Assembly: GCA_030614785.1 (NCBI GenBank)
Contig: JAUWTJ010000032.1
Location: 1-41,944 of the forward strand
DNA: 41,944 bases
Origin: Alphaproteobacteria bacterium
GTDB lineage: Bacteria > Pseudomonadota > Alphaproteobacteria > M2410
Direction of reading: 5' to 3'
Below are positions 1 to 41,944 of this stretch, in pieces; position 1 is the stretch's first letter, and every line of letters begins with the position of its first letter. Below the pieces are notes generated by a model. It was not told the origin of the DNA, ran no database searches, and saw only the letters and a list, made by a program, of their open reading frames with translations. The position numbers and the translations under genes are program-made.

Positions 1-69
1 GAGCACGCACCGCACGACGCGGATATGATCATCCGCGGCGCTGCCCCGGATTGCCAGGTCTGCTCATAA
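1..69 (+). CDS. C-terminal end of an unidentified gene (partial)
   Basis: The first reading frame is open from the window edge to a TAA at 67-69 and gives 22 residues ending in a Cys-x-x-Cys-Ser tail. The peptide looks like the tail of a real protein, but it is too short to recognise. It may equally be chance open frame. Confidence 0.3.
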   Translation, partial: EHAPHDADMIIRGAAPDCQVCS

Positions 70-409
70 GACTTAAGGGCAATTGAGCCGTCTTCTGCCT
101 TCCGATTGGAATTGCCATCACAGACGGTCAACACCGCGTCTTCTCAACGTCAACCTCTGATTGAGAATTCGCCGGTGCAGAATCCACCTCGGCTTTTCAG
201 ACGGTTTTGAATAGCAAGTCAACGACCGCTCCTGGCTAATCTCGCCCAATTTCGACGCGGCGCAATAACGTCCGCTGCCAAGGCAAGAACGGTCTTCGGG
301 GCTTTGTTGGTCTGCTAGTCCCGCAGTATCGGACAACATTCCGTATGGCAGCAAAGGACGCATGTTGACCCAATGCGGAATTGGCAATCAGTCAGACAGC
401 CGGATGCCA
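70..409. other. Intergenic stretch without recognisable genes
   Basis: Open frames here are short, overlap each other on both strands and resemble no family I know. I see no repeat or RNA gene. The only clear signal between here and the efflux operon is the FNR-type box just downstream. Confidence 0.4.
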
Positions 410-451
410 TTGACCAGGATCAACGCGCAGCATCCGTGCCATAGATACAAA
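410..451 (+). promoter_or_regulatory. FNR/FixK-type box and -10 element upstream of the efflux operon
   Basis: Positions 410-423 read TTGACCAGGATCAA, matching the FNR/FixK consensus TTGAY-N4-RTCAA in all ten informative positions. A start point 41.5 bp from the box centre would lie near 458, and the hexamer seven bases before it, TACAAA at 446-451, matches the sigma-70 -10 consensus at four of six positions. This is the geometry of a class II FNR-activated promoter. The adaptor gene starts at 537, leaving a leader of about 80 nt. Confidence 0.6.
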
Positions 452-536
452 TGTCGTCGTATCCAGTCGCAAAGCGGGCCGGGATGCACAATCAATCTTC
501 TCGAGCACGCGCAGCGCACAGGAGGTGGGTGCCTTG

Positions 537-1781
537 ATGAACCGGCCACAGGAAAAACCTGCCGAACCGGAACTGCCCGATGAGACAGTCATAAGGGCCC
601 TTGGCCTCGACCGATCCGCCAGGGGTCGAGGGCGTGGGTTCTGGACTATTGTCATCGTCCTCGCTGTTTCGCTGGGGGCCATTGCCGTCTATGCCACACA
701 AACACTGACCTCACGTCCTCTTGAGTATAAAACGACGGCGGCACTGCAAGGGGATTTGAAAGTTACGGTGACCGCCACCGGAACGCTGGAGCCGATCAAC
801 CAGGTCGAGGTGGGCAGCGAGATTTCCGGAATCGTCAGGACCGTTCATGTCGATTTCAACGACGTCGTTGAGGCCGGACAGGTTCTGGCGCATCTTGACG
901 CCTCTCAACTCGAGGCGAAAGTCCGGCAGTCGCAGGCTTCCCTGGAAGCCGCCGAGGCTCTCGTCCAGGAGGCACAGGCGACACTCGGCGAGGCGCGTGC
1001 CAGGGCCATCCGAGCCACCGAGCTGTTTAAAAGACAGCACGTCTCTCAACAGGAGCTGGAGGTCGCCATGGCTGCCGAAGCGCGCGCCAAGGCCGCGCTT
1101 GTCAGCGCGAAGGCCCAGTTGAGGGTTCGCCGCGCGACACTGGACTCCGATCAGACAACTCTGAGTAAGACTATCATCCGCGCACCGATCAGTGGCATCG
1201 TCATTTCACGCAATATTGAGGCGGGACAGACCGTTGCCGCCAGTTTTCAGACACCTATCCTCTTCACGCTCGCGGAAAACCTGACCAGCATGGAGCTTCA
1301 TCTTGACATTGATGAAGCTGACATAAGCCAAGTGCGGACAGAGCAGGATGCGGAGTTTTCTGTTGATGCATTTCCGGAGCGCCGTTTTCCGGCGACAATA
1401 ACGTCGCTGAGGGTCGCTCCGCGCACGCTTCAGGGTGTGGTAACCTACGAAGCCCTGCTGTTTGTGGAGAACCCCGATCTGTTGTTGCGACCTGGTATGA
1501 CCGCCACGGCTGACATCCATACGGACCACCGTCACAACGTGCTGCTGGTCCCCAACGCGGCGCTGCGAATTACCCCGCCTGGCGAAGAGGCGGAGCAGGT
1601 CTTGCGGACCTACGGGGCCAGCACCCAACGACAGCGCCAGGTATGGATGCTTCGCGACGGCAAGCCCGTCCCAATTCCCGTAACGACCGGTGCTACTGAT
1701 GGTCGGTGGACGGAAATTACAGGCGGCGAACTCGTCGCCGGAACTCCGCTGTTGGTCGATATTGCAAGGGAGGAGGAATGA
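537..1781 (+). CDS. MacA-like periplasmic adaptor of a tripartite ABC efflux pump
   Basis: Inner-membrane-anchored adaptor (HlyD/MacA family) that would link the ABC transporter encoded next to an outer-membrane channel. About 414 residues: one N-terminal transmembrane segment (about 35-55), a lipoyl/barrel-sandwich half with the typical TGTLEP and VGSEISG motifs (about 80-105), a long Ala/Glu-rich hairpin (about 125-205), then the second half-motif (APISGIV) and a beta-barrel region. ATG at 537 is preferred because AGGAGG lies 11 nt upstream; an in-frame GTG at 525 overlaps that ribosome binding site. The stop overlaps the ATPase start by ATGA, so the two are translationally coupled. No TolC gene lies in the window. 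The substrate is unknown: macrolides, lipids and siderophores are all possible for this family. Confidence 0.9.
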   Translation: MNRPQEKPAEPELPDETVIRALGLDRSARGRGRGFWTIVIVLAVSLGAIAVYATQTLTSRPLEYKTTAALQGDLKVTVTATGTLEPINQVEVGSEISGIVRTVHVDFNDVVEAGQVLAHLDASQLEAKVRQSQASLEAAEALVQEAQATLGEARARAIRATELFKRQHVSQQELEVAMAAEARAKAALVSAKAQLRVRRATLDSDQTTLSKTIIRAPISGIVISRNIEAGQTVAASFQTPILFTLAENLTSMELHLDIDEADISQVRTEQDAEFSVDAFPERRFPATITSLRVAPRTLQGVVTYEALLFVENPDLLLRPGMTATADIHTDHRHNVLLVPNAALRITPPGEEAEQVLRTYGASTQRQRQVWMLRDGKPVPIPVTTGATDGRWTEITGGELVAGTPLLVDIAREEE

Positions 1782-2518
1782 CGAACGCCCGCCGGATCAA
1801 AGCCACCGGTTCCTCGCCTCTGATCCGTTTGCGGGGTCTAACCAAGGTCTATGGTCAAGGCGAGGCGGCAGTTCACGCCCTGGCCGGCATTGACCTTGAC
1901 ATTCACGATGGTGAATTTGTTGCCGTCATGGGACCAAGTGGGTCGGGAAAGTCCACTTGCATGAATATTATCGGGTGTCTGGATGTGCCGACCTCCGGAG
2001 AGTACCATTTCAGAGGCGTCGAGGTGGATTCCCTTTCTTCGAACCAGCAAGCACTGTTGCGGCGTCACTATCTCGGATTTGTCTTTCAGGGGTTCAACCT
2101 GCTTCGCCGCACGACTGCTCTTGAGAATGTGGAGCTGCCTTTGCTCTATAGGGGATTTGGCAGTTCGGAACGGCGTGAACTCGCCCTGGCGGCTCTTGAT
2201 TCCGTAGGGTTGACGGGGTGGGAGACGCACACGGCCTCCGAACTGTCCGGTGGGCAGCAGCAACGTGTCGCCGTCGCTCGTGCGATCGTTACGCGGCCAG
2301 CAGTGCTGCTGGCTGACGAGCCGACGGGCAACCTTGATTCCACACACGGCCGCGAAATTATGGACCTCCTGACCGAATTCAATGTCTCACTTGGCATTAC
2401 GATCATAATGGTGACCCATGAGCCCTATATGGCGGCCTATGCCCAACGAGAAATCCATTTTCTCGACGGGCGTATCCAGCAGGACGAAGCGCGGTCCTTG
2501 CGAGGAGTACGCCGATGA
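1778..2518 (+). CDS. MacB/LolD-type ABC transporter ATP-binding protein
   Basis: Cytoplasmic ATPase of the efflux pump. The 246-residue product has Walker A GPSGSGKST (52-60), a Q-loop (FVFQGFNLL, about 101-109), the signature LSGGQQQR (156-163), Walker B with the catalytic Glu (VLLADEPTGNLD, 176-187) and an H-loop in MVTHEP. This is the MacB/LolD/FtsE branch, with DEPTGNLD typical of it. The start at 1778 has GGGAGGAGGA just upstream and overlaps the adaptor stop. An upstream in-frame start at 1706 would lie inside the adaptor gene and is unlikely. The stop overlaps the permease ATG at 2515. In E. coli MacB the ATPase and permease are fused; here they are separate genes. Confidence 0.95.
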   Translation: MTNARRIKATGSSPLIRLRGLTKVYGQGEAAVHALAGIDLDIHDGEFVAVMGPSGSGKSTCMNIIGCLDVPTSGEYHFRGVEVDSLSSNQQALLRRHYLGFVFQGFNLLRRTTALENVELPLLYRGFGSSERRELALAALDSVGLTGWETHTASELSGGQQQRVAVARAIVTRPAVLLADEPTGNLDSTHGREIMDLLTEFNVSLGITIIMVTHEPYMAAYAQREIHFLDGRIQQDEARSLRGVRR

Positions 2519-3723
2519 TCATCAGTAATGCCCTCTCTCTTGCTGTTCGCGAAATTCGCCGGAACCTCCTGCGTTCCGGCCTCACAACGCTGGGTGTCGT
2601 CATCGGCATCGCCGCTGTTATCGCCATGGTCAATCTGGGTGAGGGGGCCACAACACGGGTGACCGGCGATATTGCCAGCCTGGGTCGGAACCTCATCATT
2701 GTCTCTCCTGGCGGAGACCACAATAGTGGTCCGGGCACCACCGCCCCCCCGTTCGATGTCGCTGACGCCGAGTCCATTGCCCGGGAAATCCCCGGAGTGG
2801 TGGCAGTTGCCGCCGTCAGCAGCCAGCTTGCCGTTGCCGTTTATGGCAACGCAAACTGGCCGACAAGCGTTCTTGGGACAGACAACGCCTATTTCGATGT
2901 CAGGGAATGGTCTGTGGAAAGAGGCCGTGTGTTTGATGCCGGAGAGTTGCAAGCGGGAAAAGCGGTTTGCGTTATCGGCGAAACGGTCGCTCTGGAACTC
3001 TTCGGCTTTCAGGATCCAATTGGCGCTTCGATCCGGTTCCACAAGCTGTCGTGCAAGGTCATTGGTGTCCTGGACGCCAAAGGCCAGTCGAGCTTTGGTC
3101 AGGACCAGGATGATCTGATCATTCTGCCTTTACGCACCTTCCAGCGACGACTGACAGGCAATCAGGACGTTGCCCTGATCTTTGTTTCCGCCAGAAGCGG
3201 GCAGCTGACCGGAAAGGTCCAACAGGACGTGACAGCGCTTATGCGTGAGCGACGTCACATCCCTCCGGGACAGCAGAGCAATTTCCAGGTCAGTGACATG
3301 AAAGAGATCGTCAATATGGTGGAGAGCGCTACCGGCATTCTTACGGCTCTCCTCGGAGCGATCGCCGGGATCAGTCTTTTGGTGGGCGGTATCGGAATTA
3401 TGAACATCATGCTGGTATCGGTTACCGAACGGACACAGGAAATCGGCATTCGCCTCGCCATCGGGGCAATGGAACGTGATGTCCTGATGCAGTTCCTTGT
3501 TGAAGCCATGGTGCTGTCGTCAATTGGGGGGATCTTCGGTGTCGGCCTTGGTCTGGCCTGCTCTGCGATTGTCGGTCACTATCTGGACACGCCGTTCGTT
3601 TTCAATCCACTCATCATCATCGTTGCCGTGGGCTTTTCGTGCCTCGTCGGGGTTGTCTTCGGTTATATGCCTGCGCGCCGTGCTGCTCGTCTCAACCCCA
3701 TCGACGCGCTCCGGCATGAGTAG
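2515..3723 (+). CDS. MacB-like ABC transporter permease (FtsX family)
   Basis: Membrane component of the pump, 402 residues. The topology matches MacB: one N-terminal transmembrane helix (about 21-42), a large periplasmic domain (about 45-265), then three helices with the conserved segment around VGGIGIMNIML, a cytoplasmic loop carrying EIGIRLAIGA, and a C-terminal RRAARLNPIDALRHE tail typical of the family. ATGA overlap with the ATPase gene shows a three-gene operon driven from the FNR-type promoter. Nothing obviously belonging to the operon follows; the next gene is a stress protein 464 nt on. Confidence 0.93.
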   Translation: MIISNALSLAVREIRRNLLRSGLTTLGVVIGIAAVIAMVNLGEGATTRVTGDIASLGRNLIIVSPGGDHNSGPGTTAPPFDVADAESIAREIPGVVAVAAVSSQLAVAVYGNANWPTSVLGTDNAYFDVREWSVERGRVFDAGELQAGKAVCVIGETVALELFGFQDPIGASIRFHKLSCKVIGVLDAKGQSSFGQDQDDLIILPLRTFQRRLTGNQDVALIFVSARSGQLTGKVQQDVTALMRERRHIPPGQQSNFQVSDMKEIVNMVESATGILTALLGAIAGISLLVGGIGIMNIMLVSVTERTQEIGIRLAIGAMERDVLMQFLVEAMVLSSIGGIFGVGLGLACSAIVGHYLDTPFVFNPLIIIVAVGFSCLVGVVFGYMPARRAARLNPIDALRHE

Positions 3724-4187
3724 TCGACATCTTTTCAGGCCTAATTCCGGCTGCATCTGTGTCTGGGCGAAGTCGGTCAGTCGATCCCGACGATGCTGAC
3801 GGCACACACTCTGCCAAAAGGATCTGATATCACTGATGTCATTGGCAGGAATCTCATCTCCAGATTAGCGATCAGTTTTCCGCATGTTTGGCAACGGGCA
3901 ATGTCCGTTCTTGACTAAGAACAGCCTATTAGCTCACACCGCGATCACGTCTGTTGATGGGGCAATAGCAGACCTCACAAGAACATTTGTCCTCTATGCC
4001 CCCAACTCCGGACCACTTTCGCCACAGGGCCGAAGGTCTCAAGTTGATCCAAAGCGGATATATATTGGATGCATTTTGGTGCAGAAATCGAATTGTCGGT
4101 TGACATCGGCGGGTCGAATCCACATCTCTCATAAATAGGGGTAATAGGTGTGTTTATTCAGTACCTCCCGAATGGAAGGCGCCTCAA
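3724..4187. other. Intergenic region between the efflux operon and usp
   Basis: No convincing gene, terminator or repeat is visible. It must hold the usp promoter. A partial FNR-like site (8 of 10 informative bases) lies at 3911-3924, but no -10 element is at the right distance. GGAAGG at about 4173-4178 could serve as ribosome binding site for the ATG at 4188. Confidence 0.4.
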
Positions 4188-5063
4188 ATGTCTATCCGCC
4201 GTATGCTGGTCCCGGTCATGGGTCGCGATTGTGATCTTTCCACTCTGAAGACGGCTGTGCAGGTCGCACGGAAGGTCGATGCCCATGTCGATGCGCTCTT
4301 CGTCCGCGCGAATCCTGCAGAGTTTTTTCCCGCCATGGGATATGGGTACAGCGGAAACGGAGTGGTCACCCAGGACGTTCTTGATGCTGTAAACAAGGCA
4401 AGCGATGAGCTCGCGGAAAAGGCCTGCGGTAACGTCACAGCCGTTGCGGAAGAGACGGGTATTCCAATCACCAAATACGGGGAAGTCTCCGGCCGACCAT
4501 CGATCTCGTTTCATCAGGCGACAGGGCCGCTCTTTGCCGCCCTTCGGCAGGAAAGTCAACTTACGGATCTCATAGTTTATGCGCATCCGCCACAAGGCAC
4601 GGCAGCGGACCTCGCGAATGTTCTGCCGGGCCTCCTCCTTGGGTGTCGGAGGCCCTTCCTGATTGCGCCGGAAGAGCCTGTGGAGAGCATTGGGAGCCAT
4701 ATCATCATCGCCTGGAACTCGGACGATGAAGCCGCCTCCGCCATTCGTCAGGCACGAGACTTTCTGCCATACGCCGAAAAGGTTGAAGTCGCCATGATCG
4801 TAGATGATGAGGCTTCAGCAGAGGCGGAGATTGCCCTGCCTCTTGCCTATCTTGCTTGTCACGGGGTCAAGGCGGAGACCCGCGTCATTATGGACAAGGC
4901 GGGAAATGTTGGTGAAATCATTTTGAATACGTTCGAGAAGTCCGGCGCAGATCTCTTGGTCATGGGCGCCTATGGCCACAGCCGAGTCAGGGAATTCATC
5001 TTTGGCGGCGTGACGCGTCAGGTCCTCCACCAGGCGAACTTCCCTGTCTTCATGGCACACTAG
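4188..5063 (+). CDS. Universal stress protein with two Usp domains
   Basis: Cytoplasmic UspA-family protein of 291 residues built from two tandem Usp folds (about 1-140 and 150-291). The second domain ends with the nucleotide-binding pattern G-x2-G-x9-G (GAYGHSR, then FGG), although the Ser/Thr that usually follows the last Gly is Gly here, so ATP binding is likely but not certain. A close paralogue of identical length is encoded at 33593-34468; both begin with MSI-RMLVPV. Such tandem Usps in alphaproteobacteria are often induced by oxygen limitation or starvation. Its 3' neighbour is a duplicated fragment of the cotransporter gene. Confidence 0.93.
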   Translation: MSIRRMLVPVMGRDCDLSTLKTAVQVARKVDAHVDALFVRANPAEFFPAMGYGYSGNGVVTQDVLDAVNKASDELAEKACGNVTAVAEETGIPITKYGEVSGRPSISFHQATGPLFAALRQESQLTDLIVYAHPPQGTAADLANVLPGLLLGCRRPFLIAPEEPVESIGSHIIIAWNSDDEAASAIRQARDFLPYAEKVEVAMIVDDEASAEAEIALPLAYLACHGVKAETRVIMDKAGNVGEIILNTFEKSGADLLVMGAYGHSRVREFIFGGVTRQVLHQANFPVFMAH

Positions 5064-5117
5064 CAGGGTACGGAAAGTGGTCGCGTAGTTCGGATCATGC
5101 GAATCCTGAAGGGTCAC

Positions 5118-5262
5118 TCTCTTCATACTCAATGTGAGGGTCAGACTCTTCTTCCGTCTGCCTGACTTCATTTGCAGCAGCTCTTTGGTGCACAACAATC
5201 CGCCACAGATGATAAGCCACACGGTGCAGCCATCCCATGCTGTCCAGCCGCCGCATCGCTTC
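5118..5262 (-). pseudogene. Duplicated 3' fragment of the Na/Pi cotransporter gene
   Basis: This 145-bp segment matches 7909-8053 with no gaps and five mismatches. Read on the minus strand it encodes the same C-terminal tail (AMRRLDSM, then HLWRIVVHQRAAA and EEESDPHIEYEE) as the intact cotransporter. It has no start or upstream part of the gene. The surrounding minus-strand frame (5095-5286) remains open but joins unrelated residues at both ends. Together with the intact copy it forms direct repeats around PEP synthase. Confidence 0.85.
5118..5262. repeat. 145-bp direct repeat, copy 1
   Basis: Copy 1 of a direct repeat whose second copy is 7909-8053, offset 2791 bp, with 140 of 145 bases identical by eye. 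The pair brackets the PEP synthase gene. Confidence 0.88.
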
Positions 5263-5310
5263 GTCGACAACGCAGTACAATTCCAAGCCATCACTCCCTG
5301 CATCGACAAT

Positions 5311-7734
5311 TCAAGGCTGATGCGTGTCTGATAGCGCGCCTACGGTCGGTTTTCTTGCTTCCGCCTCCGCCACCTTGCGCTTGACGGCGATGAAGCTGTC
5401 GGGGCTGACGGAAATAGAATCGATGCCGCAAGAGATGAGAAACTCCGCGAACTCAGGGTGATCGCTCGGCGCCTGGCCGCACAATCCAATCTTGACGCCA
5501 GCCTTATGCGCCTCACAAATGACCTTCTCGATCATCCATTTTACCGCGTCGTCCTGCTCGTCGAACAGTTCTGCGAGTTCTTCCGAGTCGCGGTCGACGC
5601 CTAGTGTCAGTTGGGTAAGGTCGTTGCTTCCGATCGAGAACCCGTCAAACCGCTCCGCGAAGGCCTTTGCCAGGATGACATTCGAGGGAATCTCGCACAT
5701 GACGTAAATTTCAAGGCCGTTCTCGCTGCGCTGCAAGCCGTTCTCGGCCATCACGGTGAGGACTCTGTCAGCTTCACTGATCGAGCGGCAGAACGGAATC
5801 ATGACGATTACGTTGGTGAAGCCCATCTCCTCTCGCAGGCGTTGGATCGCACGGCATTCCAGTGCGAAGCCGTCGCGGTAGCGCGGCGAGTAGTAGCGCG
5901 AAGCGCCGCGGAATCCAATCATCGGGTTTTCTTCCTTCGGCTCGAACGCGGCGCCACCGATGAGATTTGCGTATTCGTTGGTCTTGAAGTCACTCATGCG
6001 GATGATGACGGGCTTAGGATACTGCGCCGCTGCAATGCGCGCAAGCCCGCGCGCCAGGCGGTCGACGAAATATTCGGTCTTGTCTTCATAGCCCGCCGTG
6101 AGTTCCGCGATCTGCCTTTTGGCGTCCGTGTCCTGGAGGGATTCGAAGTGCACCAACGCCATAGGATGCACCTTGATGTAGTTGCTTACGACGAATTCCA
6201 TGCGTGCCAGCCCGACACCATCGGCGGCGACCCGCCACCAGCGAAAGGCAGCGGCGGGATTGGCGAGGTTGAGCATGATCTGTGTGCGCGTGGGCGGGAC
6301 ATCATGGAGATCGAGCGCTTCTGTCTCATACTCGGCGATGCCCTCGTAAACGAAACCCTGGTCGCCCTCGGCACAGGACACTGTCACTTCCTGCTCGTCA
6401 TGAAGAATGCGTGTGGCATCACCGCTTCCGACGATGGCGGGCAGACCCAGTTCGCGGCTGATGATCGCCGCGTGGGAGGTGCGTCCGCCGCGATCGGTCA
6501 CGATCGCCGCAGCCCGCTTCATGATCGGCACCCAATCGGGATCCGTGTTTTGCGTCACCAGAACGGCGCCATCGACGAAGCGATGAATCTCGCCAGCGCT
6601 TTCGATCAGGCAGACGGGGCCCGTCACAACAGCCTCGCCGATGCTAAGACCCGTCACAAGCTTCCGTCCCTTCGACTTGATGCGGTAAGAGCGGTACTCG
6701 CCCACCTCCTTGCGCGATTGCACCGTCTCGGGCCGCGCCTGCACTATAAACAGCTTGCCGTTTTCGCCGTCCTTCGCCCATTCGATGTCCATCGGACAGC
6801 CGTAGTGATCCTCGATGACGCAAGCCCATCGCCCGAGCGTCAGGATATCCTCATCCGACAAGACGAATGCAGCGCGCTCCGCCTTTGAAGTCGGCACATT
6901 CCGGGTCGACCGCTCGCCATCCCTGGCGTAGATCATCTTCTGCGCCTTGCCGCCGAGCCGCTTCTCGATGATCGGCTTGAGAGAGTGGTCTGAAAGGAGT
7001 GGTTTGAATACCTGATACTCGTCGGGATCCACGGTACCTTGAACCACGGTCTCACCCAGCCCCCAGGCGGCGTCGATGATCGCGACTTTGTCGAAGCCGG
7101 TCTCGGTATCTATCGTGAACATCACGCCGGCCCCGCCGAGGTCCGAACGCACCATGGCCTGCACGCCAATGGATAGCGCGACCTTCAAATGGTCGAAGCC
7201 CTTGCTCTTTCGATAGCTTATGGCGCGATCCGTAAAAAGCGAAGCAAGGCATTGCCGGCAGGCATCGAGAAGGGCCGTCTCGCCGCGAATGTTGAGAAAC
7301 GTTTCCTGCTGTCCGGCAAAGCTTGCGTCGGGGAGGTCCTCGGCCGTGGCGCTGGAGCGTACGGCTACATCGGCGTCGGCTCTGCCGATTCGCCGGCAAA
7401 GTTGGCGATATGCGGTCCGGATATCTTCGGCCATATCGTTCGGCCATTCACCTTGCAGAAAGACCCGCCTTAAGGTCTGCCCGGTCTCGGACAGTGACGC
7501 CTTGCCTTCGTTTAAATCCTGGAAGGCTGCTGCGATCGTATCCCTGAGTTGGTTGGCATCGACGAAGTTCCAATAGGCTTCGGCCGTGGTGGCAAAACCC
7601 GGCGGCACTGTCACGCTCCGCTGACCGAGGTGGCGCACCATCTCGCCAAGCGATGCATTCTTCCCGCCAACACGGGCGACGTCGGCCCGCTCCAACTCCT
7701 CGAACCAGACTACACGCGATACTTGCTTGGTCAT
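5311..7734 (-). CDS. ppsA: Phosphoenolpyruvate synthase (pyruvate, water dikinase)
   Basis: Converts pyruvate and ATP to PEP, AMP and phosphate, the first step of gluconeogenesis from C2/C3 compounds. The 807-residue protein has the usual length. It shows the N-terminal nucleotide-binding domain (GGKNASLGEM at 24-33; VRSSATAEDLP at 125-135), the swivelling phosphohistidine domain with His421 in GGRTSHAAI, and the C-terminal TIM-barrel PEP site with GSNDLTQLTLGVDRDS and catalytic Cys752 in GLCGQAPS. The ATG at 7734 has GGAGGG 7-12 nt upstream. It fits the acetyl-CoA/pyruvate genes at 28-33 kb. The long open frame on the opposite strand (5611-6888) is only a codon-bias shadow. Confidence 0.97.
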   Translation of the reverse strand: MTKQVSRVVWFEELERADVARVGGKNASLGEMVRHLGQRSVTVPPGFATTAEAYWNFVDANQLRDTIAAAFQDLNEGKASLSETGQTLRRVFLQGEWPNDMAEDIRTAYRQLCRRIGRADADVAVRSSATAEDLPDASFAGQQETFLNIRGETALLDACRQCLASLFTDRAISYRKSKGFDHLKVALSIGVQAMVRSDLGGAGVMFTIDTETGFDKVAIIDAAWGLGETVVQGTVDPDEYQVFKPLLSDHSLKPIIEKRLGGKAQKMIYARDGERSTRNVPTSKAERAAFVLSDEDILTLGRWACVIEDHYGCPMDIEWAKDGENGKLFIVQARPETVQSRKEVGEYRSYRIKSKGRKLVTGLSIGEAVVTGPVCLIESAGEIHRFVDGAVLVTQNTDPDWVPIMKRAAAIVTDRGGRTSHAAIISRELGLPAIVGSGDATRILHDEQEVTVSCAEGDQGFVYEGIAEYETEALDLHDVPPTRTQIMLNLANPAAAFRWWRVAADGVGLARMEFVVSNYIKVHPMALVHFESLQDTDAKRQIAELTAGYEDKTEYFVDRLARGLARIAAAQYPKPVIIRMSDFKTNEYANLIGGAAFEPKEENPMIGFRGASRYYSPRYRDGFALECRAIQRLREEMGFTNVIVMIPFCRSISEADRVLTVMAENGLQRSENGLEIYVMCEIPSNVILAKAFAERFDGFSIGSNDLTQLTLGVDRDSEELAELFDEQDDAVKWMIEKVICEAHKAGVKIGLCGQAPSDHPEFAEFLISCGIDSISVSPDSFIAVKRKVAEAEARKPTVGALSDTHQP

Positions 7735-7873
7735 GATGCCCTCCTTGGGTGTTCGGTAATATGCGGCGTCTGTATTTCATTCTGAACACTCCATCTTTGT
7801 CTCAAAGAGTAAAGTGTTGCGACGATCAGTTGAACCTACAACCCTGAGCGGACATTGATTCACCGACCAGGGC

Positions 7874-9523
7874 TTAAGGCGGCCCTCCGAGAGAATTTCG
7901 TAGATCATTCTCTTCATACTCAATGTGAGGGTCAGACTCTTCTTCCGTCTGCCTGACTTCATCTGCAGCAGCTCTCTGGTGCACAACAATCCGCCACAGA
8001 TGATAAGCCACACGGTGCAGCCACCGCATGCTGTCCAGCCGCCGCATTGCTTCTCCTGTCTCGATTTCTCCGGCCGAGGCTTTGGCGATCGTGTTCTTTC
8101 GATATTCCGGCCTTTGCTCTCGCAATTGCTGACGCATCTGATCGAGCTCTTGTTCCACTTCAATCCGACTTCCACTCTTGAGGAGTTTCTGCACCTCCAC
8201 ACGAAGTTCACCCGCCAATTGTCGAAGAATTGGTTCGGACCTTAACTGTACAACCCGATCCTGCCGGAGACAGCGATAATATAGACGTGTCAGGTGATCC
8301 AGGGCATGAATGACGGCCATCTGCCTTTGATGTGCATGAGTTTGACTCGGATCATGTTCCATCCGTTCGGCATACTCGCGAGCTTTGGAGAGAGCCAGAC
8401 CGACGAGTTCCAATTCTTGATCGACCCTCAAACGCCGGCGCGGTTCGAGCTCCTCCGCAAGCGCCGTAAAAAGTGAACGGGCGATATCATGAAGCGAGGC
8501 CGAGGCGGCGTCAGCAGCTGCATGGGGGTCGGACAGAAGGCCATCATCCAGCCTGGCGGTCAGGTCCGGACCATGTTCTGGAACGAGCCTGATCAACAGC
8601 TTCGCGAAGCGACCTGTAAAGCCGATCACTGCAATGACACCCAGCACATTGAACATTGTATGAAAGGCAACCAGGCCGATCAGGGGGCCGCCGATGCCCT
8701 TAACGCCATTCGCTTCAACAAACCATGCCAGGGGAATAAGCAGAAGAAAGGCCATTGCCCCGGTCAGGACATTGAAAATGACGTGGGCATAGCCGGTTCG
8801 ACGCGTCGCAGTTGACCCTCCGACAGTGGCGAGCGCGGCGGTAAATGTGGTTCCAACACCCATGCCAATCACCATTGCGGCGGCTTGTGTAAATGTAATG
8901 GCGTCAGCACCCAAGGCTGCCAATGCGGTCGCAACTCCCGCACTGGAAGACTGAGTAACCAAGGTAATCACAATCCCAATCAGGACCAATTGCAGCCGCC
9001 CGAACATCGTATCCGTTGGAAAGACGTCCGGATTGACAATGTCTTTTAAGTCAACCATGCTCTGCTGCATGGCGGTAATGCCAAAGAAAAGCAGGCTGAA
9101 ACCGGCCAGCACCCATCCCAAATGCTTCACGCGTCCACGCCCAAACATTCTCAAAAGCACCCCAATGAGAATGAGTGGCATAACGGCCTCCCCAAGCTGC
9201 AGTCTGAAGCCGAGAATGGCAACCAGCCAACCGGTAAGCGTCGTGCCGACATTTGCTCCAAATATGATTCCCAGTGCTTGAGGAAAAGCAATCAGGCCTG
9301 CACCAACGAAACCTACAGTCGCAACCGTTGTCGCGCTTGAGGACTGCATCAGAGCGGTTGCCAGCATGCCTGTGATTGCGCCACTGACCGGGCTTCTGGT
9401 TGAGCGTCTCAGAAATCTGCGAAGCGTATCTCCTGCAAGCGCGCGCAACCCGTCGGTCAACACCAGCATGCCCAGAAGGAAGAGGCCTACACCACCGATC
9501 AATATGAGGAGTGAGAGGTACAT
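7874..9523 (-). CDS. Na/Pi cotransporter family protein with PhoU-like tail
   Basis: Inner-membrane sodium-dependent phosphate transporter (NptA / type II Na/Pi family), 549 residues. The membrane half (1-310) contains two inverted repeats, each with the hallmark QSSS motif (60-63 and 191-194) that forms the substrate site. The C-terminal third is helical and charged, like the PhoU-type domain that many bacterial members carry. The last 48 residues or so are encoded by the sequence duplicated at 5118-5262. Start ATG at 9523. It is divergent from groEL; the FNR-type box in the shared spacer is positioned for groEL, not for this gene. Confidence 0.93.
   Translation of the reverse strand: MYLSLLILIGGVGLFLLGMLVLTDGLRALAGDTLRRFLRRSTRSPVSGAITGMLATALMQSSSATTVATVGFVGAGLIAFPQALGIIFGANVGTTLTGWLVAILGFRLQLGEAVMPLILIGVLLRMFGRGRVKHLGWVLAGFSLLFFGITAMQQSMVDLKDIVNPDVFPTDTMFGRLQLVLIGIVITLVTQSSSAGVATALAALGADAITFTQAAAMVIGMGVGTTFTAALATVGGSTATRRTGYAHVIFNVLTGAMAFLLLIPLAWFVEANGVKGIGGPLIGLVAFHTMFNVLGVIAVIGFTGRFAKLLIRLVPEHGPDLTARLDDGLLSDPHAAADAASASLHDIARSLFTALAEELEPRRRLRVDQELELVGLALSKAREYAERMEHDPSQTHAHQRQMAVIHALDHLTRLYYRCLRQDRVVQLRSEPILRQLAGELRVEVQKLLKSGSRIEVEQELDQMRQQLREQRPEYRKNTIAKASAGEIETGEAMRRLDSMRWLHRVAYHLWRIVVHQRAAADEVRQTEEESDPHIEYEENDLRNSLGGPP
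7909..8053. repeat. 145-bp direct repeat, copy 2 (inside the cotransporter gene)
   Basis: This is the parental copy, being part of the intact gene; the partner is 5118-5262. Differences are five point substitutions, no gaps. Confidence 0.88.
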
Positions 9524-9642
9524 GTCACTCTACTCGATTGAGTTTCAACGCCCCCAGAGTGCACCTTCCACGCCTGGTTTTCCAGTTCAATGTTCAACGA
9601 TGGCCGGCTATCGCTTACGGCGAACCGGACGTGCCGCTACGA

Positions 9643-9684
9643 TTGATTTGAATCAAGGAAGTTGGTTCCTTCGAACATCATACT
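9643..9684 (+). promoter_or_regulatory. FNR/FixK-type box and -10 element of groEL
   Basis: TTGATTTGAATCAA at 9643-9656 is a perfect TTGAT-N4-ATCAA palindrome. A start point 41.5 bp downstream of its centre falls near 9691, and CATACT at 9679-9684 sits where the -10 hexamer should be (four of six matches). This repeats the geometry seen upstream of the efflux operon. On the minus strand no -10-like hexamer lies at the matching distance toward the cotransporter gene. Confidence 0.68.
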
Positions 9685-9731
9685 AATTGCAGGGTTGCCT
9701 GGACGCAAAGCGGGCAACGAGGTTTTCGGCT

Positions 9732-11354
9732 ATGGCACATAAGCGGATCCTTTTTCACTCAGAGGCACGCGAGAAAATTCTCAAGGGTACGGCAGCATTA
9801 GCTGATGCGGTTCGTGTGACGCTTGGGCCAAAATCCAAATCAGTCCTGATACAGAAGCAATGGGGTACGCCAATCGTCTGTAATGATGGTGTGACTATCG
9901 CCAAAGAGGTCGATCTCGTAGACCCTGAAGAAAACCTGGGCGCTCAAATGCTGCGGCAGGCAGCAGAGAAAACAGGTGAAGCCGTTGGCGATGGCACCAG
10001 CACGTCGACGATTCTGGCGCATGCGATCTTTGCCGATGGCGCACGCAACGTTGTGGCCGGCGCCAGTGGTATTGACATCAAGCGCGGTCTTGATCGTGGT
10101 CTGATAATCGCGGTCGAAACGCTTGGCGCTATGTCGAGACCTGTGAAGACTCGCAAGGAAAAGGCCCAAGTGGCCACCATTGCGGCTCACAACAATCTGA
10201 CCATTGGCGAATTGGTAGCGGAGGCCATGGAGAAGGTCGGCGACGACGGCGTCATCACAGTTGAAGAATCCAAAACCATTGAAACGGTACTGGACGTAGT
10301 CGAGGGCATGCAGTTCGACAGGGGCTTCATTTCTCCATATTTCATATCGGATCCGGAGAAAATGGAAGCCGTCCTTGAGGATGCCTACATCTTTATTTGT
10401 AACCGGAAAATCAATAATCTGAACGACCTTGTCCCGTTACTGGAGCAAGTGGCAAAGAGCGGCAAGCCCATTCTGTTGGTGGCCGAAGATGTCGAAGGCG
10501 AAGCGCTCGCAGCGCTCGTCGTCAATCAACTTCGGGGCGTTTTTCGCACTGTCGCCGTCAAGGCGCCCGGATTCGGAGAGCGACGAAACGCAATGCTTGA
10601 AGATATGGCTGTGCTTGCCGGCGGCCAGCTTATCTCGGAGGATCTGGGCATCAAGCTTGAAACGGTCCAACTTGACCAACTCGGACGTGCAGATCGTGTC
10701 GTGTCCGATCGTGATAGTACAACAATCATAGGCGGCCGGGGAGACAAGGTAGAAATCGAAGGGCGCATCCGACAGATTCGCGCTCAGATAGAAAAGACTT
10801 CGAGCGATTATGACCGCGAGAAGCTGGAGGAGCGGTTGGCGAGGCTGGCGGGCGGCGTGGCGGTGATCCGTGTAGGTGCACCATCTGAGGCGGAGATGAA
10901 GAGCAGGAAAGAGGCGCTTGACGACGCAATCAATGCGACCAAGGCGGCGGTCGCCGAAGGCATTGTGGCAGGGGGTGGGCTGGCGCTCTTGCGTTGCATG
11001 ATCGAAATCGAAAAGGCAGAGGCAAAGGCTGAGGGGGATGAAAAGACAGGACTGGAAATTCTTCGTCGTGCCTTGAGCGCCCCCGCGCGGCAGATTGCCG
11101 AGAATTCTTCAGTCGATGGTGGTGTCGTGGTCGCAAGAATGCGAGAGAGCGAGGGCAATCTGGGCTATGATGCCGCGCTCAATGAATATGTCGATCTGGT
11201 AGAGGCCGGGATTGTCGACCCGACGAAGGTTATACGCGTCGCCTTGGAGAACGCTGTGTCCGTCGCGAGCGTCCTGTTGCTAACCGAAGCAACAATGACG
11301 GACATTCCGGATGCAGAGAAGGCGCACGCAGGTGATGCGGAAATGGGCATTTAG
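9732..11354 (+). CDS. groEL: GroEL-type chaperonin (orphan paralogue)
   Basis: 60-kDa chaperonin subunit, ATP-driven protein folding in the cytoplasm. The preferred start, MAHKRILF at 9732, aligns with the normal GroEL N-terminus; an upstream in-frame start at 9687 would add 15 unusual residues. The 540-residue product has the [11 protein letters not shown] site, the apical domain ([23 protein letters not shown]) and the second equatorial part ([26 protein letters not shown]). There is no groES next to it, and the C-terminus ends in DAEMGI without the usual Gly-Gly-Met repeats. It is therefore probably an accessory, condition-specific GroEL rather than the housekeeping one. An FNR-type promoter lies directly upstream. 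Confidence 0.96.
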
Positions 11355-11426
11355 CGAACGTCCGACCCCGCCGGTTGGGGTGCGGCGCGCCTGTGCCTGC
11401 CAAAAACTTCGTCCGGGCCTGAGGTC

Positions 11427-11504
11427 GAGAGATTCGTGACATGATTGTCTTCTTTGAAGCGCCTCCTCGCAGGGTCATGCGGCAGTACGATCAGTACTAC
11501 AATC
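11427..11504 (+). pseudogene. Transposase relic truncated by an IS
   Basis: The plus strand reads RE-IRDMIVFFEAPPRRVMRQYDQYYN, clearly homologous to the RRECLDHVIVFSEAHLRRIMRQYVQYYN region of the fragment at 25745-26146. The homology stops exactly where the inverted repeat of the neighbouring IS begins at 11505. The relic lies on the strand opposite to the transposase of that IS, so it derives from a different, older copy. Confidence 0.75.
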
Positions 11505-12599
11505 CTGTCCCTCCCAAAAACTAGATTCTGCAATAGTGATGATGCAACCCTCCGACCTTCGGGATGCGATCGATGGTGCCAAATTTCTGAATCAGACGAC
11601 TTTTGGGAGCATCCTTGCTCAGAGAAAGATGCGTACGGGAATGGTTGTAATAGTCAGCATAGCTTCGCATGATCCGGCGTAGATGAGCCGCATTGAAGAC
11701 GATAACATGATCGAGACATTCCCGCCGTATCGAGCCAATTACACGTTCTACATGACCATTTTGCCATGGAGATCGCGGTGACGTCGGTCGGTCCCGAATT
11801 CCCATCGACCAAAGCCTTTGTCGAAACACATGACCGTAAGCGCCGTCATTGTCTCTGATGAGATAGCGAGGCGCACTCTCCCACGGGAACGCTTCCGTGA
11901 GCTGCTGAGCCAGCCAAATCGAAGTCGGGTTTGAAGTGACGGCGAAATGAATAATCCGTCTTCGCCTGTGATCCAGGATCACAAGGCAATACAGAATATT
12001 GAACCTGATGGTCGGTACAGTCAGGAGATCAAGCGAAGCAATGCCCTCTGCATGGTTCTTCAAAAAAGTGTTCCAACTCTGGGATCCCGGACGGTGACCT
12101 CTCACCACATAGTTCGAAACGGTTGCTTCAGAAACCTCAATCCCGAGCTTGAGAAGCTCGCCATGTATCCGCGGCGCACCCCACAGGGGATTGGCCAGAC
12201 ACATGTCCCGGATCAAATCCCGTAATTCCTTGTTGATCCTCGGCCTGCCACCCAGACTGCGGGATTTGAGTCGCCAGTAAGCCTTAAAGCCCTGTCGATG
12301 CCATCTCACGATGGTCGCGGGCGACACAATCCTCGTCGTCTCGAGCAGAAACGGAAAAAGACGATAAAACCAGACAATTGTCAGCCGATCCCAATTGCCC
12401 AGTCCCAGTCTATTGGGCACCTTTCGCCGCAATACATTGAGTTGATGCCGGAGAAACGCATTCTCAGCCTCTAGCCGGGCCTTCGACTTGAACAGCCCCG
12501 AAATAAGGGCAAACAGAATTTTCCAGATCTCTATCATCGCCACTAATCATGACATGATTCCATCTCCACTCTCCGAAATTGAGTTTTTAGGAGGGACAG
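11505..12599. mobile_element. Complete insertion sequence with integrase-core transposase
   Basis: An 1095-bp element bounded by 18-bp terminal inverted repeats: CTGTCCCTCCCAAAAACT at 11505-11522 and AGTTTTTAGGAGGGACAG at 12582-12599, 17 of 18 bases matching. It contains one transposase gene on the minus strand. I see no target duplication in the flanks. It is inserted between a transposase relic and the tail of a serine recombinase gene. Confidence 0.88.
11521..12543 (-). CDS. DDE integrase-core transposase
   Basis: A 340-residue rve-type transposase. A helix-turn-helix-like N-terminal half contains the SLGGRPRINKEL and GAPRIHGELLKLG segments. The catalytic core has D in ASLDLLTVPT, D in LIRDNDGAYG and E in WQNGHVERVIGSIRRE. 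The single uninterrupted frame and intact ends suggest it could be active. The stop lies within the left inverted repeat. A related but truncated copy is at 25745-26146. The family is in the IS3/IS481 superfamily; I cannot name the ISfinder group. Confidence 0.9.
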   Translation of the reverse strand: MAMIEIWKILFALISGLFKSKARLEAENAFLRHQLNVLRRKVPNRLGLGNWDRLTIVWFYRLFPFLLETTRIVSPATIVRWHRQGFKAYWRLKSRSLGGRPRINKELRDLIRDMCLANPLWGAPRIHGELLKLGIEVSEATVSNYVVRGHRPGSQSWNTFLKNHAEGIASLDLLTVPTIRFNILYCLVILDHRRRRIIHFAVTSNPTSIWLAQQLTEAFPWESAPRYLIRDNDGAYGHVFRQRLWSMGIRDRPTSPRSPWQNGHVERVIGSIRRECLDHVIVFNAAHLRRIMRSYADYYNHSRTHLSLSKDAPKSRLIQKFGTIDRIPKVGGLHHHYCRI

Positions 12600-12766
12600 C
12601 TGATGTCAGCCGTCTTCTGCCCCTCGCCTTCCTGTCTCCGGACATTATTGAAAGCATCCTGGCTGGTCGACAGCCAGTCGGCCTGACGGCTCAGAAGCTG
12701 AAACGTCTGCCCCGTCTGGCCATCGGCTGGAGCGACCAGTCAGAGCAATTGGGATTTGCCCGCTAA
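12600..12766 (+). pseudogene. C-terminal stub of a serine site-specific recombinase
   Basis: Immediately after the IS end an open frame encodes about 54 residues containing LLPLAFLSPDIIESILAGRQP, then LTAQKL and WSDQSEQLGF before TAA. This matches the conserved tail of large serine recombinases (APDI-EAIL-GRQP-LT, LDWAEQR-LGF). The catalytic and DNA-binding parts are missing, cut by the IS. The annotation rests on recognising this tail. Confidence 0.75.
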
Positions 12767-12977
12767 AGCTCTGACTTCCACTTCATTATTCGGCATCAAA
12801 GCAGCATCATGACCGCTGCAGCCCACATCAAACTGGCCAACGGATTGGACGTCGAAACCCACCGCAAGAGACGCTTTGCCAAATCCCGATAAATCCCCTC
12901 CAAAGAGACTATTCCAGCGGTGACTTCGATGCATGGAATGCACCCAAGCCTTTGAAACGTCGGAGGGTTCCAGGACT

Positions 12978-13039
12978 CGTCTCCTGGCCGTCTCAACAAG
13001 GGAGACTGCGTGGTGGTGGGTGCAGTCCTGTGCGAACCC
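12978..13039. repeat. Structured repeat, copy 1
   Basis: Copy 1 of a 62-nt element repeated at 27976-28037. The 38-nt core (13002-13039) differs from copy 2 by a single base. The first part folds as a hairpin (GTCTCC pairing with GGAGAC); copy 2 has GTCTCG and CGAGAC, a compensatory change. Inside the core ACTGC and GCAGT (around 13005-13026) can form a second stem. An additional overlapping hairpin (CCAGGA with TCCTGG, 12970-12987) is present only in this copy. The type is unknown; a fragment of a structured RNA such as a group II intron domain is possible. Confidence 0.65.
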
Positions 13040-13451
13040 GTCTCCATACGGATTTCCCTGTTTTACAGGGAATTAACAGGGAAATTTCGCGATTCAGGTC
13101 CAATTCCACCGAAATCCCCGCGATTAATGCAGCAAGATCAGTGGGTTGCGGACAAATTCCCTAAGAAAGATAACAGGGAATTTTTCCAACCAAACAGGGA
13201 AATAGATCGTTGGAACTGGGAAACTTTTCCATCGATCAGGCAATGCCCTCAAGCTTGGATCCTGCGCCCCATTTTTCCAGCGCGTTCAGAGTATTGATCA
13301 GAAACTTCCCAGACCCTGTCAAAGACAACTAATTCAAGAACCGAGGCTTTCTGCACCGGATGGGGTTTTTGGTATGCACACGAGTCAATTTCTGATTTTG
13401 ATCGCCTCTGCGCATAAATCGGCAGACTTTGGCGTACTGTGCCTGGTCGCT
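13040..13451. other. Non-coding relic with CAGGGAA repeats
   Basis: No intact gene. Four direct copies of CAGGGAA (13066, 13077, 13174, 13195) and an 8-bp inverted repeat TTCCCTGT/ACAGGGAA (13054-13072) are present. Translation gives FYRELTGKF, then DNREFFQPNREIDR, resembling decayed NREF-rich peptides that I have seen downstream of recombinase genes in other alphaproteobacteria. The rest, 13205-13451, shows nothing recognisable. Confidence 0.45.
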
Positions 13452-16400
13452 TCAGTAGTCACGTCGCCATTCGAGTACAGCTTCTGTTTCGGCGGCATCA
13501 CTGACTTTTGCCCCGATGGAAATGCTACTGGTTACGTTGATTTCGACGCCTGCGGACCTGGTCTGAGTGTCGAACTCCTCGGTGATGGAAAGGAAGACAC
13601 CGGAGGCTACATACTTCCCGACAGTCAGAGATGAACCTTCGCCATCACCGCCGCCTGGAGGCGTGAAATGCAGGACATCGACGCCAATGGCCTGGCGTGT
13701 GACATCCATAAGGGATAGGCCAGATCCGGCCCGTCCGGAAATTTGCGCAAGGGCCACGGTCGTGCGAAGCGCCTCTGCAGGACCAAGCTGAATAACGGGT
13801 TTGCCGAAGAGTACATAGCTCACGATTTCTTCTTCCGGCAGAGGCGGCGTCGATTCGAAGCGGACTGTGGGTGTCGAGGCTCGTCCCTCAACCACGATAC
13901 GGGCCTCAATTGCGTTGTCCACTTTGTGACGGGCGACCAGATTGACGTAAGGGTCTGCGTATTGTGCGCCATGCATGGCTATGGTCCCGCTCTCAAATTC
14001 AAAGGACCGTCCCCCGAACAAGAGATGTCCGCGACGAAGTTCAAGCGTGCCATCGAGCAAGAGGCCTTCGAAAGATCCGGTCAGGGCGAGTTTGGCACCC
14101 CATTCGGAATCAATGCCGCGCCCCCGGATGAAGACCTGGCCGTCAGATTCAAGTTTCACGTCAAGTTCGAGTTTGGGGAGCAGGACGGTCCCCTGTTCTC
14201 GAGTGGGTCTTACGATTGGATTACCACTTTTGTCCACAGGTATGACATTCAAGTCTACAATATCAATATCGGGCGGCGGCGGAATGGAGCCGCTGACGCG
14301 GTTGCCGCGGATCCGGCCTTCAAGAAGCGCACGCTCGGGGCTCGCAGTCAGGGACAGATTACCGCTCAGGACCCCGACGTAATTCGGGTGCTGAAGAAGA
14401 GAGTTTTCATCGAGGTGGAGGTCGAGAGATCCTTGCCATTTCTGAAAGGATTGAAGCGAAAATTCACCAGTTCCTTTGAGAGTAGTCTTTTCGCTCTTCG
14501 GATCATGCTGCGTGATGTCGATCGTACCTTCAAGGTTGCGCCCGGTGCCCCGCAGGTTGGTGCTTATCCGGACGCCCTCAACATGCAGGCTCTGGCCCTC
14601 GTGGGTGTAGCTGGCATTTGCCAGCACCGCCTGACCTTGCCACAGGGCTTTGCCGTCTTCTTCCCGGAGACTGGCGTTCACGTTCAGCGTTCCCGTTATG
14701 GTATGATTATAAATAGGGACAAGTGTGAGGAGCCGGGTAATTGAACCGTCATAAACAAGAGAAGCTGAGGCAGGTCCTGAACGGACAAGGGTCGTGCGCT
14801 CACCAAATTGAGCTTCCAGGGGGACGTAAAACTCGGAGATCTGCCTGGTTTCCGGTGCCTTCCCGGGTACGGCGAAAGTCATATGTGCAGCGCCATCAAT
14901 GCGCGTGCCGTCCCACTTTCCTACGACATCAAAGCTGACCTTGCCTCGCTCTTGAGTTTTGGGCTCAAGGTGCAAATCGAAATGCCCAGCCTGATGCTGC
15001 GGTGTTGCTTCAAGGACTACCTCACCACTCAGCAGTGTTGGCGTGACAGGGAGCTTGAAATTGTCCGCTTCGATAAGAGCCGAGATCTGAGTTGAAGCGT
15101 CAAGATTCCGGAGAGTGAGGAAGCCTTGTTCATCACTGAGGATTGTGATGGGCCCGAGTGTGGAGGTCTCAATGTCAAATGTGACCGGATCCTGGAGAGA
15201 ATAGGCTGTATCCTGATGAAGAATACGGGCAGAGGTGATTGTCACTTCCGGGCCATCAATGCGCTCGCGGAGAGAGATGACAGTATCCAGCCTCCCGACA
15301 GTAATGGAGGAGATGGTGAGGTCTTCGCTCTCAACCTGACCCTCCCAGTGGGAGCCTACATTTGTTCTACCTTGCGACAGGTTCAGGGAGGCTCTTGCAC
15401 CTGAAACGGAGCCACCGTGGAAATTCCTCGCGGTCAATAGCCCGTTCCAGAGAGAGGCATCTGCCTCATACTTCGAATTCAAACAGAGATCAAAGGTACC
15501 GGCGTAGTTTCCGTTCGCCGAAAGTGCGCCGTTGATGTTGCAGGGGGCGCCGCTGTCCGGGCGAAAGGCGAGGTGCGCCGTCAGACTCGAGATGTCAGGG
15601 GACGTTTCCCTCGCTTCCAGTCGGGCATCACCTTTCAGGTCCTCGACCCTTCCACTTGTCCAGTCTTCAAACCGTCCTCTGATCTCGGATCGAGGTGCTC
15701 TGAAGGTCCGCCAGGCGAAGGGTCCAAGCGTTGCTTCAACGTTCAGGTCTGACGCGTCGGCTGCGTGATTGAGGCTGACGTTGGCATCAAGCAGCAGTCC
15801 TGCCGGGATGCTCAGGTCTCCTGTCTGAAAGGCGCTGGCGGCATTGGCTTCAAGCTCGGCGCTGAGACGCATTTCTTCCATAGCGTAGTGAATCCCTCCG
15901 GCAAGCTGAATGGCATCATCGGCCATTGTGGCTTCAAGCTCCGTAATATCGAGAATGCCATCGTCGGAAAGATCAATATGGGCGCTCCACACGACCTTTC
16001 CCAAATCCCAGGTTACATTCTGATCAGCAAAGAGATCGCTGGCGTCGAGTTCGCCATTGACGTCGGATGTGAAGGTGCCATCAGGGGTAACTCCAACGTC
16101 TGTTACTTCAACGAATCCTTTCAGAGTTTCGAGGCGGGCGTTCTCGACAGCCCATTCAGTTTCTTTCTGGTGCAGGTCCTCGATGCTCCAGAAGAGGGGG
16201 CTCAAGTCGTTCTCGGCCAAGATGCCATCCCTTGTCGTCAAGCGGCCTTCCCCGGAAAGATGGTAGGTCTGATCCGTGACGGAGATTTCAAGGTCTGCCT
16301 TCATAGTCGTGCCGGAGGTCTCCAGGCCCAGGTCCTTGATCCGGAGTCGCCTGATCTTCGCGTCGTAGGAGAGATTGCTTGCAAATGTGAAAGGTTGTGA

Positions 16401-17261
16401 GGTCGAAAAAGGCAAGAAGGACAGGTCGATGCCTTTCGGATCGAATGTTCCCGAGAGGGCGAAGTTTTTTCCCGCGAGGCAATCGCATGAAAGCACAAGG
16501 GTGCCGCTGCCAGGATCTCCCGCGACGAAATTACTTCGGGCCTGCCAGCTTGAAGCAGGGCCGCTGCTCGTGGTCGACAGCGAGAGTGGCACCGGGACAC
16601 GGTCTTCACCAAGCCAGGTTAAAATCCCGTCCTTGCCGAGATAGACATTTATCGAGAGTGAGAAGTAGTCGCGGTCCCGGTCATACGCGAGCTCGAATGT
16701 CGCCCGGTCGTCCGTTCTGGACGCATCATGAGGGAGGAAGGCGACTTCTACGTCGGCGCGTCCTGGTGCAGTCTGCGATTGACCGCTCAGAATGAAAGCT
16801 TCGGAGGCAATTCCCTCTGAATTGATGAGAGCCAGGCTGTCGATTGCAATGTCGCGAATTTCAAGATTGGGAAGATCGTCGAGGGTGGGGATCTGAAGAG
16901 GCTCTCTGGCGTCCTCTGCCTGGAGAATATGAATCTGAACCTCCCCGAGCGAGACGGATCTTATTTTTGTCGGACCGATCAAGGCTCGCAAGGGTGACCA
17001 GCGCAGGTCAAGGGTGCTGATCGTTGCGACGTCAATATCACTTTTCTCAAGTTTGACGTTGTTGAGGACGATGTGCCAGGGCCAGGTTCCGTCCACTTCT
17101 TCTGCATTCAGCTTGTAGCCTGTAGTCTTCTCAAGAAAGCCGGTACCGATATCCAGCATCATGCGTTGACCGGCGGTTGATCGCGACATGGTGAGTCCTG
17201 ACGCGATTAGAAGGGCGACGATGAAGGCCGGGATCCAGATTTTGAGGCGTGGTTTTGTCAT
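13452..17261 (-). CDS. tamB: TamB-like translocation and assembly module inner-membrane protein
   Basis: A 1269-residue protein of the TamB/DUF490 family, a bridge-like periplasmic beta-helical protein anchored in the inner membrane that works with TamA or BamA in outer-membrane biogenesis or lipid transport. An N-terminal signal anchor (about 8-25) is followed by about 900 residues of beta-rich sequence. The C-terminal TamB domain has the segment GTIAMHGAQYADPYVNL, the motif LPEEEIVSYVLFGKP, and a final aromatic beta strand (ETEAVLEWRRDY). Its start overlaps the TamA stop by one base (TGATG), so the pair is co-translated. Confidence 0.92.
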   Translation of the reverse strand: MTKPRLKIWIPAFIVALLIASGLTMSRSTAGQRMMLDIGTGFLEKTTGYKLNAEEVDGTWPWHIVLNNVKLEKSDIDVATISTLDLRWSPLRALIGPTKIRSVSLGEVQIHILQAEDAREPLQIPTLDDLPNLEIRDIAIDSLALINSEGIASEAFILSGQSQTAPGRADVEVAFLPHDASRTDDRATFELAYDRDRDYFSLSINVYLGKDGILTWLGEDRVPVPLSLSTTSSGPASSWQARSNFVAGDPGSGTLVLSCDCLAGKNFALSGTFDPKGIDLSFLPFSTSQPFTFASNLSYDAKIRRLRIKDLGLETSGTTMKADLEISVTDQTYHLSGEGRLTTRDGILAENDLSPLFWSIEDLHQKETEWAVENARLETLKGFVEVTDVGVTPDGTFTSDVNGELDASDLFADQNVTWDLGKVVWSAHIDLSDDGILDITELEATMADDAIQLAGGIHYAMEEMRLSAELEANAASAFQTGDLSIPAGLLLDANVSLNHAADASDLNVEATLGPFAWRTFRAPRSEIRGRFEDWTSGRVEDLKGDARLEARETSPDISSLTAHLAFRPDSGAPCNINGALSANGNYAGTFDLCLNSKYEADASLWNGLLTARNFHGGSVSGARASLNLSQGRTNVGSHWEGQVESEDLTISSITVGRLDTVISLRERIDGPEVTITSARILHQDTAYSLQDPVTFDIETSTLGPITILSDEQGFLTLRNLDASTQISALIEADNFKLPVTPTLLSGEVVLEATPQHQAGHFDLHLEPKTQERGKVSFDVVGKWDGTRIDGAAHMTFAVPGKAPETRQISEFYVPLEAQFGERTTLVRSGPASASLVYDGSITRLLTLVPIYNHTITGTLNVNASLREEDGKALWQGQAVLANASYTHEGQSLHVEGVRISTNLRGTGRNLEGTIDITQHDPKSEKTTLKGTGEFSLQSFQKWQGSLDLHLDENSLLQHPNYVGVLSGNLSLTASPERALLEGRIRGNRVSGSIPPPPDIDIVDLNVIPVDKSGNPIVRPTREQGTVLLPKLELDVKLESDGQVFIRGRGIDSEWGAKLALTGSFEGLLLDGTLELRRGHLLFGGRSFEFESGTIAMHGAQYADPYVNLVARHKVDNAIEARIVVEGRASTPTVRFESTPPLPEEEIVSYVLFGKPVIQLGPAEALRTTVALAQISGRAGSGLSLMDVTRQAIGVDVLHFTPPGGGDGEGSSLTVGKYVASGVFLSITEEFDTQTRSAGVEINVTSSISIGAKVSDAAETEAVLEWRRDY

Positions 17262-19084
17262 CAGAAGGCCTGCCCCAATCCAATATAGAATTGCCAGGCG
17301 TCATCGCCGGGCCGTGGATCAAAGGGCACGGCGACATCAAATCTCACGGGGCCAATGGGGGTTTGGTAACGCACACCAAATCCGCCGCCCCACAGGATGT
17401 CCTCTTCGAAATCCGGTGTCGGCGCATCAAAGACGCGGCCACCTTCCACAAAGCCGACGAGTTGCCAGGCCTTTGTTACATCAGTGCGAAACTCGACCCC
17501 GCCCTCCAGGATCGAGCGGCCGCCAGCGGGGATCCCTTCGGCGTCCAGAGTGCCAAGGTGTTCCCAGGCGATCGCACGGACTGATTTCGTGCCGCCGCCG
17601 TAATAGAGCCGGGTTGCGGGAATGTCGGAGGCTTTGCCGCCCTGCAGAGACCCGATGTGTCCCCAGGTCGACAATTGGCGTTTTTGATCTTTGGATAGTG
17701 GCCAATGGTGAGAGACGCGGGCATCAAGTTTGACAAAGGCAGTTCCGTCGCCAAAGGTGGCGTAGGTTGGTGCCGCGGTCAGTGTCAGGACGATCCCGTC
17801 TTTTGGGTCCAGGACCTCATCGACAGTCGATTGGGACAGGACCACAGGTACCATGACACTGTGACCCGTTTCCCGAACCCCCTGATCTTCGATATCTGCA
17901 TATTCGTATTCGGCCGAAGTAGCGAGGCGCCATGGTCCCCAAAGCGGATACTCTATACCGCCTTTGAGCGCGTACCGGTTGGCGTCATAGGCTTCGCGGG
18001 CCTCGGTTGCTGCGCCGAGTTCGGCGAAGAAGGCGGCACGGCGAGCTGGCCAGGGCTTGCGAAAGGAAAGGGTGCCTTCCTGCTGGATCTCCTCGATATT
18101 GAGCTCAACGTGGAGCCGCTCCGCGCCGCCCAGGAGATTTCTGTGCTCCCAATAGATCCGTCCGCCAATTCCCCGGTTTGTTGCCCAGGAAAGCCCGGCC
18201 CCAACGGTGCGCGCTTTGGCTTCCTTGAGGTTGACCACAACAGGATTGGGCTCTGCGCTCGGGTCAGCAGCTTCTAAACCAAAGACCGGCTTGATTTCAG
18301 CTGATGAAAAGAGGCCGGTTTTTGCCAGATTGAGCCTCTGCTCCTCCATTTCGTCGCGGCTACAGGCCTTGCCTTCGCGCAATCTAATCGAGGATGAGAC
18401 AAATGCAGGCTTGAGACGTTCAAGGCCCTGAACCTGCAACGGGCCGTAGATGCAGGGCGGCCCTGGATCAATTTCATAGACAAGTCTGGCTTCCCGAGTC
18501 TCGAAGTTCGCCAAGACCTTTCTCTGCGAAAGTTCGGCCAGCGGGCGCCCGTTGTTTCGCAGGTAAGCAAGAATGGATGTCTGAATTGCGACGAGATCGT
18601 CACCGCGCGACGACGATGTGCTCTTCAGACCCAGGTCTTCGAGGCTTCGCGGCAGCGCCTCCCCGTCGTCACTTACATAGATGATCGCGTGATCCGTAAT
18701 CTTGAATCGCATTCCCGGTCTCACTGTGAACCCTATGGAAGAGTCTTCGCCTTCCAGGATATCCGGAACGACTTTTGCAGCGTAGTAACCTTCTGATACG
18801 AGCAGTGTACGGATTTTTTCTGCGTCAACTCTCGCTCGCTGCCTGACAATGTGGATCTTCCTGTCGGGCTTTCGCTCAAGAGTATCCATGAGACTGTCAA
18901 GACGGGCGCAGGCGCGTTCATTAATCGTATCGGCAAGCGTGATGCCCTTGCCGCAGATTTGCTCGGAGGCGTGAGCGTTATCCGGCATCCATAGACCGCA
19001 AGTCATCAGCAATGGAAGAAAGAACACTGACCTTCTGGATTGCGCTGATACCACTGTGTTCGCCCTTGAGAAGACGTTTGCCAT
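17261..19084 (-). CDS. tamA: TamA-like outer-membrane protein (Omp85 family)
   Basis: Outer-membrane partner of TamB, 607 residues. A signal peptide (about 18-40, ending AHA before SEQ) is followed by POTRA-type domains (about 80-270) and a 16-strand Omp85 barrel (about 290-607). Barrel landmarks are the YYGGGTKSVRAIAWEHLG segment (related to the VRGY/F motif of Omp85 strand 12 loops), RTDVTKAWQLVGFVEGG, and a C-terminal beta signal ending in aromatic F (FYIGLGQAF). It overlaps tamB by one base and follows the AmrS-like gene by 36 nt. Confidence 0.92.
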   Translation of the reverse strand: MANVFSRANTVVSAQSRRSVFFLPLLMTCGLWMPDNAHASEQICGKGITLADTINERACARLDSLMDTLERKPDRKIHIVRQRARVDAEKIRTLLVSEGYYAAKVVPDILEGEDSSIGFTVRPGMRFKITDHAIIYVSDDGEALPRSLEDLGLKSTSSSRGDDLVAIQTSILAYLRNNGRPLAELSQRKVLANFETREARLVYEIDPGPPCIYGPLQVQGLERLKPAFVSSSIRLREGKACSRDEMEEQRLNLAKTGLFSSAEIKPVFGLEAADPSAEPNPVVVNLKEAKARTVGAGLSWATNRGIGGRIYWEHRNLLGGAERLHVELNIEEIQQEGTLSFRKPWPARRAAFFAELGAATEAREAYDANRYALKGGIEYPLWGPWRLATSAEYEYADIEDQGVRETGHSVMVPVVLSQSTVDEVLDPKDGIVLTLTAAPTYATFGDGTAFVKLDARVSHHWPLSKDQKRQLSTWGHIGSLQGGKASDIPATRLYYGGGTKSVRAIAWEHLGTLDAEGIPAGGRSILEGGVEFRTDVTKAWQLVGFVEGGRVFDAPTPDFEEDILWGGGFGVRYQTPIGPVRFDVAVPFDPRPGDDAWQFYIGLGQAF

Positions 19085-19120
19085 GCGCCTGAGACGCCCC
19101 CTTCAAACCGTGAGACCCGG

Positions 19121-20215
19121 TCAGGCTATGACAAGGCGGCTGCGGCGGGCATCCCGTTTGCCAGGGGCACTGTCATAGAAACCGGGGCACAGGGTCCCGC
19201 ATTCAACACATTTTCCTTCTGCATCGAGCCGCCAGTCGCTCAGGCGATACCAGTCGCGACCGATAACGACCGATCCGCAGCCTGAGCACCAGGTACTCTG
19301 TCCCGCGGCATCATTTACATTGCCAGTATAGACAAAATTCAACCCGGCAGTTCGGGCAATTTGCCGCGCCTTTTGAAGGGTTTCTCTCGGCGTGGCTGGC
19401 TTGTCACGCATCTTCCAGTCCGGATGAAACGCACTGAAATGGAGCGGGACATCAGGGCCCAGAGTCTCAAAGATCCACTGGCACTGGGCCTCCAGCGCTG
19501 CATCGCTGTCATTTTCGCCGGGGATCAAGAGGGTTGTGATTTCCAGCCAGACATTCGTTTCCTGTCTAATGAATTTCAGCGTCTCAAGCACCGGATCAAG
19601 ATGGGCCGCACAGAGTTTCCTGTAGAAGCCGTCATCGAAACCTTTGAGGTCGACATTGGCCGCGTCCATATGGGCGAAGAACTCCGCACGTGGCTCCTCG
19701 CAGATATAGCCGGCAGTGACCGCGACGGTCTTGATATTGCGCTCGTGACAGGCCTCAGCCGTATCAACGGCATATTCAAGGAAAATGACAGGGTCATTAT
19801 AGGTGAAGGCTACTGACCGACAGCCCTTCGATACGGCCGCCTCGGCGATGGCCTCAGGCGTCGCCTGATCGGTCAGGCGGTCAAAGTCCTGTGCTTTCGA
19901 GATATCCCAGTTCTGGCAGAATTTGCAGGTCAGATTACAACCGGCTGTGCCGAAAGAAAGGACAGACGACCCCGGATAGAACTGATTGAGCGGTTTCTTC
20001 TCGATCGGATCAACGCAAAAGCCGGAAGATCGGCCATAGGTGTTGAGGATAAGCTTTTCGCCTTCTCTGCTCCGGACGAAGCAGAGACCGCGCTGGCCAT
20101 CTTTGAGTTTGCACAGTCGCGGGCACAGATCGCACTGAAGACGTTCGTCTTCGAGCCTGTGCCAATAGCGCGCTATTTTCGTGTGAGGGCTGTTCTTTAC
20201 CATACTGGGTCCCAT
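19121..20215 (-). CDS. amrS: AmrS-like radical SAM enzyme (AmmeMemoRadiSam family)
   Basis: Radical SAM protein, 364 residues. The 4Fe-4S motif CX3CX2C is at Cys93, Cys97 and Cys100 (GTAGCNLTCKFCQNWD), preceded by an N-terminal Cys-rich segment (CDLCPRLC, 28-35, then GLC) and followed by a C-terminal zinc-ribbon-like part (WCSGCGSVVIG, then CVECGTLCPGFY). This layout is that of AmrS, the radical SAM member of the AMMECR1/Memo/RadiSam trio, whose reaction is unresolved. Neither AMMECR1 nor Memo is in this window. Start is uncertain: ATG at 20215 or at 20203; neither has a strong ribosome binding site. Confidence 0.88.
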   Translation of the reverse strand: MGPSMVKNSPHTKIARYWHRLEDERLQCDLCPRLCKLKDGQRGLCFVRSREGEKLILNTYGRSSGFCVDPIEKKPLNQFYPGSSVLSFGTAGCNLTCKFCQNWDISKAQDFDRLTDQATPEAIAEAAVSKGCRSVAFTYNDPVIFLEYAVDTAEACHERNIKTVAVTAGYICEEPRAEFFAHMDAANVDLKGFDDGFYRKLCAAHLDPVLETLKFIRQETNVWLEITTLLIPGENDSDAALEAQCQWIFETLGPDVPLHFSAFHPDWKMRDKPATPRETLQKARQIARTAGLNFVYTGNVNDAAGQSTWCSGCGSVVIGRDWYRLSDWRLDAEGKCVECGTLCPGFYDSAPGKRDARRSRLVIA

Positions 20216-20266
20216 ATGGTGATGGGGACCGGATTTGCAAATGTCTACCGGGCTGCCCCGCGCAGC

Positions 20267-21103
20267 TCAGGTTTCGCTCCTCGCATGGCGCTCATGGGTG
20301 CGCATGATGCTCTCGACGGTGCGCGCCACCTCCTCTTCCGAAAGTGGCGGCCGGCAACGGACTTCGTTCCAGCAAAGCAGGAGATCGATGATCACGTCCG
20401 GGTCAAGCCCGTGCCACAGCAGGTGCCCGGTCAGAGAGGCGATCGTGTTGTTGCGTTGGCCCTCATCCACGCCTTCTTTGATCAGCTGCCGCCAGTAAGA
20501 AACGGGATGGCCGCGCCTCGGCCCCGGTTCCTTCACCAGATCAAGGAGCCATGGCGGCGCTTCGGCCAGCGCCATCTCCTCTGGCGAATAGCCCTTCTCC
20601 CATTTGTATCTGTTGCCCGACGGATGCAGGGATGGCGGAGCCGCCACATAACCGCCATCGCCCCGGAGATCAAGGCCGGGGGCAAAACCCACCTTGTTGC
20701 GGGTCTCGGGCCCCGGGTGACGGAAGTAGACGTGGCAACCGCCCCCACCCGTCCGCGACCGGATCGTCGGCGGCAGGGCGCCATTGGAGTCTTCGAGCAT
20801 TGCTACGCTTTCCTCACCTCCATGGCCCGGATCGATGTCGAGGACCACAAGGCCGGAGACACGGCCCGTCACGATGCCGATATTGGCATCGGGCCAGCGC
20901 GTGAACCAGCCGCGCACGTCTTCTTGCGTAGGTTGTTCCGTTTGATACTGTTCCCAAAAGACCAGAGGGCGTTTTTCTGCGGGCCGCAACGGAATCACAC
21001 ACCAGCCGCGTTGCAAATATCCGAGTGCCCGGTCAAGCGATGTGGCGGGGCCATTCGCACCATGAGGCTCGGCGGCTTTTGTGTTGTCGATTTCGGGACA
21101 CAT
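20267..21103 (-). CDS. Prim-Pol domain bifunctional primase/polymerase
   Basis: A 278-residue archaeo-eukaryotic-type primase. Prim-Pol motifs are seen in order: motif I LDIDPG (88-93, metal-binding DxD), motif II SRTGGGGCHVYF (116-127, the sxH motif), motif III LDLRGDGGYVAAPPS (145-159, hhD). The C-terminal 60 residues (LTGHLLWHGLDPDVIIDLL, then LSEEEVARTVESI) resemble the PriCT-type domain. There is no helicase domain. Such proteins are typical of plasmids, phages and integrative elements, so this may be cargo of a decayed element, but it is intact. A TTG at 21139 would extend it by 12 residues. The AmrS gene follows by 51 nt. Confidence 0.85.
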   Translation of the reverse strand: MCPEIDNTKAAEPHGANGPATSLDRALGYLQRGWCVIPLRPAEKRPLVFWEQYQTEQPTQEDVRGWFTRWPDANIGIVTGRVSGLVVLDIDPGHGGEESVAMLEDSNGALPPTIRSRTGGGGCHVYFRHPGPETRNKVGFAPGLDLRGDGGYVAAPPSLHPSGNRYKWEKGYSPEEMALAEAPPWLLDLVKEPGPRRGHPVSYWRQLIKEGVDEGQRNNTIASLTGHLLWHGLDPDVIIDLLLCWNEVRCRPPLSEEEVARTVESIMRTHERHARSET

Positions 21104-21204
21104 GGCTGGAATTAGATTACGTTTGGGATCCTGGTGCAATTGAAATCCGGCTTCGACGGGCCGCGACCCGGACCAGCTGGCGAATTAAGACAGGAACGAC
21201 AAAG

Positions 21205-22023
21205 GTGCATGACAGCGACCGTGTTGTATTCCTCCAGTGGTGTCTTCCGAAACTCGGCCTGCGATGGAAGGGATTTCGCAAGGTACGGCGGACCGTCTGC
21301 AAGCGGATCGATCGCCGGATGCGCTCGCTTGAGATTTCCGGCATTGAGACTTACCGGCAATATCTCGGCAACCATCCGGAGGAGTGGGCGCGCCTTGATG
21401 CCATGTGCCGCATCCCGATTTCGCGGTTTTACCGGGACCGGCGCGTCTATCAATGGCTGGCCGATGAGGGCTTCCCGCTTGTGACGGAAGAAGCAGGCCG
21501 CAGAGGCGAAGAAACAGTGCGCTGCTGGAGTGCTGGCTGCGCCTCGGGCGAAGAACCCTATAGCCTCAAACTCGCATGGCTGGAGAAGGCAGCAGGCCTC
21601 TATCCTCAGATCAGTCTGAAAATTCTTGCGACCGACGTGGATGACATCATGATCAAACGGGCCCGGAAAGGCTGTTACACCGGCGGATCGCTGCGTGAGT
21701 TGTCAGCTGAAATACGAAGCCTGGCCTTCGAGAGAACCAGGGATCTTTTCTGCATTCGCGAACGCTGGCGCGAAGGCATGGAGTTTGAACTTCAGGATAT
21801 GCGCAAGATGTGGCCGGAAGAGGCATTTGATCTCATCGCGTGCCGGAATACCGCCTTCACCTATTTCGAACCGGCGCTTCAGGTGCTCTGCCTGAGGCGC
21901 ATTGCAGACTCGCTCAGCCCCGGCGGTCTGTTAGTCATCGGCGGACATGAGTCTCTACCCGAATGCGGTCTGACCTTCGAGCAAGCGGCACCTCATTTGC
22001 CGATCTTCAGAAAACGGGGTTGA
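21205..22023 (+). CDS. Single-domain CheR-family protein-glutamate methyltransferase
   Basis: SAM-dependent methyltransferase of 272 residues. The N-terminal helical part (about 10-75) is followed by the SAM-binding motif CWSAGCASGEEPYSL (107-121) and the later CRNTAFTYFEP, equivalent to CheR CRNVLIYFD. In chemotaxis CheR methylates receptor glutamates; no receptor, CheB or CheA gene is in the window, so the target is unknown. GTG at 21205 is chosen because AGGA lies 9 nt upstream and the CheR domain starts soon after; the open frame extends back to 21025, overlapping the primase gene. Divergent from the primase gene. Confidence 0.85.
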   Translation: MHDSDRVVFLQWCLPKLGLRWKGFRKVRRTVCKRIDRRMRSLEISGIETYRQYLGNHPEEWARLDAMCRIPISRFYRDRRVYQWLADEGFPLVTEEAGRRGEETVRCWSAGCASGEEPYSLKLAWLEKAAGLYPQISLKILATDVDDIMIKRARKGCYTGGSLRELSAEIRSLAFERTRDLFCIRERWREGMEFELQDMRKMWPEEAFDLIACRNTAFTYFEPALQVLCLRRIADSLSPGGLLVIGGHESLPECGLTFEQAAPHLPIFRKRG

Positions 22024-22141
22024 AGGATTTCACCTGGACGTCCGGACGTCTTTCCAACGGATACGATGTCCGGGCGGCTGCAACTGGTCATGACAGGGAT
22101 TGATATTACTCTGGCCACTCAGCACTTCCAGTACAGCCTGT

Positions 22142-22354
22142 TCACAAAGGCTGTTTCTTCCCCTCCTTCAATTTCGCCTCCAGGTCGTCTTGAGCTTCCT
22201 GAAGCATGAGAATAGCGACATTGCACTTTTCGGCGACAGAATCACCAGAGTGCTCGGGGTGCTCGGGGTGCTCGGGATCGTACTCGCAAGTGGTCTTAAC
22301 GAAGTATTCCAGATCCTTGATGATCCGTTGCAGTCGGGGTTTACGGTGCGGCAT
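22142..22354 (-). CDS. Small hypothetical protein (70 aa)
   Basis: Not recognised. A Lys/Arg-rich start, an acidic middle with a thrice-repeated Glu-His-Pro/Ser pattern (HPEHPEHS) and a helical, charged end (MLQEAQDDLEAKLKEGKK). A ribosome binding site (AAGGGA) lies about 8 nt before the ATG, which supports a real gene. It lies on the same strand as the DUF4167-like gene. Confidence 0.55.
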   Translation of the reverse strand: MPHRKPRLQRIIKDLEYFVKTTCEYDPEHPEHPEHSGDSVAEKCNVAILMLQEAQDDLEAKLKEGKKQPL

Positions 22355-22385
22355 CGTTCATTCCCTTCTCTCCATCGCGCCTTCG

Positions 22386-22655
22386 TCAGGTCGTCTTTTC
22401 CTTCATATGTCGAAAGTAGTGTTCGGCATGCTGGTAACAATTTTCGGATTCGATTGCGTCCCCGGATGCCGTGGCAGCACGGGCCAACGCTGTGTAGTGA
22501 TCGAATTTCATCTTTGGATTGGCAGAGTTATTGGGGCGGGATCGTTTGCTCCCGTGTTTCTGCCCCTTCGAGTGTCCGGGAGATGGCGCTGTTCGAGTTC
22601 GGGCGCCCCGGGGCGCCGTCCGTTTGTTCGGTGAATGTGATTTCTGTGATGCCAT
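22386..22655 (-). CDS. Short DUF4167-like protein
   Basis: An 89-residue basic protein. The N-terminal half is low-complexity, rich in Ser, Arg, Lys and Pro. The C-terminal half (KMKFDHYTALARAAT, then ASGDAIESENCYQHAEHYFRHM) matches the conserved DUF4167 core found in alphaproteobacteria, where the ALARAA--GD---AEN--QHAEHY--- pattern is typical. Usual DUF4167 proteins are longer, with a poly-basic tail. AGGAGG precedes the ATG by about 12 nt. The function is unknown; an RNA-binding role is a guess from composition. Confidence 0.8.
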   Translation of the reverse strand: MASQKSHSPNKRTAPRGARTRTAPSPGHSKGQKHGSKRSRPNNSANPKMKFDHYTALARAATASGDAIESENCYQHAEHYFRHMKEKTT

Positions 22656-22815
22656 TGGCTATGCCACCCTCCTGACGGTTTTGTGAAAAGATTGAGAATT
22701 GCTCCGGCGGTAACCGTGACGTTCGAGGTCAAGAATCTCGAGCCTCGTCCGGTTTGTGTCGTAAAACTGATACGTCAGTACAACGAATATAGTGGTGCCG
22801 ATCAAAGCAGCCGGA

Positions 22816-22998
22816 TCAGCCACGGCGCCATGCCGCAGAGGACTTGCATTTGCGACAGATGCGCTCGCCCGCCCATTCGCTCGGAAACCGGGAGCCGCAC
22901 ATCAGATATTTTCTGGTCCCGGCTTCTCCCTTGCGCCTGCTATCAGGCCCTGCGTCCTTGTCACGGGCTTTGGTTTTTGGAGTTTTGGAATCAAGCAT
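22816..22998 (-). CDS. Small zinc-ribbon-like protein (60 aa)
   Basis: A basic N-terminus and a C-terminal Cys-x3-Ser-x-Phe, then Cys-x2-Cys pattern (CGSRFPSEWAGERICRKCK) typical of short bacterial zinc-ribbon proteins, although only three cysteines are seen. Homologues of this shape are common as hypothetical proteins in alphaproteobacteria. No strong ribosome binding site. Its neighbour on the same strand is the DUF4167-like gene. Confidence 0.55.
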   Translation of the reverse strand: MLDSKTPKTKARDKDAGPDSRRKGEAGTRKYLMCGSRFPSEWAGERICRKCKSSAAWRRG

Positions 22999-23055
22999 TA
23001 TTATATGGCTTACACATCCCTGGCTGCATGTTGTCAGTTGGTCTCTGAGAGACTG

Positions 23056-23322
23056 TTAGCGGCGATAGACCCGGCGTTGCTGGCCGGGCCTGCTGGCGCG
23101 CTCGTCCTTGTGGCGATATACCACGCGCCCTTTTTCAAGGTCGTAGGGCGTCATCTCGACAGTGACGCGATCGCCCACCAGCGTACGGATCCGGTACTTT
23201 TTCATCCGGCCTGCGGTGTAAGCAATGATTTCATGATCATTGTCGAGCTTCACGCGGAAGCGGGCATCCGGCAACACTTCGGTTACGATACCTTCGAATT
23301 CGAGTAATTCTTCCTTTGCCAT
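23056..23322 (-). CDS. infA: Translation initiation factor IF-1
   Basis: An 88-residue S1/OB-fold protein that binds the 30S A site during initiation. The sequence [18 protein letters not shown], then [25 protein letters not shown] and [21 protein letters not shown] is the canonical IF-1. The tail is slightly extended and basic ([14 protein letters not shown]). The ATG at 23322 has a strong AAGGAGG site at the correct distance; the longer frame back to 23391 is not needed. It may be a second infA, since many alphaproteobacteria carry two. Confidence 0.96.
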
Positions 23323-23549
23323 GCGAGCACCTCCTTGCGTCTCAAACAAAGCGATTGCTCCGGCCCACGCGCGTCGGGTGATCGAAGTCATCTTTCTGGA
23401 GATTGTCTCGGGATAGAATGCTACCGCTTAACAGGGCAGCGAACCGTGCGATCGCGATAAATCAGTGTAACCTCAAGATGGGGGCTCGGGTCGAACATGT
23501 CAAGCTCACAATCATTGCTAGAATATCTGCAGGCTTATGCCAACAATCC

Positions 23550-24744
23550 TGTTGGGTGCGAATTGCTATTTTTCACACAAATGTGAGAGATTTCCCAGTC
23601 TTGTCATGCGCGATCATTTGACTACGATCACCGGCCATGCGTGATCTTACCATCCTTTTCGCCCATCTTCTCGTAACAATCGTCCGCTTGTTCGGTCCCG
23701 GCGGTACACGGTCTGTCATTGCTGAATCTCTCTCCTAAAACATCAGCTTCTTGTTCTCAATCGCTCACGAGGGCGAGCTCCGAGCCTTCGGCCAATAGAC
23801 CGGGTCATTGTGGGGCTGTGCGCAATCCTGATGCGCCCTGCCCGCTTGACGCGATCAGCCATTGTCCTCAAGCCCTCCACAGTCCTCAGCTTCCATCGTG
23901 CACTAGTCAAACGGAAATACCGCCTGCTCTTCACACCGAAAACGCGCGGCAAGCCTGGCCCCAAAAGGCCCTCTGCCGAACTGGTCTCTCTCATCGTCGA
24001 GATGAAGCACAAAAACCCGAACTTCGGTTACCAGCGTATTGCCGATCAGATCTCCCAGGTCTTTGACATCAAGATAGACAAGCACCTGGTGCGGCGCGTG
24101 CTGGCGAGGCACTGCAAACCAGGGCCAGGTTCTAACGGTCCATCCTGGCTCACACTCCTTGGTCACAGCAAGGACAGCCTTTGGAGCGTGGATCTCTTTC
24201 GATGTGAATCGCTGTCCCTCAAGTCACATTGGGTCATGGTCGTCATGGATCAGTTTACCCGGCGGATCATCGGTTTTGCCGTTCATGCAGGTGCGCCTGA
24301 TGGGCCAGACGTATGGCGTATGTTCAACAGCATCATTTATGGATCCGGGAGTCCACGATACTTGAGCTCGGACAATGACCCGCTCTTCCGCTACCGCCAG
24401 TGGATCGCCAATCTCCGGATTCTCGAAGTGACGCAGGTGAAGACTGTTCCTCATGTTCCTCTGTCGCATCCCTTTGTCGAACGACTGATCGGCACGATAA
24501 GGCGAGAATATCTGGACCATGTCCCTTTCTGGAATGCTCATGATCTGGAAAGAAAGTTACTGTTGTACAAGGAATACTACAACACCATCCGTCCTCATCA
24601 GGGAATCAAGGGCGCTTTGCCCGATCCACACTGCGACAAAATCGATCGAGAAAGCGCTCGCCTCAATGCCTTTAGATGTAAAGCTCACTGTCATGGCTTG
24701 TTTGAGCTACCGGAAGCCACTTGAATAGTAATTCTCCCCCCACA
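23550..24744 (+). mobile_element. IS copy 1 (integrase-core IS, frameshifted)
   Basis: Left end TGTTGGGTGCGAATTGCTATT at 23550-23570; right end 24724-24744 is its inverted complement at 17 of 21 positions. The same ends bound copies 3 and 4. The transposase gene inside is frameshifted, so this copy is probably not autonomous. Confidence 0.85.
23637..24724 (+). pseudogene. Transposase of IS copy 1, frameshifted
   Basis: Homologous throughout to the intact 362-residue transposases at 26867 and 34747. One base is missing near 23731, creating an in-frame TAA at 23736-23738 after 33 codons (MRDLTILFAHLLVT, then VIAESLS-stop). The downstream part is open from 23810 and keeps the DDE residues: D in SVDLFR, D in SSDNDPLF, E in HPFVERLIGTIRRE. 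Confidence 0.88.
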
Positions 24745-24854
24745 CGTCCGGTATTGCAGCTGGAAGCGTTTTCTGCAGGATGTCGGGTCAAGGACACCAA
24801 TCCCGGGCGACCATTTCAATGATACTTAGATACACTCTTAGTGCGTCATAATCT

Positions 24855-24883
24855 TTGTTATTCAAGCTATGTTGAACTAGAAT
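24855..24883 (+). promoter_or_regulatory. Possible sigma-70 promoter
   Basis: TTGTTA at 24855-24860 and TAGAAT at 24878-24883 are separated by 17 bp, about 80 nt before the ATG of the PEP-CTERM-like gene. Both hexamers match consensus at four or five positions. Confidence 0.4.
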
Positions 24884-24960
24884 GGAACCTGAGTATCGAA
24901 ACATTCTCGATATTTGCGGCACAGATACCGCCACTGCGCAGAATAAAGGGAGGACCTACA

Positions 24961-25596
24961 ATGACCCGACTTATTCAATACTTTCTCGTTGCGACATGTC
25001 TTTTATTCGTAAGCGCTTCGGCCCAGGCAAGGCCGATAAGCTATATTTATGATTGGCACATAATCGGTGGCTGCTCTTCGAACGGCTTGAGTTGTGGGAG
25101 CGGCCCTACAGCGTCATGGGAAATCGATGCCGACGTGCTGTTTGATGAACCCGATCCCGGCGTGAACCCGGTGGCCTTTGGCAACACGTTAAGTAGCGGA
25201 CCTGAAGATATTCTGGGATTTAACTTCGAATGGTCTTATGATGAAACATCGTCTTCTTTTCCTCAAGGTTCCTCCGTGGTAATGGAATTGACAATTTCAA
25301 AGGATCGCTTGAGTGTCGTCGACTTCTTTTTTGGACCCACGGGCCATACACTCTTTGTCGGCGTTAGTGCTGAAAAAACCCTCGAAATCAGACCCGGCTT
25401 ATTGGTCGTAACCCATGGTACGCCTTCCAAGGCCTCCGACGGCATGTTCATATTGAGCCGAATAAGAGGCGCGGACGGCTCCATTTATTCCGTCGATGAG
25501 CCGGCAAGTCTTGCCCTGATCTTCCTGGGACTGATGGCAGCCGCATTCGGAGTGGTTCGACGCAATCGCAACATCAGCAAAGCTGGCGCGCATTGA
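24961..25596 (+). CDS. Secreted protein with PEP-CTERM-like sorting signal
   Basis: A 211-residue exported protein. Signal peptide about 1-22 (hydrophobic LVATCLLFVSASAQA before RPI). The body is beta-rich, low in Lys and unrecognised. The C-terminus has the tripartite PEP-CTERM architecture: an EPASLAL motif with Asp replacing the first Pro (DEPAS), a hydrophobic stretch (LIFLGLMAAAFGVV) and an Arg-rich tail (RRNRN). Such proteins are processed by an exosortase and exposed on the cell surface or in matrix; no exosortase gene lies here. Start ATG 24961 has GGGAGG 9-14 nt upstream. Flanked on both sides by IS elements, so likely acquired or stranded. Confidence 0.75.
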   Translation: MTRLIQYFLVATCLLFVSASAQARPISYIYDWHIIGGCSSNGLSCGSGPTASWEIDADVLFDEPDPGVNPVAFGNTLSSGPEDILGFNFEWSYDETSSSFPQGSSVVMELTISKDRLSVVDFFFGPTGHTLFVGVSAEKTLEIRPGLLVVTHGTPSKASDGMFILSRIRGADGSIYSVDEPASLALIFLGLMAAAFGVVRRNRNISKAGAH

Positions 25597-25728
25597 TCAG
25601 TTCGCTCGGCATCTGGCCCGTGGGGTACGGGACGCCTCTTATGATACGCCAGACTTCAAGAGCTTGATCGGGGGAAGGAGTTCGATTTCAGGTGGATGAC
25701 AGGGAAACCGTCACAAAGAAAAGAACCC

Positions 25729-26146
25729 TTGTCCTTACCAAAAACTATATCCGAACATACTGATGGTGCAATCCGCCAAGCCATTCGACTGACTTGATTG
25801 CACCTGCCCCCTGAATAGCTCTTTTGTCCGGCGAGTCTTTCTCCAAAGACAGATGTGTCCGCGCGGAATTGTAGTACTGCACGTACTGCCGCATGATCCG
25901 ACGAAGATGTGCTTCGCTGAAGACAATCACATGATCGAGGCATTCCCGCCGGATAGACTCGATCACGCGTTCAGCGTATCCGTTTTGCCAGGGTGATCGA
26001 GGGGATGTGGGTCTGTCCCGAATTCCCATCGCCACCAGACGCCGGCGATACGCTAATTCAAAGGCTCCGTCGTTGTCTCTGATAAGAAAATCAGGAGCTT
26101 CGTCCCACGGAAAAGCCTCTGTGATCTGCCCGGCGACCCACTCAGT
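25729..26146. mobile_element. IS fragment related to the 11505-12599 element
   Basis: One end is preserved: TTGTCCTTACCAAAAACT at 25729-25746, 15 of 18 bases matching the left inverted repeat of the complete element. The other end is missing, cut where IS copy 2 begins at 26147. Confidence 0.8.
25745..26146 (-). pseudogene. C-terminal half of a DDE integrase-core transposase
   Basis: About 134 residues are homologous to the C-terminal part of the transposase at 11521-12543 (LIRDNDGAF, MGIRDRPTSPRSPWQNGY, RRECLDHVIVF, GGLHHQYVRI). The N-terminal half including the first catalytic Asp is gone, replaced at 26147 by the left end of IS copy 2. Confidence 0.88.
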
Positions 26147-26778
26147 TGTGGCGTGAGAATTGCAATTCTTCACATGAATCTGAAGGATTTCCTAGTCTTG
26201 TCATACGCGGTTGTATGGTTACGATTACCCAGTGATGCGTGATCTCGCCATACTCTTTGTCCACCTTCTCGTAACGATCGCCCGCTTATTCGGGCCGGGC
26301 GGCGCCCGGTCTGTCGTTGCTGAATCTCTGCTCGTGAAACATCAACTTCTTGTTCTCAATCGCTCACGAGGGCGAGCACCGAGCCTTGGACCAACAGACC
26401 GCGTCATTTTTGGACTGTGTGCAATCCTGATGCGCCCTGCTCGCTTGTTGCGCTCAGCCATTGTCCTGAAGCCCTCCACAGTGCTCAGCTTCCATCGCGC
26501 ACCGGTCAAACGGAAATACCGCCTTCTCTTCACACCGAAAACCCGGGGCAAGCAAGGTCCCAAAGGACCCTCTGCGGAACTGATCTCCATGATCGTCGAG
26601 ATGAAACGCAGGAACCCGAACTTCGGTTACCAGCGTATCGCCGATCAAATTTCCCTGGTCTTCGATCTCGAGATTGACAAGGACATAGTACGGCGCGTGC
26701 TTGCCAGACATTACAAGCCGGAGCCAGGCTCCAACGGCCCCTCCTGGCTCACTTTCCTGGGCCACAGCAAGGACAGCC
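26147..26778 (+). mobile_element. IS copy 2 (left half only)
   Basis: Left end TGTGGCGTGAGAATTGCAATT at 26147-26167 is a diverged form of the family end. The copy stops at 26778, where the left end of copy 3 begins. Its right half is not found on the other side of copy 3, so this is not a simple nested insertion; sequence was lost afterwards. Confidence 0.83.
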
Positions 26779-26783
26779 TGTAG
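26235..26783 (+). pseudogene. Transposase of IS copy 2, truncated
   Basis: N-terminal 182 residues of the family transposase (MRDLAILFVHLLVTIARLF to FLGHSKDSL). The frame ends at a TAG contributed by the first bases of copy 3. All catalytic residues lie in the missing half. Confidence 0.9.
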
Positions 26784-27975
26784 GGTGCGAATTCCAATTT
26801 TTCGCATGAACACTTCGAATTTCCTAGTCTTGTTATGCCTAAAGTTCTGGCTACGATGCCGCGGATATGAGCAACCTGGCTTTACTTTTCATCCACCTCC
26901 TCGTAACGATTGCCCGCTTGTTCGGACCAGGCGGTGCTCGATCTGTCGTTGCTGAATCTCTGCTCGTAAAACATCAACTTCTGGTTCTCAATCGTTCGAA
27001 GAAGAGAGCACCAAAACTTCGGCCATTGGATCGGCTAATTGTTGGGCTATGTGCAATCTTCATAAAGCCCAAACGCTTATTGCGATTGGCCGTTATTCTG
27101 CAACCCTCCACAATTCTCAGCTTCCACAGGGCGTTGGTAAATCGCAAGTACCGCCTGCTGTTCTCATCAAGAATACCTCGTAAGCCAGGTCCTAAAGGAC
27201 CATCCGAAGAGTTAGTCTCGCTGATCGTCGATATGAAGCGCAGGAACCCAAACTTTGGTTACCGGCGTATAGCCGATCAGGTTTCCCTGGTTTTTAATAT
27301 TGAGGTCGACAAAGATTTGGTACGGCGCGTGCTGGCTCAACACTACAAGCCAGACCCTAAATCCAATGGTCCATCCTGGCTCACTTACCTGGGCCATAGC
27401 AAAGACAGCCTGTGGAGCGTCGACTTCTTTCGATGTGAATCGCTGATCCTCAAGTCACACTGGGTGATGGTCGTTATGGATCAATTCACCCGGCGTATTG
27501 TCGGCTTTGCTGTCCGCGCCGGCCCCCTTGATGGACCCACGGTATGTCGAATGTTCAACGGCATCATCAGCAGGTCAAAAATCCCGCGATATTTGAGCTC
27601 GGATAATGATCCGCTATTCCGATACCGACAATGGAACGCCAATCTCCGAATACTTGAAGTCACGCAGGTTAAAACCGCTCCCTACGTTCCTCTGTCGCAT
27701 CCCTTTGTCGAGAGGCTGATCGGCACAATAAGGCGAGAATACCTGGATCAAATATCTTTCTGGACAGAGAGTGATCTGGAGAGAAAACTGCAGCTGTACA
27801 AGGAATATTACAATCAAGCCCGTCCTCATCAGGGGATCGGTGGCGCCCTACCAAGTCAACATGGGAAAAACGCAGATCAAAAGATCACCAGGCCAAAAGC
27901 CTATCGCTGGAGAAAGCATTGCCACGGCTTGTTTCAGCTACCAGAAGCCACTTAAATAGTAATTCGCACCCAACA
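26779..27975 (+). mobile_element. IS copy 3 (complete)
   Basis: 1197 bp, bounded by TGTAGGGTGCGAATTCCAATT (26779-26799) and the inverted AATAGTAATTCGCACCCAACA (27955-27975). Intact transposase. It is more diverged from the other copies than they are from each other. The right end abuts the structured repeat copy 2. Confidence 0.88.
26867..27955 (+). CDS. DDE integrase-core transposase of IS copy 3
   Basis: A full-length 362-residue transposase. The N-terminal hydrophobic stretch (LALLFIHLLVTIARLFGPGG) is unusual for a transposase but constant in this family. Core: D in WSVDFFRCES, D in LSSDNDPLFRY, E in HPFVERLIGTIRREYL, consistent with an rve fold. Stop codon TAA lies just before the right inverted repeat. 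Confidence 0.9.
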   Translation: MSNLALLFIHLLVTIARLFGPGGARSVVAESLLVKHQLLVLNRSKKRAPKLRPLDRLIVGLCAIFIKPKRLLRLAVILQPSTILSFHRALVNRKYRLLFSSRIPRKPGPKGPSEELVSLIVDMKRRNPNFGYRRIADQVSLVFNIEVDKDLVRRVLAQHYKPDPKSNGPSWLTYLGHSKDSLWSVDFFRCESLILKSHWVMVVMDQFTRRIVGFAVRAGPLDGPTVCRMFNGIISRSKIPRYLSSDNDPLFRYRQWNANLRILEVTQVKTAPYVPLSHPFVERLIGTIRREYLDQISFWTESDLERKLQLYKEYYNQARPHQGIGGALPSQHGKNADQKITRPKAYRWRKHCHGLFQLPEAT

Positions 27976-28037
27976 CGTCTCGTGGTCGTCAAAACCAGCG
28001 AGACTGCGTGGTGGTGGGTGCAGTCCGGTGCGAACCC
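27976..28037. repeat. Structured repeat, copy 2
   Basis: Begins at the base after the IS copy 3 right end. The core 28000-28037 is identical to 13002-13039 except for one T/G difference. The leading hairpin has GTCTCG/CGAGAC in place of GTCTCC/GGAGAC, a compensatory pair, with equal spacing in both copies. It lies within what was the alanine dehydrogenase gene. Confidence 0.65.
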
Positions 28038-28115
28038 AACTCACGATATCCAAATTCGAATCTCCTCCTCAAAACCAAAAGAAAAGTCCGCGGATGGAAT
28101 AAATGGAAGGCACAA

Positions 28116-28255
28116 TCATCTACGCCGACACCGAGCCCGGCGCTATGTTCAACAATGATATCATGACCGGCGGCCCGTAACTCCCGCACAGTTTCAGGGA
28201 CGAGACCGACACGATACTCATGGTTCTTGATCTCTTTCGGAACACCGATGAGCAT
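28116..28255 (-). pseudogene. ald: 5' fragment of alanine dehydrogenase gene
   Basis: The first 46 or so residues (MLIGVPKEIKNHEYRVGL, then VRELRAAGHDIIVE and AGLGVGVDD) match the N-terminus of alanine dehydrogenase, which interconverts L-alanine and pyruvate with NAD. Homology stops at about 28116 and the frame continues into unrelated DNA and the structured repeat. A good ribosome binding site (GGAAGGAG) precedes the ATG, three nt after the acyl carrier protein stop, so it was the last gene of the operon. Intact length would be about 370 residues. Confidence 0.85.
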
Positions 28256-28257
28256 GC

Positions 28258-28530
28258 CTACTCTCCTTCCAATTCAGACTTCGGAGCCTGATGCTTCTTC
28301 TGAAAATATCCGACACATCCTTCAAGCGTCTCCAGATCAGGATAGTCCACCTCGGGTATATCGACCCCGGTGGCCTCATGCATCGCGATGATAAAATTGA
28401 GGAAATCCATGGAATCAATTTCAAATTGATCGCGAAACGCACTTCCTGGCTCAATTTTCTCGCCCTCAAATTCCGGAGCAATGGAAAAGAGTGTGCGTTG
28501 CACCAGATCTATAATTTCTTCCTCCGTCAT
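28258..28530 (-). CDS. Acyl carrier protein
   Basis: A 90-residue acidic four-helix protein. The phosphopantetheine attachment site is Ser40 in the motif DSMDFLNF, preceded by FEID. It carries acyl groups as thioesters. Its start overlaps the E2 stop (ATGA), so it belongs to the acetyl-CoA synthetase/PDH operon; a dedicated acceptor for acetyl groups is an inference from this context. It is not the housekeeping AcpP, which has DSLDTVEL and sits in fatty acid synthesis clusters. Confidence 0.92.
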   Translation of the reverse strand: MTEEEIIDLVQRTLFSIAPEFEGEKIEPGSAFRDQFEIDSMDFLNFIIAMHEATGVDIPEVDYPDLETLEGCVGYFQKKHQAPKSELEGE

Positions 28531-29672
28531 AATGCTTCTGGCTCCTGCAATAGTTTATCCAGGGCACCAAGGAACCGCGCTCCGATACGGCCATCACTTG
28601 CTCGGTGATCACCGGCCAAAGTCGCCGTAATCAATTGCCGCCTCCGAACCTCGCCATCCACCACCCAGGGCCGTACGTTGATCGAACCAATGCCCAGTAT
28701 CGCCACCTGGGGAGGATAGATTATTGGCAAGATGGCTTCGACATTGCCCTCTCCGACATTGCTGATTGTGAAAGTGGAACCCGTCAGCTCAGACCCTCGC
28801 ATGTGGCCTTGACGCACACGCCCTGACAGGTCGCGCAGTTTCGCCATCAGCTCGGCGACCGAAAGCTCATTGGTGTTGAGAATTGCGGGGGCCACCAGGC
28901 CGCCTCCGCGCAAGGCGATCACAACACCAATATTGATCTCTTTACTTGCCTGAAATGCATCATCAGCCCAGGTACCATTGATCTGTGGCACCTGATCAAG
29001 CGCCCGCGCGACCGCCTTGATCAGCGGGACCGCAGGCAAGATCCGTTCTGCAACAGGCACCTCCTCGTTGAATGTGGCGAGCCAGCTGGTCATCCTTGTT
29101 ACATCAATCGTGGCACTCACATAGTAGTGAGGGATCTCACGTTTTGATCTTGTCATGGCCGCCCCAATGGCTGATCGCATGCGAACCAGATCAATGCCCG
29201 CTGCCCTATTTTCAAGTTTGGCTTCTGCTTCAGCGCCCTGCCCGGTTGCACCAGCCGTGCGCTCGACATCGGATATCGTTATGGCACCGGCAACTCCGGT
29301 TCCAGAAACGATATCCAGATCGACATCAAGGTCTTTCGCCCGCCGCCTTGCCGCTGGCGAGACACGGATACGTCTGGGTGTTGATGTGTCAGAACCGCCA
29401 ACAGCGACACTCTCACTTGATGTTACACCAGCACCGGCGACCCCTTCAATTTGAGCAATCACGTCACCCACATCCCGATATTCGCCGACTGCCGCCGCGA
29501 TATCCTTTAGTATCCCATCCTCAAAGACCTCAATCTCAATCGCGCCCTTGTCAGTCTCAACTACCGCAATAATTTCTCCGTGATGGACTTCGTCACCGGG
29601 CTGTTTGAGCCATTCGACCACCGTTCCACCTTCCATATCAGCTCCCAGAGACGGCATAGGAAATTCGCTCAT
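28527..29672 (-). CDS. Dihydrolipoamide acetyltransferase (E2) of a 2-oxo acid dehydrogenase
   Basis: Transfers acetyl groups from E1 to CoA. A 381-residue protein with one lipoyl domain (1-75; lipoyl Lys42 in [11 protein letters not shown]), a Ser/Thr linker, a peripheral subunit-binding domain (about 100-135; [13 protein letters not shown], then [15 protein letters not shown]) and the acyltransferase core ending with the catalytic HxxxDG (DHRASDG, about 352). No dihydrolipoamide dehydrogenase (E3) gene follows, so E3 must come from elsewhere. ATGA overlaps with E1 beta upstream and the acyl carrier protein downstream. Confidence 0.95.
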
Positions 29673-30658
29673 GATGCCCCCACAATCTTCAGGACGCTTT
29701 GAATGACGTCCTCTGTCTGAGGCAAGGCAGCCTCTTCCAGGTGACGCGCATAGGGAATTGGAACCTCGGCACTACATAGACGCTCGACAGGCGCGTCGAG
29801 TTCGTAAAAGGCCTGCTCCATGATACGCGAGCTAATCTCCGCTGCCAGACTTCCGCTACGCCACCCTTCATCGATAATCAGTGCTCTGTGTGTTTTGACA
29901 ACTGAACCCACAATTACCTCATCGTCCAGGGGGCGCAACGAGCGTAGGTCAACGACCTCGCATAAGATGCCTCTGCTCGCCAGATGTTCGGCGGCCATCG
30001 TCACCTTTGGCAGACAGCCGCCATAGGTAATCAGGCTAATGTCAGTCCCTTCACGGCGGACTTTCGCCCGGTCAATATCAACGGCACCAGCATCAGCCGG
30101 GATCGCCTCTTTCATGTTGTAGAGTGTCGCGGGTTCAAACATGATAACTGGGTCTGGACATTCCAGTGCCGTCCACAACATCCCGCGCGCGTCTGCAACT
30201 GTCGCCGGTGATACAACACGCACGCCAGGAACATGGGCATACCAGACTTCAAGGCTGTGCGAATGCTGAGCCGCAAGCTGTAACCCCCCGCCGGTCGCCA
30301 TCCGGATAACCAGCGGAACCGAAAACTGGCCACCTGACATATGCCGTATCGTCGCCGCATTGTTTACGATTTGGTCAATAGCAAGGAGACTAAAGTTGAC
30401 GGTCATGATTTCGACGATTGGCCGCATGCCACCAAGGGCTGCTCCGATGCCCGCGCCGGTGAAACCGGATTCCGCAAGTGGGGTATCGCGCACACGATCT
30501 TCCCCGAACTCTTCTTGTAGCCCTTTGGAACAGGCGTAGGCACCACCGTAGCGGCCCACATCTTCGCCCATGAGAAAGACGCGGTCGTCACGCCGCAGCG
30601 CATCCTGAAGGGCCTGGCGCACGGCCTCGCGGTATGTCATTTCCACTGGCCCATTCAT
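29669..30658 (-). CDS. Pyruvate dehydrogenase E1 beta subunit
   Basis: A 329-residue transketolase-like subunit. It has the typical [11 protein letters not shown] start, [14 protein letters not shown], then [17 protein letters not shown], and the C-terminal transketolase domain ([16 protein letters not shown], then [12 protein letters not shown]). It pairs with E1 alpha to bind thiamine diphosphate and decarboxylate pyruvate. ATGA overlaps with the genes on both sides. Substrate could be another 2-oxo acid such as acetoin, but the neighbouring acetyl-CoA synthetase favours pyruvate/acetyl-CoA. Confidence 0.95.
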
Positions 30659-31671
30659 GGCGCCGCCTCCGCCTCAGGGGTGTAGACATCGCGTGCCAGA
30701 TCACCGATTGGTTCAAATTCACCTCGTTCCGCAAAACTCACCGCTTCAGCCACCTCAGCTGCGACCTCCTGCTCAATATTCTCGATGTCATGGTCTGCCA
30801 GCAACCCCTCGCTCTTTACTTTGTCCAGAAACGAGACAATGGGCCCGCGCGTCTTCCATTCCTCGACTTCGGTCTTTTCGCGATAGAGTTCTGCATCAAA
30901 CATTGAGTGAGCACGAAAACGATACGTCTTGTTCTCGAGAAAATAGGGGCCGCCCTCTTTCCGAATTTTGTCACAGGCTCGCCGGGCCGCTGCTTCAACT
31001 GCCAGAACATCCATGCCATCGACGACTTCTGATGGCACATTGTAACTTTGAGCATGTCTGTAGATTTCGGTTTGAGATTCCGAGCGCTCCAACGCCGTAC
31101 CCATCGCATACAAGTTGTTTTCACATACAAACAAGACCGGCAATTTCCAAAGGGCTGCAAGGTTCAGCGATTCATGGAACTCGCCTTCAGCCGCGGCACC
31201 CTCACCAAAGAAGCAACATGTGATGTTATTGTGACCTTGCATCTTGTCCGCCAACGCCAGCCCCACAGCAAGTGGCAGGCCTCCGCCCACGATAGCGTTA
31301 CCGCCATAGAATTTTGTTGCAGCATCAAAGATATGCATGGAACCGCCGCGGCCCCGACTGGTGCCCTCAACCTTGCCAAACATTTCAGCCATTATTGCTC
31401 CGGCCGAAACACCCCGCGCCAGGGCGTGGCCATGTTCACGGTATGTGGCAACTATGGCATCGGCCGGTCCCAGTGCCTCCATTACACCAACAGCATTGGC
31501 CTCTTCGCCAACATAAAGGTGCAGAAAACCGCGTATGAGGCCTGTGCTATAAAGTTCGGCGCATTTTTCTTCAAACCGTCGAATGAGGACCATCTTTGCC
31601 ACCAATACGCGTGCATGCTCTCTGGTCAATGTGTCGTCAAAGTTCGGAGCTTTTCCATCAGGGCCAGTCAT
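30655..31671 (-). CDS. pdhA: Pyruvate dehydrogenase E1 alpha subunit
   Basis: A 338-residue thiamine diphosphate-dependent subunit. It shows [40 protein letters not shown] and the ThDP motif GEG (156-158) with NN 28 residues on (185-186). The usual GDG is GEG here, which is seen in several E1 alpha proteins. It overlaps the synthetase stop upstream (ATGA) and E1 beta downstream. Confidence 0.95.
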
Positions 31672-33437
31672 GAATAGGTCTCCAGCGTCGAGACATCTCC
31701 TGTCGGCAGATTCAGCTCTTGTGCCTTCAAGAGACGGCGCATGATCTTGCCGCTGCGGGTTTTGGGCAAGCTGTCCCGGAACTCAATCTGCCGCGGCGCA
31801 ATGGCCGGACCCAGGCGTTTGCGGGCATGAGCCAGAATATCACGCAGCAATGCATCATCAGCCTCACAATCATCTCTGACTGTAACGAAAGCCTTGACAC
31901 TTTCTCCCGCAATCTCATCTGGCAGACCAATCACTGCCGCTTCGACAACCGCGTCATGTTCGACAAGCGCACTCTCCACTTCGAATGGCCCAATCAGATG
32001 TCCCGCCGACTTGATGACATCATCGGCGCGTCCAACAAACCAGAAGTAACCGTCCTTGTCTCGGCGCGCCAGGTCTCCTGTGAGATACCATCCGTCACGA
32101 AAGCAGCGTTGGTAACGTTCCTCTTGCCCGAGGTAGGAACGAAACATGGATGGCCAGCCACTGCGCAGGACCAGTTCCCCATCTCGATCCGGATCAGTAA
32201 TAAAATCAAGCTTATCGTCGTCACTATGCTCGATGATCGCAGCCTCAATCCCTGGAATCGGCACCCCCATGGAACCAGGCTTGACAGCGAGGGAAGCTGT
32301 ATTGGCAATCATGATTCCGCCGGTTTCGGTTTGCCACCAGTTGTCGTGAATGGTCTTGTCAAGCACGTCAACGCCCCAGCGAACAGCTTCGGGGTTCAGG
32401 GGTTCGCCAACACTTGCAATAAATCGCAACTTCGAGAGGTCGTAATTGCCGGGCACCGTATCTTCCAGCCTCATCAACATTCGGATCGCTGTTGGTGCCG
32501 TATACCAGACCGTCACTTTTTGATCCTGCAATGTCTGATACCACCGTTGAGCGTCAAACTCCTGCTGATCAACTATCATTGTCGCTCCAACGACCAGTGG
32601 AGCAATGATGCCGTATGATGTTCCTGTCACCCAACCTGGATCGGCCGTGCACCAAAAGATATCCTCCGGATGAAGATCAAGAGCAAACTTTGCTGTGGCA
32701 TAGTGAGCGAGGACTGCCTGGTGGACATGAACAGCGCCTTTTGGCGTCCCGGTTGTTCCACTTGTAAAATGTAGTATCGCTGCGTCGTCCGGACGTGTAG
32801 CTACTATGTTGAAATCGGACGCGGCCCCGCGCATGAGGTCTTCGAAATAGCAAGTGCCACCCGGGGCTTCATCTTTGTCGCTGTCGTTGTTTTCACCAAC
32901 GATAATGACATATTCCAGATCTGGCAGTTCATCCCGTATCACAGCGACTTTGCGGCGATAAAGGCGTTCTGTTGTAACCAGAACTCTCGCCGCACCAATC
33001 GTCATGCGCGCCTTAATTGGTTCCGGACCAAAGGCTGCAAACATTGGACAGAATACGCCGGCGATCTTGAAGACCGACAGAGCGGTGACGTAGAGTTCTG
33101 GAATGCGGTCCGAAAGCACAAAGACGCGATCACCTTTGACAATCCCCAACCCCGACAATGCGCTGGCAAACCGGTCCGAACGTTGTTTCAACTCGGTATA
33201 GGTGATGTCAGTGGTCTCGCCCGTCTTTGCCAGCCATCTGATCGCGATATATTCACCGCGTGGCCCCGCAGCATGTCGATCAACGGCTTCATGAGCGATA
33301 TTCAGAGCTCCGTCCGGCAGACCGTCCAGCTCCTTTGCGACCTCATCCCAGTAGACATCAGGGCTCCGGTCTTCGTGTGTGGACAAACAAGTCCGGCCTG
33401 ATTGGGCTCCGTTCGCTTTGCTAAATACCTCTGTCAT
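31668..33437 (-). CDS. acsA: Acetyl-CoA synthetase (AMP-forming acetate-CoA ligase)
   Basis: Activates acetate with ATP and CoA to acetyl-CoA. About 589 residues. It has the P-loop-like [10 protein letters not shown] (225-234), the A5-type WWQTETGG, the hinge region ([25 protein letters not shown]) and the C-terminal catalytic Lys in SGKIMRR (about 564), which is the site usually regulated by acetylation. It resembles the shorter AcsA-type ligases rather than the 650-residue Acs. ATG 33437 is chosen because GGAG lies upstream and the N-terminal extension to 33545 looks unlike the family; this start is not certain. First gene of an ATGA-linked operon; usp lies 155 nt upstream on the same strand. 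Confidence 0.93.
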
Positions 33438-33592
33438 TTTCCCGGTACACTCCGCGGCTGGTTTTTGCTGAACTTCGCCCTCAGGATCTGGATAGATGAA
33501 TGTCTTACATAACCTTACATTCCCCGGATACCCGGCGTGGCGCATTTGAATCCGAACACGCCATTCTTGCCCGGCCGGTATACTTTTGACCG

Positions 33593-34468
33593 CTAATGAG
33601 CCATCAGCACAGGGACGCCGGCTCTATGGAGGACTTCCCGAGTCGCTCCCCCAAAAACGAATTCTCTGGCACGGCTATGACCATAGGCTCCCATGACCAA
33701 AAGGTCCGCTCCCGATTCGTCGCAATAATCCAGCAGGGTTGCGCCGGCATTTCCAGCCTTTTCAATAATGACACGTTGCTCCGGATGAATGCCATGGGCA
33801 GCAAGATAAGTGAGCGGTTCAACAAGTTCAGCGTTTGCGGAAGCCTGATCCTCAGCGATGATGACTACTTCCACTTTTTTCGCGTAGGGAAGAAGACCTC
33901 GCGCCTGACGCAGAGCAGAGGCAGCCTCATCACTGGAAGTCCAGGCAATGACGACATGATCTCCGATGGATTCAACAGGATCATCCGGCGTGATCAAGAT
34001 CGGTCTCTTGGACGCGAGGAGAAGACTTGGCAAAACATGCGCAAGTTCCTTCGTCGCGCCCTCCGGAGTGCGTGCGACAACCATGAGATCCACAAGCCGA
34101 GTCTCATGTTGAAGGACAGGCAACAATATACCCTTGTCCTGATGAAATGAGATCGAAAGCCCGCTTGTAAGATCTCCATGTGCCACCATCGGAATACCGC
34201 ACTCCTGAGCAACAGCTGCAACCTTGGCCCGGGCTTTTTCGGCAAGCTCATCGCTCGCCTTATTCACGGCATAAATTATATCACTGGCAACGACACCCAC
34301 ACCGCTAAATCCCAGCCCTGCGGTGGGCAGAACTTTTGCCGGATCGGCACGCACAAAGACAGTTTCCACACGCGCATCAACTCTGCGTGCTATCTGTATC
34401 GCTGCTTCTAATGTTGGACGATCACTGTCATGACCCAATACGGGCACCAGCATTCGATGAATAGACAT
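33593..34468 (-). CDS. Universal stress protein with two Usp domains (paralogue)
   Basis: A 291-residue tandem Usp protein, the same length as the one at 4188-5063 and similar along its whole length ([45 protein letters not shown]). The second-domain nucleotide motif GAYGHSR, then FGGATRE again has Gly in place of the Ser/Thr. ATG at 34468 is preferred over the in-frame start at 34546 because AAAGGTG precedes it and the paralogue begins at the same place. It precedes the acetyl-CoA synthetase operon. Confidence 0.93.
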
Positions 34469-34573
34469 CCGAAGCACCTTTCGTTCGAGAGATACTAACC
34501 TGGTACATTCGCGATCCTGCCGACCAAACCTGTGCACTAAAATCAATTATGTCAATTGGCTAGGTGGTTTCTG

Positions 34574-34633
34574 CGGCAATTTGACCGGGAATGGTGATAC
34601 GGCAATTTGACCGGGAATGGTGATACGGCAATG
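34574..34633. repeat. Two tandem 26-bp repeats plus a partial third
   Basis: The unit CGGCAATTTGACCGGGAATG plus GTGATA occurs perfectly at 34574-34599 and 34600-34625, followed by the first eight bases of a third unit. Tandem terminal repeats of this sort occur at the ends of IS21-like elements; no such transposase is here, so it may be a leftover end. It lies 26 bp before IS copy 4. Confidence 0.7.
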
Positions 34634-34658
34634 TCATACCGATTGAACGGAAATTACC

Positions 34659-35855
34659 TGTTGGGTGCGAATTGCTATTCGTCACACAAATGTGACAGAT
34701 TTCCCAGTCTTGTCATACCCGATATTTTGATTACGATGGCTCGGTGATGCGTGATCTTGCCATACTTTTCATCCACCTTCTCGTAACGATTGCCCGCCTG
34801 TTCGGCCCAGGCGGTGCCCGGTCCGTGGTTGCTGAATCTCTGCTCGTAAAACACCAGCTTCTCGTTCTCAATCGTTCGCGGGCGCGAGCACCGAGCCTTC
34901 GACCAATGGACCGGGTTATTGTGGGGCTGTGTGCAATCCTGATGCGACCTGCCCGCCTGTTGCGATCGGCCATTATCCTGAAGCCCTTCACGGTCCTCAG
35001 CTTCCATCGTGCACTGGTCAAACGGAAATACCGTCTGCTCTTCACACCGAAGACCCGGGGTAAGCCAGGTCCCAAAGGACCCTCTGCGGAATTGATCTCC
35101 ATGATCGTCGAGATGAAGCACAAAAACCCGAACTTCGGTTACCAGCGTATCGCCGATCAGATTTCTCTTGTCTTAGATGTCAAGATTGACAGGGACCTGG
35201 TCCGGCGCGTACTTGCCAAGCATTACAAGCCGGTGCCTGGCTCCAACGGTCCATCCTGGCTCACTTTCCTGGGCCACAGCAAAGACAGTCTTTGGAGCGT
35301 GGATCTCTTTCGATGTGAATCGCTGACCCTGAAATCATATTGGGTGATGGTCGTCATGGATCAGTTTACCCGGCGGATCATCGGTCTTGCTGTTCATGCC
35401 GGGGCGCCTGATGGACCTGGCGTGTGCCGCATGTTCAACAGTATCGTCAGCGGATCCGAAAGTCCGCAGTACTTGAGTTCGGACAATGACCCGCTCTTTC
35501 GTTACCGACAATGGGAAGCCAATCTCCGCATTCTTGAAGTGACGGAAGTAAAGACAGTTCCTTACGTTCCCTTATCGCATCCGTTCGTCGAAAGACTGAT
35601 TGGCACGATACGGCGAGAATATCTGGACAAGGTTCCATTCTGGAGTGCCCGGGACCTGGAGAGAAAATTACTGCTCTACAAGGAATATTATAACAGAAGC
35701 CGTCCTCATCAGGGACGCAATGGCGCTTTACCCGATTCAGGCTGCAATAAAACGGATCGGAAGAACTCTCGTCTGGACGCCTTTCGATGGAAGGCTCATT
35801 GTCACGGCCTTTATCAACTGCCTGAAGCCACTTGAGTAGCAATTCGTACCCCACA
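34659..35855 (+). mobile_element. IS copy 4 (complete)
   Basis: 1197 bp with left end TGTTGGGTGCGAATTGCTATT (34659-34679) and right end AGTAGCAATTCGTACCCCACA (35835-35855), inverted repeats at 18 of 21 positions. Intact transposase. The right end lies 9 bp from the nqrF stop codon. No target duplication is evident. Confidence 0.9.
34747..35835 (+). CDS. DDE integrase-core transposase of IS copy 4
   Basis: A full-length 362-residue transposase, starting MRDLAILFIHLLVTIARLF. D in WSVDLFRCES, D in LSSDNDPLFRY, E in HPFVERLIGTIRREYL; tail AHCHGLYQLPEAT. Of the copies in the window this is closest to the frameshifted copy 1 and to fragment copy 5, so it is the best candidate for a recently active member. 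Confidence 0.92.
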   Translation: MRDLAILFIHLLVTIARLFGPGGARSVVAESLLVKHQLLVLNRSRARAPSLRPMDRVIVGLCAILMRPARLLRSAIILKPFTVLSFHRALVKRKYRLLFTPKTRGKPGPKGPSAELISMIVEMKHKNPNFGYQRIADQISLVLDVKIDRDLVRRVLAKHYKPVPGSNGPSWLTFLGHSKDSLWSVDLFRCESLTLKSYWVMVVMDQFTRRIIGLAVHAGAPDGPGVCRMFNSIVSGSESPQYLSSDNDPLFRYRQWEANLRILEVTEVKTVPYVPLSHPFVERLIGTIRREYLDKVPFWSARDLERKLLLYKEYYNRSRPHQGRNGALPDSGCNKTDRKNSRLDAFRWKAHCHGLYQLPEAT

Positions 35856-35864
35856 CCCTGGGTG

Positions 35865-37085
35865 CTAGCCACCGAATTCATCGAAACGGACATTTTCCTG
35901 TCCGACCCCCAGCTGGTCTAGCATATGCGTCACTGCGCTGATCATCATCGGAGGTCCGCAGAGGTAGTACTCGCAGTTCTGTGGGGCCGGATGATCCTTC
36001 AGATAGTTCTCGTAGAGCACGTCGTGAATGAATCCCGTATAGCCCTTCCAGTGGTCTTCGGGCTTTGGATCTGATAGCGCGACGGACCAGTCAAAATTCT
36101 CGTTTTCTGCCTGCAGACGATCGAAGTCCTCAACATAGAACAACTCCTGGCGGCTTCGCGCTCCATACCAGAACGTGATCTTTCGTTTTGAGCGGAGGCG
36201 TTTCAATTGGTCGAATATATGAGAGCGCATGGGGGCCATGCCGGCACCGTCGCCGACGAAGACCATTTCCCTCTCGGTATCGGTGGCAATAAAATGCTTG
36301 AATGGACCGAGGACCGTGACCTTGTCTCCAGGCTTCAAGCTGAAAATGTAGGATGAAGCCACGCCTGGCGGGATGGAATCGGGGGCTCCGAGCGGCGGGA
36401 TTGCGATCCTGACATCTAGTATGATTATCCCCTTTTCTTCGGGGTAATTAGCCATAGAGTATGCGCGTGTTACGATTTCCTTTGAACTTGCCGTATAACG
36501 CCAAAGGCCGAGCCGATCCCATTGATCCCGGAACTCAGGATTTATTTCGAAGTCTGCGAACTTCACATGGTAAGGTGGGCACTCGATTTGAACAAAGTTA
36601 CCGGCGCGAAATCCCATGCTTTCCCCAGCCGGCAGTTCTATCACCAACTCCTTGATTAGAGCTGCAACATTTCTGTTCGACCGTACTCTGCACTGCCAAC
36701 GCTTCACCCCGAAGATTTCCTCGGGTACTTCAATCTCGATGTCCTGTTTGATCGCAACCTTACAGGCAAGGCGCATTCCCTCCGCAGCCTCGCGCTTCGT
36801 GATATGCGCTTTTTCAATAGACAGCATGTCGCCACCGCCCTTTAAGACCTTGACGCGACATCGACCACATTGGCCGATCCCGCAATTAGACGGCAAATAG
36901 ATGCCAGCGTCGGCCAGTGCGCCTAACAGGTGGCCACCGAGCGGTGCTGTGATTTTCCTTTCGTCGTTGATTGATATGCTAACATGGCCTTTTTGGATGA
37001 ACTTCGACCTGGCCGCTAGAACGATTAGCGCTAGGGCCATGACGATGCCTGTGAATAGGATGACGCCGGAAATTATCTCAACCAT
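35865..37085 (-). CDS. nqrF: NqrF-like NADH-dependent flavin/2Fe-2S reductase (orphan)
   Basis: A 406-residue membrane-anchored oxidoreductase with the NqrF layout: one N-terminal transmembrane helix (about 5-24), a 2Fe-2S ferredoxin domain (about 34-128), an FAD-binding domain (RAYSMAN) and an NADH-binding domain ([22 protein letters not shown]) ending in FDEFGG. In Na+-NQR this subunit takes electrons from NADH. Cluster cysteines 68, 73, 76 and 108 give CX4CX2C, the plant-ferredoxin spacing, rather than the CX5CX2C usual for NqrF. No nqrA-E lies nearby; IS fragments begin right upstream and IS copy 4 ends 9 bp downstream. It may be an orphan reductase or the rest of a broken operon. Confidence 0.85.
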
Positions 37086-37228
37086 GTCGTGTTCTCACAT
37101 GGGTGCGGGGCCATGCGTTGCGACACGAAGGTGTGCTCGCGGTGGCAAACCCTATACGAGCAGTTGCAGAACTGCATCTCGCGCTGATCCCGATTTGGTG
37201 ACACATCTTATTCCCCGGGCGGATAGTT

Positions 37229-38011
37229 TGTAAAGCCCCCATCTTATGTACCACTTTCTAATAGAGTTTCTGGCACCGGTGGACGCATGTTCAGGGCCTG
37301 ATGAGGGCGGATGTGATTGTACTGTTTCAGCCATGTTTCGATGACGACCTGAGCCTGTTTGATTGAAGTGAACCATTCTGCATTGAGGACTTCCCTGCGC
37401 AGCGTTCCGTTGAAGCGTTCATTGTAGCCGTTCTCCCACGGGCTCCCCGGATAGATGCGGATCGGCTTGATGCCAACTTTTGTCAGCCAGGTCTGGAAGT
37501 TCTCGGCAATAAACTCGGGACCATTGTCTGACCTGATGAACTCCGGCCTACCATGTTTCAGGAAGAGAGGATAGAGAGCCTCCAGAACCTCCGCATTACC
37601 CATTCGAGGCTTCACGGCGACACACAGGGCTTGACGGGTATACTCATCCAGTACGGTCAGCATTTTATAAGACCTGCCTCCCGCCAATTTATCGTGGACA
37701 AAATCAATGCTCTAGATGTGGTTCTGATACTTCGGACGCAGCCGGATGATCGAGCTGTCCTTGTGATAGAGACGCTTCCGCTTCCTGTGACGCTGCGGTA
37801 TCTGGAGACCTTCTTCCCTCCAGAGCCGTTCTAACTTCTTGTGATTGACCTGCCAGCCTTCAATGCGAAGCAAGGCAGCAATCTTCCTATAGCCGTAGCG
37901 GCCATATTGCTTTGCCAGTCTGATCAAAGCCAGCCGAAGGCTGTCATCATCTCCAACCAATGTGATAATGCTCCGTATGGAAATTCTTCGATATAGTACG
38001 CCGATTGTCCT
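37229..38011. mobile_element. IS3-family element fragment
   Basis: A recognisable end TGTAAAGCCCCCATC starts at 37229, beyond the transposase stop. The other end and the first open frame are missing, cut at 38012 by IS copy 5. Confidence 0.7.
37244..37960 (-). pseudogene. IS3-family transposase OrfB with an amber codon
   Basis: Two consecutive frames in one register encode QYGRYGYRKIAALLRIEGW, then NHKKLERLWREEGL, then after an in-frame TAG (complement of 37712-37714) SIDFVHDKLAGGRSYKMLT, IRSDNGPEFIA and PGSPWENGYNERFNGTLRRE. The TAG replaces the Trp found at this place in the family (W-SIDFVHD), so a single G-to-A change inactivated it. The DDE residues remain. The N-terminus before VGDDDSL is missing. 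Confidence 0.88.
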
Positions 38012-38304
38012 GTGAGGTGCGAATTGCTACTCAAGTGGCTTCGGGCAGTTGATAAAGGCCGTGACAATGAGCCTTCCACCGAAAGGCGTCCAGACGAGCG
38101 TTCTTCCGATCCGTTTTATTGCAGCCTGAATCGGGTAAAGCGCCATTGCGTCCCTGATGAGGGCGACTTCTGTTAAAATACTCCTTGTAGAGCTGTAATT
38201 TTCTCTCCAGATCGCCAGCATTCCAGAAGGGCACCTTGTCCAGATATTCTCGCCTGATGGTCCCAATCAGTCGTTCCACAAAAGGGTGTGACAGAGGAAC
38301 GTAT
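38012..38304 (-). mobile_element. IS copy 5 (3' end fragment)
   Basis: TGTGAGGTGCGAATTGCTACT at 38012-38032 is the right end of the family in reverse orientation. Homology to copy 4 continues to about 38304 and then stops in the middle of the transposase gene. Confidence 0.85.
38031..38304 (-). pseudogene. C-terminal fragment of the IS copy 5 transposase
   Basis: About 90 residues (YVPLSHPFVERLIGTIRRE to HGLYQLPEAT) nearly identical to copy 4. The frame extends into non-homologous DNA up to 38384, which is not part of the IS. Confidence 0.88.
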
Positions 38305-38312
38305 TCTTCTCC

Positions 38313-38573
38313 TTGATCCGCGCGTTGCTGAAATCCAATATTCTGCGGCCGATCAGCGGAGCAGGCAGCGAACGAGTACTCCATAGAATTTTGATATTTG
38401 GGTTTACTCTGTCAGCTTTGATTATGATTCTGGGATTTGGGCTCAAATACCGGGAACTGTCAGAGTCTGAACAAGAAAAGGCTGTCGCAGTTATTAGGTC
38501 AGAGCTTCTTGCAAATTATGAAACTCTTAAAGAACTGGGAAAGAACACATCCACAATTTTGGGAGCAATCCAG
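38313..38573 (+). pseudogene. Fragment of an unidentified membrane-protein gene
   Basis: About 87 residues: a basic start, one strong transmembrane segment (ILIFGFTLSALIMILGFGL, about 26-44) and a charged helical stretch (SESEQEKAVAVIRSELLANY). The layout suggests the N-terminal part of a membrane-anchored sensor or signalling protein, but I do not recognise it. It sits between IS copy 5 and an IS3-type fragment, so it is probably truncated at the C-terminus and perhaps also at the N-terminus. Confidence 0.5.
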
Positions 38574-38660
38574 GTGCGTCAGAGGCTCGGTTCATCCGAG
38601 CGTCGGGCCTGCAGAACGATCAGCGTGGCGCGATCCACACAGCGATACAAGGCATCCTCT
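38574..38660 (+). pseudogene. IS3-family OrfB N-terminal fragment
   Basis: In the same frame as the preceding fragment, the sequence SSERRACRTISVARSTQRY is the hallmark beginning of IS3-family OrfB (SERRACR--G--RST-RY). It lies on the opposite strand to the OrfB remnant at 37244-37960, which lacks just this part. Confidence 0.7.
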
Positions 38661-38712
38661 GGCGTGTCAACCATTCAGAAATGTTGCAGGTTCCGCAAAG
38701 CAGAAATGAAAC

Positions 38713-38740
38713 AGGCGGCGGTCCACAGTGTTCGCCGCCT
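38713..38740 (-). terminator. Possible terminator of the coiled-coil lipoprotein gene
   Basis: A perfect 8-bp inverted repeat (AGGCGGCG at 38713-38720, CGCCGCCT at 38733-38740) with a 12-nt loop lies 33 bp past the stop codon of the minus-strand gene. The following minus-strand bases (GTTTCATTTC) are only a weak T-run. Confidence 0.5.
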
Positions 38741-38773
38741 GATATAGACAGTCTTCAAGCATCGGGAGCCGGT

Positions 38774-39907
38774 TTAATTGTCGATCTGATCTTGACTCTC
38801 AGTATCAACTTCGGTTTCGGTCTTATCGGTTTCTTCGTCTGCTCTCACGGCTTCTGCTGCACGATCCAACAGGTCCGCAATTGTATTCTGCGTACTCCTG
38901 CGCCCCTGGCTGATGTCGGACTTTGCCTCCGTCACTCGTGTTTCGAGATCAGCCCAGCGAATTCTGGCTTCTGTGGAAACGTTGCTCTTGGACCGCTGAA
39001 TCCACATTCGGGCATTCTCAAGATGACTGATAGCTTGCTCGTGAGTTGCATCGGACCGCTCAGCAAGTTGCGCTCTTTGTAGTGCGGCTTGAGCTTCGAT
39101 ATGAGCGTATTGTGTGCGGACCCACTCAATCTCGTCGCTGGTGACAACATCGCGCTCCATCTTGTCCAACTGGCTCTTCATATTGTCGGTCAATTGGTTC
39201 AATCTGGAATGAGCCGCATCAGCATTACTGTCGACAGACGCCCTGACTCTTTGCAGCTCTGTCCTAAGGTCATCGATCTCACTTCGCGTCCATCCGGTAG
39301 CATCGTCTCTGGCTGTTCGAAGGCGCTGTTCTGTTTGATCAAACCTCTCACTTACTTCCTCCCTGGCGCTTCCAGTTCGAAACGCTGCCTGAGCTGAGAG
39401 CAGTTCGGCTCTGGCTCTCGCGATGGCAATCCGGGCAGACATGTCTTTGTTCCGGTTTAGCGAGGTGAACTGGCTTTCGGCAAGCGCTTCGGCCATTAGC
39501 ACTTCGCTCCAGGAACCTGCCTGGTTTAGATTTTCTCCCGCGTCCATTCCCTGTGAACTGATACTGGTTTTCGTTTCGGCAAGCACAGCCCGCAGGATCA
39601 GAATACGCGACCGAGTGCCCTGACCCGCTTTGTCATGCGCAGCCGCCAAATAGCCGTCTGCCTTGTTCAACCGTATAATTGCATCTTCAGGGGAATCATC
39701 GATGAGATAGGCGGACCGGGCTGAGAGAATAGCCAGATTGGCGCGGGCAACATCGAGTTGAACATGACTGGTTTTTATCCATGCCCGCTCGGTTTCGAGC
39801 CGACTTGTTGGCGCACTATCATTGAACTCATCCGCCGTGGCGCACGAACTCGTACCCAGCGCCGAGGCGACGACGATGATTGCGGCAGGGAGAGATGGCA
39901 TTTTCAT
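38774..39907 (-). CDS. Exported coiled-coil protein, possible lipoprotein
   Basis: A 377-residue protein. N-terminal signal sequence (MKMPSLPAAIIVVASALGTSSCA) with Cys22; the box before it (TSSC) is a weak lipobox, so lipid attachment is possible but unproven. The rest is almost entirely helical and heptad-rich, with repeated ARA-LLSAQAAFR-like and AHIEAQAAL-like units, resembling DUF4398-type or tetratricopeptide-like envelope proteins; the acidic tail is disordered. ATG 39907 is chosen because the signal peptide starts there; the open frame goes back to 40039 inside the next gene. It follows the LEA-like gene by 76 nt and is probably co-transcribed. Confidence 0.75.
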   Translation of the reverse strand: MKMPSLPAAIIVVASALGTSSCATADEFNDSAPTSRLETERAWIKTSHVQLDVARANLAILSARSAYLIDDSPEDAIIRLNKADGYLAAAHDKAGQGTRSRILILRAVLAETKTSISSQGMDAGENLNQAGSWSEVLMAEALAESQFTSLNRNKDMSARIAIARARAELLSAQAAFRTGSAREEVSERFDQTEQRLRTARDDATGWTRSEIDDLRTELQRVRASVDSNADAAHSRLNQLTDNMKSQLDKMERDVVTSDEIEWVRTQYAHIEAQAALQRAQLAERSDATHEQAISHLENARMWIQRSKSNVSTEARIRWADLETRVTEAKSDISQGRRSTQNTIADLLDRAAEAVRADEETDKTETEVDTESQDQIDN

Positions 39908-39983
39908 TACACTGTCCTTTCTAAAACTGATTGTGTTATGGATCGGCGGCCAGGAGACAGGCAGGTGCCTGTCTCCCTGACCA

Positions 39984-41126
39984 TCAATCCTTTTCATGCA
40001 TGGCTTCCCTGGCACCTTTCGCCATGCCTTTGAGCGCACCTTTGGCGACGCTCAACATTCGCGCCCCCAATTCACCGGCTTCTTCGGCAACAGCATGAGC
40101 AGCCTTTTCGCTGGCATGCAGTGTCTCGCTTCCAAGATCCTTGAGGCGATCTCCGGCTGCGTGCGCGGCCTTTACCGCATGCTCTCGCAGACTTGAACCG
40201 GCCTTTCGGGCATCATCTGCGGCGTCATTGAGAACATCCCTTGCAATTCTGTCGGAACGGTCTGCGACCTTCCGCAAGGTCTCGACAAACAGGTCACCGA
40301 CCCCTGCCAGGTCTTCCCGGAGCTGCTTAAGCTCGTGCGCTGTATATTCACCCAGGTGTTCGCCAGATGTAGCGATGCTTTCGCGGATCCGAGCGATAAC
40401 AGTCCCAAGCCCCTCGCGCACGCCTTCAGCCGCCGCAGCCGTCGCGTCCTTGACAGATTCGCCACCCTCTTCAGCGGCTTCGACAGCGGCGGAAAGAACA
40501 GCTTCGGAGACCTTACGGACACGCTCTGCCGTGAATTTAGCCTCGCCCAACGCTGTAACCGTTGCATCATGGGTGATCTTGCGGACGGTGTCGCTAACCT
40601 CCGCACCACTCTCGATGGCCTTCTTCACCGCATTCCTGACGGTATCACGCGTGATACCGAGCATTTCTGTCATTTTCAATTTGCTGTCGGCCACGGCGAC
40701 TTCAATATCTTCACGAATATCATCAGAAAACTCTCCGGCAACGTCCTTTGCACTATCAAGGCCTTCGCGCAGGACTGATGCCAAATGATCTTTTTCAGAT
40801 TGAGCCCTGTCAGTGGCCTTGTGGAGTTCCTTTTGCGTAGTTTCAACGAGCTGCTGCTCCGCATGCCCTACGCCTTCTATGGCGCCGTTTACAGCCGCCG
40901 CTATCTTGTCACGACTGGCTTCACCACTCTCCTGGAGCGTCTTCACAGCGGAATGAACGGCTTCTCGTGAGATCTTGCGCACATCCTTTGAGCCTTCCTT
41001 CAGGCTTTCCGTGGAACGAACCACTGAGTCACGAACAATGTGATAGACATCCCTGGCCGTAAGTTGGCTTCGCTCTTTTGTCTCCTTCAAGCCATCTACA
41101 ATCTGTTTTCTCAGGTCCTTTAACAT
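39984..41126 (-). CDS. Long amphipathic helical protein (LEA/apolipoprotein-like)
   Basis: A 380-residue cytoplasmic protein with no signal sequence, Ala/Glu/Lys/Arg-rich and almost proline-free. Imperfect repeats recur (REAVHSAVKTL, RDTVRNAVKKAIESG, VSDTVRKITHDAT, SVKDATAAAAEGVREGL), the 11-residue type periodicity of late-embryogenesis-abundant and apolipoprotein-like proteins. It resembles proteins annotated DUF6781, though I name that family with low certainty. A desiccation- or membrane-protective role is an inference from composition. Strong AAGGAG site before the ATG at 41126. The same promoter region faces the Crp/Fnr gene, which is upstream on the same strand. Confidence 0.75.
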   Translation of the reverse strand: MLKDLRKQIVDGLKETKERSQLTARDVYHIVRDSVVRSTESLKEGSKDVRKISREAVHSAVKTLQESGEASRDKIAAAVNGAIEGVGHAEQQLVETTQKELHKATDRAQSEKDHLASVLREGLDSAKDVAGEFSDDIREDIEVAVADSKLKMTEMLGITRDTVRNAVKKAIESGAEVSDTVRKITHDATVTALGEAKFTAERVRKVSEAVLSAAVEAAEEGGESVKDATAAAAEGVREGLGTVIARIRESIATSGEHLGEYTAHELKQLREDLAGVGDLFVETLRKVADRSDRIARDVLNDAADDARKAGSSLREHAVKAAHAAGDRLKDLGSETLHASEKAAHAVAEEAGELGARMLSVAKGALKGMAKGAREAMHEKD

Positions 41127-41315
41127 TGGGAACTCCTTTCCATATCTCCGAACGTTTTACCGCGCAGAATTGCAGACAGCGGCTCATTGGAGTGTCGAAA
41201 ATTTATGAAGAAAACACAGGAAGCGATGTTCGCCAGGTTACAAGTAGTCATCTTTTTTCAATAATTGTGCACATCAGGGGGGTGACGGATGTAATCCGAT
41301 TTGTGAAATGCTTCG

Positions 41316-41944
41316 TTAGGGCTTGTCGAGATGGATGTCGAACTTACGCTCCGCCTTTTCAAGCAGCGCCTGGATGTCTTCGACGGACCACTTCCCTCGC
41401 TCCCCGGACAGTATTCCTTGCCTTTTCCATTTCTGAATATGTTGGCTCACAATAATACGAACTGAACCTATCATCGAAGCCAGCGTCTCTTGGGAAAGGT
41501 CATTGATGAGGCGAAGGCCGTGTACCGGGGAGTTGCTGGTCAAATGTCGAAGGATGAGGTGGGCCAAACGAGTCTCGGTATCATAGAGAGACAGCTCCTC
41601 GACTTGATCTACCAGCTGGTGAATTTGATCTCCCAGATAGGGTAAAAAAGTACGGTTGAAATCCGGATGGTGAAAAAGCCACTCACGTACTTGTGAAAGC
41701 GGCGCTGTCAGGACTTCCATATCATCCAGCGCCGTCGCCACGACATCATGAGGTTTACTATCAAGAAGGCTGACAATGTCAAATCCGTCTCCGGGTGCGA
41801 GCAGGCATAAGATGTGCTCTCGCCCGTTTTCAGGATGATACGACGAGACCTTCGCGCGGCCGCTGACAATCAGGTAGAATCGTTTGTCAGCACCATCATG
41901 TGCGAGTGTTGTATCCCGTTTATAGGTCCTGTCATAGTGAAAGA
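41316..41944 (-). CDS. Crp/Fnr-family transcriptional regulator (5' part outside window)
   Basis: About 209 C-terminal residues are visible, open to the window edge. The cyclic-nucleotide-type beta-roll end (FYLIVSGRAKV, then HILCLLAPGDGFDIVSLLD) is followed by a dimer helix and a winged helix-turn-helix (LSQETLASMIGSVRIIVSQHIQKWKRQGIL). The recognition helix reads VRIIVSQHI, without the E-x2-SR of FNR/FixK, so it is not expected to bind TTGAT-N4-ATCAA boxes. No cysteine cluster is visible in the part seen. It may control the helical-protein genes downstream, 189 nt away on the same strand. Confidence 0.88.
   Translation of the reverse strand, partial: FHYDRTYKRDTTLAHDGADKRFYLIVSGRAKVSSYHPENGREHILCLLAPGDGFDIVSLLDSKPHDVVATALDDMEVLTAPLSQVREWLFHHPDFNRTFLPYLGDQIHQLVDQVEELSLYDTETRLAHLILRHLTSNSPVHGLRLINDLSQETLASMIGSVRIIVSQHIQKWKRQGILSGERGKWSVEDIQALLEKAERKFDIHLDKP

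Follow-up and report, generated by a model that had tools for sequence, protein, structure and literature searches.

The locus raises the question why a sequence of 62 nt with a potential hairpin occurs twice, with identical spacing, among the remains of mobile elements on an alphaproteobacterial contig, at 12978-13039 (copy 1) and 27976-28037 (copy 2) of the window, i.e. the whole stretch of 41,944 nucleotides which was analysed. A preliminary description had interpreted it as a dispersed element linked to a recombinase and selected for its RNA or DNA fold. Both copies are present as described, and the repeat search of the window detected them as family D8 (12975-13044 versus 27973-28042, 86% over 70 nt). 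The 38-nt core (GAGACTGCG to GCGAACCC) differs between them by a single base (T/G), and the 6-bp stem carries the described double change from C-G to G-C, its arms reading GTCTCC/GGAGAC in copy 1 (12979-12984 / 13001-13006) and GTCTCG/CGAGAC in copy 2 with one pair altered on both sides. In a search of the whole genome copy 2 matched copy 1 with an E-value of 4e-17, far above chance, and at least 4 further copies were detected on other contigs.

The kept pairing had been regarded as the mark of selection on RNA or DNA structure, which would make the element a small RNA, an intron domain or a REP-like hairpin. However, other copies in the same genome break the pairing, an outcome which the preliminary description itself had named as refuting. 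Judged by the columns of this stem, 4/6 positions pair in the copy on contig C102, 1/6 each in the recombinase-proximal arms (P arms) on C106 and C133, and 4/6 in the copy on C5, which has no GACTG. Folding of 34 such arms gave mean z-scores of -0.18 and +0.04 on the + strand and z-scores of -0.35 to -0.72 on the other strand, no common fold was found across these 34 P arms, and the suggested check against Rfam and group II introns produced no covariance-model match for the element copies. Clear conservation within the last 40 bases of the 34 P arms is confined to GACTG just ahead of TGG, and in copy 1, too, this word (13004-13008) is all that the family conserves of the P arm. The double change itself is not readily produced at random, as a stem of this kind emerged in ca. 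1% of random-substitution trials on the copy-1 arm and in 0.1% of shuffled arms; a chance level of ~0.01 for the two-copy double change is suggestive, but not decisive. Moreover, in three genomes (G069, G327 and G328) the P arms of the tRNA-Gln-targeting islands retain a CCACC/GGTGG hairpin at this position, and such a hairpin may have a trailer, terminator or local structural role in some lineages. Nevertheless, the conserved part of the element begins at TGG, downstream of the stem, and we consider an element under pairing selection as quite unlikely and this explanation as largely refuted. The dispersed element, the mobile-element wreckage and the recombinase link of the original reading persist; its selection on an RNA or DNA fold is not supported.

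The conserved part was defined on 183 distinct copies, obtained after de-duplication from relatives, GTDB contigs and IMG/VR contigs (~180 used in profiles). Hosts with names are mostly Alphaproteobacteria, the few other labels stemming chiefly from metagenome bins. The consensus of the ~180 copies, TGGYGGTGGnnGCAGTCnnnnGCGAACCCGTCTCYG, has an abrupt left edge with 1.30 bits at the T of TGG (position -11) and 0.04 bits at position -12. In copy 1 the conserved block extends from TGG (13011) through GTCTC (13044) and excludes the 5' half of the hairpin, which lies upstream of TGG. The commonest hexamers at the start of this half-site, termed P', are TGGCGG (66), TGGTGG (50) and TGGCTG (15) among 180 copies. 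To the right of P', TTCCCTG...ACAGGGAA repeats were found in 132/180 copies versus 24/3000 random positions. These TTCCCTG/CAGGGAA repeats run ~200 nt past P' in L016, L021 and the window (13050-13230), and the stretch is a possible candidate for an accessory-factor binding region. Some copies are clearly two-armed (L120, viral contigs and the C133 P arm); a family-wide palindrome was not found, the pairing showing no excess over shuffled pairing and nothing beyond column composition.

Long exact patterns had no match in the genome and viral collections, a shorter gapped pattern did match, and no match to the element was found in the phage collection. A single match came from the plasmid collection (Methylocapsa), and a gene for a DNA methyltransferase is located ~2.3 kb rightward of it. 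Many short viral-labelled IMG/VR contigs (L203-L226) contain P' with methylase, DUF5681 and terminase genes rightward; a microvirus origin of the 4-6 kb IMG/VR contigs was rejected on account of their ParB/methylase, DUF5681 and terminase genes. An IMG/VR subtype, whose target may differ, carries CGCTGGAGGAG ahead of GCAGTC. Near some P' sites (L051 at 1317, L119 at 2536 and L120) there is another half-site of a related type, GGTGCTGTCAGTCYAANGCGAACCAGTCTCC, which may be the P arm from a sister lineage; in L120 it stands head-to-head with P'.

The recombinase link became more specific on comparison of the gene fragment beside copy 1 with the L224 recombinase. As had been described, copy 1 adjoins a recombinase stub; in tblastn, its segment 12605-12760 matches residues 642-693 of that protein (E = 1e-9, 50% over 52 aa). 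The stop codon is at 12764-12766, and the C-termini placed side by side read ...IGWSDQSEQLGFAR followed by the stop in the window and ...LPLDWAAQKMLLGFA in L224. According to Pfam the L224 recombinase consists of Resolvase (PF00239, E = 4e-40) and Recombinase (PF07508, E = 3e-13) domains, by sequence the architecture of a large serine recombinase (LSR), and its gene is preceded by a DUF2924 gene (PF11149). The genome under study has an intact LSR gene with a YTRKST motif on C106; the window contains the C-terminal stub only. Among the 13 near copies listed the LSR gene lies left of the site, always on the same strand, and ends 190-364 nt away in 12/13 cases and 519 nt away in the exceptional one. 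ParB-N/N6_N4 methylase, DUF5681 and phage terminase genes are located on the right side in 39/42 (on the same strand), 12/12 and 15/15 cases, respectively.

We also approached the element from the recombinase side by sampling relatives of the L224 recombinase across the class and inspecting the DNA past their stop codons. Approximately 170-420 nt past the LSR gene, a P arm, often ending with GACTGnn, abuts the TGG of a tRNA gene; elsewhere the same kind of P arm abuts the TGG of a P' site. The facing tRNA genes are intact and lie on the opposite strand, TGG being the complement of CCA. In the unbiased set 15/27 LSRs have an intact tRNA within 450 nt, its CCA end toward the LSR and its start exactly at TGG. 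The full set of 50 LSRs comprises 18 with a tRNA, 16 with a P-P' junction and 16 with neither, and the full site is absent downstream of most LSRs sampled. The target tRNAs are those for Ser, Gln, Met (CAT anticodon, possibly Ile2), Ala, Lys and Tyr, and the hexamers at the 18 tRNA junctions are TGGCGG (8), TGGTGG (5) and TGGCTG (5). Methylocystis rosea (L104) is one example of an isolate whose island at tRNA-Gln is intact. The left edge of the element at TGG is explained by these junctions of related, DUF2924-linked LSR genes. In addition, the P' word CGAACC is the complement of the tRNA T-loop word GGTTCG and is located 3 bp further from TGG in P' than in the tRNA, CGAA being found 19 nt from TGG in 18/18 tRNA targets and 22 nt from it in the P' profile.

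A site which begins as CCA in complement and includes the reversed T-loop word GGTTCG might also be the displaced 3' fragment of a tRNA, left by an ordinary island of a tyrosine integrase, the usual enzyme at tRNA genes (PMC4383910). However, whereas true displaced fragments carry a repeat of the tRNA end, the identity to the tRNA here ends after ~6-7 nt, and in every target checked there is a 3-nt offset of CGAACC (22 vs 19). Moreover, the adjacent integrase is a serine recombinase and an ARAGORN search of the copies revealed no tRNA, so that this origin appears very improbable. The element might further be taken for a terminal repeat belonging to a DDE transposon or an insertion sequence. 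Such a repeat would be compatible with the sharp left edge, the dispersed copies and the rve-type IS gene near several of them, but would leave the geometry of recombinase plus tRNA unexplained. The IS gene, which looks like an independent insertion, is near only 8/183 copies and a matching inverted end was not found, and we regard this assignment as hardly credible.

In our judgement the 62-nt element is, with high probability, not a structured RNA but an attachment site of the attP type, belonging to prophage-like integrative elements which an LSR moves. The assignment is based on what is seen in the sequences, namely the junctions, the order of the genes and the matches of tRNA and hexamer. 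We propose the following scenario: The LSR would recombine attP, composed of the P arm (...GACTGnn), TGGNNG and P' (...GCAGTCnnnnGCGAACCCGTCTC), with the 3' terminus of a tRNA gene, which reads TGGNNG...TCGAACC when followed in the direction of the LSR gene, CCA appearing there as its complement TGG. The LSR is thereby presumed to act on these sites by crossover within TGGNNG and to recognize the T-loop via CGAACC. After integration the tRNA would be whole, its CCA end joined to the P arm beside the LSR gene (attR), and P' would be placed at the far end and joined to the former tRNA-downstream sequence (attL). P' copies would thus have a sharp left edge and unrelated left flanks. Stacking of several elements at one tRNA would create P-P' junctions behind LSR genes, and a P-P' arrangement might therefore represent either attP or the place where stacked islands meet.

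Linked ends of islands were found on single contigs, where P' is followed by a same-strand LSR gene in G199 (30 kb), G208 (25 + 33 kb, two islands), G156 (37 kb), G069 (48 kb) and G240 (6 kb). In these and in the genome under study (G000:C5, with P' at 3531, a recombinase fragment at 1586-1230 and tRNA-Ser at 818-907) the presumed attL and attR lie at opposite ends of one island. The hexamer beside P' is that of the target tRNA in 7/7 linked islands checked, the pairs being TGGCGG with Ser, TGGTGG with Tyr and TGGCTG with Gln; the target in G199 is just a short tRNA-Ser-like stretch. In G069 the order P'-LSR-P-P'-LSR-P-tRNA-Gln is realized in one run, which by sequence is a tandem array of two islands at one tRNA-Gln. 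Tandem islands have also replaced an integron-like cassette array, an earlier interpretation of the several loci with copies in one orientation. As a separate observation, tRNA-Gln(CTG) is an integration hot spot in the genus of G069 (L317-L331), almost every relative having a different sequence downstream of it.

A clean single-island empty site was not recovered from the comparisons of G156, G199, G069/G327/G328 and the genome under study. In G156, the gene adjoining tRNA-Tyr in congeners is 63 kb apart from the tRNA with an LSR gene and P-P' in between, but the leftmost junction has no recognisable P' and a clean single junction was not obtained. The joined flanks of G199 had no match within its genus, a congener flank was not found in G069, G327 and G328, and the GMC-oxidoreductase flank in the genome under study had no match in relatives. 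The 16/50 LSRs with neither tRNA nor P-P' nearby count against the attP model, and G096 is a contrary case in which the LSR gene precedes P', and thus has the "wrong" side, on a contig where no other P' was seen.

The features of both window copies are compiled in the table below. At copy 1 the order is LSR C-terminus, spacer, GACTGCG, TGGTGG, P' and TTCCCTG arms, and to judge from its sequence the copy fits an attP or the P-P' junction of a tandem insertion behind an LSR stub. TamB- and Omp85-type genes follow to the right, from which we conclude that the remainder of the island has been lost. Copy 2, whose position at an IS end was borne out, lacks the TTCCCTG arms and is by sequence a truncated relic. 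It adjoins an alanine-dehydrogenase-like fragment, and next to this the minus-strand genes (28258-33545) form an unusual group, which encodes a carrier protein with phosphopantetheine binding and a 2-oxoacid dehydrogenase E2, followed at some distance by an AMP-binding enzyme. Several IS copies with an rve-type transposase, diverged members of one family, are clustered within 15 kb (23536-24744, 26145-27972, 34645-35855 and 37997-38303); they share the end ...GGGTGCGAATTGCTA, and some are truncated or inverted. Elsewhere in the window, a direct repeat of 149 nt with 96% identity (5114-5262 and 7905-8053, 2.8 kb apart) brackets the gene of a PEP-utilising enzyme.

Table. Coordinates of the features at both element copies in the window; site assignments are putative
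Feature	Position	Strand	Basis
Integrase-core (rve) IS gene, abuts recombinase stub	11521..12543	-	Pfam PF13683, HTH_32
C-terminal stub of a DUF2924-type large serine recombinase (~residues 642-693)	12605..12766	+	tblastn with L224 recombinase
P arm of copy 1, recombinase side; holds the hairpin of the preliminary description	12979..13010	+	profile of 34 P arms; pairing test
Presumed crossover region TGGTGG, complement of tRNA 3' end CCACCA	13011..13016	+	conservation edge; hexamer identical at tRNA junctions
P' half-site of copy 1, TGGTGGTGGGTGCAGTCCTGTGCGAACCCGTCTCC	13011..13045	+	position-weight score 51.7; ~180-copy profile
Repeat arms TTTCCCTG..ACAGGGAATTAACAGGGAAATT, just inside the element end	13050..13086	+	arm enrichment among P' copies
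P arm of copy 2 (CGTCTCGTGGTCGTCAAAACCAGCGAGACTGCG), left side cut by IS end	27975..28008	+	sequence; alignment to copy 1
P' half-site of copy 2 (TGGTGGTGGGTGCAGTCCGGTGCGAACCC), diverged or truncated past GCGAACCC	28009..28037	+	sequence; own-genome match covers query 3-40 only

Among known systems the sites resemble those of the Listeria A118/LI integrase, in which the zinc-ribbon motif occupies positions 16-24 of an attP half-site but lies closer to the centre by 5 bp in attB (PMC3783163). The sites described here likewise have two arms around a short, presumed crossover region. If their centre is assumed within TGGY/GG, GCGAACCC in P' would be located at ~17-24 from it and the shared word 3 bp nearer to the centre in the tRNA, compared with 5 bp in LI. 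By analogy, this suggests that P' may mimic the tRNA T-loop. In contrast to LI, the left arm is almost unconserved and the targets are tRNA genes instead of one protein gene (PMC3783163). An LSR-type enzyme (DsiB) at tmRNA has been published for the ssrA islands of Dehalococcoides (PMC3146451), which share with the present ones the serine recombinase, the 3' region of an RNA gene as target, tandem stacking and leftover sites. However, the CcrB-like DsiB inserts into the tmRNA T-loop with a 20-bp ssrA direct repeat (PMC3146451), whereas here the CCA end of many tRNAs is used with ~6 bp shared. The alphaproteobacterial prophage WO of Wolbachia is also integrated by an LSR and its att sites were predicted by the same logic, being assigned to the magnesium chelatase gene or intergenic regions; tRNA is not mentioned (PMC9203015). 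Tyrosine-integrase islands in the Islander database resemble those described here in tRNA-gene integration, a tRNA kept whole and tandem arrays, and differ in the integrase family, which is serine here (PMC4383910).

Serine integrases and their att sites are already known, and according to a database paper of 2015 tRNA genes were not a known target class of the serine integrase family. What the sequences appear to add is an alphaproteobacterial LSR clade whose junctions with tRNA genes of about six kinds are exact and reusable. No description of DUF2924-linked LSRs at tRNA genes was found in the literature outside subscription journals, and newer island databases may list LSR-at-tRNA cases uncommented. 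With slightly less than even confidence, we speculate that this clade might be a general tRNA-gene integrase which recognizes two features common to all tRNA genes, the T-loop GGTTCG and the CCA end. In this case attP would repeat the T-loop word in a shifted position and a variable hexamer would set the isoacceptor group (Ser, Gln, or Met/Ile-Ala-Lys-Tyr); in some lineages the P arms may then supply a new hairpin trailer for a tRNA cut off from its own downstream sequence. The attachment-site assignment would explain a widespread unannotated repeat and allow such prophage-like islands, and the scars of decayed ones, to be mapped. For genome engineering it would also provide a set of recombinases together with their natural target sites, a use which is suggested because the tRNA stays intact.
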